Source: Gillisia lutea
GTDB lineage: Bacteria; Bacteroidota; Bacteroidia; Flavobacteriales; Flavobacteriaceae
DNA length: 64,000 nucleotides
Assembly: GCF_021568705.1 (NCBI RefSeq)
Contig: NZ_JAKGTH010000009.1
Location: forward strand, 62,001 to 126,000
Direction: 5' to 3'
Part shown: piece by piece, positions 1 through 64,000 of the stretch
How positions within the stretch are numbered: the stretch's first letter is position 1
Layout of the letters: each line of letters begins with the position of its first letter
Notes under the pieces: generated by a model
The model's database searches: none
Seen by the model: only the letters and a program-made list of their open reading frames with translations
Told to the model about the DNA's origin: nothing
Program-made: the position numbers and the translations under genes

Positions 1-851
1 ATCACTTTTAATTCTGAAGTCATTCTCTTGAATACTTCCTCCTTCGCTTCTGGATATCGAAGTAAGAGTCCTTTTTTGCAAAGCTGCTCGAGAAGAGCTT
101 CATCTTTCGCCTCACTTTCGCTAAAAACCTGCTGATTTTGAGGTTTTCTATCTTCTGAAAAATCGAAATCTATACTACACGCATCGAGGAGTTTTTGGGT
201 GTTTTGCAAAATAAATTCAAAGTCCTGAAAGGCTTCTTCTAGCATTTCAATAGATATCATCTGCTCTTCTAGCTTTGCTTGTTCTTCTGAAGGGAGTTTG
301 CTTAAAAGTGTATTATTATCAATAGCTCGTAGCAGTCTATGTGCGTTGAAATCTCGTTTATTACGAAAAGTTACGGGTTGAAGTACGACTAGTTTATGGG
401 TGAGTTCTTTCAGTTTTGAGAAGCGAAGTTTGCGCAATTCGCTTATGGAAACGCCAATAAATTCATTATGGGCAAAATCTTTAACTTCTGCGGCCATTAT
501 GTTTTCAAAAGGGTAAACAACAAAAGCATTCTTGAAAAAAGGTGCTTTCTCAGGAACTAGCTGCTTCTTATAAAGTAGCTGTGATAGGAATATATTTATT
601 TCATTAAAGCCTTCGTTGTTTTGTGCAATAGCTACAAATTGTTGTTGCGCTCCATTCCTGAAATCTACACCCAATACTGGTTGTATATTGTAGTCTTTTG
701 CTTTTCGAACAAAGTTGAGGCAGGCAGAGGTGTTGTTGATATCGGTTAACACCAATTTTTCAATACAATTCTGCTTTGCAAGTTCCAGCAATTCCAGTTC
801 TGAAAAAGTGCCGTAGCGCATACTATAATATGTGTGATTGTTTAAATACAA
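1..851 (-). CDS. DNA polymerase III alpha subunit-type (DnaE-like), N-terminal part, runs off the window
   Basis: About 283 residues of the amino end are present; the rest lies before base 1. The protein opens with YLNNHTYYSMRYGTFSE and continues with LTDINN and PVLGVDF, the pattern of the PHP domain at the start of C-family replicative polymerases. The first ATG (819-821) would cut off the conserved start. A TTG at 849-851 restores it, and an in-frame TAA lies two codons upstream of that TTG, so TTG is the best start. It lies 36 bases downstream of dinB on the same strand, so the two are probably one transcript. With a Y-family polymerase and an S24 repressor next door, this may be a damage-induced DnaE paralogue rather than the replicative enzyme. 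That is inference, because the catalytic palm is outside the window. Confidence 0.85.
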   Translation of the reverse strand, partial: MYLNNHTYYSMRYGTFSELELLELAKQNCIEKLVLTDINNTSACLNFVRKAKDYNIQPVLGVDFRNGAQQQFVAIAQNNEGFNEINIFLSQLLYKKQLVPEKAPFFKNAFVVYPFENIMAAEVKDFAHNEFIGVSISELRKLRFSKLKELTHKLVVLQPVTFRNKRDFNAHRLLRAIDNNTLLSKLPSEEQAKLEEQMISIEMLEEAFQDFEFILQNTQKLLDACSIDFDFSEDRKPQNQQVFSESEAKDEALLEQLCKKGLLLRYPEAKEEVFKRMTSELKV

Positions 852-887
852 TTTTTAGGTAGCTGTTATAAATTTCATGTATTCGAT

Positions 888-2102
888 TTATTGTTTTCTA
901 TGAGCCAGGATAATGGGAGGTTCACCATTAAAAGGATTGGTCATTCGGCCTATGGTCTTGGCGCCTAAAGAAGAAGCGCGAAGCACACTTCTATCCCCAT
1001 ACCTGTTTCTTATAGTGTCCATCGCATTATAGAGTTGTAACACCTCTTCATTGTCATCAAACAGATTGATCTGGTAATTTCCTCCGGCCATATGACTAAA
1101 CCTGATGCCTATTAATCGTACCAATAGCCTGCGGTTATATAGTTTTTTGAATAATTCCTGAATCTGCGGAATTAAAATATGATCGGCACTGGTATAGGGA
1201 ATCTTCAGCTGTTTTGTATACGTGTTGAAGTCGGAATATCTTATTTTAACGGCAATGCAAGAGGTTAATTTATCACCCCGCCGCAATTGGTAGGCGAGAT
1301 TCTCTGTCATTGCAATAAGGATGGACGAAAGCCGATGCACATCGATGGTGTCCTTATCAAAAGTCCGCTCGGTAGATATAGATTTTCTTTCAGAATAAGG
1401 AATAACAGGCGTATGGTCTATACCATGTGCCCGTTGCCAAATAGTGGTGCCGTTAGCTCCCAATACTTTTTGCAACATTTCTAAGGGCATTTCCTGAATG
1501 GTTTTAATTTGTCTTACGCCTAAATTTCGGAGGGTTTGATAGGTTTTATCTCCCACCATGGGAATTTTTCTTACAGAAAGCGGTGCCAGGAATTCTCGCT
1601 CAAATCCGGAATCAATCTTAAGTTGATTATTGGGTTTTGCTTCGTTGGTTGCTACTTTAGAAACTACTTTATTTACCGAGAGTCCAAAGGAAATAGGTAA
1701 GCCGGTTTCCCGGATGATCCTTTTTCGTAATTCTGAAGCGTATTTATAACAGCCAAAGAAGCGATCCATTCCAGTAAGATCGGCATAGAACTCATCAATG
1801 CTTGATTTTTCAAATAACGGAACATCTTCTTTTATAATATCTGTTACATTCGTAGAATATTTAGTGTAAGTGCCTGCATTGCCTCTAATTACAGTAGCTT
1901 CCGGGCAAAGTTGCTTTGCCAGTTTCATAGACATCCCGGAATGTACCCCAAAGGCACGGGTTTCGTAGCTACAAGCAGCCACCACGCCACGATCACTTGT
2001 GCCGCCTACCAATAATGGTCTGTTTTGTAAACGCGAGTCAATAATGCGCTCTACAGAAACATAAAAGGTATCCAGATCCATATGTAAGACAGTTTTAACC
2101 AT
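888..2102 (-). CDS. dinB: DNA polymerase IV, Y-family translesion polymerase
   Basis: 404 residues, slightly longer than typical DinB. It starts with HMDLDTFYVSVE (first catalytic Asp in the palm) and has the second acidic pair in KSSIDEFYADLTG. A helix-hairpin-helix region follows (IPMVGDKTYQTLRNLGV) and then a little-finger domain. It copies past damaged template bases without proofreading. It is divergent from the S24 repressor gene at 2216, with operator-like palindromes in the 113-base gap, and is followed by a dnaE-like gene. A -7-like box (minus-strand TAATTTTG, 2134-2141) would start transcription about 28 bases before the ATG. Expression is therefore probably damage-inducible through the neighbouring repressor. 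Confidence 0.95.
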   Translation of the reverse strand: MVKTVLHMDLDTFYVSVERIIDSRLQNRPLLVGGTSDRGVVAACSYETRAFGVHSGMSMKLAKQLCPEATVIRGNAGTYTKYSTNVTDIIKEDVPLFEKSSIDEFYADLTGMDRFFGCYKYASELRKRIIRETGLPISFGLSVNKVVSKVATNEAKPNNQLKIDSGFEREFLAPLSVRKIPMVGDKTYQTLRNLGVRQIKTIQEMPLEMLQKVLGANGTTIWQRAHGIDHTPVIPYSERKSISTERTFDKDTIDVHRLSSILIAMTENLAYQLRRGDKLTSCIAVKIRYSDFNTYTKQLKIPYTSADHILIPQIQELFKKLYNRRLLVRLIGIRFSHMAGGNYQINLFDDNEEVLQLYNAMDTIRNRYGDRSVLRASSLGAKTIGRMTNPFNGEPPIILAHRKQ

Positions 2103-2121
2103 AATGTAATTCCTTCTATTC

Positions 2122-2136
2122 TTGGAATATTTACAA
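2122..2136. promoter_or_regulatory. Degenerate operator-like site in the dinB promoter
   Basis: TTGGAATATTTACAA shares the TTGGAAT half-site with the two better sites at 2141 and 2183, but its second half differs at two positions. It overlaps the -7 box and the expected transcription start of dinB on the minus strand. Confidence 0.4.
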
Positions 2137-2141
2137 AATTA
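2134..2141 (-). promoter_or_regulatory. -7 box of the dinB promoter
   Basis: The minus strand reads TAATTTTG, a full match to the Bacteroidota TAnnTTTG box. No good -33 TTG is visible at the usual 19-21 base distance. Confidence 0.5.
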
Positions 2142-2155
2142 TGGAATAATTCCAT
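2141..2155. promoter_or_regulatory. Palindromic operator, candidate S24-repressor site
   Basis: ATGGAATAATTCCAT is a perfect palindrome of two 7-base arms around one base. It sits just upstream of the dinB -7 box. A very similar palindrome lies in the promoter of the repressor gene itself (2183-2197), 42 bases away. Confidence 0.65.
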
Positions 2156-2182
2156 TAAATAGGATATAGTCCAATGTTAAAA

Positions 2183-2212
2183 TTGGATTTATTCCAAAAA
2201 GAATTATATTTG
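2183..2212 (+). promoter_or_regulatory. Promoter of the S24 repressor gene, overlapped by an operator
   Basis: TTG at 2183-2185, a 19-base spacer and TATATTTG at 2205-2212 match the Bacteroidota -33/-7 consensus. The near-palindrome TTGGATTTATTCCAA (2183-2197) covers the -33 element and the first half of the spacer, the expected place for autorepression. With the start about four bases after the box, the transcript would begin at or next to the ATG at 2216, so it may be leaderless. Confidence 0.65.
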
Positions 2213-2215
2213 TGT

Positions 2216-2983
2216 ATGGGAACAGATATAACACCCGAAGTTAAACGCTTCAAGGAAATTCGAGATGATCATCATTTTACGCAGGCAGAATTTGCCGAAT
2301 TATTAGGGATCAAAAATTCGACGGCAGATATTGAACGGGGACGAACAAAACTTTCTGGAAAGGTGGTGGCCGAACTATTAAGACAGTTTGGAGTAAATCC
2401 GTTATGGTTATTTGGGGATAGCGGTCAAAAATATCTCCCTGTTAATAGAGGAGATGTCACTCCAAAGGTTATTACGGTTAACAGCGCCGAGGAAGAGAAT
2501 ATCGTATTGGTAAACCAGAAAGCTGCTGCGGGTTATCCTCATAATGTCCAGGATGTAGGCTGGTATCAGCAATTGCCAGCTTTTGATATTCCATTACCTG
2601 AATATAGAAATGCTACATATCGAGGTTTTCAGGTTGAAGGAGATAGTATGACGCCTAATCTGCTTCCGGGAGAATGGGTACTGGGAAAAGCAATTTCCAG
2701 CATTCAGGAAGTAAGTAACAGCAAGATTTATGTAGTTGTCCTTTATGATTCAGTATTAGTGAAGAAGATTAGGAAATTGGAAGATCTTTCTAAAGTTTTA
2801 CTCATTTCCATTAATGAAGAATATGCGCCTGTAGAAGTAATGGTAGGAGATATACAGGAATTATGGCAGGTAAACAGTAAGCTTACCTTTAGTTTAGATG
2901 CCACTTCAGAAAATGGGTTGTTAAGGCAATTACAACAATCTATGGAAGAGCTTAAAAGCGAATTCAAAACTTTTAAACAATAA
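2216..2983 (+). CDS. XRE/S24 LexA-like autocleavable transcriptional repressor
   Basis: 256 residues from the ATG at 2216. An earlier in-frame ATG at 2174 would add 14 residues, but it lies upstream of the predicted transcription start. Residues about 10-65 form an XRE helix-turn-helix (FTQAEFAELLGI). The C-terminal half is an S24 peptidase: an Ala-Gly cleavage site in KAAAGYPHN, the catalytic Ser in VEGDSM and the catalytic Lys in SVLVKKIR. Such proteins repress damage genes until RecA filaments trigger self-cleavage. It is divergent from dinB and dnaE, and the shared spacer carries two strong palindromes, one on its own promoter. It is not canonical LexA, which has a winged helix rather than an XRE domain, but it probably plays the same role here. 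Confidence 0.9.
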   Translation: MGTDITPEVKRFKEIRDDHHFTQAEFAELLGIKNSTADIERGRTKLSGKVVAELLRQFGVNPLWLFGDSGQKYLPVNRGDVTPKVITVNSAEEENIVLVNQKAAAGYPHNVQDVGWYQQLPAFDIPLPEYRNATYRGFQVEGDSMTPNLLPGEWVLGKAISSIQEVSNSKIYVVVLYDSVLVKKIRKLEDLSKVLLISINEEYAPVEVMVGDIQELWQVNSKLTFSLDATSENGLLRQLQQSMEELKSEFKTFKQ

Positions 2984-3015
2984 AAAAATCCATCTTGGTT
3001 AAGGATGGATTTTTT
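2983..3015 (+). terminator. Intrinsic terminator of the S24 repressor gene
   Basis: A 12-base stem, AAAAAATCCATC paired with GATGGATTTTTT, around a short loop, ends in a T run directly after the stop codon. Confidence 0.85.
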
Positions 3016-3038
3016 AGGTTTAGTTGGTTTAGAAAATG

Positions 3039-3158
3039 CTAATCTACAGCATCTTCAACATCGTCGGCTACTTTCTCTACCGTAGATTTCTCACGGCATG
3101 AAGTGAACATAATACTTGTAGTAAATGTAAGCGCCATCAATAAAACTATTTTTTTCAT
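3039..3158 (-). CDS. Very small lipoprotein of the SCRE family (39 aa)
   Basis: A short gene easily missed by length cut-offs. It starts MKKIVLLMALTFTTSIMFTS and continues CREKSTVEKVADDVEDAVD. A lysine n-region, a hydrophobic stretch and a TSC lipobox predict lipidation at Cys21, leaving a mature peptide of 19 residues. Signal, lipobox and the CRE motif after it are shared with the next two genes (3257-3529, 3641-3877), and its tail resembles the repeated VADD/EDAV motifs of the 90-residue paralogue. That conservation is the main argument that it is real. Function unknown. Confidence 0.7.
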   Translation of the reverse strand: MKKIVLLMALTFTTSIMFTSCREKSTVEKVADDVEDAVD

Positions 3159-3256
3159 AATTTAGAATTTATTGGTTTTTGTATTAATTGAACAATTATA
3201 ATTAATCTGCAAATGGGTTAGTTTCTGTAGATCGCTTATAATTAAAAAGTTCAATA

Positions 3257-3529
3257 TTATATATCGTCCGTTCCTTCAACTTCAGCTTCTACTTCGTCAG
3301 CTCCTTTTTTTACTGCATCTCCAACATCATTGGCTGCATTTTCAACTGCATCGCCAGTGTCTTCAGCAGCTTCTTCGATATCATCTGCTACATCATCCAT
3401 GTCATCAGCTACGTCATCCATATCATCAGTCATTTCAGTGTCATCAGTTTTGTCGTTTTTTTCTCTACAAGAAGTGAAAAATACGCTTAAAGTTAGGGCT
3501 GTTGCTAATACTAAAAATTGCTTTTTCAT
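3257..3529 (-). CDS. Acidic repeat lipoprotein of the SCRE family (90 aa)
   Basis: A signal peptide with lipobox FFTSCREKND is followed by about 65 strongly acidic residues with 7-residue repeats (DMDDVAD twice, then EEAAED, GDAVENA, GDAVKK). The repeats suggest a long amphipathic helix, as in other small envelope-stress lipoproteins of flavobacteria. It lies between two paralogues on the same strand with gaps of about 100 bases, so each may have its own promoter. A 67-residue frame on the opposite strand is a low-complexity shadow. No enzymatic domain is visible. Confidence 0.8.
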   Translation of the reverse strand: MKKQFLVLATALTLSVFFTSCREKNDKTDDTEMTDDMDDVADDMDDVADDIEEAAEDTGDAVENAANDVGDAVKKGADEVEAEVEGTDDI

Positions 3530-3640
3530 TTGATAAAATTTATATTGGTTAGTTAGGTTTTAAGTGATTGGGTATTGTATTGAGTTATAAATATATACAA
3601 AAACCTTAAGCTCACTAATTATTTATGTGTTTTTTCTTAA

Positions 3641-3877
3641 TTAGTTGTCGTCACCTATTTTTTCGATCTCTTCATCGATCTCTTTATTAACTTCTTTATC
3701 TACCTTTTTTGCGGTACGTTCTAAAATACCTTCTTGCTCAGGTTCTTTCTCGGTAGCCTCTATTTTTTCAACTTCTACTTCCTTAATTACTGTTTCTTTT
3801 TCGGGAGTTTCTCTACAAGAAATAAGACTTGTAGCCGAGGTTAATGCTAAGGCAGTCACTAAAATAACTCTTTTCAT
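3641..3877 (-). CDS. Charged lipoprotein of the SCRE family (78 aa)
   Basis: A signal peptide with lipobox SLISCRETPEK is followed by a very charged region rich in Glu and Lys (VIKEVEVEKIEATEKEPEQE, then a KKVDKEVNKEIDEEIEK helix). Lipobox and the CRE motif match the two neighbours at 3039 and 3257; the rest has diverged. It is probably anchored in the periplasm or outer membrane. Function unknown. Confidence 0.8.
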   Translation of the reverse strand: MKRVILVTALALTSATSLISCRETPEKETVIKEVEVEKIEATEKEPEQEGILERTAKKVDKEVNKEIDEEIEKIGDDN

Positions 3878-3991
3878 AAGTAATTGTTTGTTATTGTACA
3901 GGTCGAAATTACTATTAATATGAATCGAACACTTATTTTTTTAGATTTTTTTAATAAATTTTAAAGATATTTTTAGTTTGTATTGATGAAA

Positions 3992-5242
3992 TTAAGATAA
4001 TTTAACATTTTTATGATTCAAATAGGTTTTAATCACCTGGGTAGCGCCAGTATTGGAACTAATGAAATGTCCCGCAATCATCCCCGTTTTTTGTCTAAAA
4101 TCTACATCTTTCAGCAGTTTTTGAAGAATATCCTGAAACTCCTTTGTGTTTTTTACTGAATATAAGCCTGCTAGTTTCTGCAATTCGATAGCTTCCGGAA
4201 ATTTGCTGTAATTACTACCTATTATAATAGGTATTCCAAAAGTGGCCGGTTCTAAAATATTATGCAGACCCGTAGTTCCAGTCGCGCCACCTACAAAAGC
4301 GATATCGCCATAGCTATAGATCTTGCTTAGTAAGCCTATGGTGTCTATTATAAAGACCTGATAGGAGGAAAGTTCTTTCCCTTGTTTTTCAGAATAAAGA
4401 ACTGTTCTTTTGTTGAGGCTATTTTTAAATTTTTGGATCTGTTCCGCTTTAATATTATGCGGTGCAATGATGAATTTTACTTCGGGGGAAGAGTTATTTA
4501 TGAATTCCTGAAGCATTGCTTCATCCTCTGGCCAGGTGCTACCGGCAACAATACACGTTTTATTTTCTTTAAAATCTTCTATAAAATCAAGTTTGTTATC
4601 TTGTTTTAATTGATTGGAAACTCTATCAAAACGGGTGTCGCCGCTTACATTTACATTTTGAAACCCGATAGAATTCAAAAGTACTTTTGAGCTTTCATTT
4701 TGTACAAAGAAATGCTGAAAGCTTGTCAGTGATTTTCGCATCCATTTTCCGTATGATTTAAAAAATAACTGATTAGCGCTAAAGCCACCAGAAATTAGAA
4801 AGCTTGGGATGTTCCTCTTTTTTAATTCATTTAAGTAGTTTGGCCAGAAGTCATATTTTACAAAAAAACTCATTTCAGGATGTGCCAGTTCTAAAAATAA
4901 CCTAACATTTCTTCTAGTGTCCAGAGGCAAATAAACTACAGCATCGGCTATGGGAGTATTCTTTTTAACTTCATATCCCGAAGGTGAGAAAAAACTAAGT
5001 ACGATCTTATGTTGGGGATATATGTTTTTTACGACTTCTATGATGGGAAGTCCTTGTTCAAATTCACCTAAAGATGCTACATGAAACCAAATTACTCTGT
5101 CTTTCTGCTGTATCTTAGAGTTTAGAATTGAAAAAGTGTTTTTTCTTCCATCAACAAAAAGTTTCATTTTAGAATTAAAAAACGCTGTTATTGGTAGAAC
5201 TGTTTTTACTAACCAAATCGATAAATTATAAAGTAGTTGCAA
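3992..5242 (-). CDS. waaA: 3-deoxy-D-manno-octulosonic acid (KDO) transferase
   Basis: 416 residues, usual family length. It transfers KDO from CMP-KDO to the lipid A precursor at the inner face of the cytoplasmic membrane. The N-terminal region has a hydrophobic anchor and then FNSKMKLFVDGRK, followed by WFHVASLGEFEQGLPI in the GT30 N-domain. The C-terminal domain shows AGSTWPEDE, FVGGATGTTGLHNILEP and the acidic EP motif that binds CMP. The start codon is TTG (5240-5242): no in-frame ATG lies nearby, and family members begin with a similar LYNL segment. It is divergent from the aminotransferase at 5339. Confidence 0.93.
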   Translation of the reverse strand: MQLLYNLSIWLVKTVLPITAFFNSKMKLFVDGRKNTFSILNSKIQQKDRVIWFHVASLGEFEQGLPIIEVVKNIYPQHKIVLSFFSPSGYEVKKNTPIADAVVYLPLDTRRNVRLFLELAHPEMSFFVKYDFWPNYLNELKKRNIPSFLISGGFSANQLFFKSYGKWMRKSLTSFQHFFVQNESSKVLLNSIGFQNVNVSGDTRFDRVSNQLKQDNKLDFIEDFKENKTCIVAGSTWPEDEAMLQEFINNSSPEVKFIIAPHNIKAEQIQKFKNSLNKRTVLYSEKQGKELSSYQVFIIDTIGLLSKIYSYGDIAFVGGATGTTGLHNILEPATFGIPIIIGSNYSKFPEAIELQKLAGLYSVKNTKEFQDILQKLLKDVDFRQKTGMIAGHFISSNTGATQVIKTYLNHKNVKLS

Positions 5243-5287
5243 GCTTTCTGTTTTGAATGCTAAAATACTTCTTTCCTGAAAATTGCA

Positions 5288-5318
5288 TTGGTGGTAGGAG
5301 CGATATTTCGTATTTTCG
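5288..5318 (+). promoter_or_regulatory. Promoter of the DegT-family aminotransferase gene
   Basis: TTG at 5288-5290, a 20-base spacer and TATTTTCG at 5311-5318 fit the -33/-7 pattern with one mismatch. The predicted start is about 17 bases before the ATG. Confidence 0.5.
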
Positions 5319-5338
5319 CGGCATTACAACAAAAATAG

Positions 5339-6472
5339 ATGAAAAAGATACAAATGGTTGACCTTCAAGGTCAATATAAACTTATTAAAGATCAAATCAA
5401 TAATTCTTTTGATGAGATCATGCAATCTTCGGCATTTATCAACGGACCGGAGGTTCAGAATTTTCAAAAGGAATTAGAGGAATATTTAGGTGTTAAACAT
5501 GTAATACCTTGTGCTAATGGTACCGATGCGCTTCAAATTGCAATGATGGGGTTAGGGTTACAGCCAGGGGATGAGGTTATTACGGTAGATTTTACTTTTG
5601 CGGCAACGGTAGAGGTTATTGCGTTATTGCAATTAACCCCTGTCTTGGTAGATGTAGAGCCAGATACTTTCAATGTAGATCCTGAAGCTATTAAAAAAGC
5701 AATTACTCCTAAGACCAAGGCTATAGTTCCTGTGCATTTATTTGGGCAAACAGCCAATATGGATGCTATCATGGAAATTGCAAAGGCTCATAATTTATAT
5801 GTTATTGAAGATACCGCGCAGGCGATTGGTGCCGATTTTCACTCGAAAGAAGGAAAAACCTATAAGGCCGGGACCATAGGAGATGTTGGTTCAACTTCAT
5901 TTTTCCCTTCTAAGAACTTAGGCTGTTATGGAGATGGTGGTGCTATCTTTACAAATAATGATGAGCTGGCTCATACTATTCGCGGAATAGTAAATCATGG
6001 TATGTATGAAAGATATCATCACGATGTGGTGGGAGTGAATTCCAGATTAGATAGTTTGCAGGCAGCGGTATTACGTGCAAAATTGCCAAATCTTGATATG
6101 TATAATGAAGCCAGAAAGGATGCATCTCTAAAATACGATAAGGCTTTTGCAGGGCAGGAGCATATAATTGTGCCGTTTCGCTCAGGTGATTCTGATACGC
6201 ATGTTTTTCATCAATATACTCTTAAAATTACCAATGGGAAACGAGATGCTTTGGTGAAACATTTGAATGAAAATAATATTCCTTGTGGAGTTTATTATCC
6301 AATTCCATTGCACAGCCAAAAAGCTTATAAGGATTCTAGATATAATGAAGCCGATTTCCCGGTGACTAACCAATTGGTGAAAGATGTGATCTCTTTGCCT
6401 ATGCATACCGAATTGGAAGATGATCAAATTGACTTGATCACTAAAACCATTATCGATTTTGTGAATGACTAA
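5339..6472 (+). CDS. DegT/DnrJ/EryC1/StrS family sugar aminotransferase
   Basis: 377 residues, typical for PLP-dependent sugar aminotransferases. ANGTDALQIAM is the cofactor phosphate-binding segment, VIEDTAQAIGA contains the Asp that contacts the pyridine ring, and FPSKNLGCYGDGGA holds the Schiff-base lysine. It probably aminates a nucleotide-linked keto-sugar for LPS, capsule or protein glycosylation. Standing next to waaA is compatible with an LPS role, but no other sugar-biosynthesis genes surround it and the substrate cannot be read from sequence. Confidence 0.9.
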   Translation: MKKIQMVDLQGQYKLIKDQINNSFDEIMQSSAFINGPEVQNFQKELEEYLGVKHVIPCANGTDALQIAMMGLGLQPGDEVITVDFTFAATVEVIALLQLTPVLVDVEPDTFNVDPEAIKKAITPKTKAIVPVHLFGQTANMDAIMEIAKAHNLYVIEDTAQAIGADFHSKEGKTYKAGTIGDVGSTSFFPSKNLGCYGDGGAIFTNNDELAHTIRGIVNHGMYERYHHDVVGVNSRLDSLQAAVLRAKLPNLDMYNEARKDASLKYDKAFAGQEHIIVPFRSGDSDTHVFHQYTLKITNGKRDALVKHLNENNIPCGVYYPIPLHSQKAYKDSRYNEADFPVTNQLVKDVISLPMHTELEDDQIDLITKTIIDFVND

Positions 6473-6503
6473 AAACTTCAAAATAGTTTAAAAAATCAAA
6501 AAC

Positions 6504-6535
6504 CGGATCTATTATAAATAGATCCGTTTTTTTTT
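6504..6535 (+). terminator. Intrinsic terminator after the aminotransferase gene
   Basis: A perfect 9-base stem, CGGATCTAT/ATAGATCCG, with loop TATAA is followed by nine Ts. Confidence 0.9.
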
Positions 6536-6552
6536 AATTAACATTTATAATA

Positions 6553-8925
6553 TTAATTAGCGATATTTAGCTGTTCTGATATTAAAAACCCGTCAGAGGT
6601 TATACCTTCAATAAATAACACTACTTCTGGTTGCAGGGTATTCAAAATATTAAACGTAGCATTTCCAGTTTTATCCAGACTCAGGTTTGGTGTCCAGTCG
6701 ATAACACCATATTCTTCAAAAATGGCTGAAGTATAAGAAGTATACTTGGGAGCGTAAAATTTTTTATTAAGTGAAAATCCGTTATTGGTAATTATTTCTT
6801 TAATAGTTTCTCGGCGGGAGCTCCCTCCTAATCTCCCTTTTCGTGTGGTAATCTCAATTACTCCATTGTTACCGCTCATTCCATATCCTATCCCAGAAGG
6901 GCTTATTATTATAGATTCTACTTGTGAAGTTTCTAAATATAATAAAGGAGAAGTGTCCATGCCTAAACGCATTCCATTAAAATAGATTTGCGGTATTGGG
7001 GGATCCTCTTCGCTTAAAGAGGAAGGGGTTCGATTTTCGATCACTAATGATCCATAACCGCCCTGTAAAACTTTAAAGCCGTTGGCTGCAATATAGTCTG
7101 TAATAAAGTGGTATCGATTTTCAAGTTCTTCGGTAATAGTAATCTCTTGTTTGATTACTTGCATATCATTGATGTATTTGTCTTTTTCTCGATTTTCTTG
7201 AATAAGGTTTACGGTGTCTAAATTTATAGCGTCTCCAATAAAGTTTAATGGGATATCAAGATTGGATACTTCATCTCTATTAAAGTTAACCTTAGGTAAT
7301 TCATCGACTTTAATGTTTTTAGAGATTTTAAAAGGGGAAATTTTAGCAATAACCGATGGTTTGGAGATTTTACTATTCCGGTCATTTAGTAATCCAAATG
7401 AGATAGTGGAACTATCTAATACATATACATTTTTCAATACGAAAGTATTATCGTCCTTAATATTAATTATTTCGAAAAGTCCTGTTTCATCCGATTTAAC
7501 ATAAATGGTGTTTTCTTTTTTGTTATTTCTACCTTGTACAGTTCCTTTGATGGTAAAACCTTTTTCATGATCAACAATTTCTTTTGTTGAATTAGATAAA
7601 ATAGAGTTCCAGTTATAACTACTCCAACCTTGTGTTAATAGTAATATGTCAAGATCATAAGCGATCTTTCTAGAGTTTTTATTTGAAAAATAATACTGAG
7701 GATTTTCAATATTGCCTTTTAGGTGTGGTTTCAAATGAAAAGCCGAAAGGATGTTATGATTAGGTTGATATGCCTTTGTTTTTCCTGGGAGTACAGAAAG
7801 GCTTAAAGAATTACTTTTTACCTTTTTTAAAGATTGAAGATTAATTTGAATAGAATCACCTAATTTTCTAACAACTCCAGATTTAATTCGAATGCGTTTT
7901 AAATGTTGTTCATTGAAGAATAATCGTTCTAAAAGGGGGTTTAATTTTTCATCAAAAATAGTAATAGTATTAATTCCTGAGTACAAAGAATCTTTGCTTA
8001 ATTTTAAGTTTACCTCATTTTTGTCATGTGGGAATTGAAATGAAAAATCTTTAATTCTTCCATTTTGATGAATTGCAGCATAAAAAATCTTTTGGTGTAT
8101 CAAATCTTTTGATCTGTCATTGGTTTTTATGGATAATAAAATCTGATCTCCTACACTGTTCCCCTCAATATTGAAGCCTATTAGTTCGGCTGGAGGTATG
8201 TTGAGGCTTACTACATCATCACTTAAATTTGTAACTTCAATGGTATAGGCAGTATTTACTTTGGGTATAAAACTAAATTTTGAAAGTCCGAACTGATTGG
8301 ATTTAAACGTTATAAGTTCTTCTCCTGCAGAGTTTATAAGTCTCCCTTTTTTGAAAACAACTCCTTGTCCATTATTGTCAATTAACTTTACTCCAACATT
8401 ATTTCTAACTTCAGAAAGTAAATGACCGCCTTCGGGTAGTATTTGTAAATCGAATTTTTTCTGTTCTTCTAAGGGATTGGTGTCCTTGCTCAGTATCACG
8501 AAACTTTGTATATATTCTAAGTTCTCCTCAAAATTATCCATGTATTTCGTTGATGCTTTTACAAAGTATTTTCCAGGCGCATATTTATTATTACTAAGAT
8601 CAATAAATCCTGAACCTTTCCCATTTCCTATCATTATGGTTTTAGTTTCAATAAGCACCCCTTCCACATTTAAAATATCAAGATTAAGGTTCAGGGTTTC
8701 AGGATTTGGAAGGTTAGTAATTGGATTGTATACATAAGCGGATAGCCATAAATCTTCTTTCGGAAGAAAAATGGTTTTATTTAAATGAAGAAATAAAGCC
8801 TCACGGTTAAGGCTAAAATAATTGGTATAGTGATCTTCGAGCTTTTGTATTTCTTTTTTTGCAGTTTGAGAGAACGCACTACCTACAGTTAATAGTGTAA
8901 TTAGCAGTAAAATAATTTTTTTCAA
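6553..8925 (-). CDS. Exported protein with alpha-2-macroglobulin-like start and TonB-receptor plug domain
   Basis: 790 residues. Signal peptide MKKIILLLITLLTVGSAFSQ. Residues about 40-130 resemble an MG2-type beta-sandwich (LHLNKTIFLPKEDLWLSAYV, then YAPGKYFVKAST). Near residues 600-700 there is a plug-like domain (KVLQGGYGSLVIENR, IYFNGMRLGMD, VESIIISPSGIGYGMSGNNG, IEITTRKG). No outer-membrane beta-barrel follows. Flavobacteria often carry such plug-only surface proteins; their role is unclear. The start is TTG at 8923-8925, which gives a perfect signal peptide with no ATG nearby. It appears monocistronic. Confidence 0.75.
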   Translation of the reverse strand: MKKIILLLITLLTVGSAFSQTAKKEIQKLEDHYTNYFSLNREALFLHLNKTIFLPKEDLWLSAYVYNPITNLPNPETLNLNLDILNVEGVLIETKTIMIGNGKGSGFIDLSNNKYAPGKYFVKASTKYMDNFEENLEYIQSFVILSKDTNPLEEQKKFDLQILPEGGHLLSEVRNNVGVKLIDNNGQGVVFKKGRLINSAGEELITFKSNQFGLSKFSFIPKVNTAYTIEVTNLSDDVVSLNIPPAELIGFNIEGNSVGDQILLSIKTNDRSKDLIHQKIFYAAIHQNGRIKDFSFQFPHDKNEVNLKLSKDSLYSGINTITIFDEKLNPLLERLFFNEQHLKRIRIKSGVVRKLGDSIQINLQSLKKVKSNSLSLSVLPGKTKAYQPNHNILSAFHLKPHLKGNIENPQYYFSNKNSRKIAYDLDILLLTQGWSSYNWNSILSNSTKEIVDHEKGFTIKGTVQGRNNKKENTIYVKSDETGLFEIINIKDDNTFVLKNVYVLDSSTISFGLLNDRNSKISKPSVIAKISPFKISKNIKVDELPKVNFNRDEVSNLDIPLNFIGDAINLDTVNLIQENREKDKYINDMQVIKQEITITEELENRYHFITDYIAANGFKVLQGGYGSLVIENRTPSSLSEEDPPIPQIYFNGMRLGMDTSPLLYLETSQVESIIISPSGIGYGMSGNNGVIEITTRKGRLGGSSRRETIKEIITNNGFSLNKKFYAPKYTSYTSAIFEEYGVIDWTPNLSLDKTGNATFNILNTLQPEVVLFIEGITSDGFLISEQLNIAN

Positions 8926-9290
8926 TGAGTTGAGGATTTAGAATCTTAAGGTAGGGCCTATGAAACAAGTTAAAATTAATAGTTATATAAAATTTCTAAG
9001 ACTTCCATTTTATATGAATGACGACTTGGTTTTTGAAGGTTTTAGAAAATAATGTTGTTCATATATAAGTCTATACGTGCTTTTTGAAGTTTGAAATATT
9101 TAAAGTCAAGATATTTTAATATATCAAGTTGGAATTTTTTAAATGTAATAATATTTTGTCGAACTAATTAATAGAAAGATGATTTTATAATTTCGCTAAA
9201 TTCTTATTGATATAATACATTCATAAGAATGTTTTTCAATAGGAATATGCTATTTTTTATGGCAAGAGATTTACTTGATTATAACGGTGA
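8926..9290. other. Gene-free AT-rich stretch
   Basis: About 365 bases between the plug-domain protein and the AraC regulator. I find only very short frames (12 and 21 codons) without supporting features, no strong hairpin with a T run, and no RNA gene. It must carry the upstream region of the plug-domain gene, but no full -33/-7 pair stands out. Confidence 0.5.
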
Positions 9291-10169
9291 CTATGAGATG
9301 GTATATCTCAATTCATTTCTATAATGGGACGGGGATTTGCCAGTAAATTTTTTGAATTGCTTATTGAAATGACTAAAATTATTAAATCCGCTTTCAAAAC
9401 AAATATCAGTAATGCTTATTTGTTTTTCATGTAAGAGCTTGGCTGCATGAACCAATCGATATTCATTTACAAAATTAGTGAAGGTTTTACCTGTTATCTT
9501 TTTGAAATATCTGCAAAAGGCAGAAACCGTCATACTTACCTTATTGGCGATCTCTTCTAATGTGATAGGCCTCATATAATTTTCTTTTACAAAATTGAAT
9601 ACAATATTTATCCTGTTATTATCCTGAAGTTCAGTTTCTAATAGGAAACCCTGAGCATTCAAAACAGTATAGTTCTTTGAGCATTCTAACATTTTGAGGA
9701 TATCCAGTAAACCTAGTAATCTATAATATGGGCTCACTCCCTGTAAGGCTTCTATTTTTTTTCCAATGGCTCGTTTGTCGTCTCCATGAAATACAATCCC
9801 ATTTTTTGAGCGCTCAATAAGGGTTTTTATTTCCTTCATTTCGGGGATTTCAAAAAAATCCTTTCCCAGGAAATTATCTCTTATTTGAATAATGGTTTCA
9901 GAATTATGTCCTGTAAGGTTATCCGTAAATCCACAATGCGGTAAATAGGGACCAATCAGTATTAGGTCTCCGTTTCTGTAATAAGAAAGGTGGCTTCCAA
10001 TTTGCCGTTTTCCTGAGCCACCGTTTACATAAACCAACTCTATCTCAGGATGATAATGCCAAAAGCTGTTCTTTCCATTTTGATGGTCTTTATTATATGT
10101 TTTATAATAAAGAGAACTACCAAAAGCGGGTTCAATCTTCTCTAGTATAGGTTTTACTAATATGGCCAT
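9291..10169 (-). CDS. AraC-family transcriptional regulator with cupin-like sensor domain
   Basis: 292 residues. The N-terminal 130 residues resemble a cupin sensor (FWHYHPEIELVYVNGGSG, GDLILIGPYLPH). The C-terminal 100 residues are the double helix-turn-helix: ITLEEIANKVSMTVSAFCRYFKK followed by ITDICFESGFNNFSHFNKQFK. The ligand is unknown, possibly a sugar. It is divergent from the small secreted protein at 10405, and the gap holds two inverted repeats (10251-10278, 10301-10315) that could be its own or another regulator's sites. Confidence 0.88.
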   Translation of the reverse strand: MAILVKPILEKIEPAFGSSLYYKTYNKDHQNGKNSFWHYHPEIELVYVNGGSGKRQIGSHLSYYRNGDLILIGPYLPHCGFTDNLTGHNSETIIQIRDNFLGKDFFEIPEMKEIKTLIERSKNGIVFHGDDKRAIGKKIEALQGVSPYYRLLGLLDILKMLECSKNYTVLNAQGFLLETELQDNNRINIVFNFVKENYMRPITLEEIANKVSMTVSAFCRYFKKITGKTFTNFVNEYRLVHAAKLLHEKQISITDICFESGFNNFSHFNKQFKKFTGKSPSHYRNELRYTIS

Positions 10170-10250
10170 TATGCTTATTTTATTAATTATAATGTAATGA
10201 TGATTTAATTGAGTTAACTATGTTTTATTAACCGTGTTATGTGCTTAATA

Positions 10251-10278
10251 TACATTAATAGAACATTAAATTAATGTA
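10251..10278. repeat. Inverted repeat in the araC / secreted-protein intergenic region
   Basis: Perfect 9-base arms TACATTAAT and ATTAATGTA separated by 10 bases. It shares the TACAT core with the palindrome at 10301. Confidence 0.45.
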
Positions 10279-10300
10279 AAGTGTAAAATAGAACATATTC

Positions 10301-10315
10301 ATGTATAATATACAT
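10301..10315. promoter_or_regulatory. 15-base perfect palindrome, candidate operator
   Basis: ATGTATAATATACAT is perfectly symmetric. It lies about 24 bases upstream of a TATATTTG -7 box (10339-10346) that probably drives the gene at 10405. Confidence 0.4.
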
Positions 10316-10338
10316 CATTTTAGTCGATTAAACAGCAG

Positions 10339-10346
10339 TATATTTG
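10339..10346 (+). promoter_or_regulatory. -7 box for the secreted protein gene
   Basis: TATATTTG matches TAnnTTTG exactly. It would give a leader of about 55 bases. The -33 element is poor. Confidence 0.45.
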
Positions 10347-10404
10347 ATTATGTTATTATCGGTAAATTAACATAATCATTAATTAACACTTAAAAACGGA
10401 AAAC

Positions 10405-10986
10405 ATGGGAAATCTATTTAAATTATCAATTTTAGCTTTAATGTTAACTGCTAGTTTCAACGTAAAAGCTGCTGAAGGATTAGATGTAAGAATTAATGAA
10501 GAAACTCTTTTTGTAGAAGTGCAGAATTCTTTTATGAATGCAAGTCTTACGTTAAAGGATGAAGAAGGGAATCTTATCTTTAAAGACGGTCTTATAGATA
10601 ACAAATCTTACAAGAAGACCTTAAATTTTGGTACAGCTCAAATAGGTACTTATTATCTTAATTTTGAAAATGAGTTTTATATTTTCAAAAAGGTGATCCA
10701 TAGATTAAATAAGGGAGTGAAAATTGATAAGGAAGCTTCTGAAATAATCTTTAAACCTACCTATAAGATAAGTGAAAGAAAGCTGATGTTCTCTTTAACT
10801 AATCCGGAAGAGAAAATGACACAAATAGAGGTGTATGATGTTCGAGGAGAGCTGGTAAATTCCATTACTTCAAATGATCTAATAATTAAAAAGACCTTCG
10901 ATTTTAAGCGTGTTCCAAAAGGGGAGTACTTGGTTAAAATTAAAAGAGGGCAACAGGTTTTTACAAAAACCATGAATTTGATCTAA
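10405..10986 (+). CDS. Small secreted protein with T9SS sorting-domain-like tail
   Basis: 193 residues. A signal peptide ends near NVKAAEG. Two beta-rich segments follow. The last 75 residues (EVYDVRGELVNSI, FKRVPKGEYLVKIKRGQ, TKTMNLI) have the layout of a type IX secretion type-A sorting domain: a beta-sandwich ending in KGxYLVKI and a basic tail. The N-terminal half (EVQNSFMNASLTLKDEEGN, IGTYYLNFENEFYIFKK) looks like a second copy of the same fold. It also resembles the DUF3244 group of exported Bacteroidota proteins. It could be surface-exposed or periplasmic. It has its own promoter and a strong terminator. Confidence 0.65.
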   Translation: MGNLFKLSILALMLTASFNVKAAEGLDVRINEETLFVEVQNSFMNASLTLKDEEGNLIFKDGLIDNKSYKKTLNFGTAQIGTYYLNFENEFYIFKKVIHRLNKGVKIDKEASEIIFKPTYKISERKLMFSLTNPEEKMTQIEVYDVRGELVNSITSNDLIIKKTFDFKRVPKGEYLVKIKRGQQVFTKTMNLI

Positions 10987-11013
10987 TTGATTAGTTATGG
11001 AAGTTGATATGAA

Positions 11014-11054
11014 AAAAGGAATTGTTTAAAGATATCTCTTAAACAATTCCTTTT
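11014..11054 (+). terminator. Intrinsic terminator after the secreted protein gene
   Basis: A 16-base perfect stem, AAAAGGAATTGTTTAA paired with TTAAACAATTCCTTTT, around a 9-base loop. Confidence 0.85.
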
Positions 11055-11061
11055 AACTTTT

Positions 11062-11090
11062 TAAAAAAGTACAACTCCCTTCAGGAGTTG
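11062..11090 (-). terminator. Intrinsic terminator of fabD
   Basis: On the minus strand CAACTCC-TGAAG-GGAGTTG is followed by TACTTTTTT, a few bases past the fabD stop codon. Confidence 0.8.
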
Positions 11091-11103
11091 CTGTTCTTAT
11101 ACT

Positions 11104-11985
11104 TTATATTTCAGCTGAACTGGTTTGGGCTGATCTGTCAATTTTTCTAACTAATCCTTGTAATACTTTTCCCGGGCCAACTTCAATAAATTCAGTAGCG
11201 CCATCGGCAATCATATTTTGAACAGATTGGGTCCATTTTACAGGAGCGGTTAATTGAAATACAAGATTCTTCTTAATTTCTGAAGGATCTGTAACTCCAA
11301 ATGTGCTAACGTTTTGATAGATAGGACAAATAGGATTATTAAAAGTAGTAGCTTCAATTGCTTCTGCCAATTCTTTTCTTGCTGGCTCCATCAAAGGAGA
11401 GTGAAATGCTCCTCCTACGGGAAGCAACATTGCGCGTTTCGCACCTCGTTCCTTAAGAAGTTCACAGGCTTTTTCTACTGCTGCTAAATCTCCTGAAATC
11501 ACTAATTGCCCAGGGCAATTATAGTTTGCCGCCACTACCGTCCCATCAACTTCGGCACAAATGGCTTCAACTAAATGGTCTTCCATTCCTAAAACAGCAG
11601 CCATAGTAGATGGTTGTAGTTCACATGCATGTTGCATGGCAAGGGCTCTCTTGTAAACCAGTTTTAAAGCAGGCTCAAATTCTAAGGTTTTATTAGCAAC
11701 CAATGCCGATATTTCTCCTAATGAGTGTCCTGCAACCATATCCGGTTTAAAATTGTCTCCTAACATTTGGCTCATTATGGCAGAATGTAAAAAGATTGCC
11801 GGTTGAGTAACCTTGGTTTGCTTTAAGTCTTCGGCAGAGCCTTCAAACATTATATCGGTAATAGAGAATTCTAAAATCTCATTTGCTCTTTCAAATAATT
11901 TTTGTGCTTCAGGAAACTTCTCGTAAAGATCTAATCCTATTCCTGTAAACTGTGCCCCTTGCCCAGGGAATATATATGCTTTCAT
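11104..11985 (-). CDS. fabD: Malonyl-CoA:ACP transacylase
   Basis: 293 residues, normal length. It loads malonyl groups from CoA onto acyl carrier protein for fatty acid synthesis. Motifs: FPGQGAQF near the start, the nucleophile Ser in AGHSLGEIS, the catalytic His in GGAFHSPLM, and EVGPGKVLQGLVRKI at the end. It is monocistronic, with hairpins on both sides (12021-12062 upstream, 11062-11090 downstream). Confidence 0.97.
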   Translation of the reverse strand: MKAYIFPGQGAQFTGIGLDLYEKFPEAQKLFERANEILEFSITDIMFEGSAEDLKQTKVTQPAIFLHSAIMSQMLGDNFKPDMVAGHSLGEISALVANKTLEFEPALKLVYKRALAMQHACELQPSTMAAVLGMEDHLVEAICAEVDGTVVAANYNCPGQLVISGDLAAVEKACELLKERGAKRAMLLPVGGAFHSPLMEPARKELAEAIEATTFNNPICPIYQNVSTFGVTDPSEIKKNLVFQLTAPVKWTQSVQNMIADGATEFIEVGPGKVLQGLVRKIDRSAQTSSAEI

Positions 11986-12020
11986 ATTATGAATATTTGG
12001 AAAGGCTAAAATAGAAATAA

Positions 12021-12062
12021 AAAGAAAGACCTCATAACAATTGAGTTATAAGGTCTTTCTTT
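12021..12062 (-). terminator. Intrinsic terminator after the general stress protein gene
   Basis: A 12-base perfect stem, AAAGAAAGACCT/AGGTCTTTCTTT. It is symmetric enough to work in both directions; on the minus strand it follows the gene at 12080. Confidence 0.75.
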
Positions 12063-12079
12063 ATAAAAGCGGGATGGTA

Positions 12080-12580
12080 TTATAGGTTTAAAGCTCCTTT
12101 TTTACCTACATCTGCCTTTTCCCCGGTAATGGTTGCTACTCCCATTTTAAATAAACTAACATATTTGTTGCCTTTAGTGTCCCAGTAATATGCCTCATCT
12201 GGACTAAATTTTATAGCGGTAAGATTTGGGTCATCTAATCCATCAAACCAAGCATCGTCAACTTTACTGTAAAGCTCTTCTAAAATATCTTTTCGAGTTT
12301 CGATGGAAGAATTACCATAAATACTAATAAACTCCATGTCTGAAGGATCGCTATACAGAAGTTGAGTTCTGGAATCTTTCACAATATTAACGTTATGTTC
12401 GCTATTCAAGGCGCTTAAGAACCAGATATCCCCGTTTTCGTCAACTTTTTTAGTCCGCATTGGAATTGCACTAATAGGAATAGAGCTTAAGTTGGTCATC
12501 ATCATAGAAGTGGTAATATCCTCTACCATTTCAGTCATTTTTTTTAAAGCTTCTTTGTTTTCTAAATTTTCTGTACTCAT
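12080..12580 (-). CDS. Pyridoxamine 5'-phosphate oxidase-like general stress protein
   Basis: 166 residues with a split-barrel flavin-binding fold: PMRTKKVDENGDIWFLSALNS is the first barrel hairpin, and DPSDMEFISIYGNSSIETR the second. It matches the small general-stress-protein-26-like group rather than true PdxH. Such proteins bind FMN, FAD or F420; the reaction is unknown. It has a single-gene layout. Confidence 0.85.
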   Translation of the reverse strand: MSTENLENKEALKKMTEMVEDITTSMMMTNLSSIPISAIPMRTKKVDENGDIWFLSALNSEHNVNIVKDSRTQLLYSDPSDMEFISIYGNSSIETRKDILEELYSKVDDAWFDGLDDPNLTAIKFSPDEAYYWDTKGNKYVSLFKMGVATITGEKADVGKKGALNL

Positions 12581-12720
12581 GGCTTGTTCTATTTTTGAAC
12601 AAGTTACTGTAAGACCAAGATGTATTGCCCCAAGGTATTCCTAAAAGATAAAGTAGGAATGTTAAGAATTGTGAAATTTAGTTTTTGGTGAATAGGTATT
12701 TTAATGAGGTAAAGAAGTAA

Positions 12721-13206
12721 TTAGTGTTTTCGGAGGTATGTTAAATAAGTGAATGAATAATTATGCTTATCATCGGTATCATGAAATTCTTCGGCTACTA
12801 GCCTCCATTCATTTTCATCAATCTCAGGAAAAAAGGCGTCTGCTTCAAAACTGCCATGCACACGGGTGAGTTCTATTTTATCAGCAATTTCCATAGCTAA
12901 TTTGTAAATTTCACCACCTCCAATTATAAAAGTTTCGGGATCTTCCTCACATAATTCTACAGCCCTCTCTAGAGAATGTACTACAACTATACCTTCTTTC
13001 TTAAAGTTTTCACTTCTGGTAATCACTACATGTGTTCTATTGGGAAGAGGTTGGGGGAAAGAATCGAAGGTTTTACGGCCCATAATAATGTGATGGCCAC
13101 TTGTTAGCTTTTTGAATCTTTTAAAATCATCCGGTAAATGCCATACCAGATCGTTGTCTTTTCCTAGTGCATTATTTTCTGCTGCTGCAGCAATTATAGT
13201 AAGCAT
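12721..13206 (-). CDS. folA: Dihydrofolate reductase
   Basis: 161 residues, standard length. It reduces dihydrofolate to tetrahydrofolate with NADPH. Visible motifs: AAAAENNALGKDNDLVWHLPDD (folate site, catalytic Asp in LPDD), IIMGRKTFDSFPQPLPNR (NADPH site) and FIIGGGEIYKLA. The 2TM gene ends just 7 bases upstream, so the two may be co-transcribed. thyA, which makes the dihydrofolate, is about 5 kb away on the same strand. Confidence 0.97.
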   Translation of the reverse strand: MLTIIAAAAENNALGKDNDLVWHLPDDFKRFKKLTSGHHIIMGRKTFDSFPQPLPNRTHVVITRSENFKKEGIVVVHSLERAVELCEEDPETFIIGGGEIYKLAMEIADKIELTRVHGSFEADAFFPEIDENEWRLVAEEFHDTDDKHNYSFTYLTYLRKH

Positions 13207-13213
13207 TTTTAAA

Positions 13214-13651
13214 TTAGCTGTTTAGTGGTGGATTTTTAGGCTCAGTAATTATAGGTTGTTCCTCTTTAATATGTGGAAGGGGGTAGTCGCGATCAACCTT
13301 TTGTTGCATCTCTGCAATTCGGTCCTTTTGTTTTCTAACCAGTTTTTCTATGGTTCTCTGCTGCCATTCTCTCCCCATAAAGCTATTAATTACAAATACA
13401 TTCATAAGGTGGATAAGGAATAAAAATGTCCATGCTAAAACGGCTATTACAAACCAATCGTAGCCAAAGGGTGTAAAGTCTTCTCTGTATCCAATTACAA
13501 CATTTATAATTATCAATAGGATTGCTCCAATAAGGTAAATTACGAAATGCTGAAATAATCTTCTTTTTTGAATGGTTCTCTTGCGAGCATTTTCGTACAG
13601 TTCGCGTTGTTCGGAATCTAGTTTAGAAGCGTTTTTCTTTTTAGAAAACAT
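13214..13651 (-). CDS. 2TM domain membrane protein
   Basis: 145 residues. Two membrane segments (FVIYLIGAILLIIINVVIGY and FVIAVLAWTFLFLIHLMNVF) flanked by charged segments, the layout of the Bacteroidota 2TM domain found alone or on histidine kinases. A basic helix follows (RTIEKLVRKQKDRIAEMQQK). Function unknown. It is immediately upstream of folA. Confidence 0.85.
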   Translation of the reverse strand: MFSKKKNASKLDSEQRELYENARKRTIQKRRLFQHFVIYLIGAILLIIINVVIGYREDFTPFGYDWFVIAVLAWTFLFLIHLMNVFVINSFMGREWQQRTIEKLVRKQKDRIAEMQQKVDRDYPLPHIKEEQPIITEPKNPPLNS

Positions 13652-13714
13652 AATTAGAAGTACTTTAGTATAGAATCAAATTTACAGAATTTTTTATTCT
13701 ATTGTTAAACACAT

Positions 13715-14803
13715 ATGAAGAATTTAAGAAAAGCCTTTCCTGTACTGCAACAATATATTTACCTTAATACGGCTGCCTCAGGCCCCTTGTCTGAAAAGGT
13801 GTTTGATTTTCGGCAGGAGCACGATTTAGATTTTCTGGTTTCCGGATGCATTTTAAAGGAAAAGCAAGGAGAAATGCTTGCTAAAATTCGAGAAACTGTT
13901 GGTGGTTTTTTTAAATGTGAGCCTAATAGAGTGGCACTTGTGCCTAATTTCTCATACGGTTTTAATACGCTTTTGGAGGGAATAGAAAGTGATAAGTCCT
14001 TTTTATTGTTGGAGGATGAGTACCCTTCTATATCCTGGCCAATTACTTCGCGTGAATTCAAAACTTATACGGTATCGCTATCTGCAACTTTAGAAGAAGA
14101 TATTGAAAATGCTCTGAAAAATTATAACCCGGATGTATTTGCATTTAGCATAGTCCAATATATAAGTGGGTTGAAACTTAGTATAGATTTCTTAAAACAA
14201 ATGAAGCAGAAATTTCCCGATACTCTCTTCATTGCTGATGGCACCCAGTACTGCGGAACAGAGATTTTTAATTTTGATGATTCGGGATTAGATGTATTAT
14301 TATGCAGTGGTTATAAATGGCTGAATGCCGGATATGGAAATGGATTTGTGTTGTTTCAAGAGGATGTGCCTAAAAAGATTTTTCCGAAAACTACAGGTTT
14401 TAACTCTCTTCAGGGAAAATATAAAGCGCAAGAAGGAAACTTTTTAGGGAAATTTGAACCTGGGCACCAGGATACTTTAAATTATGGAAGCCTGATGACG
14501 GCTTTAAAATATTTAAATGAGGTTAACTTGGAAGTGGTTGAAGAGATCAATAAAAAACTTTCTGTTATAGCGAAAAAGGAGCTAACAACCTTGGGAGTGC
14601 TAGATGAAATAGTTGTAAAACGTTCTCATCATTCCACTATATTCAACATTAAAGGTGATAAAAATTTATATGACCACCTGCGAAACAATGATATCTTGGC
14701 TTCCCTTAAGGGGCCGGGAATTCGTGTGAGCTTTCATTATTATAATACGGAAGAAGAAATTCAGGAATTGGTAAAAGCTCTTAGCGAATATTTAAAAAAG
14801 TAA
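13715..14803 (+). CDS. Class V aminotransferase-fold PLP enzyme
   Basis: 362 residues. Substrate and cofactor motifs: YLNTAASGPLSEKV at the start, IADGTQYCGTE for the Asp that holds PLP, and LLCSGYKWLNAGYGNGF with the Schiff-base lysine. The fold covers cysteine desulfurases, kynureninases, isopenicillin epimerase-like enzymes and EgtE-like lyases. Substrate unknown. Its convergent neighbours are DUF427 and the ergothioneine genes egtD and egtB, so a role as the C-S lyase of ergothioneine synthesis (EgtE) is worth considering, but that is inference. Confidence 0.8.
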   Translation: MKNLRKAFPVLQQYIYLNTAASGPLSEKVFDFRQEHDLDFLVSGCILKEKQGEMLAKIRETVGGFFKCEPNRVALVPNFSYGFNTLLEGIESDKSFLLLEDEYPSISWPITSREFKTYTVSLSATLEEDIENALKNYNPDVFAFSIVQYISGLKLSIDFLKQMKQKFPDTLFIADGTQYCGTEIFNFDDSGLDVLLCSGYKWLNAGYGNGFVLFQEDVPKKIFPKTTGFNSLQGKYKAQEGNFLGKFEPGHQDTLNYGSLMTALKYLNEVNLEVVEEINKKLSVIAKKELTTLGVLDEIVVKRSHHSTIFNIKGDKNLYDHLRNNDILASLKGPGIRVSFHYYNTEEEIQELVKALSEYLKK

Positions 14804-15085
14804 TTATTCGCTAACTTTTACCTCTTTCCAGAAGGCAACATAGTTTTCTATAGGTTTAGCAGCATGACTTGCCTGAGGATAGTACCAGGCTGCGTTTTCA
14901 TTTTGTTTCCCGTCTACATCTATAGTATAGTAAGATGCTTCGCCTTTCCATGGACATCGCGTTCGGTGGTCGCTAGGTTCAAAGTATTCAGCTTTAATAG
15001 AATCTTTTGGAAAGTAATGATTGTTTTCCACAATTTTAGTTTCGTTGCTTTCTGCTATAATTGTATCGTTCCAGATTGCTTTCAT
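14804..15085 (-). CDS. DUF427 family protein
   Basis: 93 residues: MKAIWNDTIIAES, then PKDSIKAEYFEPSDHRTRCPWKGEASYY, then AWYYPQA, the signature of DUF427. This small beta-fold family of unknown function is common in aerobic bacteria. The gap to egtD upstream is 33 bases on the same strand, so it probably sits at the end of the egtB-egtD operon. Confidence 0.9.
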   Translation of the reverse strand: MKAIWNDTIIAESNETKIVENNHYFPKDSIKAEYFEPSDHRTRCPWKGEASYYTIDVDGKQNENAAWYYPQASHAAKPIENYVAFWKEVKVSE

Positions 15086-15118
15086 TTGTAAGTAATGTTT
15101 TAATTGAAAATAATCAGT

Positions 15119-16090
15119 TTACTGAATGTTTCGGAAGATGTAATTTTTGTAATACTCTTTTTCATCTGTAAATGATGAAGTTACCTGTAAGTTAGCTTCT
15201 TTAGCAAGCCATCGAACTATTGCATCATCATATTTCTGTGAGATCTCGGTATGTATGGTTTCCCAGGCATCAAAATTTATTTTAAGGTCTAAGGATTTAA
15301 TCTTTACAACCTGAGGGATTTTGCTGACTAAGAAGCTCTTGGCAGTGCCTGTTTCCGGATCATAAGTTTCCCAGTGCAAGAAGGAATCTACATCAAAATC
15401 ACCTTTTAATTCTGTATTTATTCTATGTAATATATTTTTGTTGAATGCAGCGGTAACTCCGGTTGGATCATTATAAGCGTCTAAAATGGTCTGTGGATTC
15501 TTTTTCTGATCAAATCCCATAAATAACATGTCCTCCGGTCCCATCGCACTCTGAATCTGCTTAAGGAAACTGATAGCATCTTCATGTAATAGATTCCCGA
15601 TGTTCGATCCTAGAACCAAAATAACCTTTTTTCTGGAATTATAATCTGCTAATTTTTCTAGAGTCTTAATGTATGTTCCTTGCTGAGTTTTTACCAATAG
15701 CCCGGGGATTTCTTCATGTAACGAGGCTTCCAGATCATCTAATGCATTCTGGCTGATATCTATAGGTAGATAAGTAAAGTCTACATTATCATTTATTAAT
15801 TGCTTAAGCAAAAGTTTGGTTTTTTTACCATCTCCCGCCCCAAGTTCAATTAGATCAAAACCATTGGTGCTATTGAATTTATGCGCGATCTCACGGGTGT
15901 TTTTATCTAAGATATCATACTCGCAGTTGGTTAAATAGTATTCAGGCAAATTCATGATTTCCTGAAATAATTTATCGCCTTTTTTATCGTAAAAATATTT
16001 AGACAATAAGTATTTTGGAAAGCTGGTTAAGCCTTTATATACATCTTCTTCAAAAACAGAAGCAAATGTGGTTTTTGTGTTTTCTTTCAT
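15119..16090 (-). CDS. egtD: L-histidine N-alpha-methyltransferase (ergothioneine)
   Basis: 323 residues. It trimethylates histidine to hercynine with SAM. Motifs: FPKYLLSKYFYDKKGDKLF, YYLTNCEYDIL, the SAM loop LIELGAGDGKKTKLLL, and LGSNIGNLL. The C-terminal half contains FVDS/HWETYDPETG histidine-pocket segments typical of EgtD. The gene lies 15 bases downstream of egtB, in one operon. Confidence 0.93.
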   Translation of the reverse strand: MKENTKTTFASVFEEDVYKGLTSFPKYLLSKYFYDKKGDKLFQEIMNLPEYYLTNCEYDILDKNTREIAHKFNSTNGFDLIELGAGDGKKTKLLLKQLINDNVDFTYLPIDISQNALDDLEASLHEEIPGLLVKTQQGTYIKTLEKLADYNSRKKVILVLGSNIGNLLHEDAISFLKQIQSAMGPEDMLFMGFDQKKNPQTILDAYNDPTGVTAAFNKNILHRINTELKGDFDVDSFLHWETYDPETGTAKSFLVSKIPQVVKIKSLDLKINFDAWETIHTEISQKYDDAIVRWLAKEANLQVTSSFTDEKEYYKNYIFRNIQ

Positions 16091-16105
16091 TATTTAAATG
16101 TCGAT

Positions 16106-17272
16106 TTATTTTGCCAATCTAATCCCTGTAAACTGCCATCTAAGGTTTGGATGAAAGAAATTTCGATAGGTAGCTCGTGTATGTTTGGTTGAAGTGGCAA
16201 CAGAGCCTCCACGCAATACTTTTTGGTTGACCATAAATTTCCCGTTGTATTCGCCTAAAGCTCCATCAGCTTTTTTGTAATTGGGATATGGTGAATAGGC
16301 ACTTTCTGTCCATTCCCATCTGCTTCCCCATTCAAATTGCTGCTGAGCGATTTCCCATTCAAATTCAGATGGTAATCGCATGCCTTTCCATTGTGCAAAT
16401 GCGAAAGCTTCATAATACGATATATGTGTAAGAGGGGCTTCCGGTGTTATTTTTTTTAATCCCTGGAAGGTATAATACTGCCATCCTTTTTTAGTTTTAT
16501 GCCAATAGGAGGGAGAGTTAATTTTGTTGGAGGTTACCCAATCCCAGCCTTCTGCATGCCACAGGAGAACATCCTGATATCCGCCGGCTTCCATAAACTC
16601 GAGATATTCGGCATTGGTAACAAGTTTATTTGAGATCTCGAATTTGTTGAGATATGTTTTATGTCTTCCTAATTCATTATCATAACAAAACGAAGTGCTC
16701 GAATGCCCTATCTCATAAACGCCTTCAGGGACAGTAATCCATTCTTGCTCAAACTCCTGAACAGGATATTCCTGAAAATCGTCATTATAAGCTGGAAGAA
16801 GTGGATTGTTTCCTAAAATATATTTGATATCTGTAAGTAATAATTCCTGGTGCTGTTTTTCGTGATGACAGCCAATTTCAATTACTTGCAACAATTCTTC
16901 TGAAAAATTTTGACTACCCAAAAATAGACCCTGCATAGCTTTGGTTACACAGGTTCGATATTCGTAAACCCAAGCAACGGTAGGTCTGGAAAGATTTCCT
17001 CTATCTGTGCGTACCACCTTTTCACCTACACTTTCGTAATAACTATTAAAAACGAAGGCGCAATGATCATCAAAAAGCTGGTAATTGGAATCATATTTTT
17101 TAAGAACGAATTCCTCAAAAAACCAAGTAGTATGGCCTAAATGCCATTTTGGAGGAGATACATCCACCACGGGCTGCACCACATAATCTTCTATTTCAAG
17201 AGGAGCACAGATAATTTCGGTCGCTACTCGAGTTTCTGTAAATAGTTCAAAAAGATGTTCTTTAGAAATCAT
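16106..17272 (-). CDS. egtB: Ergothioneine biosynthesis sulfoxide synthase EgtB-like
   Basis: 388 residues from the ATG at 17270-17272; a longer TTG-started frame reaches 17302 but has no support. The N-terminal DinB-like half carries the iron ligands (WHLGHTTWFFEEF and GCHHEKQHQELLL, an HxxxH arrangement). The C-terminal half is the formylglycine-generating-enzyme-like fold (EISNKLVTNAEYLEFMEAGGY, RLPSEFEWEIA, RGGSVATS, NFFHPNLRWQFTGIRLA). The family joins hercynine to a sulfur donor using O2. Without egtA or egtC nearby, direct use of cysteine is plausible. Confidence 0.92.
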   Translation of the reverse strand: MISKEHLFELFTETRVATEIICAPLEIEDYVVQPVVDVSPPKWHLGHTTWFFEEFVLKKYDSNYQLFDDHCAFVFNSYYESVGEKVVRTDRGNLSRPTVAWVYEYRTCVTKAMQGLFLGSQNFSEELLQVIEIGCHHEKQHQELLLTDIKYILGNNPLLPAYNDDFQEYPVQEFEQEWITVPEGVYEIGHSSTSFCYDNELGRHKTYLNKFEISNKLVTNAEYLEFMEAGGYQDVLLWHAEGWDWVTSNKINSPSYWHKTKKGWQYYTFQGLKKITPEAPLTHISYYEAFAFAQWKGMRLPSEFEWEIAQQQFEWGSRWEWTESAYSPYPNYKKADGALGEYNGKFMVNQKVLRGGSVATSTKHTRATYRNFFHPNLRWQFTGIRLAK

Positions 17273-17376
17273 AAATGTTGGTCTAAAACGTGAGCCACTC
17301 AAATTTACAATTTTTTAAGAATGAAGGAAATGTACAGGAGTTAAGGCCAAGTTAAAGTCCTGTTTCAAAAGCTGCT

Positions 17377-17793
17377 CTAAAAATTGAAAGGCATCTTATA
17401 CTTGATAGTTACCGGTTTTCCACCGCGAATACCCGGTTTCATGACAGGAAACAGCTTTACAATTCTTATTACTTCATCATTAATGGCTTTCTTAGGGCCT
17501 TCAGCTGATATTTTAGTGGCTTTACCAGTTTCATCTATAAAAAATGTAATAGTAGACTTTCCTTGAATAAACTTGCCATTCGAATCTTTAGGGTATTTGA
17601 AATTCTCCTTGATATGTACGGCTAGCATTTTGTTGAAACAATCTTTCGAAGAAAGTTCGCTGGTCTCGCAGCCCGGCCATACCGGTGCGATCTCTGCAGA
17701 GGAGATGGTATTCCCCTTCACGTTCACACCTTCTTGAGCTTGTAGCGTTGAAGTGAAAGTAAAAATAATGGCGATAATCAATAAATGTTTCAT
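17377..17793 (-). CDS. Secreted TonB C-terminal-like protein
   Basis: About 138 residues when started at the ATG at 17791-17793, which begins a clean signal peptide MKHLLIIAIIFTFTSTLQAQ. An ATG five codons earlier (17808) is also possible; longer starts run into thyA. The rest resembles the C-terminal domain of TonB-type energy transducers (KFIQGKSTITFFIDETGKAT, RIVKLFPVMKPGIRGGKPV), but there is no membrane anchor or proline linker. Bacteroidota have many such periplasmic stand-alone domains. It follows thyA by 31 bases. Confidence 0.75.
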   Translation of the reverse strand: MKHLLIIAIIFTFTSTLQAQEGVNVKGNTISSAEIAPVWPGCETSELSSKDCFNKMLAVHIKENFKYPKDSNGKFIQGKSTITFFIDETGKATKISAEGPKKAINDEVIRIVKLFPVMKPGIRGGKPVTIKYKMPFNF

Positions 17794-17824
17794 AGGTAGG
17801 TATTTCATAAGTAGGTTTTCAGGC

Positions 17825-18649
17825 TTAAATAGCCACTTTAGCTCTAATGGCAGGGTGAGGATTGTAATTTTCCAGACTGAAATCTTCAAATACAAAGCTG
17901 AAGATATCCTTCACCTCAGGATTTATTCTCATTACGGGCAGTTCTCTTATTTCTCTGGATAACTGAAGTTCTACCTGTTCAAAGTGATTGTTGTAGATAT
18001 GTGCATCTCCAAAGGTGTGAATAAAATCTCCGGCTTCATACCCGCAAACCTGTGCGATCATCATAGTAAGCAAAGCGTAAGACGCAATATTGAAAGGCAC
18101 TCCTAAAAAGATGTCGGCAGAGCGTTGATATAGCTGACAAGATAGTTTTCCATCGGCGACATAGAATTGAAAAAATGCATGGCAGGGAGGGAGTGCGGCT
18201 TTTCCCTTAGCTACATTTTCAGAAAAAGAAACAGAAGTATCAGGTAGAACCGAAGGGTTCCAGGCTGATATTAACATCCTTCTGCTATTGGGATTCTTTT
18301 TTAAAGTTTCTATCAACTCAGCTATCTGGTCTAAGTCTTCACTATTCCAATTTCTCCACTGGTGTCCATAAACAGGACCCAGATCTCCATTTCCGTCAGC
18401 CCATTCATTCCATATCTTCACACCATTCTCCTGAAGGTATTTAATATTAGTATCTCCTTTTAAAAACCATAGTAATTCATGTATAATAGATTTTAAATGT
18501 AATTTTTTAGTGGTAACCATGGGGAAGCCTTCACTTAAATCGAATCTCATTTGATATCCAAATACACTTTTGGTTCCTGTGCCTGTACGATCTCCTTTTT
18601 GTACTCCATGTTCCAAAACGTGCTTTACTAGGTCGTGATACTGTTTCAT
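17825..18649 (-). CDS. thyA: Thymidylate synthase
   Basis: 274 residues. It methylates dUMP to dTMP with methylene-tetrahydrofolate. Motifs: [19 protein letters not shown], the nucleophile Cys in [33 protein letters not shown] and [10 protein letters not shown]. It is of full E. coli-type length. Product dihydrofolate is recycled by the nearby folA. Confidence 0.98.
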
Positions 18650-18821
18650 ATTGCTATAGACTTATAAGATGTTGAAAGTATAAAAAGATGAGCGTATATC
18701 AAATTAATTAACGGCTGTGCTTTGTTAAAAACCTGTTTTAATAAATAAGACATATTCTAGATACAAATTATGTACATGGAATATGCCTTAACAACATGCT
18801 TGTTAAATATGATTATAAGCC

Positions 18822-20528
18822 TTACCCGATGATCATTCCCGCAATAGTTGCCGAAAGTAAAGAGGCAATAGTACCTCCAATCAAGGCTTTCATTCCAAAT
18901 TCTGAAAGTGTTTTTCTCTGTCCCGGTGCTAGTGAACCAATTCCTCCAATTTGGATTCCTATTGAAGCAAAATTCGCAAATCCACAAAGCATATAGGTAG
19001 CCATGATAACCGATTTTTCATAACTCAAGCTTAAGGCGCTTGCAGGATTTTTAAGATCGGCCAGTTGAATATAACCAACAAACTCACTTGCTGCCAGTTT
19101 TATCCCAAGAAGTTGCCCCATAAGCATCATATCTTCTTTGGCCACACCTATTAGCCACATTAGAGGAGCAAACACAGTTCCCAATATAGCTTCAAGTGAA
19201 AATTTAGAATAAGGAGTATGTTCAGCCATAAGGCCATTAAGAGTGGTAATTTCTCCAAACCAGCCTAACATATGGTTAATCATTGCTATAAAAGCTATAA
19301 ATACCAATAGCATAGCTGCTACATTGGCTGCTAATTTTAATCCTTCTGTGGTTCCATTGGCAATAGCATCCAGTATGTTAGATCCTATTTTTTCAGAAGA
19401 AATCTCTACATTGCTATTTATAGATTCGGTTTGGGGATATAATATTTTTGAGATTACTATAGCTCCCGGGGCAGCCATTACTGAAGCGGCTAATAAGTGT
19501 TTTGCAAACTGGAGTCGTAATTCAGGGTCATCTCCACCCAGAAAACCTATATACGCCGCAAGTACACCACCTGCAACGGTGGCCATACCGCCTATCATTA
19601 CCAGCAACATTTCTGAGCGGTTCATGCGTTCCAGATAAGCTTTGATCATAAGGGGCGCTTCGGTTTGTCCTAAGAATATATTTCCTGCAACACTTAGACT
19701 TTCGGCTCCTGAAATTCCCAGGATTTTGGTAAGTACCATCGCCATTCCTCTTACCACAATTTGAATTACTCCAAGGTAAAACAATACAGAAGTTAAGGCA
19801 GAGAAAAATATAATCGTAGGTAGTACCTGGAATAAGAAGATGAAACCAAAGCTGTCTACATCCATCATTCCTCCTAATAGAAATTCACTTCCTGCTCGAG
19901 TAAAATCAAGAATAAGTACAAAGATACCTCCAACAAATTCAAATATATTCTTTATGAAATCAATTTTTAAGACACCTATTGCCAATAGCATTTGTGCTCC
20001 TAACCCTAGAAGGACTGTCTTCCAATTAATAGATCGTTTATTACTGCTAAAAAAATAGGCAATTAATAGTAAGGACAGCATTCCCAATAAACCTCGCCAC
20101 AAACTTGTTAATGAGAAGCCAGCGCTGGGGGCAATTGTATTAATTACTTGAGCCGGGATAACTTCCTCTATAGGCTCTGGGGTATCTTTAAAGGTAAAGG
20201 TGTTAGTGTTGTTTGTAATAACTAAAACCTCATCACTAAGAGAAGATATCCTGAATTTTTTAATAGTATCTTTTGGAGTAGTATAAAAAAATACCAGCAA
20301 GTTATTCTGGTAAAGGTAATCTCCACTGGCTTTTACAGAGTCATTATTAGTGGATTTAATTTCAAAAAGTCCTTCCTCTAAGATAAGTCTATCTTCTTGA
20401 GAGAAATCTGTTTGAACTTTAGTGCTGTCTTCAAGAGACTGGAAACTCCAGTTTTTCGAGATGCTTTGGGATTGAGCGGCGAACACGCCGAATAACATAA
20501 AGAATAGGTAACACCAATACTTCTTCAT
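18822..20528 (-). CDS. Concentrative nucleoside transporter (NupC type) with extra exported N-terminal domain
   Basis: 568 residues, about 150 more than usual NupC. It has a signal-peptide-like start (KYWCYLFFMLFGVFAAQSQ), then about 110 hydrophilic beta-type residues (lipocalin-like: LIDLEEGLF, GDYLYQNNLLVFFY, probably periplasmic), then the transporter core: INWKTVLLGLGAQMLLAIGVL, ISGAESLSVAGNIFLGQTEAPLMIK (the nucleoside-binding GQTEAP) and LCGFANFASIGIQIGG. It probably imports nucleosides with Na+ or H+. The gene is followed by DUF151-encoding DNA upstream with a 10-base gap, so the two may form one unit. Confidence 0.92.
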   Translation of the reverse strand: MKKYWCYLFFMLFGVFAAQSQSISKNWSFQSLEDSTKVQTDFSQEDRLILEEGLFEIKSTNNDSVKASGDYLYQNNLLVFFYTTPKDTIKKFRISSLSDEVLVITNNTNTFTFKDTPEPIEEVIPAQVINTIAPSAGFSLTSLWRGLLGMLSLLLIAYFFSSNKRSINWKTVLLGLGAQMLLAIGVLKIDFIKNIFEFVGGIFVLILDFTRAGSEFLLGGMMDVDSFGFIFLFQVLPTIIFFSALTSVLFYLGVIQIVVRGMAMVLTKILGISGAESLSVAGNIFLGQTEAPLMIKAYLERMNRSEMLLVMIGGMATVAGGVLAAYIGFLGGDDPELRLQFAKHLLAASVMAAPGAIVISKILYPQTESINSNVEISSEKIGSNILDAIANGTTEGLKLAANVAAMLLVFIAFIAMINHMLGWFGEITTLNGLMAEHTPYSKFSLEAILGTVFAPLMWLIGVAKEDMMLMGQLLGIKLAASEFVGYIQLADLKNPASALSLSYEKSVIMATYMLCGFANFASIGIQIGGIGSLAPGQRKTLSEFGMKALIGGTIASLLSATIAGMIIG

Positions 20529-20538
20529 AAATAACTAC

Positions 20539-21153
20539 TTATTTGCGTTTTGAAATCTCGTCTCTAAGTCTTGCTGCTTTTTCGTAATCTTCATTTTTTA
20601 CAGCCTGGGAGAGTAAAGTTTCCAGTTCGTCCAGCGACATTGTTTTATAATTGGTCTCCTGTGATTCAACAACATCAGGAATAATGTCGTCTACTTGTGC
20701 ATCTTCGCTGCCCGGAGTTTGGCTCATGGGTTCCGATTCTCCTTTAAGGTAGATACCGGCTTTATCGAGAATGTTCTTGTATGTAAAAATAGGTGCGTTA
20801 AATCGCAACGCTAAAGCAATAGCATCGCTGGTACGGGCGTCGATTATTTCTTCAATTTTATCGCGCTCGCAAATAAGGCTGGAGTAAAATACTCCATCCA
20901 CCAGTTTATGAATGATCACTTGTTTTACAACAATATCAAATCGTTCACAAAAATTCTTGAAAAGATCGTGTGTAAGTGGTCGTGGAGGTTTAATCTCCTT
21001 TTCTAATGCTATAGCAATAGATTGTGCTTCAAAAGCCCCAATTACTATAGGTAATTTCCTGTCGCCATCCACTTCATTTAAAATAAGTGCATAGGCGCCA
21101 TTTTGGGTTTGACTGTAAGATATTCCTTTTATATTAAGGCGTACTAAACTCAT
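20539..21153 (-). CDS. Bifunctional nuclease family protein (DUF151) with UVR motif
   Basis: 204 residues. Residues 1-130 are DUF151: GAYALILNEVDGDRKLPIVIGAFEAQSIAIALE, then DARTSDAIALALRFNAPIF. Family members have reported RNase/DNase activity. The last 35 residues (LDELETLLSQAVKNEDYEKAA, LRDEISKR) are a UVR motif as in UvrB/UvrC and ClpC. It is upstream of the nucleoside transporter by only 10 bases, which suggests joint nucleic-acid turnover and nucleoside uptake. Confidence 0.9.
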   Translation of the reverse strand: MSLVRLNIKGISYSQTQNGAYALILNEVDGDRKLPIVIGAFEAQSIAIALEKEIKPPRPLTHDLFKNFCERFDIVVKQVIIHKLVDGVFYSSLICERDKIEEIIDARTSDAIALALRFNAPIFTYKNILDKAGIYLKGESEPMSQTPGSEDAQVDDIIPDVVESQETNYKTMSLDELETLLSQAVKNEDYEKAARLRDEISKRK

Positions 21154-21166
21154 ATTCCACTAATTG

Positions 21167-21217
21167 AAAAGAGCTGTCTAAATAAGGACATTTTACCAAA
21201 TTTAGACAGCCCTTTTG
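21167..21217 (-). terminator. Probable intrinsic terminator after etfBA, or attenuating hairpin before DUF151
   Basis: A long stem, AAAAGAGCTGTCTAAAT against ATTTAGACAGCCCTTTT, with one mismatch and an 18-base loop. It is followed by TCTTTTC on the minus strand. Confidence 0.7.
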
Positions 21218-21236
21218 AAGCTCGCAAGTTATAAAA

Positions 21237-22205
21237 TTATGCGTTCTTAGCCTTAAATTCTTTTAGTTTTTCGTTGAGTTTTGGAACTATTTCAAAGGCA
21301 TCGCCTACAACTCCGTAGTCTGCTGCCTTAAAAAATGGGGCTTCTGGATCATTATTGATCACAACTTTTGTTTTAGAAGCATTGATTCCTGCTAAGTGCT
21401 GGATGGCTCCAGAGATTCCAATGGCAATATAAAGGTTAGAAGCTACGGGCTTTCCGGTTTGTCCAACATGTTCGCTATGGGGTCTCCAACCCATGTCACT
21501 TACAGGTTTAGAACATGCGGTGGCTGCGCCTAAGGTTTCAGCAAGATTTTCTATCATGCCCCAGTTTTCAGGTCCTTTTAAACCTCTTCCTCCTGAAACA
21601 ACAATTTCTGCATCGGCAATAGTAACGGTATTTTTAGCTTTATCTACATTGGTCACTTGTACAGAGAAATCGGCATCAGATAAAGTTGGTGCGAAATCTT
21701 CTGCGGTAGCATCAGCCTGTACTTCTTTAAGTCCGAACGCATTTTTTGAAAGTCCGATGATCTTCACATCGGTAGCTATTTTTGTAAAACTAAAGGCTTT
21801 ATTTGTGAAAGCAGTTCTTTTTACTGTAAATGGATTTGCGCTTTCGGGTAGTGCTACTACGTTCGATGCATAACCGGCGTTTAAGTGCACTGCCAAAAGT
21901 GGAGCAAGGTATTTGCTGTTAGCCGACTGGCTTAATACTACTACTTTGGATTGTTCTTTTTCTGCTGCTTGTTTTAAAACATCGGCATATGCTTCGGCAT
22001 TAAAGTTAGTTAGCTTATCGTTGCTTACTTTCAATATTTTATCTACCCCGTAATTTCCTAATTCTGAAACATCAGAAGTATTAAACGTTACAGCGGTAAC
22101 TGTGGTTTGAAGCATTTGAGCAACTTCCTTCGCATATGATGCAATCTCCAAAGATGCTTTTTTGAATTTTCCTTCTTCTGATTCTATATATACTAAAACT
22201 GACAT
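21237..22205 (-). CDS. etfA: Electron transfer flavoprotein alpha subunit
   Basis: 322 residues. The C-terminal FAD domain is clear: VVSGGRGLKGPENWGMI, SKPVSDMGWRPHSEHVGQTG and SNLYIAIGISGAIQHLAG. Together with EtfB it carries electrons from acyl-CoA dehydrogenases to the quinone pool. It lies 74 bases after etfB; the acyl-CoA dehydrogenase at 39704 is a possible partner. Confidence 0.97.
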   Translation of the reverse strand: MSVLVYIESEEGKFKKASLEIASYAKEVAQMLQTTVTAVTFNTSDVSELGNYGVDKILKVSNDKLTNFNAEAYADVLKQAAEKEQSKVVVLSQSANSKYLAPLLAVHLNAGYASNVVALPESANPFTVKRTAFTNKAFSFTKIATDVKIIGLSKNAFGLKEVQADATAEDFAPTLSDADFSVQVTNVDKAKNTVTIADAEIVVSGGRGLKGPENWGMIENLAETLGAATACSKPVSDMGWRPHSEHVGQTGKPVASNLYIAIGISGAIQHLAGINASKTKVVINNDPEAPFFKAADYGVVGDAFEIVPKLNEKLKEFKAKNA

Positions 22206-22279
22206 GTTTTCTTTTTATTTAAGAATGACTAAATTATTTTATGAGCTATTTCGGAATATTATTTCCCGAGATAGGGTCA

Positions 22280-23026
22280 CTAAATTACTTTTGCTTCATT
22301 GTGTAACAAAGAAATCAATTCATCCAAATTATCAGGATCAATTAATTTTACAGCTCCTTTAGGTGCCGGTTTCTCAAATTTTTCAGCAGTTGTTTGTGCT
22401 GTAACCTCTGTAGGCTCTACTACATTTAAAGGTTTTTTTCTGGCTTGCATGATCCCTCGCATATTAGGGATTCTAAGATCACTTTCTTCAACAAGACCTT
22501 TTTGCCCACCAATTACTAATGGTAAGCTGGTAGATACGGTTTCCTTCCCTCCGTCGATCTCTCTGGTTGCAGTAGCTTGAGTTCCTTCTACGTCTATGCT
22601 TATACAGGTGTTTACGAAATTAGCGTTTAATAAAGCTGCTAACATTCCCGGAACCATACCGCCATTATAGTCTATAGATTCTCTTCCTGCAATAATAAGA
22701 TCGTAAGCTCCGTCTTTTGCTACTTGAGCTAATTGCTTTGCAACTTGAAAACCATCGGTAGCCGGAGTGTTCACTCTAATAGCATTATCGGCTCCAATAG
22801 CCAATGCTTTTCTAAGAGTTGGCTCCGTTTCAGGACCTCCTACATTTACAACATCTACACTAGCTCCCTGTTTTTCTTTGAACCACATGGCACGAGTAAG
22901 TCCAAATTCATCATTAGGATTTATAACAAATTGAACTCCGTTGGTATCGAATTGAGTATCGTTGTCTGTAAAATTAATCTTTGAGGTGGTGTCTGGTACG
23001 TGACTTATACACACTAATATTTTCAT
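22280..23026 (-). CDS. etfB: Electron transfer flavoprotein beta subunit
   Basis: 248 residues. Typical ETF beta features: MKILVCISHVPDT at the start, NPNDEFGLTRAMW, the AMP-binding AGRESIDYNGGMVPGMLAALL, and LPLVIGGQKGLVEESDLRIPNMRGIMQARKK-type recognition loop. It is the first gene of etfBA and is divergent from pdhB across a gap that contains a 24-base perfect palindrome (23089-23112). Confidence 0.97.
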   Translation of the reverse strand: MKILVCISHVPDTTSKINFTDNDTQFDTNGVQFVINPNDEFGLTRAMWFKEKQGASVDVVNVGGPETEPTLRKALAIGADNAIRVNTPATDGFQVAKQLAQVAKDGAYDLIIAGRESIDYNGGMVPGMLAALLNANFVNTCISIDVEGTQATATREIDGGKETVSTSLPLVIGGQKGLVEESDLRIPNMRGIMQARKKPLNVVEPTEVTAQTTAEKFEKPAPKGAVKLIDPDNLDELISLLHNEAKVI

Positions 23027-23088
23027 CTAAAAAGGCTTTTTAAATTGTTATATTTTCTTGTTCACGAAGATAAGTAATTTAAATCGAA

Positions 23089-23112
23089 ATTTACTATGCA
23101 TGCATAGTAAAT
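23089..23112. promoter_or_regulatory. 24-base perfect palindrome between etfBA and pdhB, candidate operator
   Basis: Each arm reads ATTTACTATGCA and its mirror follows with no spacer. It lies 63 bases before etfB and 86 bases before pdhB. It has no T run, so it is an unlikely terminator. A perfect palindrome of this size with a TGCA centre suits a dimeric regulator such as a MarR- or TetR-type protein. Confidence 0.6.
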
Positions 23113-23152
23113 ATTTTATGAATAAGTAGTAGTTTAAACTTTTATGAATTAC

Positions 23153-23160
23153 TATTTTTG
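23153..23160 (+). promoter_or_regulatory. -7 box of pdhB
   Basis: TATTTTTG matches TAnnTTTG. It predicts a leader of about 34 bases. The -33 element is weak. Confidence 0.4.
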
Positions 23161-23197
23161 TTTTTTTTAAATGATACCATAAACATTTTAGTATAGA

Positions 23198-24175
23198 ATG
23201 AAGACAATTCAATTTAGAGAAGCGGTCCAGCAAGCAATGAGCGAGGAGATGCGCAAAGATGATAGCATTTACTTAATGGGTGAAGAAGTTGCCGAATATA
23301 ATGGTGCTTACAAAGCTTCAAAAGGAATGTTAGATGAATTTGGTCCGGAACGCGTTATAGATACTCCTATTGCAGAGCTTGGATTTTCCGGGATTGCTAT
23401 TGGTAGTGCCATGAACGGAAACAGGCCAATTGTAGAGTTTATGACTTTCAACTTCTCTTTGGTAGGGATTGATCAAATAATTAATAACGCTGCTAAATTG
23501 CGCCAGATGAGTGGTGGGCAATTTAATATACCAATCGTTTTTCGTGGTCCAACTGCATCTGCAGGACAATTAGGAGCTACGCATTCTCAGGCTTTCGAGA
23601 GCTGGTATGCTAACTGCCCCGGTTTAAAAGTGGTAGTTCCATCAAATCCATACGACGCAAAAGGACTTTTAAAGTCGGCTATTCGTGATGACGACCCGGT
23701 TATTTTCATGGAAAGTGAGCAAATGTATGGGGATAAAGGCGAAGTGCCAGAAGAGGAATATACAATTCCTTTAGGAGTTGCTGATATAAAACGTGAAGGA
23801 ACAGATGTTACTATCGTATCTTTCGGAAAGATCATCAAAGAAGCGTATGCTGCAGCTGATGAGCTTGAAAAAGAAGGAATTTCTTGTGAAGTTATCGATT
23901 TACGTACAGTGCGTCCATTAGATCACGACACTATATTAAAATCGGTTAAAAAGACCAATAGACTGGTAATTCTTGAAGAAGCATGGCCATTTGGAAATAT
24001 TTCTACGGAAATAGCATATTCAGTGCAAATGAATGCTTTTGATTATCTGGATGCTCCAATAATTAAAATAAATACGGCAGATACACCTGCGCCATATTCA
24101 CCTAACCTTCTAAAGGAATGGTTACCAAACAGTGAAGATGTTGTTAAAGCTGTGAAAAAGGTGCTGTACAAATAA
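23198..24175 (+). CDS. pdhB: Pyruvate dehydrogenase E1 component, beta subunit
   Basis: 325 residues. Transketolase-type pyrimidine and C-terminal domains: REAVQQAMSEEMRKDDSIYLMGEEVAEYNGAY, GFSGIAIGSAMNGNRPIVEFMTFNFS, GATHSQAFESWYANCPGLKVV, and LRTVRPLDHDTI, all as in PdhB. With E1 alpha it decarboxylates pyruvate using thiamine diphosphate. The alpha subunit and E2 genes are not adjacent, so the complex is encoded at several loci. Confidence 0.95.
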   Translation: MKTIQFREAVQQAMSEEMRKDDSIYLMGEEVAEYNGAYKASKGMLDEFGPERVIDTPIAELGFSGIAIGSAMNGNRPIVEFMTFNFSLVGIDQIINNAAKLRQMSGGQFNIPIVFRGPTASAGQLGATHSQAFESWYANCPGLKVVVPSNPYDAKGLLKSAIRDDDPVIFMESEQMYGDKGEVPEEEYTIPLGVADIKREGTDVTIVSFGKIIKEAYAAADELEKEGISCEVIDLRTVRPLDHDTILKSVKKTNRLVILEEAWPFGNISTEIAYSVQMNAFDYLDAPIIKINTADTPAPYSPNLLKEWLPNSEDVVKAVKKVLYK

Positions 24176-24194
24176 GCTTATAAACTTACCTTTG

Positions 24195-24229
24195 AAACTT
24201 CATCTTTTCGGATGAAGTTTTTTTTTGCC
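24195..24229 (+). terminator. Intrinsic terminator after pdhB
   Basis: Ten-base stem AAACTTCATC/GATGAAGTTT with loop TTTTCG, then a run of Ts. Confidence 0.9.
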
Positions 24230-24234
24230 CTAAT

Positions 24235-26724
24235 ATGAAATACACATTCTTTTTCACTCTTCTTTTTTTGGTGACTTTCAGCGTTTCATCTCAAACTCTC
24301 ATTAGTGGAGTTTTAGTAGATGAAGCTAATATGCCAGTACCTTTTGCTAACGTGATCTTTGTTAATTCTTCTGAAGGAACCACTACTGATGAGGAAGGGA
24401 ATTTTTATTTGAGATCTGAAAATTCTTATTCTTCAGCTGAATTTTCTTTTGTTGGCTATAAACCTGAAGTGGTTTCTTTAAAACCTGGTAATAACCTTAA
24501 TATGAAGGTCATTATTAAGGAGGAAGCCGAATCGCTGTCAGAAGTAGTAATCTATCAGGGGAAAACTTCTAAAAAGAATAATCCGGCACTGGATATTCTT
24601 CGAAAGATCTGGGAGAACAAAAGAGAGAATGGAGTTAAGAAATTCGATCAATACCAATACAGCAAATACGAAAAGCTGGAATTCGACCTTAATACAATAG
24701 ATAGTTCCCTTATTAAAAGCAGGATTTTTAACGGTATGGAATTCATTTTTAATGATTTAGACACCAATAAAGTTACCGGTAAAACTTTTCTACCGGTCTT
24801 TATTAATGAATCTTCCTCAAAAGTTTATGGTGATAATCCTGCCGGGAAAACCAGAGAAATTCTTTTAGGAAACAAGAATTCCGGATTTAGTAATAATCAA
24901 ACTCTTATTTCCTCTGTACAAGATGTGTACAGAGAAATTGATATATATGATAATTATCTGAAATTCTTTGATAAGAATTTCGTGAGTCCGTTAGCTAGTA
25001 CCGGAATCAATAATTATAATTATGTTCTGGCAGATAGTGCCTTTATTGGCGATAAATGGTGTTACAATATTGTTTATTACCCCAGAAGAAAGAACGAGCT
25101 TACTTTTAAAGGAGACTTTTGGGTGAACGATACCACTTTCGCTATAAAGAGCATCAATCTTGAAATGGCCGAAAGTGCCAATGTTAACTGGGTAAAAGGT
25201 GTTTATATAGAGCAAGAGTTCGAGGCATTGAATGATAGCATATTTGTAATAAAAAGAGATTTTTTCCAGGCCGATTTCTCTCTTCGTAAAAAGGAAGATT
25301 CTAGAGGAGTTTATGGAAAACGAACAGTTCTTTATGATAATTATGAATTCAATATAAAAAAGCCACAAAGTTTTTACGATACCGAGGTCACGAAATTCCA
25401 GGAAGAAATTTATAATAGAGATGATGCGTTTTGGGAGCAAAACAGATTGGAGCCGCTTAGTGGAAATGAACGTGGAGTGTATGAAATGTTGGATACGCTG
25501 CAAACGGTTAAAGCCTTCAAGCGCATTTATAATATCTCCTCGGTATTCGCAACAGGCTATGTAGAGTTTAATGGTTGGGATTATGGGCCGGTGTATTCTA
25601 CGGTTGGATTTAACGAAGTAGAAGGACTTAGAATTAGAGGCGGAGGCCGAACGTACTTTGGGCAAAATGATCCTTGGAGGATTGAGGGGTATGGGGCATA
25701 TGGCTTTACCGATAAAAAATTTAAATACGGGATATCCGGAAAAGTGCTGATAGATGCAAAATCTAGATTGATACTCTCTGGGGGAAACCGAAGAGATATA
25801 GAACAATTAGGCGCAAGCCTTACCAATACCACAGATGTTCTAGGAAGGAGTTTGGCGTCTTCTTCTTTGATAAATGTGGGTGACAACGATAAATTGAGCT
25901 CTATAAACCTTGCCGTGGTGGCTTTAGAGGTTGAGCCCTTTACAAATTTCACGTTCCGGGTGGCAGGTTCTTATAGAGAGTTAAAACCTGCATCTCCAAC
26001 TTTTAGCTTCGATTATTATATTGATGAGACTAGAACCGAAACCGCATCTGAGATCAATCAGGCAGAGATATCTACCATAATAAGTTATTCCCCTGGTAAA
26101 GAGACTTCGGGTTATGGAGTAGAGAGGAACCTTATAAATGGGGGTGATTTTCCAACTCTGTTCCTGAATTACAGCGTGGGCTTAAAGGATATTTTAAATA
26201 GTGATTTTGAATATGAGAAAATACAATTTTTCTACAATCAGCCGTTATTAGTAGGTGGGTTAGGTAAGGCCAATATAAGTGTGGAAGCCGGTAAGACATT
26301 TGGAGATGTGCCGCTAGGCTTATTAAGTGTTGTTCCTGGGAATCAAACTTATTTCGAACTTTATAATACCTTTTCTCTGCTTAATTTCTATGAATTTGTA
26401 ACAGATACGTATGTTGCAGCTCATCTTGAACATAATTTTAATGGAAGATTATTTTCTAGAGTTCCATTGCTTAGAGATTTAAATTTAAGAGAGATCATTG
26501 GGATTAAAGGAGTATGGGGAGAGATATCTGAAGCTAACAAGCAATTGGATGCTTCCGGAATCGATTTGCTAGCGCCAAGTTCCGATCCATATTATGAATA
26601 CAGTGTAGGGGTGGGGAATATCTTTAAATTCATTAGGATCGACGCCCATTTTAGAGGGAACTATTTTGAGAATACCGATGCAAGAAAATTTGGTGTAACA
26701 GCAGCTTTTGGTTTTCATTTTTAA
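24235..26724 (+). CDS. DUF5686 / carboxypeptidase-regulatory-like domain outer-membrane protein
   Basis: 829 residues. A signal peptide (FFTLLFLVTFSVSSQ) leads to a CarboxypepD_reg-like beta-sandwich (ISGVLVDEANMPVPFANV, TTDEEGNFYL, SFVGYKPEVVSL), then the long DUF5686 region, which looks like an outer-membrane barrel with many alternating aromatic strands and ends in ARKFGVTAAFGFHF, with a C-terminal Phe as in barrel proteins. Function is unknown; the family is common in Bacteroidota surfaces. Confidence 0.85.
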   Translation: MKYTFFFTLLFLVTFSVSSQTLISGVLVDEANMPVPFANVIFVNSSEGTTTDEEGNFYLRSENSYSSAEFSFVGYKPEVVSLKPGNNLNMKVIIKEEAESLSEVVIYQGKTSKKNNPALDILRKIWENKRENGVKKFDQYQYSKYEKLEFDLNTIDSSLIKSRIFNGMEFIFNDLDTNKVTGKTFLPVFINESSSKVYGDNPAGKTREILLGNKNSGFSNNQTLISSVQDVYREIDIYDNYLKFFDKNFVSPLASTGINNYNYVLADSAFIGDKWCYNIVYYPRRKNELTFKGDFWVNDTTFAIKSINLEMAESANVNWVKGVYIEQEFEALNDSIFVIKRDFFQADFSLRKKEDSRGVYGKRTVLYDNYEFNIKKPQSFYDTEVTKFQEEIYNRDDAFWEQNRLEPLSGNERGVYEMLDTLQTVKAFKRIYNISSVFATGYVEFNGWDYGPVYSTVGFNEVEGLRIRGGGRTYFGQNDPWRIEGYGAYGFTDKKFKYGISGKVLIDAKSRLILSGGNRRDIEQLGASLTNTTDVLGRSLASSSLINVGDNDKLSSINLAVVALEVEPFTNFTFRVAGSYRELKPASPTFSFDYYIDETRTETASEINQAEISTIISYSPGKETSGYGVERNLINGGDFPTLFLNYSVGLKDILNSDFEYEKIQFFYNQPLLVGGLGKANISVEAGKTFGDVPLGLLSVVPGNQTYFELYNTFSLLNFYEFVTDTYVAAHLEHNFNGRLFSRVPLLRDLNLREIIGIKGVWGEISEANKQLDASGIDLLAPSSDPYYEYSVGVGNIFKFIRIDAHFRGNYFENTDARKFGVTAAFGFHF

Positions 26725-26750
26725 ATACCTCTTATCAATTTGAAAATGAT

Positions 26751-26758
26751 TATATTTG
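26751..26758 (+). promoter_or_regulatory. -7 box of ppa
   Basis: TATATTTG, an exact TAnnTTTG match, 33 bases before the ppa ATG. Confidence 0.5.
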
Positions 26759-26791
26759 CCGCCTTGAAAATTTGAATATAAAATAAAGAAA

Positions 26792-27304
26792 ATGTCTGAG
26801 ACTTTTGATGTATTGATAGAGATCCCGAAAGGGAGTAGAAACAAGTACGAATACGATTTTGAATTGAAGAAAGTACGTTACGATCGTATGATCTTCTCTT
26901 CTATGATGTACCCTGCAGATTACGGGTTTATTCCTAATACCCTTGCATTAGATAGCGATCCTTTAGATGTATTGGTTCTGGTAACTGAACCAACTTTTCC
27001 TGGAATTGTAATGGAAGTTAAGCCAATTGGAGTATTCCACATGGCAGATGAAAAAGGACCGGATGAAAAAATTATCTGTGTACCTGTATCCGATCCTGTT
27101 TGGAACAGAATTAATGACCTTGATGAATTGAATGGACACTTAACAAAAGAGATCGAACATTTCTTCAAAGTTTATAAAGATCTTGAAAAGAAAAAAGTTG
27201 ATGTTGGAGGATGGGGTGATGCTGCTGAGGCAAAACAAATCATTCAGCAATGTGTAGATAGATATAAGAATTACGAAGGAGATAAAGAAAGATTTGGAAT
27301 ATAG
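26792..27304 (+). CDS. ppa: Soluble inorganic pyrophosphatase (family I)
   Basis: 170 residues. Motifs: EIPKGSRNKYEYD, MMYPADYGFIPNT and the metal-binding DSDPLDVLVL. It hydrolyses cytosolic pyrophosphate. It lies directly upstream of a membrane pyrophosphatase, separated by a terminator, so both pyrophosphate-handling systems stand side by side. Confidence 0.97.
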   Translation: MSETFDVLIEIPKGSRNKYEYDFELKKVRYDRMIFSSMMYPADYGFIPNTLALDSDPLDVLVLVTEPTFPGIVMEVKPIGVFHMADEKGPDEKIICVPVSDPVWNRINDLDELNGHLTKEIEHFFKVYKDLEKKKVDVGGWGDAAEAKQIIQQCVDRYKNYEGDKERFGI

Positions 27305-27336
27305 TCTAATTAATCACCTTTAATATTACATTTTTG

Positions 27337-27369
27337 AAAGCAATAACCTTAAAAAGTTATTGCTTTTTT
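27337..27369 (+). terminator. Intrinsic terminator after ppa
   Basis: AAAGCAATAAC paired with GTTATTGCTTT, 8-base loop, T run. It separates ppa from the membrane pyrophosphatase gene. Confidence 0.85.
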
Positions 27370-27422
27370 AATTATCACTGTTTTACTACATTAGCATAAT
27401 TAACAAATAATTAGCTAACTCT

Positions 27423-29804
27423 ATGGAATCAATGATGATTTATTCCCCCGTTGTTCTGGCCGTTATCGGCCTTCTTTATATGTGGGTGAAAAGGTCTTGG
27501 GTACTCAAGCAAGACGCCGGCGACGGAAAAATGAAAGAAATTTCAGATCATATTTATGAAGGGGCGCTCGCCTTTTTAAATGCCGAATATAAACTTCTAG
27601 CGATATTTGTGGTAATTGTAAGTATTGCTCTTGCAGTAGTTTCGTTTATAGTGCCAACAACACACTGGTTAATTGTAATAGCTTTTATTTTTGGAGCTTT
27701 TTTCTCTGCCCTTGCGGGAAATATGGGAATGAAAATAGCTACCAAAACCAATGTTAGAACTACTCAGGCTGCTCGAACCAGCTTACCAAATGCTCTTAAG
27801 ATATCTTTTGGTGGTGGTACAGTAATGGGTCTTGGAGTTGCAGGTTTGGCTGTGTTAGGATTAACATTGTTCTTTATCTTCTTTTTCAACTTTTTCATGG
27901 GAAGTGTATGGACTTCAACCGCAGATATGACAGTGGTATTAGAAACCCTGGCAGGTTTTTCATTAGGAGCTGAATCGATCGCCTTGTTCGCTCGTGTGGG
28001 TGGAGGAATCTATACAAAGGCGGCAGATGTGGGTGCCGATCTTGTTGGAAAAGTAGAGGCTGGAATTCCAGAAGATGATCCTAGAAACCCTGCTACTATT
28101 GCCGATAATGTTGGAGATAATGTTGGAGATGTGGCCGGAATGGGGGCCGATCTATTTGGATCGTATGTAGCAACAGTACTCGCTGCCATGGTACTTGGTA
28201 ATTATGTTATTAAAGATATGGGAGGCAATATCTCTGATGCTTTTGGTGGTATCGGTCCTATTTTATTACCAATGGCAATAGCCGGTGCAGGAATTATAAT
28301 TTCAGTAATCGGTACTATGCTAGTGAAGATTAGCAGTAACGACGCAAAAGAGTCTCAGGTAATGCGAGCTTTAAATATTGGTAACTGGGTTTCCATCGGG
28401 CTTGTAGCAGCCTCTTGTTTTGCTTTGGTTAAATGGATGCTTCCAGAAACCATGCAAATGGAGTTCTTTGGAGAAGGTTTGAAAGAGATTTCTTCTATCA
28501 GAGTTTTTGCCGCTACTATTGTAGGTTTAATTGTGGGGGGTGCAATCTCATCGGTTACCGAGTATTATACAGGTCTAGGGAAAAGGCCTATTTTAAAAAT
28601 TGTAGAAAAATCTAGTACGGGAGCGGGAACCAATATTATTGCCGGTCTTGCAACAGGAATGATTTCTACGTTTCCTTCAATATTATTATTTGCCAGTGCT
28701 ATATGGGCTTCCTATGCCTTTGCAGGATTCTACGGAGTAGCCTTAGCAGCTTCAGCAATGATGGCTACTACTGCCATGCAATTGGCGATAGATGCTTTTG
28801 GGCCTATTTCCGATAATGCTGGTGGGATTGCCGAAATGAGCGAACAGGACCCTATAGTAAGAGAACGAACAGATATTTTAGACTCTGTAGGAAACACTAC
28901 AGCTGCTACCGGTAAAGGTTTTGCAATTGCATCAGCTGCATTAACCTCTTTAGCCCTATTTGCAGCCTATGTAACTTTTACTGGTATCGACGGAATTAAC
29001 ATTTTTAAAGCGCCAGTATTGGCTATGTTATTTGTTGGTGGAATGATACCTGTTGTATTTTCAGCATTAGCGATGAATGCGGTGGGAAAAGCAGCCATGG
29101 AAATGGTACAGGAAGTTAGAAGGCAATTCAAGACTATTCCTGGAATTATGGAGGGTACCGGAAAACCTGAATATGATAAATGTGTAGCGATCTCTACACA
29201 GGCTTCTTTAAAAGAAATGATGCTTCCCGGTTTATTAACCATTGGATTCCCGTTAGTAATTACCTTTGTTCCAATGCTTTTTGGAATGAATAGTCGCACA
29301 ATAGCAGAGATGCTTGGAGGATATATGGCCGGAGTAACGGTAAGCGGTGTACTTTGGGCTATTTTTCAGAATAATGCCGGAGGTGCGTGGGATAATGCTA
29401 AAAAATCATTTGAAGCCGGGGTGATGATTAATGGGGAAATGACGTATAAAGGTTCAGAAGCGCATAAAGCAGCTGTAACTGGAGATACGGTAGGTGACCC
29501 ATTTAAAGATACTTCTGGTCCTTCCATGAATATTCTAATCAAACTTACATGTTTAATTGGTCTTGTAATAGCTCCTATCTTAGGAGGTCATACTTTGGAA
29601 GAGGGGGCTACTGAACCAGTAGGTACTCATATTGAAAGTGTAAATGAAACATCAAAACAGGTAGAGGTAGAGATGACTTCCGAAGGCGAAGAAACCATTG
29701 CGAAAGTTCGGGTGATAACTACAGAAAATGGAAATACCAATGTAGAAGTGAAAACTTTTAAAGGAAGTAAAGCTGAAGTAGAGAAAGAGATAAGTAAGTT
29801 ATAA
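27423..29804 (+). CDS. hppA: Membrane ion-pumping pyrophosphatase
   Basis: 793 residues, with about 16 membrane segments. Substrate motifs: [38 protein letters not shown] and [21 protein letters not shown] and [29 protein letters not shown] has Ala-Thr-Gly at the position that marks the potassium-dependent group. Such enzymes pump Na+ and/or H+ outward. After the last membrane segment ([15 protein letters not shown]) there is an unusual acidic tail of about 60 residues ([33 protein letters not shown]). Confidence 0.96.
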
Positions 29805-29822
29805 ATATTTATAAAAAATAAA

Positions 29823-29854
29823 AAAAAGGGAGCTTGATATCAAGCTCCCTTTTT
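29823..29854 (+). terminator. Intrinsic terminator after hppA
   Basis: A 14-base perfect stem, AAAAAGGGAGCTTG/CAAGCTCCCTTTTT, with loop ATAT. Confidence 0.93.
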
Positions 29855-29988
29855 AATTTAAATGGTTTCAGAAATAACCCATTTAAAATTATCAATTCAC
29901 ATTTAAATAATTATTAACAGCATCATTTTCCTGTAAAAATTATAAAATTTTAAATTAGAGATGGTATTAATCTCTAAAATTGAATATA

Positions 29989-30237
29989 ATGGCAAAAGAT
30001 CATGGACCACATATAAAGAATGACGCCCAATATGAAGAATTAAGAAAACAGGGGATGAGTCAGAGTAAAGCGGCTCGTATTGCAAACGATCCCAACTCCG
30101 GTAAAAAAGGAGGAAAGGCAGAGAAATACGAAGATCGTACCAAGAAAGACTTGTATGAAAAAGCCAAACAGGTAGGAATTGAAGGAAGAAGTAAGATGAA
30201 TAAAGAGGAGCTTATAAAAGCACTTCGCAATAACTGA
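29989..30237 (+). CDS. Small DUF7218 / Rho-N-like domain protein
   Basis: 82 residues from the ATG at 29989; an upstream in-frame TTG at 29980 is unlikely. It starts MAKDHGPHIKNDAQYEELRK, continues with GMSQSKAARIANDPN and ends with a short SAP/Rho-N-like helix pair (RTKKDLYEKAKQVGIEGRSK, NKEELIKALRNN). Basic, probably binds nucleic acid. It is found widely in Bacteroidota with no known role. Confidence 0.8.
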   Translation: MAKDHGPHIKNDAQYEELRKQGMSQSKAARIANDPNSGKKGGKAEKYEDRTKKDLYEKAKQVGIEGRSKMNKEELIKALRNN

Positions 30238-30329
30238 AATATTAAAATTTACCCAAAAGATAATATGAAAGAAGAAGACCTGTGGGGAAGTGTTTATTTT
30301 AGTAGCAAACATTTAATCTACAATTAAAA

Positions 30330-31364
30330 ATGCTTAAACGATTAAAAAAGATCTTCGGATTGTATAACACTATAGAAAATGTTCTAATTACCCCTTATAG
30401 AAGTTATGGTACGCATTCTCATCTATATGTTCTAGGAAGAGCTTTAGATGATATTCCTCTTAATATAGTTGAAGATCAATCGTTTTTCAATACTCTAAAA
30501 AATACCTATAAGCAGTTCGATAGCTTTGAAATACCTGATGTTCCTATTCAGCTTCGAATAAAGAATTCAGTGAGTTTGAATACCGTGTCAAATAGTGAGG
30601 GGTATTTTTTATTCAATGAAACCGTAAATAAAGACCTCTCACACTTTGCTAATGATGAAGGTTGGATAACTTACGATCTTAATTACACTAAGGAGTTAGG
30701 AGCCAGAACTAAATTAGCCAAAAAAGAATTTCAGGGTGAAATGCTTGTGCCGGATATCAATGCAGAATACGGAATTATTAGCGATATAGACGACACTATT
30801 CTCCATACAGGTGTCACTTCCTTTTTGAAGTTACGTTTGCTTAAAAACTCGCTGCTTACCAATGCGTATCAACGAATTCCATTAAAAGGTGCATCACATC
30901 TGTATCAAAAACTTCACTTGGGAAAAAGCGGAAAAAATAAGAATCCGGTGTTTTACTTGAGTAACAGTCCGTGGAACATGTATCAATATCTGAGATTGTT
31001 TTTAGACTTCAATAAATTTCCGAAGGGACCAGTACTTCTCAGGAACATTCGAGGTCCATTCGATAGATCACTTAAGCCGGAAAAACCCCATAAGCAAAAA
31101 GAGATCATTAATATTTTAAGTACGTACCCGCATTTAAAATTTATCCTGATTGGGGATAGTGGAGAGCATGATGCTTCAATATATACCGAAATCGCTGCTC
31201 AATACTCTGATAGGATCTTGGCAATCTATTTAAGAAGCGTTAACCATGAGAGACAAATGCAGCGGGTAAAGAGTATAGTGGATGACTTCGATACTACTCC
31301 GGTATTAATGGTAGATTCTTCTGTAGAAGCTGAGGAACACGCCAGAGAGAATGGATTTATTTAA
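30330..31364 (+). CDS. App1-like phosphatidate phosphatase (DUF2183)
   Basis: 344 residues. The catalytic HAD-type motif is SDIDDTILHTGV (DxDxT). It also shows FYLSNSPWNMYQYL and FILIGDSGEHDASIY, the order found in the App1 family, whose yeast member dephosphorylates phosphatidate. An N-terminal beta-domain (ITPYRSYGTHSHLYVLGRA) is typical. Bacterial function is unknown. A strong bidirectional terminator follows. Confidence 0.88.
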   Translation: MLKRLKKIFGLYNTIENVLITPYRSYGTHSHLYVLGRALDDIPLNIVEDQSFFNTLKNTYKQFDSFEIPDVPIQLRIKNSVSLNTVSNSEGYFLFNETVNKDLSHFANDEGWITYDLNYTKELGARTKLAKKEFQGEMLVPDINAEYGIISDIDDTILHTGVTSFLKLRLLKNSLLTNAYQRIPLKGASHLYQKLHLGKSGKNKNPVFYLSNSPWNMYQYLRLFLDFNKFPKGPVLLRNIRGPFDRSLKPEKPHKQKEIINILSTYPHLKFILIGDSGEHDASIYTEIAAQYSDRILAIYLRSVNHERQMQRVKSIVDDFDTTPVLMVDSSVEAEEHARENGFI

Positions 31365-31383
31365 AAATCATTTTACAGGTATA

Positions 31384-31420
31384 AAAAAAGACCTCGCTAA
31401 TTTAGTGAGGTCCTTTTTTT
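31384..31420. terminator. Bidirectional terminator between convergent genes
   Basis: AAAAAAAGACCTC paired with GAGGTCCTTTTTTT, with A and T runs on both sides. It serves the App1-like gene (plus) and the hydroxylase gene (minus). Confidence 0.9.
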
Positions 31421-31435
31421 ATAAGATTGCTTTTT

Positions 31436-32083
31436 TTAATGACTAGCAGATTGCTCTACCGGGTTTTTTCGAGGCATGGTGCCAAATATTACATCCCATA
31501 AAGGAGAGGAAACTCCAAAGGCTTTATCCGGCTCTCTGTAATGGTGAATACTGTGGTGATGCCATAAAATCTTCAGGAAGTTATTAGGTACTTTAAAAGC
31601 ATGAACCGAATAGTGAACGCCTAAATAAGCAGTATATCCCATCAGGAATCCCGCAAGGAATCCAAAGGCATAATCACCCATCACACTTCTGTAAATAATA
31701 AAGAATACCGTTGCTAAAATAAGACTTAATACCGGTGGCATTGCCAAACGATCTTTGTCTTTCGGGTAATCGTGATGTACCCCATGCATGGTGTATACAA
31801 ATTTTTCTCGCTTTGGATTAGTTACCGGTAAGTGATACAGATATCTGTGCATTAAATATTCTATGAAGGTGAAAAAGAAAAATCCTCCTAAAAATAACAG
31901 GATCATGCTTGGAACTTCAAATCCTTTTTCAACAATCCCAAAATAAATGAGCACTGCAGATATCACCGAAAAAATGATAAGCGGAGCCGCAATATGAGTG
32001 TGAGTTAACTTTTCTAGAATTGGGTTTGAAAATAGCTTTGCCGAACCCTTATGCTTTGGTCTTTTATGTTTTGTTGCTTCCAT
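31436..32083 (-). CDS. Fatty acid hydroxylase / sterol desaturase family membrane protein
   Basis: 215 residues from the ATG at 32081-32083; a longer frame reaches 32167, but that would overlap the kinase gene. Four membrane segments and the histidine clusters of the di-iron fold are visible: HRYLYHLP, HGVHHDYP, HYSVHAFK and HHHSIHH. The pattern is closest to fatty acid 2-hydroxylases, which in Bacteroidota make 2-hydroxy lipids. The substrate is inferred. It follows the deoxynucleoside kinase by 13 bases. Confidence 0.9.
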   Translation of the reverse strand: MEATKHKRPKHKGSAKLFSNPILEKLTHTHIAAPLIIFSVISAVLIYFGIVEKGFEVPSMILLFLGGFFFFTFIEYLMHRYLYHLPVTNPKREKFVYTMHGVHHDYPKDKDRLAMPPVLSLILATVFFIIYRSVMGDYAFGFLAGFLMGYTAYLGVHYSVHAFKVPNNFLKILWHHHSIHHYREPDKAFGVSSPLWDVIFGTMPRKNPVEQSASH

Positions 32084-32096
32084 GGTGTGTGAATTT

Positions 32097-32711
32097 TTAA
32101 AATAATCCGTGCAATTCAGCGTCAATTTTTGTGATAATTCCTCCCAAGTCTTCGGGGTTATCCACAAAATTTATATTGTCTACATCTATTACAAGCAGGT
32201 TACCTTTATCGTAATTATGCACCCAAGCTTCGTAACGTTCGTTTAGTCTACTAAGATAATCAATAGAGATTGAATTCTCATAGTCTCTTCCTCGCTTTTG
32301 AATTTGCGCGACTAGGTTGGGAATACTGCTTCGCAAGTAAATTAACAGATCTGGCCCTTCTACTACGCTTTCCATAAGATCGAATAAAGAACGGTAGTTC
32401 TCAAAATCTCTATTAGGCATCAAACCCATAGCGTGTAAGTTGGGAGCAAAGATATGAGCATCTTCGTAAATAGTTCTATCCTGAATAATTTGCTTTCCAC
32501 TTTCTCTAATTTGTAAAATCTGGCGGAAGCGACTATTCAAAAAGTAAATCTGAAGGTTGAAAGACCAACGCTCCATTTTATTATAGAAATCTTCTAGATA
32601 TGGGTTTTCCAGAACATCCTCATATTGTGGTTCCCAGTTATAATGTTTGGCTAATAGTTTGGTAAGAGTGGTTTTACCCGAACCTATATTTCCCGCAATA
32701 GCTACGTGCAT
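32097..32711 (-). CDS. Deoxynucleoside kinase
   Basis: 204 residues. P-loop AIAGNIGSGKTTLTK, the DRTIYEDAHIF motif that includes the catalytic-base region, and the lid-like RGRDYENSISIDYLSRLNERYE. It phosphorylates deoxynucleosides for salvage. Specificity (dA/dG or pyrimidine) cannot be told. It is probably co-transcribed with the hydroxylase gene that follows. Confidence 0.93.
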   Translation of the reverse strand: MHVAIAGNIGSGKTTLTKLLAKHYNWEPQYEDVLENPYLEDFYNKMERWSFNLQIYFLNSRFRQILQIRESGKQIIQDRTIYEDAHIFAPNLHAMGLMPNRDFENYRSLFDLMESVVEGPDLLIYLRSSIPNLVAQIQKRGRDYENSISIDYLSRLNERYEAWVHNYDKGNLLVIDVDNINFVDNPEDLGGIITKIDAELHGLF

Positions 32712-32904
32712 ATTCTTAAAATTTACGGCTGGTTAGATTTGAAACTGATCCATTAGAAATCAGCGCCGGTAAATATACAAGTTTTCAAATAAAAATAGGA
32801 GTGATGCAGCTCTTTGAAGCACTATAATTGCAAAGATTTTTTTCAGAAATAGGCAGCCTAAAGTTAAATCTTCTTAAATAGAAAATATACTTTTTAATTA
32901 TCTC

Positions 32905-32912
32905 TAAATTTG
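32905..32912 (+). promoter_or_regulatory. -7 box of the DUF302 lipoprotein gene
   Basis: TAAATTTG, an exact match. It predicts a start near 32916, only 8-17 bases before the ATGs at 32924 and 32933. Confidence 0.45.
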
Positions 32913-32932
32913 AAAAAGATAATATGCTAACA

Positions 32933-33856
32933 ATGAATAAACTGATTTCTGTTTTTTGTGTCTTCCTTTTCCTAATTTCATGTAGTGGCGATAGCTCGGG
33001 AGATGTTCTTTTACCTTCAGAAGTGCTAAATGTGCCCGGTACCCGGTATTCTGCCAGCAAAACCTCCTTTAATACCACCTATTCCAGTTTGAATAATGTT
33101 TTAGCGGAAGATGAGAGAATTAACGAGATTATAGAAGTAGACCTTGCTGCAAATGCTCGTAGTTTAGGCCGGGTATTACATCCGTTGAAAGTGGTGTTGT
33201 TTCAAAACCCGGAACTGGATTCCAATTTATTACAACGTAATCAATTAGCGGGTTTAGACCTCCCTCATAAAATCCTAGTGTATCAAAATTCTGATGATGT
33301 AGTATATGCGCTCTATAATAGTGTAGCCTATTTAGTATCTAGGTATAATTTACAGGAAACAGAAAATTTAGATCAAATATCAGAGACATTAGAAGGTTTA
33401 GCCACTTCAGCTACCAGTGCTGAGGTTAAAAGAGCTTCTAATATCACGGTGGAAGCTGAAGAAGGAATTATCACAAAAGTGAGCAATTTGAATTTTGAAG
33501 AAACTTATTCCAATTTAGTGAATGCTATTTCCCTGAATGAAAATTTTAAAGTTATAGGTGAAATCGATCACCAGACAAATGCTTCAGATGTAGGTGTTAA
33601 CTTAAGCCCTACGAAGTTAATTTTACTTGAAAATATTGTTTTAGAAACATCGCTGGTGCAAAGCTCACAAACCTTAGCACTGGATCTTCCGCTAAAAATA
33701 CTGGTTTGGGAAGATGAAGGAGGAATGGTTAAAATTTCATATAATAATCCTTTTTATCTGGAAGAGCGACACAGTATTACTAATCATCAAACTGAGTTGG
33801 AACAACTATTAGTTGCTTTAGATGAATTTTCATCTGTTGCTGCAGCAGCTAACTAA
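32933..33856 (+). CDS. Lipoprotein with two DUF302 domains
   Basis: 307 residues if started at the ATG at 32933, the better signal-peptide start; an ATG at 32924 adds three residues. The lipobox is LISCSGD. Residues about 35-150 and 170-300 are two diverged copies of DUF302: each has a YSSLNNVLAE / YSNLVNAISL segment and an LPHKILVYQN / LPLKILVWED strand. The family binds small ligands in some cases; function is unknown. The TTG-start AraC gene converges on it. Confidence 0.85.
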   Translation: MNKLISVFCVFLFLISCSGDSSGDVLLPSEVLNVPGTRYSASKTSFNTTYSSLNNVLAEDERINEIIEVDLAANARSLGRVLHPLKVVLFQNPELDSNLLQRNQLAGLDLPHKILVYQNSDDVVYALYNSVAYLVSRYNLQETENLDQISETLEGLATSATSAEVKRASNITVEAEEGIITKVSNLNFEETYSNLVNAISLNENFKVIGEIDHQTNASDVGVNLSPTKLILLENIVLETSLVQSSQTLALDLPLKILVWEDEGGMVKISYNNPFYLEERHSITNHQTELEQLLVALDEFSSVAAAAN

Positions 33857-33880
33857 AGTCATAAACAATTCTCGGAAATT

Positions 33881-34804
33881 TTAATTATTTGACTTTACTA
33901 AGTTGCGATACTGGTTTGGAGTGATTTTTTCCAATCGCTTGAACTGACGGTTAAAATAGCTTATATTGTTAAAGCCGGATTTAAAAGCGATGTCTGAAAA
34001 TTTGTTGGAAGTATTTTGAATAAGTCGTTTCGCAAATTTTATGCGTTCTGCATTAAGATAATCTATTGGAGATTCCCCTAAAGTATTTTTAAAGGTTTTA
34101 TAGAAGTTGGAAGTGCTCATGCAGGCCTTATTTGCCAGTTTATCGACACTTATATTTTCTGTAAGATGATCCCTCATATACTTCACAATAAATACCATCC
34201 GGTTATTATCGAAAAGGGTAGAGTTATCTACAAGCATTAATTTAGCTTTTGTTTGCAGAAGTCTTATAATAAGCTCCTTCACCATAAGGTCTACCAACAC
34301 ATCTTTGGCTTTATTACTGCTTAAAAAAGTCTGGAAAATACGGTCTAGCACAAACTGAACCTGTTCATTATTGTTTAAATGAATGGAAGTAATATCAAAA
34401 TTATGCGCGTCGTTTTCAAATTCTATTCGGGTGCTATCGTTAAAAAGTGCCACCGTTTCCCTGATCTTGTCCGGATCAATTCCTAAGGCCAGGCATTGTG
34501 TGGGGCGATCTATGGAAGCAATTGGAAAATCTATAATCATCTTTTCATTTGCAGGAAGCACTACAGATTCTCCCGGAAAAAACTCGAAAGGACTTTTATT
34601 CTTTAAGTGCATGATCTTTTTCCCGGAAAGCATGCTGGCAATTATAGGGAACCCAAACTGAAGATCTACTTTCTCTGTTGCTTTTTGAGTTTCAAAAACA
34701 TTCAATTCTGCATGCTCGGCGCTATAAATTGTCCTGTTCTCAATAAAAGTATCGAGTTTTCGGGTACTTTGGTATTTTAACAAGTTCCTATTCAAGTGCT
34801 GCAA
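33881..34804 (-). CDS. AraC-family regulator of the aldehyde dehydrogenase module
   Basis: 307 residues. The N-terminal half is of the AraC_N type (PIIASMLSGKKIMHLK, FEFFPGESVVLPANEKMIIDFP), the C-terminal half has helix-turn-helix pairs (ISVDKLANKACMSTSNFYKTFKN, FSDIAFKSGFNNISYFNRQFKR). The start codon appears to be TTG: no ATG precedes the conserved part and an in-frame TAA lies two codons above the first TTG (34802-34804). Two more TTG codons (34795, 34783) are alternatives. It is divergent from the aldehyde dehydrogenase it probably controls. Confidence 0.88.
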   Translation of the reverse strand: MQHLNRNLLKYQSTRKLDTFIENRTIYSAEHAELNVFETQKATEKVDLQFGFPIIASMLSGKKIMHLKNKSPFEFFPGESVVLPANEKMIIDFPIASIDRPTQCLALGIDPDKIRETVALFNDSTRIEFENDAHNFDITSIHLNNNEQVQFVLDRIFQTFLSSNKAKDVLVDLMVKELIIRLLQTKAKLMLVDNSTLFDNNRMVFIVKYMRDHLTENISVDKLANKACMSTSNFYKTFKNTLGESPIDYLNAERIKFAKRLIQNTSNKFSDIAFKSGFNNISYFNRQFKRLEKITPNQYRNLVKSNN

Positions 34805-34909
34805 GAATTATGTATTTGATAGAAATGTAATAGTAAAAAGTAGAAAAGTTCAATTTTTTATAGGTTTAAATATAGAGATTTATAATCGAAAAAATCAATA
34901 AATCGTATT

Positions 34910-36409
34910 ATGAATTACTCAAAACCAAGGTTTAAAGAAAAATATGGCAATTTTATAAATGGCAAATTTGTAGCTCCAGAAGATGGAGAGTACTTCGAAA
35001 ATCATTCTCCCATAGATAATAAAGTACTTGCAAAATATCCCCGTTCTAAAGAGAGCGATGTTAAAAAAGCCATTGCAGCTGCCAATAACGCGAAGGATGC
35101 ATGGGGAAAAACTTCTGCTGGAGAAAGAGCTTCCATTTTAATGAAAATTGCTGATGTTATTGAAGAAAATCTCAATGAATTTGCTCAAATGGAAACGGCT
35201 GATAATGGAAAGGCGATTCGTGAAACCGTGAATGCCGATGTGCCTTTGGCTGTAGATCATTTTAGATATTTCGCTTCTGTTATTAGAGCTGAAGAAGGCT
35301 CGGCTACAGAGTTGAACGAAAATACGGTCTCCTTAATCATTAGAGAACCATTAGGGGTAGTGGCACAAATTATTCCGTGGAACTTCCCGCTTTTAATGCT
35401 CGCCTGGAAAGTTGCCCCGGCCTTAGCTTCCGGAAATTGTATTGTATTAAAACCTGCTGAACAAACACCTGCTTCGGCAACATTTTTAGCAGAGAAAATT
35501 GCCGATCTTTTACCTCCGGGAGTTTTTAATGTAATTCATGGGTTCGGACCTGAAGCTGGAAAACCCTTAGCGTCAAGCGGGAATGTAGATAAAGTGGCAT
35601 TCACAGGGGAAACAACCACAGGGCAGTTAATTATGCAGTATGCTTCCAAAAATTTGAATCCTGTTACCATGGAATTAGGCGGAAAATCCCCTAACATTTT
35701 CTTTAATAGTATTATGGATGAGGATGATGACTTTTTAGATAAGTGTATTGAGGGGGCTGTGCTTTTTGCATTCAATCAAGGAGAAGTTTGTACAGCTCCT
35801 TCCAGGTTACTTATTCAAGAGGATATCTATGACGCTTTTATTGAAAAAGTGATCGCACGTACAAAAGCTATTAAAATGGGCGATCCTTTTGATATGAGTA
35901 CTATGATGGGCGCACAGGCATCTAACGATCAGTTTGAGAAGATACTCTCATATATCGATATAGGAAAAGAAGAAGGAGCGGAAGTCCTGGCCGGAGGAGC
36001 TGCTCAAAAGCTAGAGGGGGATCTGTCCAATGGTTTCTATGTGCAGCCAACTATCCTGAAAGGGCATAATAAAATGCGGGTATTTCAGGAAGAGATATTT
36101 GGCCCGGTAGTAGCAGTTTGTACCTTTAAAGACGAAGCCGAAGCTATCGAAATTGCCAATGATACACTCTATGGTTTGGGAGCCGGAGTCTGGACGCGAG
36201 ATGCCCATCAGTTATATCAAATTCCACGAGCCATTAAAGCGGGTAGGGTATGGGTAAACTGTTATCATGATTATCCTGCACATGCTCCTTTTGGAGGTTA
36301 TAAGAAATCTGGTTTCGGCCGTGAAAATCATTTAATGATGTTGAATCACTATCGCCAAACCAAGAACATGCTAATTTCTTACGATAAGAAGAAATTGGGA
36401 TTCTTTTAA
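34910..36409 (+). CDS. NAD(P)-dependent aldehyde dehydrogenase
   Basis: 499 residues. Motifs: [21 protein letters not shown] (nucleotide site), [14 protein letters not shown] (catalytic Glu) and [12 protein letters not shown] (catalytic Cys). It resembles the acetaldehyde/propionaldehyde group (ExaC/AldB-like, [26 protein letters not shown]). It is followed by DUF779 after 8 bases and is divergent from an AraC regulator, a module seen repeatedly in bacteria that oxidise alcohol- or lipid-derived aldehydes. Confidence 0.96.
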
Positions 36410-36417
36410 AAACAGCT

Positions 36418-36783
36418 ATGGAATTTAGTAGAGTTGCCATCACCAAAGAAGCGGCAGAAGTAGTAGAAAAATTAAAACAGCAACATGGAGAAGTGATCTT
36501 TCACCAAAGCGGTGGTTGTTGTGATGGTTCCTCTCCAATGCTATTGCCTAAAGAAGATTTCTATATTGATGATAATGATATTTATTTAGGGGAAGTTTCC
36601 AAGGTGCCTTTTTATATGAGTCATGACCAATTTGAATATTGGAAACATACGCATATTACAGTGGCGCTCACCGATGGAAGAGGAGCGAGTTTTTCACTAG
36701 AAATTCCGCTGGGTAAACGCTTCATTATCAAATCCAGATTATTGAACGAGGAGGAAATAGCTTATCTCAAAGAAAATGAATAA
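36418..36783 (+). CDS. DUF779 family protein
   Basis: 121 residues. It has GEVIFHQSGGCCDGSSPMLLP, the signature of DUF779, with two adjacent Cys residues. It is nearly always encoded next to an aldehyde dehydrogenase, here with an 8-base gap. Its biochemical role is not established; an accessory or redox function for the enzyme is a fair guess. Confidence 0.9.
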   Translation: MEFSRVAITKEAAEVVEKLKQQHGEVIFHQSGGCCDGSSPMLLPKEDFYIDDNDIYLGEVSKVPFYMSHDQFEYWKHTHITVALTDGRGASFSLEIPLGKRFIIKSRLLNEEEIAYLKENE

Positions 36784-36785
36784 TT

Positions 36786-36814
36786 AAAACTCCTGTAAAT
36801 TCTAGAGGGGTTTT
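36786..36814. terminator. Bidirectional terminator between DUF779 and DUF6122 genes
   Basis: AAAACTCCT/AGGGGTTTT stem (one GT pair) with an 11-base loop and T runs on both strands. Confidence 0.65.
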
Positions 36815-37197
36815 TAATTTTTAAAGAGTGCCATCCATTCGTAGATTTTGGATTGGATATAACAAGTTTCGCATTTAGAAAAAGTCCAGAGACAATCTAT
36901 TAAATCTGTGAACATATGAAAGAGCAGACCAATAAAAATAAGTTTAATAAGCTTATTTCTAATAACAATTGCCCCTATAATATATCCTAAAATGGCTATT
37001 TCTGAATGTAGTGGATGATAACCGATGCCGCAGCGGGTTGGATCAAACAGAGGGGTTGCAAAAATATGATCTATATCTACAGCCATGGTTGCAATTAGAA
37101 TTAACCATGCCTTTTTCCAGTGTTGCTTATCATAGAAATAGGCAATTAGTCCAATTGCAAGAAAGTGTAAACAGTAATGAACTGCAGTTTGTAACAT
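36814..37197 (-). CDS. DUF6122 family membrane protein
   Basis: 127 residues and about four membrane segments. Histidines and acids at conserved places (VHYCLHFLAIGLIAYFYDK, MAVDIDHIFATPLFDP, CGIGYHPLHSEIAI, HMFTDLIDCLWTF) suggest a membrane metal-binding fold related to YdjM-type metal-dependent hydrolases. DUF6122 is common in flavobacteria, function unknown. Confidence 0.85.
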   Translation of the reverse strand: MLQTAVHYCLHFLAIGLIAYFYDKQHWKKAWLILIATMAVDIDHIFATPLFDPTRCGIGYHPLHSEIAILGYIIGAIVIRNKLIKLIFIGLLFHMFTDLIDCLWTFSKCETCYIQSKIYEWMALFKN

Positions 37198-37220
37198 AAT
37201 TTTAAGTGCTCTATGTTACA

Positions 37221-37547
37221 TTATTTTTCCTGAAGTTGATCTTCCTCTTTCTCTGGCTGTAAAAGTTGTCTGAGTTTTCTATTCAAATGTACGTACCTAT
37301 ACGTTCCAACAGTGATGAATATGATACAGATGCCTAAAGATAAGTATCCTAACCATTCCACGTGTTCATATTCTTTTATTTGCAATAGTGCCAGACCTCC
37401 TAGAAAGGTATATAATGAAGATCTTATATAAGAAAGTAAGGTACGTTCGTTGGCTAGTTTGGTTCTTTCCAAAGCCAAATGCTCCCGGATCAATTTTTCA
37501 TCGATGATCCTTGATTTGAAAGGGTTTAGGAGTTTTACGCGTCTCAT
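37221..37547 (-). CDS. DUF202 family membrane protein
   Basis: 108 residues. REHLALERTKLANERTLLSYIRSSLYTFLGGLALLQ is the DUF202 signature, followed by a second membrane segment (WLGYLSLGICIIFITVGTY). The family is of unknown function and related to SPX/vacuolar transporter chaperone tails. A 23-base gap to the DUF6122 gene suggests an operon. Confidence 0.88.
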   Translation of the reverse strand: MRRVKLLNPFKSRIIDEKLIREHLALERTKLANERTLLSYIRSSLYTFLGGLALLQIKEYEHVEWLGYLSLGICIIFITVGTYRYVHLNRKLRQLLQPEKEEDQLQEK

Positions 37548-37765
37548 TAACTATAGTTCTTTTTTGTCTGAATGAATTTTAGGAATTTCAAATACTTATA
37601 GAGAATTCTTACTGTTACCTTATTTCATTTTCTTTTATAAAGTCCCAAGCACTTGGTAGCTCCAATCTCTTTTCGGAAATCATAGAAATTCATTTATTTG
37701 AAAGTTAAAGATAGTATTTCTTTTATTTTTAATGACTTACTTTAAATTTTGAAATCGAGAATTTT

Positions 37766-38287
37766 ATGGAAAATAAAAATCATGAAAAACTACCGGAAGT
37801 ATGGCTTAGAGGAAGTATTCCGGAAGTTCCGGCATTGTTGCAACCTGCTGCTCACGCTTTGCTACAGGCAAGAGAAGATGTTTACAAATACACCCAGGAT
37901 TTTCCTGACGTTTTTCTATGGCAAAATCCTGCTGGCAGGGCATCTGTGGGATTTCATCTTCAGCATCTAACGGGTGTTATAGACAGAATGCTCACCTATG
38001 CTTCCGCCAAACCCCTTTCTGAAAATCAGTTCAGTGCACTTAGAAGTGAAGGTGAACCAAATGAAAATATTCAAATGAGCCAGTTAGTTGCTGCCTTTAA
38101 TGCGAAAGTAAACGATGCGATCCGCTATTTAAAAAATACTTCAGAAAGCATACTTACCGAACCTCGAACTGTAGGTAGGAAACAATTGCCTTCCACGGTG
38201 ATCGGGCTGCTTTTTCATGCAGCAGAGCACAGTCAAAGGCATGTAGGGCAGCTGCTAGTTACAATAAGTGTATTAAAGCAGAAATAA
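37766..38287 (+). CDS. DinB-like superfamily protein
   Basis: 173 residues, four-helix bundle of the DinB/YfiT type. GFHLQHLTGVIDRMLTYA holds the first metal His, and LFHAAEHSQRHVGQL holds the HxxxH pair. Such proteins bind Ni, Zn or Fe and often conjugate thiols to substrates. No specific role can be assigned. It is unrelated to DinB polymerase. Confidence 0.87.
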   Translation: MENKNHEKLPEVWLRGSIPEVPALLQPAAHALLQAREDVYKYTQDFPDVFLWQNPAGRASVGFHLQHLTGVIDRMLTYASAKPLSENQFSALRSEGEPNENIQMSQLVAAFNAKVNDAIRYLKNTSESILTEPRTVGRKQLPSTVIGLLFHAAEHSQRHVGQLLVTISVLKQK

Positions 38288-38292
38288 ACTCA

Positions 38293-38739
38293 TTATTCAG
38301 CAATTGGAATAGCTAATAAAGGAATATTTCCTTTCTTCAGTAGTTCTAAAGAAACACTTTCGTTCAATAAATTATGCAAGAAGCTATGTTTATGTGTACC
38401 TACTATTAACAGGTCTGCATTAAGTTTTTCAGCTTCATTTATAACAGTTTGCACTGTAGAACCTTGAATAAGTAAAGCCTCCGATTCAATACTGTCATCA
38501 ATAAAGGTTTTACAAAAACTTTGAAGTTTACGATGTTCCTCCCGCAATTCACTGGCTTTAAAATCCCGGATGTATTGAGGTCCGGGTTCGTACCCTACAA
38601 AGTCGGGATCAGGATCTGCCACGTGTACTACCCATATTTTAGCATCGAATTTTGCAGCTAGGCTTTCAGCATAGCCTAATAGGTCTCCAATAGCATCATT
38701 GAAGTCTATTGCTACTAATATGTTTTTTAGATCTTTCAT
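38293..38739 (-). CDS. Universal stress protein (UspA fold)
   Basis: 148 residues with ILVAIDFNDAIGDLLGYAESLA at the start and LLIVGTHKHSFLHNLLNESVSLELL near the end, the place of the nucleotide-binding GxxGxxxxxxxxxGS motif, only partly kept here. Its stop is six bases from that of the convergent DinB-like gene. It is downstream of the ghrA-like gene on the same strand. Confidence 0.9.
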   Translation of the reverse strand: MKDLKNILVAIDFNDAIGDLLGYAESLAAKFDAKIWVVHVADPDPDFVGYEPGPQYIRDFKASELREEHRKLQSFCKTFIDDSIESEALLIQGSTVQTVINEAEKLNADLLIVGTHKHSFLHNLLNESVSLELLKKGNIPLLAIPIAE

Positions 38740-38758
38740 ATGTTCTGCATTTAGTTAA

Positions 38759-39679
38759 TTAATAGCCTTTTGCTCTTTCAACTTTATTTAGAAGTGGTTC
38801 ATCTTCGGTCATTCTTTCATAATTCTGTGCCACCTGTGCCGCTGCCGACTTAGGATTGGTAATGCTGGCTATATGTGGGGTGATCTTTATTTTAGGATGT
38901 TTCCAAAAGGCATGTTCCTGAGGAAGAGGTTCTGTTCTAAAAACATCGAGACTCGCTCCCGATAAATGTTCGTTATCTAACATTTCTAGCAAATCATGCT
39001 CTACCAAATGTTGACCTCTGGCCACATTTATAACATAAGCTCCCTGAGGTAGTTTTTCGAAAAGCTCTTTATTCAAAATATTCTCCGTTTCTTGTGTAAG
39101 AGGTAAAAGACATATCAGGACGGAAGTGTTGTTTAGAAATTGCTCTTGTTGTTTCTTTCCATGATAGGTTGTAATATTATTTACTTCTACAGGGGTTCTG
39201 GACCAGCCCGATACTTGAAAATTATTGTTTACAAGAGTTTGAGCTACGGCTTTTCCCAATACACCCATCCCCATAATTCCAACTGAAACTTCTTCTGGTC
39301 TTTTGTAATAGAATGGTTCCCAATTAATATTATTAAAGTGCTGAGAAAGATCTCTAATATGATCGAGTACCAAAGCCATAACAAAAGTGCTCATATCTCT
39401 GGTAAGTTGTTCGTCAACTATTCTGGTTATTGCAATGTTATCAGGGATTTCGGGATCACTGGTTATATGATCTACCCCTGCACCCATTGAAGCTATAACT
39501 TTTAAATTTGGGTAATTCCTGAATATTCCACGGGGATGTTTCCAGCTAACCACATATTCCACTTCTTCCTTATCATGTTCTTCCGGATAAATATAAATGT
39601 TCATTCCCGGATGATTGTTTTTTAATTCTTTAACCCATTCTTCCGGATTCTTCCCGGGACATATAACTAAAACTGACAT
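38759..39679 (-). CDS. Glyoxylate/hydroxypyruvate reductase, D-2-hydroxyacid dehydrogenase family
   Basis: 306 residues, GhrA-like. NAD(P) loop GIMGMGVLGKAVAQTL with a following Arg that suggests NADPH, the substrate Arg in NVARGQHLVEHDLL, and the catalytic Glu and His in RTEPLPQEHAFW and ITPHIAS. It reduces glyoxylate or hydroxypyruvate. It follows the acyl-CoA dehydrogenase gene by 24 bases. Confidence 0.93.
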   Translation of the reverse strand: MSVLVICPGKNPEEWVKELKNNHPGMNIYIYPEEHDKEEVEYVVSWKHPRGIFRNYPNLKVIASMGAGVDHITSDPEIPDNIAITRIVDEQLTRDMSTFVMALVLDHIRDLSQHFNNINWEPFYYKRPEEVSVGIMGMGVLGKAVAQTLVNNNFQVSGWSRTPVEVNNITTYHGKKQQEQFLNNTSVLICLLPLTQETENILNKELFEKLPQGAYVINVARGQHLVEHDLLEMLDNEHLSGASLDVFRTEPLPQEHAFWKHPKIKITPHIASITNPKSAAAQVAQNYERMTEDEPLLNKVERAKGY

Positions 39680-39703
39680 TCTTTAATTTTTAATATTTAT
39701 TGA

Positions 39704-41068
39704 TTAGTTCACAAAAGCACTGTACCCTGTAATGGCTCTCCCTACTATAAGTGAATTTATTTCTTTTGTTCCTTCATAACTATAAATGGCTTCTGCATCA
39801 GCAACAAACCTGGCAACATCATGCTCAAGGAGAATACCATTTCCACCAAGCACCTCTCTTGCTCTGCTTACCACATCTCTGGTGCGCATACTGCAATATA
39901 CTTTTGCTAATGATGCATGTTCATCGGTTAATAATCCTTGATCTTGTAATTCCGACAGTCTGTACACCATAGTTTGCATAGCTGTTAAATTAGAAAGCAT
40001 TTCCACCAAATGATTCTGAACTAGCTGGTAAGAAGCAATGGGTCTGCCAAACTGTTCTCGTTTTTTGGTGTATTTCAAAGCGCTTTCATAGGCGCCCCTT
40101 GCACATCCCACGGCTTGCCATGCAACTCCGGCTCGCGTCATTTGTAAAACTTTGGCAGTGTCTTTAAAAGAATCGGCATACTTTAACCGGTCGCTCTCGG
40201 GAATCTTACAATCCGTTAGTGTTATTAAGGCATTTTGTACAATACGTAACGCCATTTTATCCTCTATTTTTTCGGCTTTAAACCCAGGATTATCTTTTCT
40301 AACTATAAATCCTTTCACTTGGTTTGAATCTTCATCTCTTGCCCAGATGATAATGATATCCGCAAAAGTGGCGTTTCCTATCCATTTTTTCTGTCCGTTC
40401 AAAACCCAGTTTTCTCCATCAAATTTGCAGGTGGTTTCCATTCCGCCAGCAACTCCGGAACCTACATTCGGCTCGGTAAGTCCGAAGGCTCCAATCTTCT
40501 CCAACTTTTGCATTTGTGGCAACCATTCTTCTTTTTGGGCTTCACTTCCACATAAATAAATGGATCCCATTGCCAGCCCACTATGTACGCCAAAAAAAGT
40601 GGAGATAGAAACATCTACCCTTGCCATTTCTTGTGCAATAACTCCTTCCATTAAAAAGGGGAGATTAGGGCAGCCGTAGCCTTCGTAAGGAATTCCGGTG
40701 ATATTCAGGCTTTTGAATTTCTCTATAATCTCAAATGGAAAAGCAGCTCTGTTCCAATGATCGTTTACTAACGGTTTTACCTCATCTTCCATGAAGTTGC
40801 GCACCTTTAGTTGTAAGTCTCGTTGTTCTTTGGTAAGTTTTAGATCAAGATTGTAGAAATCTCCGTCTATAGGTGGTAGATCATGTTGCCCTTTTCTTCT
40901 CTTAGTCTTTAACATTTTCATCAAACCCTTGAGCTGATGTTCATCTAAATTACCCAATGTTTTCATGGCATCGCCTAAATCAATCTGTTTATTGATCTTG
41001 GCAAGTTGATCCATGTCTATCGATTTCAATAGATTAATGGTGTTTTTTACTTTTCCGAAAATAGACAT
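39704..41068 (-). CDS. Acyl-CoA dehydrogenase (glutaryl-CoA dehydrogenase-like)
   Basis: 454 residues, longer than typical because of about 60 extra residues at the start (LKSIDMDQLAKINKQIDLGD, LKGLMKMLKTKRRKGQHD). Core motifs: FGLTEPNVGSGVAGGMETT, GQKKWIGNATFADIIIIWA, RGAYESALKYTKKREQFGRPIASYQLVQ and the catalytic Glu in IYSYEGTKEIN. SIYSYEGT and the length point to the glutaryl-CoA branch. Electrons probably go to EtfAB. It is the head of an operon with ghrA-like and usp genes. Confidence 0.92.
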   Translation of the reverse strand: MSIFGKVKNTINLLKSIDMDQLAKINKQIDLGDAMKTLGNLDEHQLKGLMKMLKTKRRKGQHDLPPIDGDFYNLDLKLTKEQRDLQLKVRNFMEDEVKPLVNDHWNRAAFPFEIIEKFKSLNITGIPYEGYGCPNLPFLMEGVIAQEMARVDVSISTFFGVHSGLAMGSIYLCGSEAQKEEWLPQMQKLEKIGAFGLTEPNVGSGVAGGMETTCKFDGENWVLNGQKKWIGNATFADIIIIWARDEDSNQVKGFIVRKDNPGFKAEKIEDKMALRIVQNALITLTDCKIPESDRLKYADSFKDTAKVLQMTRAGVAWQAVGCARGAYESALKYTKKREQFGRPIASYQLVQNHLVEMLSNLTAMQTMVYRLSELQDQGLLTDEHASLAKVYCSMRTRDVVSRAREVLGGNGILLEHDVARFVADAEAIYSYEGTKEINSLIVGRAITGYSAFVN

Positions 41069-41144
41069 GTGAAGAGGTTTTGATTCAACCTAAAATTAGG
41101 TATTTAAAACATGCCCTGTTGTTAAAGCTTTCCGAAGAAAAGAC

Positions 41145-41172
41145 AAAAAAAAGACCGCCTAAGGGCGATCTC
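41145..41172 (-). terminator. Intrinsic terminator of metK
   Basis: On the minus strand GATCGCC-CTTA-GGCGGTC is followed by eight Ts. Confidence 0.85.
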
Positions 41173-41198
41173 TCTATAAACGATATGTATCCAGATAT

Positions 41199-42455
41199 TT
41201 AGAGTCCGAACGCTTCTTTTACTTTATCTACATAATCTAGTTTCTCCCAAGTGAAAAGTTCTACTTTTTTGGAGATCTTCCCGGAATACGGACTTTCAAA
41301 AATTTTGGTTACCGTTCTTGGCTCTTTTCCCATATGTCCATACGCTGCAGTTTCACGATATATAGGATTGCGTAATTTCAATCTGTCTTCAATAGCCGAA
41401 GGACGCATATCAAATATCTCTGCTACTTTCTGAGCGATCTCTCCATTGCTTAGTTTTACGTTCTTACTTCCGTAGGTGTCAACAAAGATAGAAGTAGGTT
41501 TAACTACCCCAATGGCATAAGAAACCTGTACCAAAACCTCATCTGCAACTCCTGCTGCAACTAAGTTCTTGGCAATATGTCTCGCCGCATAGGCTGCAGA
41601 ACGGTCTACTTTACTAGGATCTTTTCCTGAAAAAGCCCCTCCACCATGCGCGCCTTTTCCACCATAGGTATCTACAATAATCTTTCTACCTGTAAGCCCG
41701 GCATCTCCATGTGGACCGCCAATTACGAATTTCCCGGTCGGATTTATATGATAAGTGATTTCATCATCAAATAATTCCTGAACATATTCGGGAAGTTGCG
41801 CTTTTACACGTGGTATCAAGATCTCGACCATATCTTTCTTGATCTTGTCCAGCATCTTAGTGTCATCCTCATCGAAATCGTCATGCTGTGTAGAAATTAC
41901 AATGGCAACAATGCGCTGAGGTACATTTTCGTCGCTATACTCTATGGTTACCTGACTTTTAGAATCGGGTCTTAAGTATTCAATATCTTTTAATTCTCTT
42001 CTAAGTTTAGCTAGTTCAATAAGGATCTTATGTGAGATATCTAATGCCAGAGGCATGTAATTCTCGGTTTCCTTTGTTGCATAGCCAAACATCATTCCCT
42101 GATCCCCGGCGCCTTGCTCTTCCTTATTACCACGGTCTACACCTTGATTAATGTCTTGAGACTGTTCGTGGATTAATGAGATCACTCCGCAGGAATCTCC
42201 ACTAAATTTATAGGCACCTTTGGTATATCCAATGTCATTTATAACCTCGCGGGCAATATTTTGAACATCCAAATAGGTGTTACTGCGTACTTCCCCAGCA
42301 AGAACCACTTGTCCGGTAGTCACTAAAGTTTCACAAGCCACTTTTGAATTTTCATCAAATGCTAAAAAGTTATCTAATAAGGCGTCGCTAATTTGATCTG
42401 CAACTTTATCTGGGTGTCCTTCAGAAACACTTTCTGAAGTAAATAAATAAGCCAT
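41199..42455 (-). CDS. metK: S-adenosylmethionine synthetase
   Basis: 418 residues, normal size. It makes SAM from methionine and ATP. Motifs: SVSEGHPDKVADQISDALLD, GAGDQGMMFGYA, FVIGGPHGDAGLTGRKIIVDTYGG, GGGAFSGKDPSKVDRSAAYAAR. A SAM-II-like aptamer lies in the leader (42515-42562), so product feedback is likely. It opens the sulfur/methionine island and is divergent from metY. Confidence 0.98.
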   Translation of the reverse strand: MAYLFTSESVSEGHPDKVADQISDALLDNFLAFDENSKVACETLVTTGQVVLAGEVRSNTYLDVQNIAREVINDIGYTKGAYKFSGDSCGVISLIHEQSQDINQGVDRGNKEEQGAGDQGMMFGYATKETENYMPLALDISHKILIELAKLRRELKDIEYLRPDSKSQVTIEYSDENVPQRIVAIVISTQHDDFDEDDTKMLDKIKKDMVEILIPRVKAQLPEYVQELFDDEITYHINPTGKFVIGGPHGDAGLTGRKIIVDTYGGKGAHGGGAFSGKDPSKVDRSAAYAARHIAKNLVAAGVADEVLVQVSYAIGVVKPTSIFVDTYGSKNVKLSNGEIAQKVAEIFDMRPSAIEDRLKLRNPIYRETAAYGHMGKEPRTVTKIFESPYSGKISKKVELFTWEKLDYVDKVKEAFGL

Positions 42456-42514
42456 TTTCGAAATTTAAATTAATAGTACGAGAACTATTTGACGTGAGAG
42501 GCTAGAGGAGTTTA

Positions 42515-42562
42515 CACTGCTTTAGCATTTTATAAGGGTTGCAATCAGTCAAATCATTCCCT
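42515..42562 (-). ncRNA. SAM-II-like riboswitch aptamer in the metK leader
   Basis: On the minus strand the order is AGGG, GATTTGACTGATTGCA, ACCCT, TATAAAATGCTAAAG, CAGTG. This follows the SAM-II consensus: a loop with GAUUU and AUUGCA inside stem P1, then AUAAA and GCUAAA. P1 would pair AGGG with CCCT, with two bulged As. ACUG of the loop can pair with CAGU at the end to form the pseudoknot. A -7 box (minus TACATTTG, 42577-42584) sets the transcript start about 11 bases before the aptamer. The start codon is 60 bases further on; no terminator is seen, so control may be translational. Class is assigned by eye. Confidence 0.75.
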
Positions 42563-42576
42563 GTAATAATCAGGGG

Positions 42577-42584
42577 CAAATGTA
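42577..42584 (-). promoter_or_regulatory. -7 box of the metK promoter
   Basis: The minus strand reads TACATTTG, an exact TAnnTTTG match, directly upstream of the aptamer. The -33 element is weak. Confidence 0.5.
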
Positions 42585-42633
42585 TGAATTTTGATTAAAT
42601 TCCATACTTCTTTAACGTCATTTTAAAATCTGT

Positions 42634-42709
42634 TGGGCACTCCGCATCGCAAAAAGCTCGCGGCAGGCTCTCGCGACTCGCTTTTTAGCTCTAGAAATGT
42701 GAGCTAAAA
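42634..42709. repeat. GC-rich double-hairpin element of unknown nature
   Basis: The bases 42651-42686 form a stem from AAAAAGC and TCGCG with CGCGA and GCTTTTT. The bases 42683-42709 form a second perfect 9-base stem TTTTAGCTC/GAGCTAAAA. The two share four Ts, so they exclude each other. The local base composition is far more GC-rich than its surroundings. It lies between the metK and metY promoters. It could be a small dispersed repeat or the decayed end of a lost gene. Confidence 0.4.
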
Positions 42710-42795
42710 GAGCTTAAACACTCGCTCCATCCTTAGTGCTTTGACAACAAAATAGTAGGCATTTAAACATTTTTTCAATAAAAGTTGTGAAAACA

Positions 42796-42828
42796 TTTGG
42801 ATACTAAGTTTTTCTGTCGTTAAATTTG
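42796..42828 (+). promoter_or_regulatory. Promoter of the metY operon
   Basis: TTTG at 42796-42799, 21-base spacer and TAAATTTG at 42821-42828. Transcription would start near 42832, about 16 bases before the first leader ORF. Confidence 0.65.
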
Positions 42829-42847
42829 TGAAATACAAAACAAGAAA

Positions 42848-42916
42848 ATGAATCAAGTAATGTGCAATATGTGTATGATGATGTGGGGAAAACCTGCAGC
42901 GGACGCTATTGCATAA
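42848..42916 (+). CDS. Leader peptide 1 of the metY operon, Met/Cys-rich (22 aa)
   Basis: A 22-codon ORF that begins about 16 bases after the predicted transcription start. Residues 1-12 read MNQVMCNMCMMM and the tail WGKPAADAIA. Seven of the first twelve codons are ATG or TGT/TGC in one run, far beyond chance. The GC-rich codons 17-19 (42896-42902, GCAGCGG) are perfectly complementary to bases 42942-42948 of the terminator that follows. A ribosome stalled in the Met/Cys run for lack of charged tRNA would leave GCAGCGG free to pair there and block the terminator. A ribosome reaching the stop would cover it. This is the classic layout of amino acid attenuators. No protein function is expected beyond translation itself. 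Confidence 0.8.
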   Translation: MNQVMCNMCMMMWGKPAADAIA

Positions 42917-42937
42917 CACTTAACTTATAAGATTTGC

Positions 42938-42966
42938 AAAGCCGCTGCCACCCGCAGCGGCTTTTT
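42938..42966 (+). terminator. Attenuator terminator 1 of the metY leader
   Basis: AAAGCCGCTGC paired with GCAGCGGCTTT, loop CACCC, then Ts. The 3' arm repeats the same GCAGCGG that is present inside leader ORF 1, so the two copies compete for one 5' arm. Confidence 0.85.
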
Positions 42967-43002
42967 GCGTTTTTAGAATTAAAGAATATTAGAATAATAA
43001 TT

Positions 43003-43101
43003 ATGATCACCAACCCGGCAATACAAAATATGATGTGTGGAATGATGCAAATGTGTATGATGTACGCAACAAACCGCTATTGCCAAAAAATTAGGATATA
43101 A
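43003..43101 (+). CDS. Leader peptide 2 of the metY operon, Met/Cys-rich (32 aa)
   Basis: A second ORF, 32 codons, between the two terminators. Residues 10-20 read MMCGMMQMCMM, again almost only Met and Cys; the start is MITNPAIQN and the end YATNRYCQKIRI. Codons 26-32 contain TTGCCAAA (43080-43087), perfectly complementary to TTTGGCAA of the next terminator (43135-43142); GGAT (43094-43097) can also pair with ATCC (43130-43133). These segments lie about 18 bases past the last Met codon of the run and directly before the stop codon, so only a stalled ribosome leaves them free. Same design as leader 1, different sequence. Confidence 0.78.
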   Translation: MITNPAIQNMMCGMMQMCMMYATNRYCQKIRI

Positions 43102-43128
43102 ATTAGTTTATATAGTTCAATTCTAAAA

Positions 43129-43163
43129 GATCCCTTTGGCAAGCAAGCTGAAGGGATTTTTTT
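43129..43163 (+). terminator. Attenuator terminator 2 of the metY leader
   Basis: An 11-base stem, ATCCCTTTGGC with GCTGAAGGGAT (two GT pairs), loop AAGCAA, followed by seven Ts, 54 bases before metY. Confidence 0.85.
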
Positions 43164-43216
43164 ATTTCTAAAAAACCGAAGAAAATAAAATAATAACACA
43201 TTAAAACTTTTCAATT

Positions 43217-44509
43217 ATGAGCACTCAACAATTTTCAACAAACGCATTACATGCAGGTCATGACGTAACCACTAATGGAGGAACTCGCGCAGTTCCAATT
43301 TACCAAACCACTTCTTACGTATTTAAAGACTCTGATCATGCTGCAAATCTTTTTTCACTAGCTGAGCCGGGATTCATTTATACCCGTATTAATAATCCTA
43401 CAAACGATATTTTGGAACAACGGCTCGCCGCTCTAGAAGGAGGAATTGCGGCAGTTGTAACAGCGTCGGGAACCGCAGCTATTAATACTACATTGCTTAC
43501 ATTGCTAAAATCTGGTGATCATATAGTAGCTTCTAGTAGTTTATATGGCGGCACTTACAATTTATTGAGTGTTACGCTACCTCGATTTGGAATCACCACC
43601 ACTTTTGTAGATCCTTCTAATCCCGAAAATTTTGAAAAAGCAGCAAAGGGGAATACTAGGGCCTTCTTTATTGAATCTCTTGGAAATCCTAAATTAGATG
43701 TGCTGGATATTGCGGCAATTTCCACACATGCGAAAGCGCATAAAGTACCGCTTATTGTAGATAATACCGTGGCTACTCCGGCATTGCTGAACCCGATTGA
43801 ACATGGGGCAGATATAGTGATACATTCTCTTACCAAATATATAAATGGAAACGGAACGGCACTAGGTGGTGTTATAATAGATGCCGGAAAATTTGACTGG
43901 GCAAATGGGAAATTTCCAGAATTTACAGAGCCTTCAGCAGGATATCACGGCTTGATCTATCATGAGGCGCTTAAAGAAGCAGCGTTTATCGCCAAGGTGA
44001 GAATTGAAGGTTTGAGAGATCATGGGGCTGCATTGAGTCCATTTAACGCTTTCCAAATTATCCAGGGCCTGGAAACCTTATCTCTTCGTATTAAGAAACA
44101 TAGCGAAAATGCACTTGCACTTGCTACTTGGTTACAGCAACAAGAAGAGGTTACTTGGGTGAATTACCCGGGATTAAAAGAAAGCACTTATTACGAATTG
44201 TCGCAAAAATATCTACCTAATGGACAAAGCGGGATTGTAACTTTTGGTGTAGAGGGAGGTTTTGATTCGGCAAAAGTTGTAGCCGATGAGACCGCGGTTT
44301 TTTCTTTGCTTGCAAATATTGGAGACACAAAATCATTGATCATTCATCCCGCAAGTACAACTCATCAGCAGCTTAACGACGAGCAACAGGAATCTACAGG
44401 AGTGACCAAAGATTTAATAAGACTTTCTGTTGGATTAGAAGATCTGGAGGACTTGAAATCTGATCTGAAACAGGCTTTTTCTAAAATAGGTAAGAGAGTA
44501 CTTCAATAG
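43217..44509 (+). CDS. metY: O-acetylhomoserine sulfhydrylase
   Basis: 430 residues, the length of MetY. It joins O-acetylhomoserine with sulfide to homocysteine. Cys/Met PLP family motifs: STNALHAGHDVTTNGGTRAVPIYQTTSYVF, SGTAAINTTLLTLL, VDNTVATPALLNPIEHGADI and the Schiff-base Lys in HSLTKYINGNGTALGG. It is the first gene of a methionine operon and sits behind two tandem attenuators. Confidence 0.95.
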   Translation: MSTQQFSTNALHAGHDVTTNGGTRAVPIYQTTSYVFKDSDHAANLFSLAEPGFIYTRINNPTNDILEQRLAALEGGIAAVVTASGTAAINTTLLTLLKSGDHIVASSSLYGGTYNLLSVTLPRFGITTTFVDPSNPENFEKAAKGNTRAFFIESLGNPKLDVLDIAAISTHAKAHKVPLIVDNTVATPALLNPIEHGADIVIHSLTKYINGNGTALGGVIIDAGKFDWANGKFPEFTEPSAGYHGLIYHEALKEAAFIAKVRIEGLRDHGAALSPFNAFQIIQGLETLSLRIKKHSENALALATWLQQQEEVTWVNYPGLKESTYYELSQKYLPNGQSGIVTFGVEGGFDSAKVVADETAVFSLLANIGDTKSLIIHPASTTHQQLNDEQQESTGVTKDLIRLSVGLEDLEDLKSDLKQAFSKIGKRVLQ

Positions 44510-44575
44510 TAGATGTTAAAAAAAGCGAAGTGGATTTGACTTCTCGTATAAATTCAAAAAACAGAAAACAGTAAC

Positions 44576-45592
44576 ATGCTTCAGGAAATTAAGATCTCAA
44601 ATTTTAAGAATAGCTCGGGGAATTCTCAAGATATCTTTCTCACCTATCAAATTTTTGGCAGGGAATTAGGAAGTGCACCTGTTATTCTTGTAAATCATGC
44701 ACTTACCGGTAACTCATCGGTTACGGGGCCACATGGGTGGTGGAATGAAATAATTGGAGATGGAAAAAGTATAGATACTCAAAATTTTAGTGTACTCGCT
44801 TTTGATATGCCGGGAAACGGCTATAGTGGGAATTCCACTCATCTTATTCATAATTATAAGGAGTTCCAGCTTCGGGATATTGCTAAAATTTATGATGAGG
44901 CGCTAAGGATTTTAAATATTTCAGAAATTTTTGCAGGAATTGGAGGTTCTATAGGGGGTGCATTGTTATGGGAATTAGCTGCGTTAAATCCAGAGCTTAT
45001 TAAAAATGTGATTCCCGTAGCTACAGATTATAAGGTTACCCAATGGGTGAAAGCCCTTTGTAAGGTGCAGGATAGTATTCTTAATAATTCCAATAATCCT
45101 ATAAGTGATGCCAGAATGCAGGCTATGACTTTTTATCGCAGTCCGGAATCGTTAAAACAAAAGTTTGATCCTACAACTCAAATTCAGCCTAGTGGGAATT
45201 GGAATATTGAAGGTTGGTTAGAATATCACGGAAAAAAGTTGGAAGACCGCTTTCAACTTGCTTCCTATAAATTAATGAATCATTTGTTAACCACCATTGA
45301 TATAAGTAATAACACTCATGATCACATAAGTTCAGCATTAAAAATTAAAGGGAACATTCATATTGTAACGGTAAATTCTGACGGTTTTTTTCTAGCCAAT
45401 GAGAATTGGGAAAGCTATGTGAATTTATCGTTATCAAAAAAGAATATCAAGATTTCTGAAATTAGATCTATACACGGGCATGATGCTTTTCTAATTGAAC
45501 ACGCTCAAATAAAAACTATTCTAGATCCAATTTTTCACATTAATAAAAATAAACATGAAAAAGATACACATTGTTCTCTTCGGCGTGGGTAA
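44576..45592 (+). CDS. metX: Homoserine O-acetyltransferase-like alpha/beta hydrolase
   Basis: 338 residues. Alpha/beta-hydrolase: VNHALTGNSSVTGP, the nucleophile Ser in GIGGSIGGALLWELA, catalytic Asp in VTVNSDGFF and His in IHGHDAFLIE, as in MetX. It makes O-acetylhomoserine for MetY. It is slightly shorter than usual MetX and overlaps the next gene by 38 bases. A succinyl donor cannot be excluded from sequence. Confidence 0.87.
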   Translation: MLQEIKISNFKNSSGNSQDIFLTYQIFGRELGSAPVILVNHALTGNSSVTGPHGWWNEIIGDGKSIDTQNFSVLAFDMPGNGYSGNSTHLIHNYKEFQLRDIAKIYDEALRILNISEIFAGIGGSIGGALLWELAALNPELIKNVIPVATDYKVTQWVKALCKVQDSILNNSNNPISDARMQAMTFYRSPESLKQKFDPTTQIQPSGNWNIEGWLEYHGKKLEDRFQLASYKLMNHLLTTIDISNNTHDHISSALKIKGNIHIVTVNSDGFFLANENWESYVNLSLSKKNIKISEIRSIHGHDAFLIEHAQIKTILDPIFHINKNKHEKDTHCSLRRG

Positions 45593-46634
45593 CGTAGGAA
45601 GCACTCTTATCAATCAAATTTTAGAAACCCGTGCACAATGGAGGGAAAATGGATTGGAGGTTAATATTCCGGTTATCACCAATTCTACTACCGCATTCTT
45701 TGCGAAGGAAAACCTGGAAAATTCCTGGGAGACAGATTTTAAGAAATTTGGCTTTCCATATAATTTGGATAGCATTTTAAGTTATGTGAAAAAGCAGGAA
45801 TATGAAAACCTTATAGCAATTGATGCCACGGCGAGCGAAAATTTTGTGAGACATTATAAACAACTCATAAAGAACGGATTCAATATTATAGCAGCCAATA
45901 AGGCAGCAAATACGCTATCTGGTAAATTCTATAAAGATTTAAGAATCGATTTGAAACAGCAAGGAAAGTATTTTCTTTATGAGACAAACGTGGGAGCGGG
46001 TTTACCCATTATCCAAACTCTACAAAGTCTACATGCATCAGGTGAAAAAGTGACTAAGATAAGAGGAGTGTTTTCTGGTTCCCTCAGTTATATTTTTAAT
46101 GAGTTTTCAAAAGAGAATAAGGCTTTCGATGAGGTTCTAACTGATGCCGGGAATAAAGGATTTACAGAGCCCGACCCTCGTATAGATCTTTCTGGGAAAG
46201 ATGTAGCGCGAAAATTATTGATCCTGGCCAGAGAATTGGAAATTCAAAAGGAACTTTCTGAAATAAGTATTGAAGATCTGGTTCCTTCACATTTAAATGG
46301 TAAAAGTTCCCTGTCTCATTTTAAAGAACATCAGTATCAATTAAATGAAGGTTTTAGGGAGCGAAAATCTAAGCTGAAGAATGATGAGGTTTTAAGACAT
46401 ATAGGGGAGTTGGATGTAGCCAGTGGTATTCTAGAAGTGAAACTGATAAATGAAAAGAAATCATCACCTTTTGGAAGCCTTAAAAACGCAGATGCCTCTT
46501 TTGAAATATACACATCGTCTTATGGAGATCAACCCATTGTTATTCAGGGGGCAGGAGCCGGCGGGGCCGTTACAGCAAGAGGAGTGGTAGCAGATATTTT
46601 GAAATTATCAGAAAGACTAGAAGCAATAAATTAA
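45555..46634 (+). CDS. Homoserine dehydrogenase
   Basis: 359 residues, similar to the C-terminal half of ThrA/MetL. NAD(P) loop FGVGNVGSTLINQI, then NKAANTLSG, YETNVGAGLPII, GVFSGSLSYIFNEF and DVARKLLILARE. It makes homoserine from aspartate semialdehyde and supplies the metX neighbour. There is no kinase or ACT domain, so end-product control by threonine is unlikely at this copy, which may serve methionine alone. Confidence 0.93.
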   Translation: MKKIHIVLFGVGNVGSTLINQILETRAQWRENGLEVNIPVITNSTTAFFAKENLENSWETDFKKFGFPYNLDSILSYVKKQEYENLIAIDATASENFVRHYKQLIKNGFNIIAANKAANTLSGKFYKDLRIDLKQQGKYFLYETNVGAGLPIIQTLQSLHASGEKVTKIRGVFSGSLSYIFNEFSKENKAFDEVLTDAGNKGFTEPDPRIDLSGKDVARKLLILARELEIQKELSEISIEDLVPSHLNGKSSLSHFKEHQYQLNEGFRERKSKLKNDEVLRHIGELDVASGILEVKLINEKKSSPFGSLKNADASFEIYTSSYGDQPIVIQGAGAGGAVTARGVVADILKLSERLEAIN

Positions 46635-46651
46635 AAAATAGAGTTCAAATT

Positions 46652-47830
46652 ATGGAATATACCAATATAGAAACCACAGTAATTCGTACTCAGTTAGAAC
46701 GTTCTCAGTTTCAGGAGCATTCGGTTCCTTTATATTTAACCTCCAGTTATGTTTTTGAAGATTCTGAAGACATGAGAGCTTCATTTGCAGAGGAAAAGGA
46801 ACGCAATATCTATAGCCGCTTTTCTAATCCCAATACTTCTGAATTTGTAGAAAAAATGATAAAGATGGAAGGTGCGCAGGCAGGATATGCTTTTGCAACG
46901 GGTATGTCGGCTGTGTTTTCTACATTGGCGGCTCTTTTAAATAGTGGCGATCATATTATTTCGGCTAGATCAGTATTTGGATCTACTCATAGTTTGTTTT
47001 CTAAATATTTTCCGAAATGGAATATTTCTCATAGTTATTTCGATGTGACCAATTTGGATGAAATAGAAAATTTGATCACACCTACTACTAAAGTTCTTTT
47101 TGCTGAATCTCCTACAAATCCCGGGGTGGATATTCTTGCTCTTGAAAAACTGGGGAGCATAGCTAAGAAACATCAGTTAATATTAATCATCGACAATTGT
47201 TTTGCAACGCCTTATATTCAGAATCCTATAAAATTTGGAGCCGATCTGGTTATTCATTCAGCAACAAAATTGATAGATGGGCAAGGTCGGGTTTTGGGTG
47301 GTATTACTGTTGGAAAAGAAGATTTGATCAGGGAGATCTATTTATTTTCAAGAAATACCGGGCCGGCCTTATCACCTTTCAATGCCTGGATACTCTCAAA
47401 GAGTTTGGAAACTTTACCAGTACGTTTAGAGAAACATTGTGAGAATGCATTCAAGGTAGCTGAATTCCTGGAAGCACATGTGAAAACTGAAAAAGTGAAA
47501 TATCCATTCTTAAGATCACATCCTCAATATGAGATAGCCAAAAAACAGATGAGGTTAGGCGGAAATATCATTTCATTTGAGATAAAAGGGGGGATTAAAG
47601 CAGGCAGTAAATTCATTGATGCCATTCAGTTATGCTCGCGCTCGGCAAATCTTGGAGATACCCGAAGTATAGTAACGCATCCCGCATCAACAACTCATAG
47701 TAAACTTTCTGAGGAGGAGCGATTAGACGCTGGTATTACCTCTGGGCTGGTCAGGATTTCAGTAGGTTTGGAACATATAGATGATATTATTAATGATTTA
47801 AAACAGGCTTTAGAGAGGGAATCGAATTGA
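46652..47830 (+). CDS. metZ: Second Cys/Met PLP enzyme, MetZ/MetB-like
   Basis: 392 residues, shorter than MetY. Motifs: IYSRFSNPNTSEFVEKM, GYAFATGMSAVFSTLAAL, IDNCFATPYIQNPIKFGADL and the Schiff-base Lys in HSATKLIDGQGRVLGG; these resemble O-succinylhomoserine sulfhydrylase (MetZ) more than cystathionine gamma-synthase. With metY this gives two sulfhydrylases in one operon. Exact substrate is uncertain. Confidence 0.85.
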   Translation: MEYTNIETTVIRTQLERSQFQEHSVPLYLTSSYVFEDSEDMRASFAEEKERNIYSRFSNPNTSEFVEKMIKMEGAQAGYAFATGMSAVFSTLAALLNSGDHIISARSVFGSTHSLFSKYFPKWNISHSYFDVTNLDEIENLITPTTKVLFAESPTNPGVDILALEKLGSIAKKHQLILIIDNCFATPYIQNPIKFGADLVIHSATKLIDGQGRVLGGITVGKEDLIREIYLFSRNTGPALSPFNAWILSKSLETLPVRLEKHCENAFKVAEFLEAHVKTEKVKYPFLRSHPQYEIAKKQMRLGGNIISFEIKGGIKAGSKFIDAIQLCSRSANLGDTRSIVTHPASTTHSKLSEEERLDAGITSGLVRISVGLEHIDDIINDLKQALERESN

Positions 47831-47878
47831 GGGGCTAAATAAAAATGGGATAAAGTTTTTATTAATTATATTCGCCTT

Positions 47879-48286
47879 ATGCTTTCAAAAAAGACGAAAT
47901 ACGGAATAAAGGCTTTAGCATATCTCGCTAAAAGGACAGATAAAACACCTGTTCAAACCGCAGAGATCGCGAGAAGTGAAAACATCTCTCCTAAATTTTT
48001 GGAAAGCATTTTGTTGAATTTGCGTAAGTCTGGTTTTCTAGGTGCCAAAAAAGGTAAGGGAGGAGGTTATTATTTGATAAAGGATCCCAAGGAAATTCAA
48101 ATGACAAGCGTAATTCGTGTTTTAGAAGGTCCTATAGCAATGCTTCCCTGTGTGAGTTTGAATTATTATGAAAAGTGCGAGGATTGCCCTGATGAGGTAA
48201 CCTGCTCGGTACATAAATTGATGATTCAGGTAAGGGACAGTACCCTTAAAGTGTTAGGAGAAAATACATTGGCCGATCTGGCTTGA
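47879..48286 (+). CDS. Rrf2-family transcriptional regulator, candidate sulfur regulator
   Basis: 135 residues. Winged helix: VQTAEIARSENISPKFLESI, LNLRKSGFLGAKKGKGGGYY. Four Cys (91, 100, 103, 109: LPCVSLNYYEKCEDCPDEVTC) could hold an Fe-S cluster or sense redox or sulfide; spacing differs from IscR. It sits between the methionine and sulfate-assimilation operons. A promoter-overlapping imperfect palindrome downstream (48391-48415) is a candidate target. CymR-like control of cysteine metabolism is the likely role, by family and context. Confidence 0.9.
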   Translation: MLSKKTKYGIKALAYLAKRTDKTPVQTAEIARSENISPKFLESILLNLRKSGFLGAKKGKGGGYYLIKDPKEIQMTSVIRVLEGPIAMLPCVSLNYYEKCEDCPDEVTCSVHKLMIQVRDSTLKVLGENTLADLA

Positions 48287-48350
48287 TGTTACTCTACAAG
48301 AATTGTATAGTAAAGTTTACTGTTAAATTTAAGTTTTAATGCTCTATTAA

Positions 48351-48382
48351 TTGGTGTATATGAATATTGAAGATTACTTTTG
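48351..48382 (+). promoter_or_regulatory. Promoter of the sulfate assimilation operon
   Basis: TTG at 48351-48353, a 21-base spacer and TACTTTTG at 48375-48382. The predicted start near 48386 falls just before the candidate operator. Confidence 0.65.
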
Positions 48383-48390
48383 CTTAATAA

Positions 48391-48415
48391 CCTACTATTC
48401 CGATAGGGTAATAGG
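48391..48415. promoter_or_regulatory. Candidate Rrf2 operator at the start of the sulfate assimilation operon
   Basis: CCTACTATTCC, then GATA, then GGGTAATAGG. The outer arms CCTAnTA and TAnTAGG are symmetric, with an ATTCCGATAGGG core typical in kind of Rrf2-type sites. It occupies about +6 to +30, a repressing position, and the Rrf2 gene ends 104 bases upstream. Confidence 0.55.
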
Positions 48416-48432
48416 TTTAAATAAGAAATAAA

Positions 48433-48687
48433 ATGATCATGCTATTAGATCAAGTAAAAAAAAGCAATTATAAGAAGGACAGGGTTACCGACAAACCTGT
48501 ACGAAGTATACTGAAAGCTATTAGCTGGAGAGTGGTGGGAACCATTGATACTATTGGTATTTCATGGATTTTAACCGGTGAGGTGAAGACGGCTCTGGCA
48601 ATTGGTTCGGTAGAGTTAGTAACAAAAATGCTGCTCTATTTCGGGCATGAGCGAATATGGGATAAGATAAATTTTGGGAGACAATAA
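48433..48687 (+). CDS. DUF2061 membrane protein
   Basis: 84 residues. KPVRSILKAISWRVVGTIDTIGISWILTG and ALAIGSVELVTKMLLYFGHERIWDKI are the DUF2061 signature, with two membrane segments. It is commonly found next to sulfate-assimilation genes, as here as first gene of the cys operon, two bases before cysH; its function is unknown. Confidence 0.9.
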   Translation: MIMLLDQVKKSNYKKDRVTDKPVRSILKAISWRVVGTIDTIGISWILTGEVKTALAIGSVELVTKMLLYFGHERIWDKINFGRQ

Positions 48688-48689
48688 TT

Positions 48690-49319
48690 ATGAAAAAGTA
48701 TTCAGAAAGTGAGTTAAAGGCACTTAACCAACAATTTAAAGGTATTAGTCCATCAGAAATAATTCAGTGGGCTGTAAAAAGCAGTGATCGGCCGGTGGTA
48801 ACTACAAACTTCCGTCCTTACGAGGCCGCTATTTTAAATGCATGTACTAGAATCGATCCCAAAATGACGGTAGTGTGGTGCGATACAGGGTATAATACAC
48901 CTCAAACATATCTACATGCAAATTCTGTAATTGATAAGTTAGATCTAAATGTGAAGCTTTACACACCTCAGCAAACCGCAGCCTATAGAGATGCGTTGTT
49001 TGGGGGTATTCCACAAATTGATAATCCCTTACATGATGAGTTTACGAAGCAAGTAAAATTGGAGCCTTTTCAACGTGCCATGGCAGAACAGCAGCCCGAT
49101 GTTTGGTTTACCAATCTAAGAAAAGGTCAAACAGCTTTTAGGGATAGCATTGAAATTCTAAGCTATAGTAAAGATGGAGTTTTAAAGGTTAGTCCATTCT
49201 ATCACTGGACCGATGAGCAATTAGACAGTTACTTGTTGCAGAATAATTTACCCAATGAATTTAAATATTTTGATCCCACAAAAGTACTAGGGAACAGAGA
49301 GTGTGGTTTACATGCATAA
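48690..49319 (+). CDS. cysH: Phosphoadenylyl-sulfate reductase (thioredoxin type)
   Basis: 209 residues. VVTTNFRPYEAAILNACTRI, VVWCDTGYNTPQTY, FTNLRKGQTAFR and the catalytic ECGLHA at the very end. The CC...CxxC cysteines that hold the 4Fe-4S cluster of APS reductases are absent, which by the accepted rule suggests a preference for PAPS. No APS kinase (cysC) gene is present in this operon. Confidence 0.9.
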   Translation: MKKYSESELKALNQQFKGISPSEIIQWAVKSSDRPVVTTNFRPYEAAILNACTRIDPKMTVVWCDTGYNTPQTYLHANSVIDKLDLNVKLYTPQQTAAYRDALFGGIPQIDNPLHDEFTKQVKLEPFQRAMAEQQPDVWFTNLRKGQTAFRDSIEILSYSKDGVLKVSPFYHWTDEQLDSYLLQNNLPNEFKYFDPTKVLGNRECGLHA

Positions 49320-49329
49320 AAATAAATAC

Positions 49330-50229
49330 ATGAAGAAGATTTTAGAAAATAACGTCTTAGAGAGTGAAGCTATCTATATTTTTCGTGAAGTAGTAGCTCA
49401 ATTTGAAAATCCGGTACTCCTATTCTCGGGAGGAAAAGATTCTATCACTTTGGTAAGACTGGCACAAAAAGCATTTTTTCCTGCAAAAATTCCTTTTCCA
49501 TTATTACATATAGACACTGGGCATAATTTTCCTGAAACAATAGCATTTAGAGATAAACTAGTAAAAGAATTAGAGCTAAATCTTATAGTTCGACATGTGC
49601 AGGAGAATATCGATAATGGGACAGTAACAGAAGAAACCGGAAAATATTCTAGCAGAAATTCTTTACAAACAGCTACGCTACTAGATGCTATAGAAGAATT
49701 CAAATTTGATGCCTGTATTGGTGGAGCTAGAAGAGATGAAGAGAAAGCGAGAGCAAAAGAACGAATTTTTTCTGTGAGAAATGATTTTGGAGAATGGGAT
49801 GAAAAGAATCAAAGACCAGAAGTTTTCGATATGCTGAATGGAAGAATTGAACTAGGTCAGAACGTAAGGGTTTTTCCAATTTCTAACTGGACAGAACTTG
49901 ATGTCTGGAATTATATAGATAAAGAAAATATTGAAATACCCTCAATATATTTCTCTCATCTAAGAGAAATCTTTGAACGTGACGGCTTAATATGGTCTGC
50001 TTCCCAACATGTATATCGAGATGAAGACGAACTTGTAGAAAAGAGAAAAGTGCGATTTAGAACTGTTGGTGATATTACTTGTACTGCTGCAGTAGAGAGT
50101 GAGGCAGATAGTATTGATAGAATCATCGAGGAGATTAGAGCATCTACTTTATCGGAGCGTGGCGCTCGTATAGATGATAAAAGATCGGAAGCTGCTATGG
50201 AAACAAGGAAACAACAAGGTTATTTTTAG
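49330..50229 (+). CDS. cysD: Sulfate adenylyltransferase subunit 2
   Basis: 299 residues from the ATG at 49330 (the frame can be extended to a GTG at 49303 inside cysH, which is less likely). PP-loop LLFSGGKDSITLVRL, HIDTGHNFPETIAFRD, GGARRDEEKARAKERIFS and RFRTVGDITCTAAVESEA. It activates sulfate with ATP in complex with the GTPase CysN. Confidence 0.97.
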   Translation: MKKILENNVLESEAIYIFREVVAQFENPVLLFSGGKDSITLVRLAQKAFFPAKIPFPLLHIDTGHNFPETIAFRDKLVKELELNLIVRHVQENIDNGTVTEETGKYSSRNSLQTATLLDAIEEFKFDACIGGARRDEEKARAKERIFSVRNDFGEWDEKNQRPEVFDMLNGRIELGQNVRVFPISNWTELDVWNYIDKENIEIPSIYFSHLREIFERDGLIWSASQHVYRDEDELVEKRKVRFRTVGDITCTAAVESEADSIDRIIEEIRASTLSERGARIDDKRSEAAMETRKQQGYF

Positions 50230-50288
50230 AACAAATCAATTTAGGTAATTTCTAAAAATGAAAATAAAAAGTAATTAAGAATACAAGA

Positions 50289-51533
50289 ATGGAAGTTTTA
50301 AAAATAGCGACAGCAGGAAGTGTAGATGATGGTAAAAGTACCCTAATTGGGCGATTGCTTTATGATACCAAATCTATTACTACCGATAAGCTTGAAGCCA
50401 TCGAAAAGAGTAGTAAAAAGAAAGGTTACGATTATCTAGATTTTTCTCTTGCAACCGATGGGTTAGTGGCTGAACGCGAACAGGGAATTACAATAGATGT
50501 AGCACATATCTATTTTTCTACAAATAAAAAAAGCTATATAGTAGCCGATACTCCCGGTCATATTGAATATACTCGTAATATGGTAACCGGTGCATCTACC
50601 GCTCAGGCATCAATTATTTTGATAGATGCTAGAAAAGGGGTGATAGAGCAGACCTATCGTCACTTCTTTATAAATAATCTGTTACGCGTTAAAGAGATCG
50701 TAGTAGCTATCAACAAAATGGATCTTGTAAATTATTCACAAAAGATATTTGATGAGATTGTAGGAGATTTTAAAGAGCTTCAGAGAAAAAGTGAGTTTAA
50801 GGATCAAACCATAAAATTTATTCCCGTAAGTGCTTTGTGGGGTGAGAATATAGCTAACAAATCTGAGGCAATGCCTTGGTATACAGGAGAGACTATTCTT
50901 CAGTATTTAGAAGGTTTAAGATCTGAAGATTTTAATGAAGTTACTCCAGCCAGATTTTCGGTTCAAACAGTTGTTCGTCCTAAAAGTGAATCTCATCACG
51001 ACTTTAGGGGCTATGCTGGTAGAATTACCGGGTCTTCTTTTAAAGTGGGCGATGAAGTAACTATCCTTCCATCTTTAACATCATCAACAATTGAAAAGAT
51101 TCATTTTTTCGATGAAGAGTTTGAGGAAGCGCCTGCAGGAAGTTCGGTTACAATTACTTTAACAGATGAAGTAAATGTTACAAGAGGGGATATCATTGTG
51201 AAATCTGGAGAAGCCCCTGAAGGAACAAAATCGCTGAATGCAGTGGTTTGCTGGATGGATATGAAGGCTTTGCAACCTGGAACAAAGTATATCCTTCAGC
51301 ATAATACACAGAATATGGCGGTAAAAATAGATGCAATACACGAAAACATTTCTACCGATTATAGTGGGAATTCAATCGTTTCATCCTTGAAATTGAACGA
51401 TATAGGAAAAGTTGGACTTAAGCTAAGTAAGCCTTTATTTGCCGATGCATACAAAAATAATAAGGCCAATGGTAAATTCATTTTAATAGATGCACATACT
51501 AATAATACCGCCGGTGCAGGGTTTATTATTTAA
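50289..51533 (+). CDS. cysN: Sulfate adenylyltransferase subunit 1 (GTPase)
   Basis: 414 residues. GTPase motifs: TAGSVDDGKSTLIGRLLYD, ADTPGHIEYTRNMVTGAS and INKMDLV. The length shows CysN alone without a fused APS kinase. The stop codon is followed after only four bases by the third Met/Cys-rich leader ORF. Confidence 0.97.
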   Translation: MEVLKIATAGSVDDGKSTLIGRLLYDTKSITTDKLEAIEKSSKKKGYDYLDFSLATDGLVAEREQGITIDVAHIYFSTNKKSYIVADTPGHIEYTRNMVTGASTAQASIILIDARKGVIEQTYRHFFINNLLRVKEIVVAINKMDLVNYSQKIFDEIVGDFKELQRKSEFKDQTIKFIPVSALWGENIANKSEAMPWYTGETILQYLEGLRSEDFNEVTPARFSVQTVVRPKSESHHDFRGYAGRITGSSFKVGDEVTILPSLTSSTIEKIHFFDEEFEEAPAGSSVTITLTDEVNVTRGDIIVKSGEAPEGTKSLNAVVCWMDMKALQPGTKYILQHNTQNMAVKIDAIHENISTDYSGNSIVSSLKLNDIGKVGLKLSKPLFADAYKNNKANGKFILIDAHTNNTAGAGFII

Positions 51534-51537
51534 AAAT

Positions 51538-51600
51538 ATGATCAATTTAACTTCTATAAAATCATGTTATATGTGTATGTGCAGTGTGCCTTACACCTAA
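51538..51600 (+). CDS. Leader peptide 3, Cys/Met-rich (20 aa), inside the cys operon
   Basis: A 20-codon ORF starting four bases after cysN: MINLTSIKS, then CYMCMC, then SVPYT. Five of six consecutive codons are TGT/TGC or ATG. The bases ACACCTAAAAG (51593-51603), which include the stop codon, are complementary over 11 positions with one mismatch to CTTTTAAGTGT in the 5' arm of the next terminator (51634-51644). Ribosome stalling at the Cys/Met codons would allow that pairing and readthrough into sulfite reductase; completed translation covers the segment and allows termination. It is the third case of the same design in this window, and the one with most cysteine, fitting its sulfite-reductase target. 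Confidence 0.75.
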   Translation: MINLTSIKSCYMCMCSVPYT

Positions 51601-51625
51601 AAGCTATTTCTATAAATTTATTTAT

Positions 51626-51666
51626 AAAAAGTCCTTTTAAGTGTCTCACTTTAAAAGGACTTTTTT
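51626..51666 (+). terminator. Attenuator terminator 3, between cysN and sulfite reductase
   Basis: AAAAAGTCCTTTTAAGTG paired with CACTTTAAAAGGACTTTTT (one bulged T), loop TCT, T run. An intrinsic terminator in the middle of a same-strand operon makes sense only if read through conditionally. Confidence 0.87.
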
Positions 51667-51686
51667 CATTTTAAAAACCAATACCC

Positions 51687-53780
51687 ATGCAAAGTTTTAG
51701 AACAGAACTGGAAAATCCCATTGTAGAAAAGGATATTCTGGATTTAGAAAAAAAGATCAGGTTATTTCGTGAAGGGAAGGCCGATGAAGAAAAATTTAGA
51801 AGTCTAAGACTGGCGCGTGGTGTATATGGCCAGCGTCAGGCCGGAGTACAGATGGTGAGAATAAAACTGCCATTTGGTAAAGTAACTTCTGAGCAGCTTC
51901 ATAGAATAGCGGATGTTTCTGATGAATATTCCACCGGAAGGTTACACATTACCACAAGACAGGATATCCAGATTCATTATGTTAGTCTGGATAGAACACC
52001 AGAACTTTGGTCGCAACTTGAAAAAGATGACATTACATTGCGAGAAGCCTGTGGAAATACGGTAAGAAATATCACTGCTTCTCCTACTGCGGGAATAGAT
52101 GTAAATGAGCCTTTTGATGTTTCCCCTTATGCGCATGCTACATTCCAGTTCTTTTTAAGAAATCCTATTTGTCAGGAAATGGGGAGAAAGTTCAAGATCT
52201 CCTTTTCATCTTCGGAAGAAGATTCGGCATTGAGCTTTATTCATGATCTGGGTTTCATAGCCAAGATTAAGGATGGAAAACGCGGATTTAAAGTGATGCT
52301 TGGCGGCGGATTGGGGTCTCAGCCCAGACATGCCGATGTGCTATACGATTTTATTGAAGCGGAAAATATAATAGAACTAATAGAATCGGTATTACGCGTT
52401 TTTGATAGATATGGAGAGCGAGCGAAGCGCCTAAAAGCCAGAATGAAATTCTTGATCAAAGATATTGGAAAAGAAGCTTTTATGGAATTGGTAGCTGCTC
52501 AAAAAACAGCTCTTTCAGGAGAAAAAGTGGAATTTAATCTTGCAACCTTTGAAACCCTTCCTCAGTTAAAAGATGTTGAAATTCCTTCAGTAATTATAAA
52601 AGATGAGAAGGCGTTTAATTCCTGGAAAGCCACTAATATAATAGCTCAAAAGCAAGAAGGACTTTACGCTATTGGAATTCGGGTGCCTTTAGGCGATTTT
52701 TATACTGGAGCAGCACGAAAACTGGCAGATCTTATAAAAAAATATGCGGGAAATGAACTCAGGTTCTCTCTTCGTCAGGATATTTTACTAAGGCATGTGC
52801 GAGAAGAATTATTGCCATTCTTTTATAAGGAATTATACGAATTAGGTTTTGCAGAGCCCGGTTACAATAAAACGCTCGATATCACTGCCTGCCCGGGTAC
52901 CGACACTTGTAATCTGGGGATAGCTAGTAGTACGGGAATTGCCGATGTATTAGAAGATGTAATAAAAGAGGAGTTTCCACAATATATTAACGGAAAAGAC
53001 ATAACCATCAAAATTAGCGGTTGTATGAATGCTTGTGGGCAACACAATATGGCGGAAATCGGTTTTCAGGGAATGTCTATAAAAGTGGGTAAAACGGTTG
53101 CTCCGGCATTGCAAATCCTTCTTGGGGGAGGAGTGCTTGGAAATGGAAAGGGACGATTTTCTGATAAAGTGATTAAAATTCCTAGTAAACGCGGGCCGCA
53201 GGCTTTACGTGTTCTGTTAAATGATTTCGAAAGATCTTCTTCAGCGAATGAAAAATTCATTGAGTATTATGATAGGCAAGGGAAATCCTATTTCTATGAT
53301 CTTTTAAAGGAGTTATCAGATACTTCGAATATCACAGAAAACGAGTTTGTAGACTGGGGACATGAAAAACCTTATATACAAGCCGTTGGAGTAGGAGAAT
53401 GTGCGGGAGTGGTTATAGATCTTATTGCTACGCTTCTTTTTGAAAGTGAGGAGAAAATTGATAATGCCAAAAGTGCATTAGATAGAAAATCCTGGGCAGA
53501 TAGTATTTACCATTCTTATACTTCTATAGTAAATTCAGCTAAAGCTTTATTGCTAGCCGATAATGTTTCAACCAATACACAAGCCGGCATCATTGCTCAG
53601 TTTGATGAACTATTTGTGCAAACTGAAAAGATCTCTCTTTCAACTTCTTTCAAAGAATTTGCATATCAGCTAAATGAAAGAGCGCCTAGTGAGGCATTTG
53701 CAATAAAATATTTAGAAGATGCGCATCTGTTCCTTAAAAAGGTAGATGCTTATAGAACAAAGGAGGTGCAAAATGTTTAG
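51687..53780 (+). CDS. Siroheme-dependent sulfite (nitrite-type) reductase with C-terminal helical extension
   Basis: 697 residues. Two ferredoxin-like/siroheme repeats: RLARGVYGQRQAGVQMVRIKLPFG, TTRQDIQIHYV and LRQDILLRHV. The 4Fe-4S-siroheme ligands are TACPGTDTC and SGCMNACGQ. About 130 extra residues at the end are helical (WADSIYHSYTSIVNSAKALLLADN, LFLKKVDAYRT) and resemble a HEPN-type bundle, which is known on Bacteroidota sulfite reductases. It reduces sulfite to sulfide, most likely with ferredoxin from the flavin reductase downstream. Confidence 0.9.
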   Translation: MQSFRTELENPIVEKDILDLEKKIRLFREGKADEEKFRSLRLARGVYGQRQAGVQMVRIKLPFGKVTSEQLHRIADVSDEYSTGRLHITTRQDIQIHYVSLDRTPELWSQLEKDDITLREACGNTVRNITASPTAGIDVNEPFDVSPYAHATFQFFLRNPICQEMGRKFKISFSSSEEDSALSFIHDLGFIAKIKDGKRGFKVMLGGGLGSQPRHADVLYDFIEAENIIELIESVLRVFDRYGERAKRLKARMKFLIKDIGKEAFMELVAAQKTALSGEKVEFNLATFETLPQLKDVEIPSVIIKDEKAFNSWKATNIIAQKQEGLYAIGIRVPLGDFYTGAARKLADLIKKYAGNELRFSLRQDILLRHVREELLPFFYKELYELGFAEPGYNKTLDITACPGTDTCNLGIASSTGIADVLEDVIKEEFPQYINGKDITIKISGCMNACGQHNMAEIGFQGMSIKVGKTVAPALQILLGGGVLGNGKGRFSDKVIKIPSKRGPQALRVLLNDFERSSSANEKFIEYYDRQGKSYFYDLLKELSDTSNITENEFVDWGHEKPYIQAVGVGECAGVVIDLIATLLFESEEKIDNAKSALDRKSWADSIYHSYTSIVNSAKALLLADNVSTNTQAGIIAQFDELFVQTEKISLSTSFKEFAYQLNERAPSEAFAIKYLEDAHLFLKKVDAYRTKEVQNV

Positions 53781-54570
53781 TATTCCAAAATTGAGCGTTG
53801 TTGGTGCTGGACCGGGAGATCCTGAACTAATAACTATTAAAGCTGTAAAAACTCTACAAGCCGCTCAGGTGGTGTTGTACGATGCACTAATAAATCGAGA
53901 ATTATTAGAATATGCCCCACAGGCCAAACATATTTTTGTAGGAAAACGTAAAGATAAGCATAGATATAGTCAGGATGAGATTAATAAACTTATAGTGAAA
54001 TATGCCTTAGAAGAAGGTCATGTAGTAAGATTGAAGGGAGGAGATCCATTCATTTTTGGAAGAGGATCTGAAGAAATTGACTATGCCAGAAGTCAGGGGT
54101 TGGAAACTGCAGTGGTTTCGGGTATTACTTCTTCAATAGCCGTTCCTGCCAATGTGGGAATTCCTTTGACAAAACGCGGAATTTCAGAAAGTTTTTGGGT
54201 GATCACGGGAACAACATCTCAGCGGAAACTTTCTGCCGACGTAAAACTAGCAGCCCAATCTACAGCTACGGTGGTGATATTAATGGGAATGGCAAAGCTT
54301 GCAGAAATCGTAGCGATATTTTCTGAGCTCGGAAAGCAGGATATGCCGGTGGGGATCATTCAAAATGGGACAACCTTAAATGAAACATCCGGTTTTGGCA
54401 GTATAAAAGATATCGAGAAAGTGGTAGCACATAAACGATTAACCGCTCCTGCTATTATTGTGATTGGTGATGTAGTTAGAGAAAGTCATCAGCTGCAAGA
54501 AGTTGTTCAGAACCTTCAAGCTTTGCCAAAGACTTCTGAAGTTAAAATATCTCAAACCGATGCCGCGTAG
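53773..54570 (+). CDS. cobA: Uroporphyrinogen-III C-methyltransferase
   Basis: 265 residues from the ATG at 53773. An AGGAGG Shine-Dalgarno site (53761-53766), rare in this genome, stands six bases before that ATG and decides the start over an in-frame ATG at 53746. Motifs: VVGAGPGDPELITIKAVK, VRLKGGDPFIFGRGSEE and VVSGITSSIAVPANVGIPLTKRG. It makes precorrin-2 from uroporphyrinogen III, the first step of siroheme for the adjacent sulfite reductase, whose end it overlaps by 8 bases. Confidence 0.95.
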   Translation: MFSIPKLSVVGAGPGDPELITIKAVKTLQAAQVVLYDALINRELLEYAPQAKHIFVGKRKDKHRYSQDEINKLIVKYALEEGHVVRLKGGDPFIFGRGSEEIDYARSQGLETAVVSGITSSIAVPANVGIPLTKRGISESFWVITGTTSQRKLSADVKLAAQSTATVVILMGMAKLAEIVAIFSELGKQDMPVGIIQNGTTLNETSGFGSIKDIEKVVAHKRLTAPAIIVIGDVVRESHQLQEVVQNLQALPKTSEVKISQTDAA

Positions 54571-54572
54571 TT

Positions 54573-55166
54573 ATGGAAGAACGAAATGAATTATATCCCA
54601 TATTCCTGAAAGTAAATAAACTCAATGTGCTTATTGTAGGAGGCGGTAACGTAGGGCTTGAAAAATTACATTTTCTGTTGAAATCAAGTCCGAATGCAAA
54701 TGTAGAAATACTCGCAAAATGGTTTAAACCAGAAACGATAGCATTGGCAAAAAAACATCAGGTAAAACTTACAAAGAAAAGTTATAAACGCAAGTGTCTA
54801 AAGGGTCGACATCTGGTAATTGCTACTACCGATAATCCTAAGTTGAACAAGAAAATATACGTACAGGCAAGAAAACGACATCTCTTGGCGAATATAGCAG
54901 ACACCCCGGAATTATGTGATTTTTATATGGGAGGAATTGTAAATAAAGGTCATGTGAAGATCGCTATTTCAACTAACGGGAAATCGCCTACCACTGCAAA
55001 AAGATTACGTCAGTTATTTGAAGAAATCATTCCCGATGATATTAATTTAATGGTAGAAAATTTAAATGAATTCAGAAAGACCATAAAGGGTGATTTTGAA
55101 AGTAAAGTGGCACAAATGAATAAGATAACAGAAACATTAATTGAAAAGAAAGTTAAGAATGATTAA
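54573..55166 (+). CDS. Precorrin-2 dehydrogenase / sirohydrochlorin ferrochelatase-like (CysG N-terminal part)
   Basis: 197 residues. The NAD loop is IVGGGNVGLEKLHFLL, then NIADTPELCDFYMGGIVNKG and IAISTNGKSPTTAKRLRQLFEE. It oxidises precorrin-2 and inserts iron to give siroheme. It lacks the methyltransferase half, which is encoded by cobA two bases upstream. Confidence 0.93.
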   Translation: MEERNELYPIFLKVNKLNVLIVGGGNVGLEKLHFLLKSSPNANVEILAKWFKPETIALAKKHQVKLTKKSYKRKCLKGRHLVIATTDNPKLNKKIYVQARKRHLLANIADTPELCDFYMGGIVNKGHVKIAISTNGKSPTTAKRLRQLFEEIIPDDINLMVENLNEFRKTIKGDFESKVAQMNKITETLIEKKVKND

Positions 55167-56223
55167 AACAGATATTTTAATAATAGGTGCAGGGCCAACC
55201 GGGCTCTTTACAGTTTTTGAAGCAGGATTACTAAAGTTGAAAACACATTTGATAGACGCGCTACCCCAACCAGGTGGACAATGCTCAGAGATCTATCCTA
55301 AAAAACCAATCTATGATATTCCGGCATTTCCCGAGATTCTAGCGGGTGATCTTGTAAGTAATCTAATGGAACAGATAAAACCCTTTGAGCCTGGGTTTAC
55401 CTTAGGAGAACGTGCAGAGACCATTGAAAAATTGGAGGATAATACGTTTGTAGTAACCACTAATAAAGGCACTAAGCATCATGCTCCGGTAGTAGCAATT
55501 GCCGGAGGTTTAGGCTCTTTTGAACCAAGAAAACCACCCATTTCCAATATAGCAGATTATGAAGATAAAGGGATTAATTATTTTATTAAGGATCCTGAAA
55601 TCTATCGAGACAAAAAAGTGATTATTGCCGGCGGAGGAGACTCTGCGTTAGACTGGGCAATATTTCTTGCAGATGTGGCATCAGAGGTTTCACTAGTGCA
55701 CCGCCGAAATGAATTTAGAGGAGCTTTAGATTCAGTTGAAAAAGTTTCAGAATTGGCAGACTTAGGAAAGATCAATCTAATAACTAATGCGGAGATTGTT
55801 GGACTTACAGGGGAAGATCAACTTGAAAAAGTAGTAATTCGACATAAAGATGAGGCTAGAGGTGAGGAATTCAAGGATGTAGACGCATTCATACCTTTAT
55901 TTGGTCTTTCTCCTAAGTTGGGGCCTATGGCAAATTGGGGCTTAGAAATCGAGAAGAACGCTATAAAGGTAGATAATTCATACGATTATCAAACCAACAT
56001 TCCCGGCATTTATGCCATAGGCGATGTAAACACTTACAAAGGAAAATTAAAATTGATCCTTTCTGGGTTTCATGAAGCAGCAATTATGTGTCAGAGCGCC
56101 TACCAAAGGATAAATCCTGGTAAAAAGTACGTCTTGAAGTATACCACCGTGGGCGGTGTGGAAGGATTTGATGGCACCAAAAAAGAAGCTAAGAAGGAAG
56201 TGGTGCAAAGTATAGGAGTTTAA
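55159..56223 (+). CDS. Ferredoxin-NADP reductase type 2 / thioredoxin reductase-like flavoprotein
   Basis: 354 residues from the ATG at 55159, 8 bases inside the previous gene; a TTG at 55141 is the longer alternative. FAD loop IIGAGPTGLFTVFEAG, PQPGGQCSEIYPKKPIYDIP, NADPH loop IIAGGGDSALDWAI and GIYAIGDVNTYKGKLKL. It has no CxxC pair, so it is not thioredoxin reductase. Its place after the siroheme genes suggests it reduces ferredoxin for the sulfite reductase. Confidence 0.92.
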   Translation: MIKTDILIIGAGPTGLFTVFEAGLLKLKTHLIDALPQPGGQCSEIYPKKPIYDIPAFPEILAGDLVSNLMEQIKPFEPGFTLGERAETIEKLEDNTFVVTTNKGTKHHAPVVAIAGGLGSFEPRKPPISNIADYEDKGINYFIKDPEIYRDKKVIIAGGGDSALDWAIFLADVASEVSLVHRRNEFRGALDSVEKVSELADLGKINLITNAEIVGLTGEDQLEKVVIRHKDEARGEEFKDVDAFIPLFGLSPKLGPMANWGLEIEKNAIKVDNSYDYQTNIPGIYAIGDVNTYKGKLKLILSGFHEAAIMCQSAYQRINPGKKYVLKYTTVGGVEGFDGTKKEAKKEVVQSIGV

Positions 56224-56240
56224 ATCCTTCAGAATTATTA

Positions 56241-56296
56241 AAAAAAAGGCTGCATTATATTTCAATTAAAAATTGAATGTATAGTGCAGCTTTTTC
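56241..56296 (+). terminator. Intrinsic terminator at the end of the sulfite reduction operon
   Basis: A long imperfect stem, GGCTGCAtTATA against TATAgTGCAGC, extended by CAATT/AATTG, with A and T runs outside. Confidence 0.8.
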
Positions 56297-56327
56297 AGTT
56301 AATGTTTTTCTGTATAAATTGTTTGAC

Positions 56328-56335
56328 TAACTTTG
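56328..56335 (+). promoter_or_regulatory. -7 box of the OsmC-like gene
   Basis: TAACTTTG, an exact match, 18 bases before the ATG at 56353. Confidence 0.45.
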
Positions 56336-56352
56336 TGGGAAACATATTTATA

Positions 56353-56775
56353 ATGAAGATCAATTTAAAAAGGCTGAACAATAACTATCATTTTGAAACT
56401 AAAAATGAACGTGGCGATGTGGTGCATTTGGATAATAAATCTGAGCCAGATCCTCAAGGTGCAAGTCCGATGGAGCTATTGCTTATGGGTATTGCCGGGT
56501 GTAGCAGCATTGATATAGTTATGATCCTTAAAAAACAGCAGGTAGAGCTGGAAGATCTTCAGGTGGAAGTAGAAGGAACACGCGTAGATGGAGCTATTCC
56601 CAATGTTTTTACAGGCATTCATTTAAACATTTTTCTTAAAGGAGATGTTTCTGCAGCTAAAGCAAAACGCGCAGTAGACTTGTCTTTAGATAAATACTGT
56701 TCGGTTGCTAAAATGTTAGAAAAAACAGCTACAATAACCTATGGAATCACTTTAAATGAAGAAGTGATTAACTAA
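56353..56775 (+). CDS. OsmC/Ohr family protein
   Basis: 140 residues from the ATG at 56353; a longer GTG frame begins inside the terminator and is rejected. ASPMELLLMGIAGCSSIDIVMILKKQ contains the first reactive Cys, and LDKYCSVAKML the second. Family members reduce organic hydroperoxides or act on small thiols. Its place in the sulfur island, directly before the SAM-I/metH unit, may mean a link to sulfur or redox stress. Confidence 0.92.
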   Translation: MKINLKRLNNNYHFETKNERGDVVHLDNKSEPDPQGASPMELLLMGIAGCSSIDIVMILKKQQVELEDLQVEVEGTRVDGAIPNVFTGIHLNIFLKGDVSAAKAKRAVDLSLDKYCSVAKMLEKTATITYGITLNEEVIN

Positions 56776-56795
56776 TCAAATTTTTTAGGTATTCC

Positions 56796-56825
56796 TTGCA
56801 AATGCGTAAACTAAGCGTATATTTA
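56796..56825 (+). promoter_or_regulatory. Promoter of the metH-metF operon
   Basis: TTG at 56796-56798, a 19-base spacer and TATATTTA at 56818-56825 (one mismatch). The riboswitch begins about 28 bases after the predicted start. Confidence 0.6.
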
Positions 56826-56856
56826 CAAGACTTAAGTTCATTTTTTATTTAAAATC

Positions 56857-56957
56857 GTTATCAAGAAAGGTTGAGGGATTAGACCCAATGACGCCTTGGC
56901 AACCCTCCGTTTGGAGAAGGTGCTACATTCTACTGCACTTTGTTGCAGATAGATAAC
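56857..56957 (+). ncRNA. SAM-I (S-box) riboswitch
   Basis: Closing stem GTTATC (56857-56862) and GATAAC (56952-56957). In between: AAGAAAGGTTGAGGGATTAG, ACCCAATGACGCCTTGGCAA, CCCTCCG, GGAGAAGGTGCTA, the full S-box consensus. It senses SAM and controls metH and metF. The expression platform is not obvious: AAAAG-AATT-CTTTT (56959-56972) can form a weak hairpin and a run of six Ts follows a few bases later. Confidence 0.95.
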
Positions 56958-57006
56958 AAAAGAATTCTTTTCCCGCTTCTTTTTTGATAATTATATAGTA
57001 TATATC

Positions 57007-58023
57007 ATGTCAAAATTAGAAGATTTACTCTCAAAAAAAATACTAATATTAGATGGTGCCATGGGCACGATGCTTCAGGAATATAAATTCTCAGAAGAAG
57101 ATTTCCGTGGAAGGAGGTTTGCAGATTGGCATTTATATTTAAAAGGAAATAACGATCTACTGTCTATCACTCAACCACATGCCATTGCCGAAATTCATCG
57201 TAAATATTTTTTGGCGGGGGCAGATATTGTAGAAACCAATACTTTCTCTGCTAATACTATTGCCATGGCCGATTATGGCATGGAGGAGCTGGTGTATGAA
57301 CTCAATTATGAGTCGGCTAAAATAGCCAAACAAGTGGCTCTAGAATTAACATTAGAAACTCCGGAAAAACCCAGATTTGTGGCAGGAGCTATGGGTCCTA
57401 CCAATAAAACAGCGAGCATGTCGCCAGATGTGAATGATCCTGGCTATAGAGCTATTTCCTTTAAGCAACTTTTTACCGCATACAAGCAACAGGCAAAAGC
57501 GCTTATAGACGGAGGAGTTGATATATTACTTGTAGAAACAGTTTTCGACACCTTAAATGCAAAGGCTGCACTTTTTGCCATTGATGAATTGAAGGAGGAA
57601 CTCAATTCTAATATTCCTGTCATGATAAGTGGAACAATTACCGATGCTTCCGGGAGAACCCTTTCCGGGCAAACGGCTGAGGCATTTCTTATTTCTATAT
57701 CACATATTCCTTTACTAAGTGTGGGCTTCAATTGTGCGCTGGGAGCAAAACAACTTACTCCGCATCTAGAAGTGCTGGCACGTAAAAGTAATTTTGGAGT
57801 TTCGGCTTATCCAAATGCCGGGCTACCTAATGCCTTTGGGGAATATGATGAAACTCCGCAGGAAATGGCAGAACAAATTCGGGAATATCTTGAAAAAAGT
57901 TTGGTCAATATTTTAGGGGGCTGTTGCGGCACTACCCCGGCACATATTAAAGCCATTGCCAAAATAGCTGAAGATTACAAGCCTAGAATTCTTAAAGATC
58001 AACTTAATCCTGAAACAGTTTAG
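57007..58023 (+). CDS. metH: Methionine synthase, homocysteine-binding part
   Basis: 338 residues. [24 protein letters not shown] at the start. Zinc ligands: the Cys in [13 protein letters not shown] and the two Cys in [13 protein letters not shown]. It corresponds to the first domain of cobalamin-dependent methionine synthase; the rest is encoded by the next gene, 4 bases on, in another frame. A two-gene MetH is a known arrangement in Bacteroidota. The SAM-I riboswitch is in its leader. Confidence 0.95.
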
Positions 58024-58027
58024 TAAA

Positions 58028-60715
58028 ATGACAGAATTTAAAGCACTAAAACTTTCGGGCTTAGAACCACTCATTATAACGCCGGAAAGTAATTTCGTGA
58101 ATGTGGGAGAACGCACAAATATGTCCGGCTCCAAAAAATTTCTCCGACTTATAAAGGAAGAAAAATATGAAGAAGCCTTAGATATCGCCAGAAATCAGGT
58201 TGAGGAAGGAGCCCAGATTATCGATGTGAATATGGATGATGGATTGGTAGATGGAAAAGAAGCTATGGTAAAATTTCTAAATCTAATAGTATCTGAGCCT
58301 GATATTGCAAGAGTTCCAATAATGATCGATAGTTCTAAATGGGAGATTATCGAGGCCGGATTACAGGTGGTTCAGGGAAAATGCGTTGTGAATTCTATCA
58401 GTTTAAAGGAAGGAGAAGAAGAATTTATCAAACATGCCAAAAAAGTAAAGCGCTATGGAGCAGCTGTGATAGTGATGGCTTTTGATGAAATAGGACAAGC
58501 CGATTCTTATGATCGAAGAATAGAAATTGCAAAGCGTTCTTACCAGATCCTTGTCGATAAAGTGAAATTTCCACCCGAAGACATAATTTTTGATCTCAAT
58601 ATTTTTCCGGTGGCTACGGGAATGGAAGAGCACCGCAAAAATGCGTTAGATTTCATTGAAGCTACCAAGTGGGTGAAAGCAAATTTACCGCATTGCAGTA
58701 TAAGCGGTGGGGTGAGTAATGTATCTTTTTCATTTAGAGGAAATAATCCTGTGCGAGAGGCCATGCATTCCGTATTTCTTTATCATGCTATTAAAGCAGG
58801 TATGAATATCGGGATTGTAAACCCGGCGATGCTTGAAGTTTACGATAATATTCCAAAGGATTTATTAGAACATGTGGAAGATGTAATCCTGGATAGAAGA
58901 GATGATGCTACCGAGCGATTACTAACTTTTGCAGAAACCGTTACCGGTAGTATCAAGGAAAATAAAATAGATCTTTCCTGGCGTGAAAAAAGTTTGCAAG
59001 AACGCATAACCCATGCCATGGTGAAAGGTGTTGATGCATATATTATTGAAGATGTTGAAGCAGCTAGATTAGAAGTAGCTAAACCTATTGAAGTGATTGA
59101 AGGACCGTTAATGACAGGTATGAATGTGGTAGGCGATCTTTTTGGAAGCGGTAAGATGTTCCTGCCACAGGTGGTAAAATCGGCTAGAGTAATGAAAAAA
59201 GCAGTTGCTTATTTACTGCCTTTTATAGAAGCAGCGAAAGATGGAACTACTCAAAGCAGAGCAGCGGGTAAAATTTTAATGGCCACCGTAAAAGGGGATG
59301 TTCACGATATTGGAAAAAATATCGTGAGCGTGGTATTGGGCTGTAATAATTATGAGATCATCGATCTTGGAGTAATGGTTCCTCCCGAGAAGATCATCGA
59401 GGTTGCCAAAACTGAAAATGTTGATGCAATTGGCTTAAGCGGACTCATAACTCCCTCCTTAGATGAAATGGTGTATCTGGCAAAGGAGATGCAACGACAA
59501 AATTTTACGGTTCCTTTATTAATTGGTGGCGCAACAACCTCTAAGGCACATACCGCGGTAAAGATCGATCCTCACTATAAAAATGCCGTAATTCATGTGA
59601 ATGATGCATCTCGAGCGGTAAATGTGGTGAATGATCTTTTAAAAGAAAGCTCTTCAAAGAAGTACCTGGAAGCTATTAAATTAGACTATGATATTTTTAG
59701 AACCAACTTTTTAAAGCGCAGTAAAGTGAAGGATTTTCTTCCCATAGATGTTGCGAGAGAGAATAAATATCAGATCAACTGGAAGACTTCAGAAATTATA
59801 AGACCTAATAAATTGGGAATTCAGGTAATTGAAGATTTTGATCTGAAGAAATTGGAAGATTTTATAGATTGGACGCCTTTCTTTAGAAGCTGGGATCTGC
59901 ATGGGAAATATCCTGCAATACTTTCAGATGAGATAGTGGGCGAACAGGCCAGTATATTATTTGCCGACGGCCGGGAATTATTACATAAAATTTTTGATCA
60001 AAAATTGCTCAAAGCTAAGGCTGTCTTCGGATTGTTTGAAGCAAATGCAATAAATAATGATGATATAGAACTTGAGTATTTAAAAGAGGGCAAAGCAAAG
60101 AAAGCAGTATTTCGAACGCTTAGACAACAGCTGAAAAAGCATGAAGGCAAACCAAATTTTGCTCTATCAGACTTTATAGCGCCAAAAGAATCGGGAATTC
60201 AGGATTATATAGGGTGTTTTTGTGTGAGTGCCGGTTTTGGAACTCAGGAACTGGCTGCTAAATTTGAGGCCGAACATGACGATTACAACTCCATAATGGT
60301 AAAAGCACTAGCAGATAGACTTGCAGAGGCTTTTGCCGAATTCCTTCATAAACAAGTAAGAACGGAAGATTGGGGATATGCGGGTGATGAGCATCTTAGT
60401 AATGAAGATCTTATAAAAGAAAGTTATAAAGGAATTCGCCCGGCGCCGGGGTATCCGGCATGTCCAGATCATTTAGAAAAATTGACAATTTGGGAAGTTT
60501 TAGGAGTGGAAGAAACAATATCAGTAAAACTTACCGACAGTCTGGCCATGTGGCCTGCTGCGAGCGTTAGTGGGTATTATTTCGGAAATCCTGAAGCTAG
60601 ATATTTCGGCTTAGGAAAGATCAAATCCGATCAGGTGAAGGATTTCGCCAACAGAAAAGAAATAAGTGTAGAAACCGCCGAAAAGTGGTTAAATCCTGCA
60701 ATTGCAGATCAATAA
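58028..60715 (+). CDS. metH: Methionine synthase, folate-, B12- and activation-domain part
   Basis: 895 residues. Folate domain: [47 protein letters not shown]. Cobalamin domain: [21 protein letters not shown] with the His that ligates cobalt. Activation domain: [15 protein letters not shown] with SAM-binding residues. It methylates homocysteine using methyl-B12 regenerated from methyl-tetrahydrofolate, with the Hcy domain supplied by the gene before it. Confidence 0.97.
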
Positions 60716-60722
60716 GAAATAA

Positions 60723-61679
60723 ATGAAAATTACCGAGCATATAAAAGCAGCTAAAGGAAAGACCCTATTTTCCTTTGAAATTTTACCTCCCTTAAAAGGG
60801 CAACATATTCAATCTATTTTTGACGGCATAGATCCCCTTATGGAATTTAATCCCCCTTTTATTGATGTTACTTACCATCGGGAAGAATATGTATATATAG
60901 AACAACCTAATGGGTTTCTAGAGAAGCGGGTAGTTAGAAAACGGCCGGGAACGGTAGGGATTTGTGCAGCCATTCAAAATAAATATGGAATCGATGCGGT
61001 ACCACATATTTTATGCGGAGGTTTTACAAAAGAAGATACCGAGAACTTTTTAATAGATCTGGATTTCTTAGGTATTAAAAATGTCATGGCCTTACGAGGG
61101 GATGCTGTAAAAAGTGAAACTTATTTTAAGCCTGAGCCGAAGGGGAATAATTTTGCATCTGATTTGGTGATACAAATCTCGCAAATGAATGATGGAAAAT
61201 ACCTCGACACTCCTTTAGAGAAAAACCATACCACCGATTTTTGCGTAGGTGTTGCAGGATATCCTGAAAAACACATGGAAGCACCAAGTTTGGATAATGA
61301 TATTGAAAAACTAAAAGCGAAGGTTGCAGCCGGAGCAGAATATGTTGTAACCCAAATGTTCTTCGACAATAAGAAGTATTTTGAATTTGTTGAAAAATGC
61401 AGGTTAAGCGGGATTACAGTTCCTATTATTCCCGGTTTAAAGCCTTTGGCTACAAAAAGACAGCTTACAAATATTCCGCATAGATTTCATGTGGATATGC
61501 CAGAAGCTCTTATTTCAGAAGTTACTAAATGTCACAATAATGAAGAAGTAAGAGAAGTGGGAGTAGAATGGTGTATCGCTCAAAGCAAAGAGCTCATAGC
61601 GTCTGGAGTAGATGTATTGCATTATTATTCAATGGGTAAAAGCACAAATATTCATAAAATAGCTTCCTCTGTTTTTTGA
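60723..61679 (+). CDS. metF: 5,10-methylenetetrahydrofolate reductase
   Basis: 318 residues. FSFEILPPLKGQ near the start, the catalytic Glu in that segment, DFLGIKNVMALRGDAVK, AGAEYVVTQMFFDNKKYFEF and IIPGLKPL. It makes the methyl-folate that MetH uses; it follows metH by 7 bases under the same SAM-I control. Confidence 0.96.
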   Translation: MKITEHIKAAKGKTLFSFEILPPLKGQHIQSIFDGIDPLMEFNPPFIDVTYHREEYVYIEQPNGFLEKRVVRKRPGTVGICAAIQNKYGIDAVPHILCGGFTKEDTENFLIDLDFLGIKNVMALRGDAVKSETYFKPEPKGNNFASDLVIQISQMNDGKYLDTPLEKNHTTDFCVGVAGYPEKHMEAPSLDNDIEKLKAKVAAGAEYVVTQMFFDNKKYFEFVEKCRLSGITVPIIPGLKPLATKRQLTNIPHRFHVDMPEALISEVTKCHNNEEVREVGVEWCIAQSKELIASGVDVLHYYSMGKSTNIHKIASSVF

Positions 61680-61688
61680 TTAATAGGT

Positions 61689-61696
61689 TACATTTG
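61689..61696 (+). promoter_or_regulatory. -7 box of the lipid A deacylase gene
   Basis: TACATTTG, an exact TAnnTTTG match, only seven bases before the ATG at 61704, so the transcript would have a leader of about 4 bases. The -33 element is poor. Confidence 0.45.
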
Positions 61697-61703
61697 CCCC
61701 CGT

Positions 61704-62807
61704 ATGAAAAAAATTACCCTTTGGTTATTGCTTGTTTCCTGCTCTGTGGCTTTTAGTCAGAATGAGGTTAAAAAGTATTTTTCTTTGGAAGCCAATTATT
61801 TCTACGGAACGATAGTGGAGCATAATCCGGATATTGCGCATTTAATAACAGGGCATCCCACGGGTTTCATTTTGGGTATAAATAGAAAGACCTATGGTTT
61901 AGAAGCCTGGGAGAGAAGATATAACTATCCCGATTTTGGCTATTCATTCTCTTATCAGAATATGAAAAATCAATATCTAGGAGAGAATTATGCGCTATAT
62001 GCTCATTTTAACTTCTATTTCTTGAAGCGCAATCTCATGTTCAGGATTGGTCAGGGAATTGCGTATGCTACTCAACCATATGATCCTGAGACTAATTACA
62101 TCAATAATGCTTACGGTTCTAGATTATTAAGTTCCACGTATTTGATGGCCAATTATCAAAAGCAAAATATTTATAAGGGTTTAGGTGTGCAGGGCGGAGT
62201 TTCACTCATTCATTATTCTAATGCCGATTTTAAATCTCCCAATAACAGCACAAATACTTTTACATTCAACCTTGGGGTGAACTATCTCTTAGAACATGAA
62301 AATATTCCGCAGTATATTCCAAAGGATCCGGCAGAGAAAAGATATACTGAACCGATTCATTACAACTTTGTGCTTAGGAGTGGAGTGAATACCACCGGGG
62401 TTATTGGCTCTAAGCAATATCCTTTTTTAACTATATCGACTTATGCTGATAAGGTGATCAATAAAAAGAGCACGTTGCAGGCGGGAGCTGAGGTATTCTT
62501 TTCGAAAGCTTTAGAAGAATTCATTTATTATCAGTCGGTAGCCTTTCCACAGGGAAAAACAGAAGGAGATGAAGATGCGAAGCGAGTGGGTGTATTTGTA
62601 GGACATAAGCTAACCTTCAATAAAATGTCGCTTATTACTCAACTGGGATATTATGCGTACTATCCTTATGATAATTATGTGGAAAGAGTTTATAACAGAT
62701 TAGGACTGGAGCGAAAAATATCTGAGCATTTATGGGCATCGGTAACAGTTCGTTCTCATGCTGCCAATGCTGAAGCAGTAGAATTTTCTCTCGGGTATAG
62801 ATTATAG
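61704..62807 (+). CDS. Acyloxyacyl hydrolase-like lipid A deacylase (PagL fold)
   Basis: 367 residues, larger than PagL of Proteobacteria. A signal peptide (LWLLLVSCSVAFSQ) is followed by a beta-barrel with alternating aromatic residues that ends in EFSLGYRL. LIHYSNADF matches the His-x-Ser-Asn-Ala active site of PagL, which removes the 3-O acyl chain of lipid A in the outer membrane. The specific lipid substrate is inferred. Confidence 0.85.
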   Translation: MKKITLWLLLVSCSVAFSQNEVKKYFSLEANYFYGTIVEHNPDIAHLITGHPTGFILGINRKTYGLEAWERRYNYPDFGYSFSYQNMKNQYLGENYALYAHFNFYFLKRNLMFRIGQGIAYATQPYDPETNYINNAYGSRLLSSTYLMANYQKQNIYKGLGVQGGVSLIHYSNADFKSPNNSTNTFTFNLGVNYLLEHENIPQYIPKDPAEKRYTEPIHYNFVLRSGVNTTGVIGSKQYPFLTISTYADKVINKKSTLQAGAEVFFSKALEEFIYYQSVAFPQGKTEGDEDAKRVGVFVGHKLTFNKMSLITQLGYYAYYPYDNYVERVYNRLGLERKISEHLWASVTVRSHAANAEAVEFSLGYRL

Positions 62808-62858
62808 ATCATGAGAAATAGCAAAGATAAAATGAAGCGCTTCAGTAAAATTTATACT

Positions 62859-63617
62859 ATGAAAAAGCTGTACTTTATAATATTTTCTCTTTTATTCATT
62901 TGTAGTTGTGATACAGAAGATGCACCGGGTTGTTTTAAAAAAGCTGGCGATATTGTAATAGATGAAGTAGAGGTGGCGCCATTTAACGAAATTATTGTTT
63001 ACGAAAGAGTGAAGCTTTTTATAGAGCAGGGGCCCGTTCAAAAGATAGTGATAGAGACAGGTAAAAATTTACGCAAGGATGTATCGGTAAGTGTTGAAAA
63101 TAATCGCTTAAGTATTAGAAATGAAAATTCCTGCAATCTTTTTCGGGAGTATGATCTTACTAAGGTATATGTTACGCTTCCTAATTTAACCTGGCTTCAA
63201 AACAGCAGCGGGAGTGCGGTGGAGAGTATAGGACAGTTGAAATTAGATAATCTCTGGCTGCGCTCCGTGAATCAGGAAGACGATCTTTCCATTCATACCG
63301 ATGGCGATTTTATTCTGGATCTGCATGTACAATCGCTTCGCATTACTAATGATAATGTGTCTAACTATTTTCTTAAAGGAAAGGCAGAGAATTTTAATGC
63401 GTTTTTTGCTGCCGGAGATGGCAGATTAGAAGCCACAGATTTAATAGTTCAGAATTATGAGATCTTTCATCGTGGAACCAATAAAATGATCGTGAATCCT
63501 CAAAAATCTATAAAAGGAGAAATTAGAAGCAGTGGAGACGTTATTGCTAAAAATCGTCCCCCAATAGTTAATGTGGAAGAATTTTATACTGGAAAACTTA
63601 TTTTTGAAGTGCCTTGA
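62859..63617 (+). CDS. Head-GIN domain (DUF2807) lipoprotein
   Basis: 252 residues from the ATG at 62859, which opens a clean lipoprotein signal (KKLYFIIFSLLFICSCD); an ATG at 62811 gives a longer n-region. The rest is a beta-helix of DUF2807 type: NEIIVYERVKLFIEQGP, VYVTLPNLTWLQNSSGSAVES, ending in KSIKGEIRSSGDVIAKNRPP. The family is frequent in Bacteroidota; function unknown, possibly an adhesin or auto-transporter-like fold. It follows the deacylase closely. Confidence 0.85.
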   Translation: MKKLYFIIFSLLFICSCDTEDAPGCFKKAGDIVIDEVEVAPFNEIIVYERVKLFIEQGPVQKIVIETGKNLRKDVSVSVENNRLSIRNENSCNLFREYDLTKVYVTLPNLTWLQNSSGSAVESIGQLKLDNLWLRSVNQEDDLSIHTDGDFILDLHVQSLRITNDNVSNYFLKGKAENFNAFFAAGDGRLEATDLIVQNYEIFHRGTNKMIVNPQKSIKGEIRSSGDVIAKNRPPIVNVEEFYTGKLIFEVP

Positions 63618-63658
63618 TAATTAGTCTCTTAGGTTGAATAATAAGCTTTTTTAAAAAT

Positions 63659-64000
63659 CTATTGCCCGCTTGTCAATTCGGCGAAAAGCGTTTCCAGATT
63701 TTTTGTTTTTCGGTTGAGCTGAAGCGTTTTTAAACCGTTATCATGAGCAAAATCGAATACCGCCGGCCGCATATCTTTTGTAGTGTCAAATTTCAATTCA
63801 TAATGAAAGCCGCCAATGTTCTTGGCAACTATTAAATGAGGTAAGGCATTTAAAGCAACTTCTTCAATTCGATAATCAAATTCAACTTGAATAATCTGTT
63901 CATTCTCATCTCTCAGCTCCTTCATCTTCTTATCGGCAACGATCTTCCCCTTATTAATAATGATCACCCTGTCGCAAATAGCTTCCACCTCCTGCATAAT
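63659..64000 (-). CDS. gldA: ABC transporter ATPase, gliding protein GldA-like, C-terminal part
   Basis: The last 113 residues; the N-terminal ATPase core lies beyond base 64000. IMQEVEAICDRVIIINKGKI is the region after the H-loop of an ABC ATPase, preceded in frame by codon ATT as in the usual STHIMQEV. The last 75 residues form a regulatory domain (EEVALNALPHLIVAKNIGG, LETLFAELTSGQ) as in GldA. It powers the GldAFG gliding transporter by family; identity is likely but rests on a fragment. Confidence 0.8.
   Translation of the reverse strand: MMQEVEAICDRVIIINKGKIVADKKMKELRDENEQIIQVEFDYRIEEVALNALPHLIVAKNIGGFHYELKFDTTKDMRPAVFDFAHDNGLKTLQLNRKTKNLETLFAELTSGQ

Follow-up and report, generated by a model that had tools for sequence, protein, structure and literature searches.

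Tandem Met/Cys-rich leader ORFs before metY in Gillisia lutea: very likely leader-peptide attenuators that stand where relatives carry SAM riboswitches

The trp, his, leu and thr leader-peptide attenuators of Proteobacteria form the common background to this kind of regulation, and are also spoken of in PMC2965389. In these attenuators a leader ORF with regulatory codons and an intrinsic terminator precede biosynthetic genes, and the RNA can pair between segments 1 and 2, 2 and 3, or 3 and 4. Cysteine leader peptides are described before cys operons in Actinobacteria (PMC1262725), where sulfur genes are preceded by a short ORF that contains several Cys codons in a row, and no conserved terminator hairpin is reported for the Mycobacterium cases. 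SAM-I (RF00162) and SAM-II (RF01726) riboswitches, as is generally known, sense SAM directly. Within the phylum of the locus studied here, strong clues of leader-peptide attenuation before amino-acid operons were given for Flavobacterium psychrophilum (PMC9723704) and leader-like sORFs for Bacteroides thetaiotaomicron (PMC7366714), and no amino acid is named in the relevant sections of either paper. The words "methionine" and "metY" are absent from the main text of PMC9723704; an entry in its supplement remains possible. In the open-licence literature that we searched, which did not cover that supplement, no Met/Cys leader-peptide attenuator is described in Bacteroidota. It is also known that T-boxes or riboswitches are swapped with leader peptides for the same genes (PMC2965389), and sensor exchange is therefore an established theme.

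The metY locus of Gillisia lutea lies in a window of 64,000 nucleotides (the whole stretch of DNA that was analysed) and carries two tandem units that share with the proteobacterial attenuators a leader ORF with regulatory codons, an intrinsic terminator and biosynthetic genes downstream; the first unit also shares the 1:2, 2:3 and 3:4 pairings. The metY units differ from these attenuators in that Met and Cys codons are used together, the host belongs to the Flavobacteriaceae, two unlike units stand in series, the second unit has no 1:2 pairing, and the position of the units is occupied by a SAM riboswitch in relatives. Compared with the cysteine leaders of Actinobacteria, the metY units have strong terminators and antiterminators, and Met is their main residue. 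SAM-I and SAM-II riboswitches are found before the same gene in relatives and thus share the position of the leaders, but the metY units contain leader ORFs and show no aptamer match, either in the window or in leader-carrying relatives. We consider it very likely that the metY run is under the control of two consecutive transcription attenuators of the ribosome-mediated, leader-peptide type, a conclusion that rests on sequence and comparison only, with no transcript or ribosome data. In all likelihood the mechanism is the one already known and the amino-acid specificity and the design are new, the regulation itself being inferred. Methionine, with cysteine, would then join the leader-peptide attenuators, in a phylum whose usual device before these genes is a SAM riboswitch.

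All features in the window lie on the plus strand. The predicted promoter (42797..42828) is a sequence fit to the Bacteroidetes sigma-A consensus taken from PMC9723704, with TTG at 42797-42799, a 21-nt spacer and TAAATTTG at 42821-42828. Leader ORF 1 (42848-42916) reads MNQVMCNMCMMMWGKPAADAIA up to its stop codon, is rich in Met and Cys, and has homologues in relatives. Segment 1 of this unit, TGTGCAATA (42861-42869), lies inside the Met/Cys run and pairs with TATTGCATA at 42907-42915. Segment 2 (42896..42915) consists of GCAGCGG (42896-42902) plus TATTGCATA, and its partner is either segment 1 or segment 3. Segment 3 (42935..42948), TGCAA plus CCGCTGC, serves as both the terminator 5' arm and the antiterminator 3' arm. 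GCAGCGG is complementary at 7/7 positions to CCGCTGC (42942-42948), and an extra short helix joins TTGCA (42909-42913) to TGCAA (42935-42939). Terminator 1 (42938..42966) has an 11-pair stem at 42938-42964 and a T-run to 42966, and 42936-42975 folds at -21.9 kcal/mol (z -5.75). Leader ORF 2 (43003-43101), which reads MITNPAIQNMMCGMMQMCMMYATNRYCQKIRI up to its stop codon, is again rich in Met and Cys. The 5' strand of the unit 2 antiterminator (43080..43097), which changes jointly with its partner in relatives, comprises TTGCCAAA at 43080-43087, paired 8/8 with 43135-43142, and GGAT at 43094-43097, which pairs with ATCC at 43130-43133; the GGAT part was read by eye only. Terminator 2 (43125..43163) has a 16-pair stem at 43125-43162, which contains the antiterminator 3' strand (43130-43142), and a T-run to 43163; 43126-43168 folds at -19.0 kcal/mol (z -4.40). 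The original prediction had named the tandem leader ORFs, the terminators, their complements and the promoter, and all of them held, with every coordinate, when the sequence was re-examined; it had overlooked the TGTGCAATA/TATTGCATA pairing and the TTGCA/TGCAA helix.

The first structural gene is metY (43217..44509), encoding O-acetylhomoserine/O-acetylserine sulfhydrylase (TIGR01326, 639.8 bits, cut-off 495.1). The rest of the gene run (44576..51533) comprises a metX-like gene, homoserine dehydrogenase, a Cys/Met PLP enzyme, an Rrf2 regulator, two PAPS-reductase-family genes (cysH and cysD type) and a cysN-type GTPase. By protein family matches these downstream genes belong to Met and Cys synthesis, and from strand and spacing they are inferred to share one operon with metY.

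Both strands of the 64 kb were scanned for ORFs with an ATG start, 12-60 codons and at least six Met/Cys in 10 residues. Exactly two ORFs meet this threshold, both before metY, and the mean in 20 dinucleotide shuffles was 0.05 per window (0 at threshold 7); at threshold 5 the window has 4 ORFs and the shuffles 0.5. One alternative is that these ORFs encode small functional Met/Cys-rich proteins, such as metal-binding ones, that stand by chance before metY with ordinary terminators. Met/Cys-rich peptides can indeed bind soft metals. However, the leader ORF peptides have no NCBIfam match at E ≤ 0.001, and this reading predicts neither the joint change of ORF end and terminator arm nor the exchange with SAM-I riboswitches, both described below, so that it is practically ruled out. 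It could also be argued that the units are a translation-independent riboswitch or T-box-like RNA in which the ORFs are incidental, and SAM riboswitches are in fact common at the same place in relatives. Against this, an Rfam search of the window at gathering thresholds found no known RNA within the units and no T-box, reporting only SAM and SAM-II, and few columns of the leader are as well conserved as those of Met/Cys; we regard this explanation, too, as all but excluded. Covariance models of unit 1 (R1) and unit 2 (R2) found no further strong unit copies in the same genome, where the next hits (32.8 and 38.7 bits) lie at genes with, by eye, no sulfur link. R1 and R2 also miss the third unit described below, and other leaders elsewhere in the genome therefore remain possible.

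A MetY search of 199 family genomes gave 137 matching at E ≤ 1e-60, and 170 metY loci were examined (30 loci, 60 further upstream stretches and 80 loci from a second contig set). Judged by MetY, the closest named relatives of the window's genome belong to Gillisia. Met/Cys ORFs were flagged in 53 of the 170 upstream regions, with both ORFs in 38 loci; among the 53, L089, L153 and L077 were set aside, the last being later matched by R1, and L036 and L078 are duplicates. Tandem homologous units precede metY in Gillisia, Salinimicrobium, Salegentibacter, Christiangramia/Gramella and Flavobacterium. R1 reaches 45 bits or more in 37 of the 397 genomes of the family, with a background of hits at about 30-45 bits; three of the 37 appear to be chance matches and one more is doubtful. 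The hits of 45-48 bits in G054, G237 and G331 were taken as chance, as no Met/Cys ORF is present there and no met gene was seen by eye, and the hit in G253 (49.9 bits) stands before metY without an ORF at the Met/Cys threshold. The unit 2 model finds 20 of the 397 genomes at E ≤ 1e-6, and G108 and G142 have the unit 1 ORF without a unit 2 model match. In a phylum sample, 21 of 395 genomes gave hits, all in the same family; every genome listed there belongs to the Flavobacteriaceae, so the distribution outside the family is unsettled. Of 55 distinct homologous loci, 48 have the motif TAnnTTTG in the 60 nt that precede unit 1 (versus 8.9% of random 69-nt windows), and none of 38 tandem loci has it before unit 2. 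Units 1 and 2 are therefore probably carried on one transcript.

Alignments were made of 38 of the 42 unit 1 stretches (A1) and 40 of the 44 unit 2 stretches (A2); L092-L094, which are close to L091, were left out of both, and the wrongly cut L154 and L022 out of A1 and A2, respectively. The automatic terminator search erred on the unit 2 hairpin in three loci (L022, L046 and L083), and for unit 1 of L025 it chose an improbable pairing; all four cases were kept in the counts. The permutation tests use one representative per distinct core and ignore relatedness. For the unit 1 antiterminator, with 18 distinct cores among 56 distinct units, the cognate score is 16.9, compared with 13.9 for permuted partners (0/10000 as good). 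Its partner cores include GCAGCG/CGCTGC, GCAGAGG/CCTCTGC, GCAGGG/CCCTGC, GCAAGGGC/GCCCTTGC and GCGAAGGC/GCCTTTGC, and 13 of 10000 permutations are as good for the second short helix (TTGCA/TGCAA in the window). On A1, 84% of the antiterminator cells pair and 9 cells are changed on both sides (0/500 shuffles); all of these changes fall in a single pair, and the count of covarying pairs is reached by 480/500 shuffles. L206 is without the expected unit 1 pairing, and L137 and L205 have five pairs only. The unit 2 antiterminator scores 19.6, compared with 16.8 when permuted (0/10000; 25 distinct cores), and shows both-side changes in 5 pairs (12/500 shuffles) and 17 cells (0/500). Taken singly, the antiterminator complements are weak, with a base-shuffle p ≤ 0.05 in 35/56 unit 1 and 32/44 unit 2 cases. 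In terminator 1 (37 distinct sequences) 99.7% of cells are paired, with both-side changes in 3 pairs (46/500) and 18 cells (0/500); in terminator 2 the figures are 97.2%, 7 pairs (6/500) and 66 cells (0/500), the pair types being not above shuffles (471/500). The terminators, the alternative pairings and their joint change are thus shown by sequence and comparison.

The protector pairing of unit 1 (segments 1:2) is also conserved. It is paired in 89.7% of cells, 5 pairs have both-side changes compared with 1.2 in shuffles (0/500), and none of 10000 permutations is as good; the variants TGC/GCA, TGT/ACA and TAC/GTA keep the pairing. Single protector pairings are weak (p ≤ 0.05 in 11/55). No such 1:2 pairing was found in unit 2, where the cognate score is below the permuted mean and 9924/10000 permutations are as high, and this negative result indicates that the method does not find pairing everywhere. 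When ten unit 1 leaders were folded before the terminator 3' arm, the Met/Cys run (TGYAATA) paired with the ORF end (TATTRCA) in several of them, the window included, and the antiterminator was the best fold in L002, L130, L204 and L209. The antiterminator is predicted at a probability of at least 0.5 in 40/44 unit 2 versus 22/58 unit 1 sequences. As the terminators are mostly predicted to be more stable than the antiterminators, read-through needs the order of synthesis. The comparison, without expression data, supports unit 1 as a trp-type four-segment attenuator with a conserved protector pairing and unit 2 as one without a protector. The claim that only a stalled ribosome exposes the complement fits unit 1, where the protector pairing hides the segment otherwise; in unit 2, folding predicts that RNA without translation also leaves the complement unpaired. 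The attenuator interpretation itself is supported, since the alignment with relatives' metY leaders shows that, from genus to genus, the Met/Cys codons, the segment at the ORF end and the terminator arm are either kept or altered jointly; the response to Met/Cys supply is inferred, as there are no RNA-seq or ribosome profiling data. That two units would give steeper control has no support either way, and the units, which differ in design, may do different jobs.

Conservation of the Met/Cys codons is likewise shown by the comparison. Among 54 distinct unit 1 peptides, two run positions hold 21 Met to 19 Cys and 15 Met to 31 Cys. Pooled over columns that are at least 60% Met/Cys, unit 1 has 85 Cys versus 17 residues one base from ATG, and unit 2 has 145 versus 45; these counts include columns where Cys itself is the rule. 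The codons of Met and Cys differ at all three bases, and their exchange therefore speaks for selection on "Met or Cys". Unit 1 keeps an almost constant spacing: counted from the first base of the last Met/Cys codon, segment 2 begins 15 nt downstream in 39/56 units, and the distance from its start to the end of the stop codon is 21 nt in 36/56. Given the known size of the ribosome footprint, a ribosome stalled at the last codon of the run would leave segment 2 just free, and one at the stop codon would cover it, so that the spacing fits. It is not fixed in unit 2, where 17/44 cases have a Met/Cys codon, usually the RYC cysteine, no more than 10 nt from the pairing segment; from this spacing we infer that a stalled ribosome would cover part of the pairing segment in those cases.

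The codon data bear on two further explanations. In a TnaC-like nascent-peptide arrest, the Met/Cys-rich peptides would detect a ligand such as Met or SAM from within the ribosome tunnel, and the codons would matter as peptide and not as tRNA demand. The conserved residues at the ORF ends (SAAxxIA; RYCQKxRI) favor this view. However, these residues fall within the pairing segments and vary in step with the partner RNA strands, Met and Cys interchange at two positions, and the length and order of the run vary; we consider peptide arrest very unlikely. The units might instead sense general translation, or the supply of initiator Met-tRNA, and not elongator Met/Cys-tRNA. In favor of this, the unit 1 protector pairing is expected to switch the unit off without translation, unit 2 being without a protector. 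Such sensing would not need Cys codons, yet Cys is conserved or exchanged for Met, and this explanation is also improbable to a high degree.

In the preferred reading, attenuation by ribosome stalling, translation of the leader ORFs, stalling, the change in read-through and the amino acids as signal are all inferred. A single promoter would give a transcript whose first ORF is rich in Met/Cys codons. When charged Met-tRNA or Cys-tRNA is short, the ribosome would stall in the run and cover segment 1, leaving segment 2 free for segment 3; the terminator (3:4) would be blocked and RNA polymerase would continue. When both charged tRNAs are plentiful, the ribosome would reach the stop codon and cover segment 2, and the terminator would form. 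Unit 2 would then repeat the decision with its own Met/Cys ORF; as it has no protector pairing, its predicted default without a ribosome is read-through. A bolder reading combines a two-gate circuit of opposite defaults with repeated replacement between SAM-I and leader within one family; the gate defaults are predicted, and we offer this reading tentatively, inclining slightly against it. Unit 1, with four segments, would be shut without translation and open only while a ribosome stalls in the Met/Cys run, and unit 2, with three segments, would be open without translation and shut only when a ribosome completes the ORF. If this is true, two such gates in series would permit expression of the genes when Met/Cys is moderately short and not when translation initiation fails, which is a special problem for Met as the initiator, and lineages could switch the signal read for one set of genes from SAM to charged tRNA and back. 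The tandem device, with its two different internal designs, is open to piece-by-piece testing in laboratory flavobacteria.

In an Rfam scan of 120 metY loci, with positions and strands read by eye from tables, 94 leaderless loci comprise 83 with SAM-I in sense before metY, 3 with SAM-II and 8 with neither; no SAM-I was found before metY in the 26 leader carriers, or in 17 further metY carriers scanned. When loci with an identical last 100 nt are removed, SAM-I is present in 81 of 92 distinct leaderless loci versus 0 of 41 with leaders. On the strength of R1 matches, L097, L101 and L102 are counted here among the leader carriers. L089, which has SAM-I, was counted as leaderless despite a flagged TTG-started ORF, because neither R1 nor R2 matches in sense upstream of its metY. 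The two models were applied to 52 loci and not to every leaderless locus; the remaining ones are classed as leaderless by the ORF scan. The remark that SAM aptamers are the textbook answer in this phylum was thus apt, as SAM-I occupies the same place in most leaderless relatives. A MetY tree, built by a quick method with 39 of 119 inner branches well supported, has 125 rows (68 leader, 50 SAM-I, 4 none and 3 SAM-II; not every leader row was Rfam-scanned). The best tree requires at least 8 changes between leader and SAM-I, and 11 for all four states; the well-supported branches alone force 4-5. The leaders of L194, of L006, and of L198 with L210 lie inside groups that are otherwise SAM-I. The case added here to sensor exchange, SAM-I versus Met/Cys leader, is supported by this comparison and amounts to a natural experiment, in which one family has orthologous genes under either a SAM sensor or a putative sensor of Met/Cys-tRNA, the metY tree implying repeated exchanges.

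Upstream of metX, genome G143, which has no metY match, carries a unit 1 leader and then a SAM-I aptamer (L195, 1269-1623, minus strand). This arrangement could be a hybrid or an intermediate of sensor exchange, and an extra promoter between leader and aptamer is possible. A third solution is seen at about 2885-2945 in L057, L058 and L063, where SAM-II and not SAM-I lies in sense directly before metY. The genome of the window has SAM-II before metK and SAM-I before a split metH and metF. The split methionine synthase lies in the window at 57007-60715 behind a SAM-I riboswitch, apparently as parts of 338 aa (family match) and 895 aa (by eye).

A third leader and terminator (51538-51666), missed by the original prediction and Cys-richer than units 1 and 2, lies between the cysN-type gene and a sulfite reductase gene. 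Its ORF (51538..51600) reads MINLTSIKSCYMCMCSVPYT up to the stop codon, with 3 Cys and 3 Met including the start. The candidate antiterminator (51593..51644) pairs ACACCTAAAAG (51593-51603) with CTTTTAAGTGT (51634-51644) at 10/11 positions, by eye and without statistics. Terminator 3 (51626..51666; 16 pairs, -16.7 kcal/mol) stands directly before sulfite reductase (51687). This unit would probably act likewise, inside the run. A like leader ORF was found in 4 of 32 sulfite reductase loci, namely L256 (the window's own), L215 (the same genus), and L224 and L257 (genus g101); in the remaining 28 loci no such ORF was flagged over a distance of 260 nt. A dependence of the Cys codons on sulfite reductase was considered and is unsupported: G111 and G031 carry leaders without a sulfite reductase match (E ≤ 1e-100).

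Unit 1 can also be found before other genes. It precedes a serine acetyltransferase-like gene and cysK in L254 (protein family matches), metX in L216 and L225, and a relative of the window's third PLP gene in L224 (both by eye). In L223 (257-3533) it stands before a TonB-dependent receptor gene, which is followed by unit 2 and metY (protein family matches); the receptor may import a sulfur compound. L215 (genome G309) has a second R1 hit of 83.8 bits at 6321-6440, where a unit 1 copy that is poor in Met codons and has none for Cys precedes a second homoserine dehydrogenase gene, and it is possible that this leader travelled with a duplication. In L253 (6235-6474, minus strand), two Met/Cys-rich ORFs, MKNNRQNNMNKMRNMMCCKHYLWNELA and MKTLHHNEMCHKSCRCMKMRLCCC, precede two transporter-looking genes, and a terminator-like hairpin (by eye) follows each ORF.
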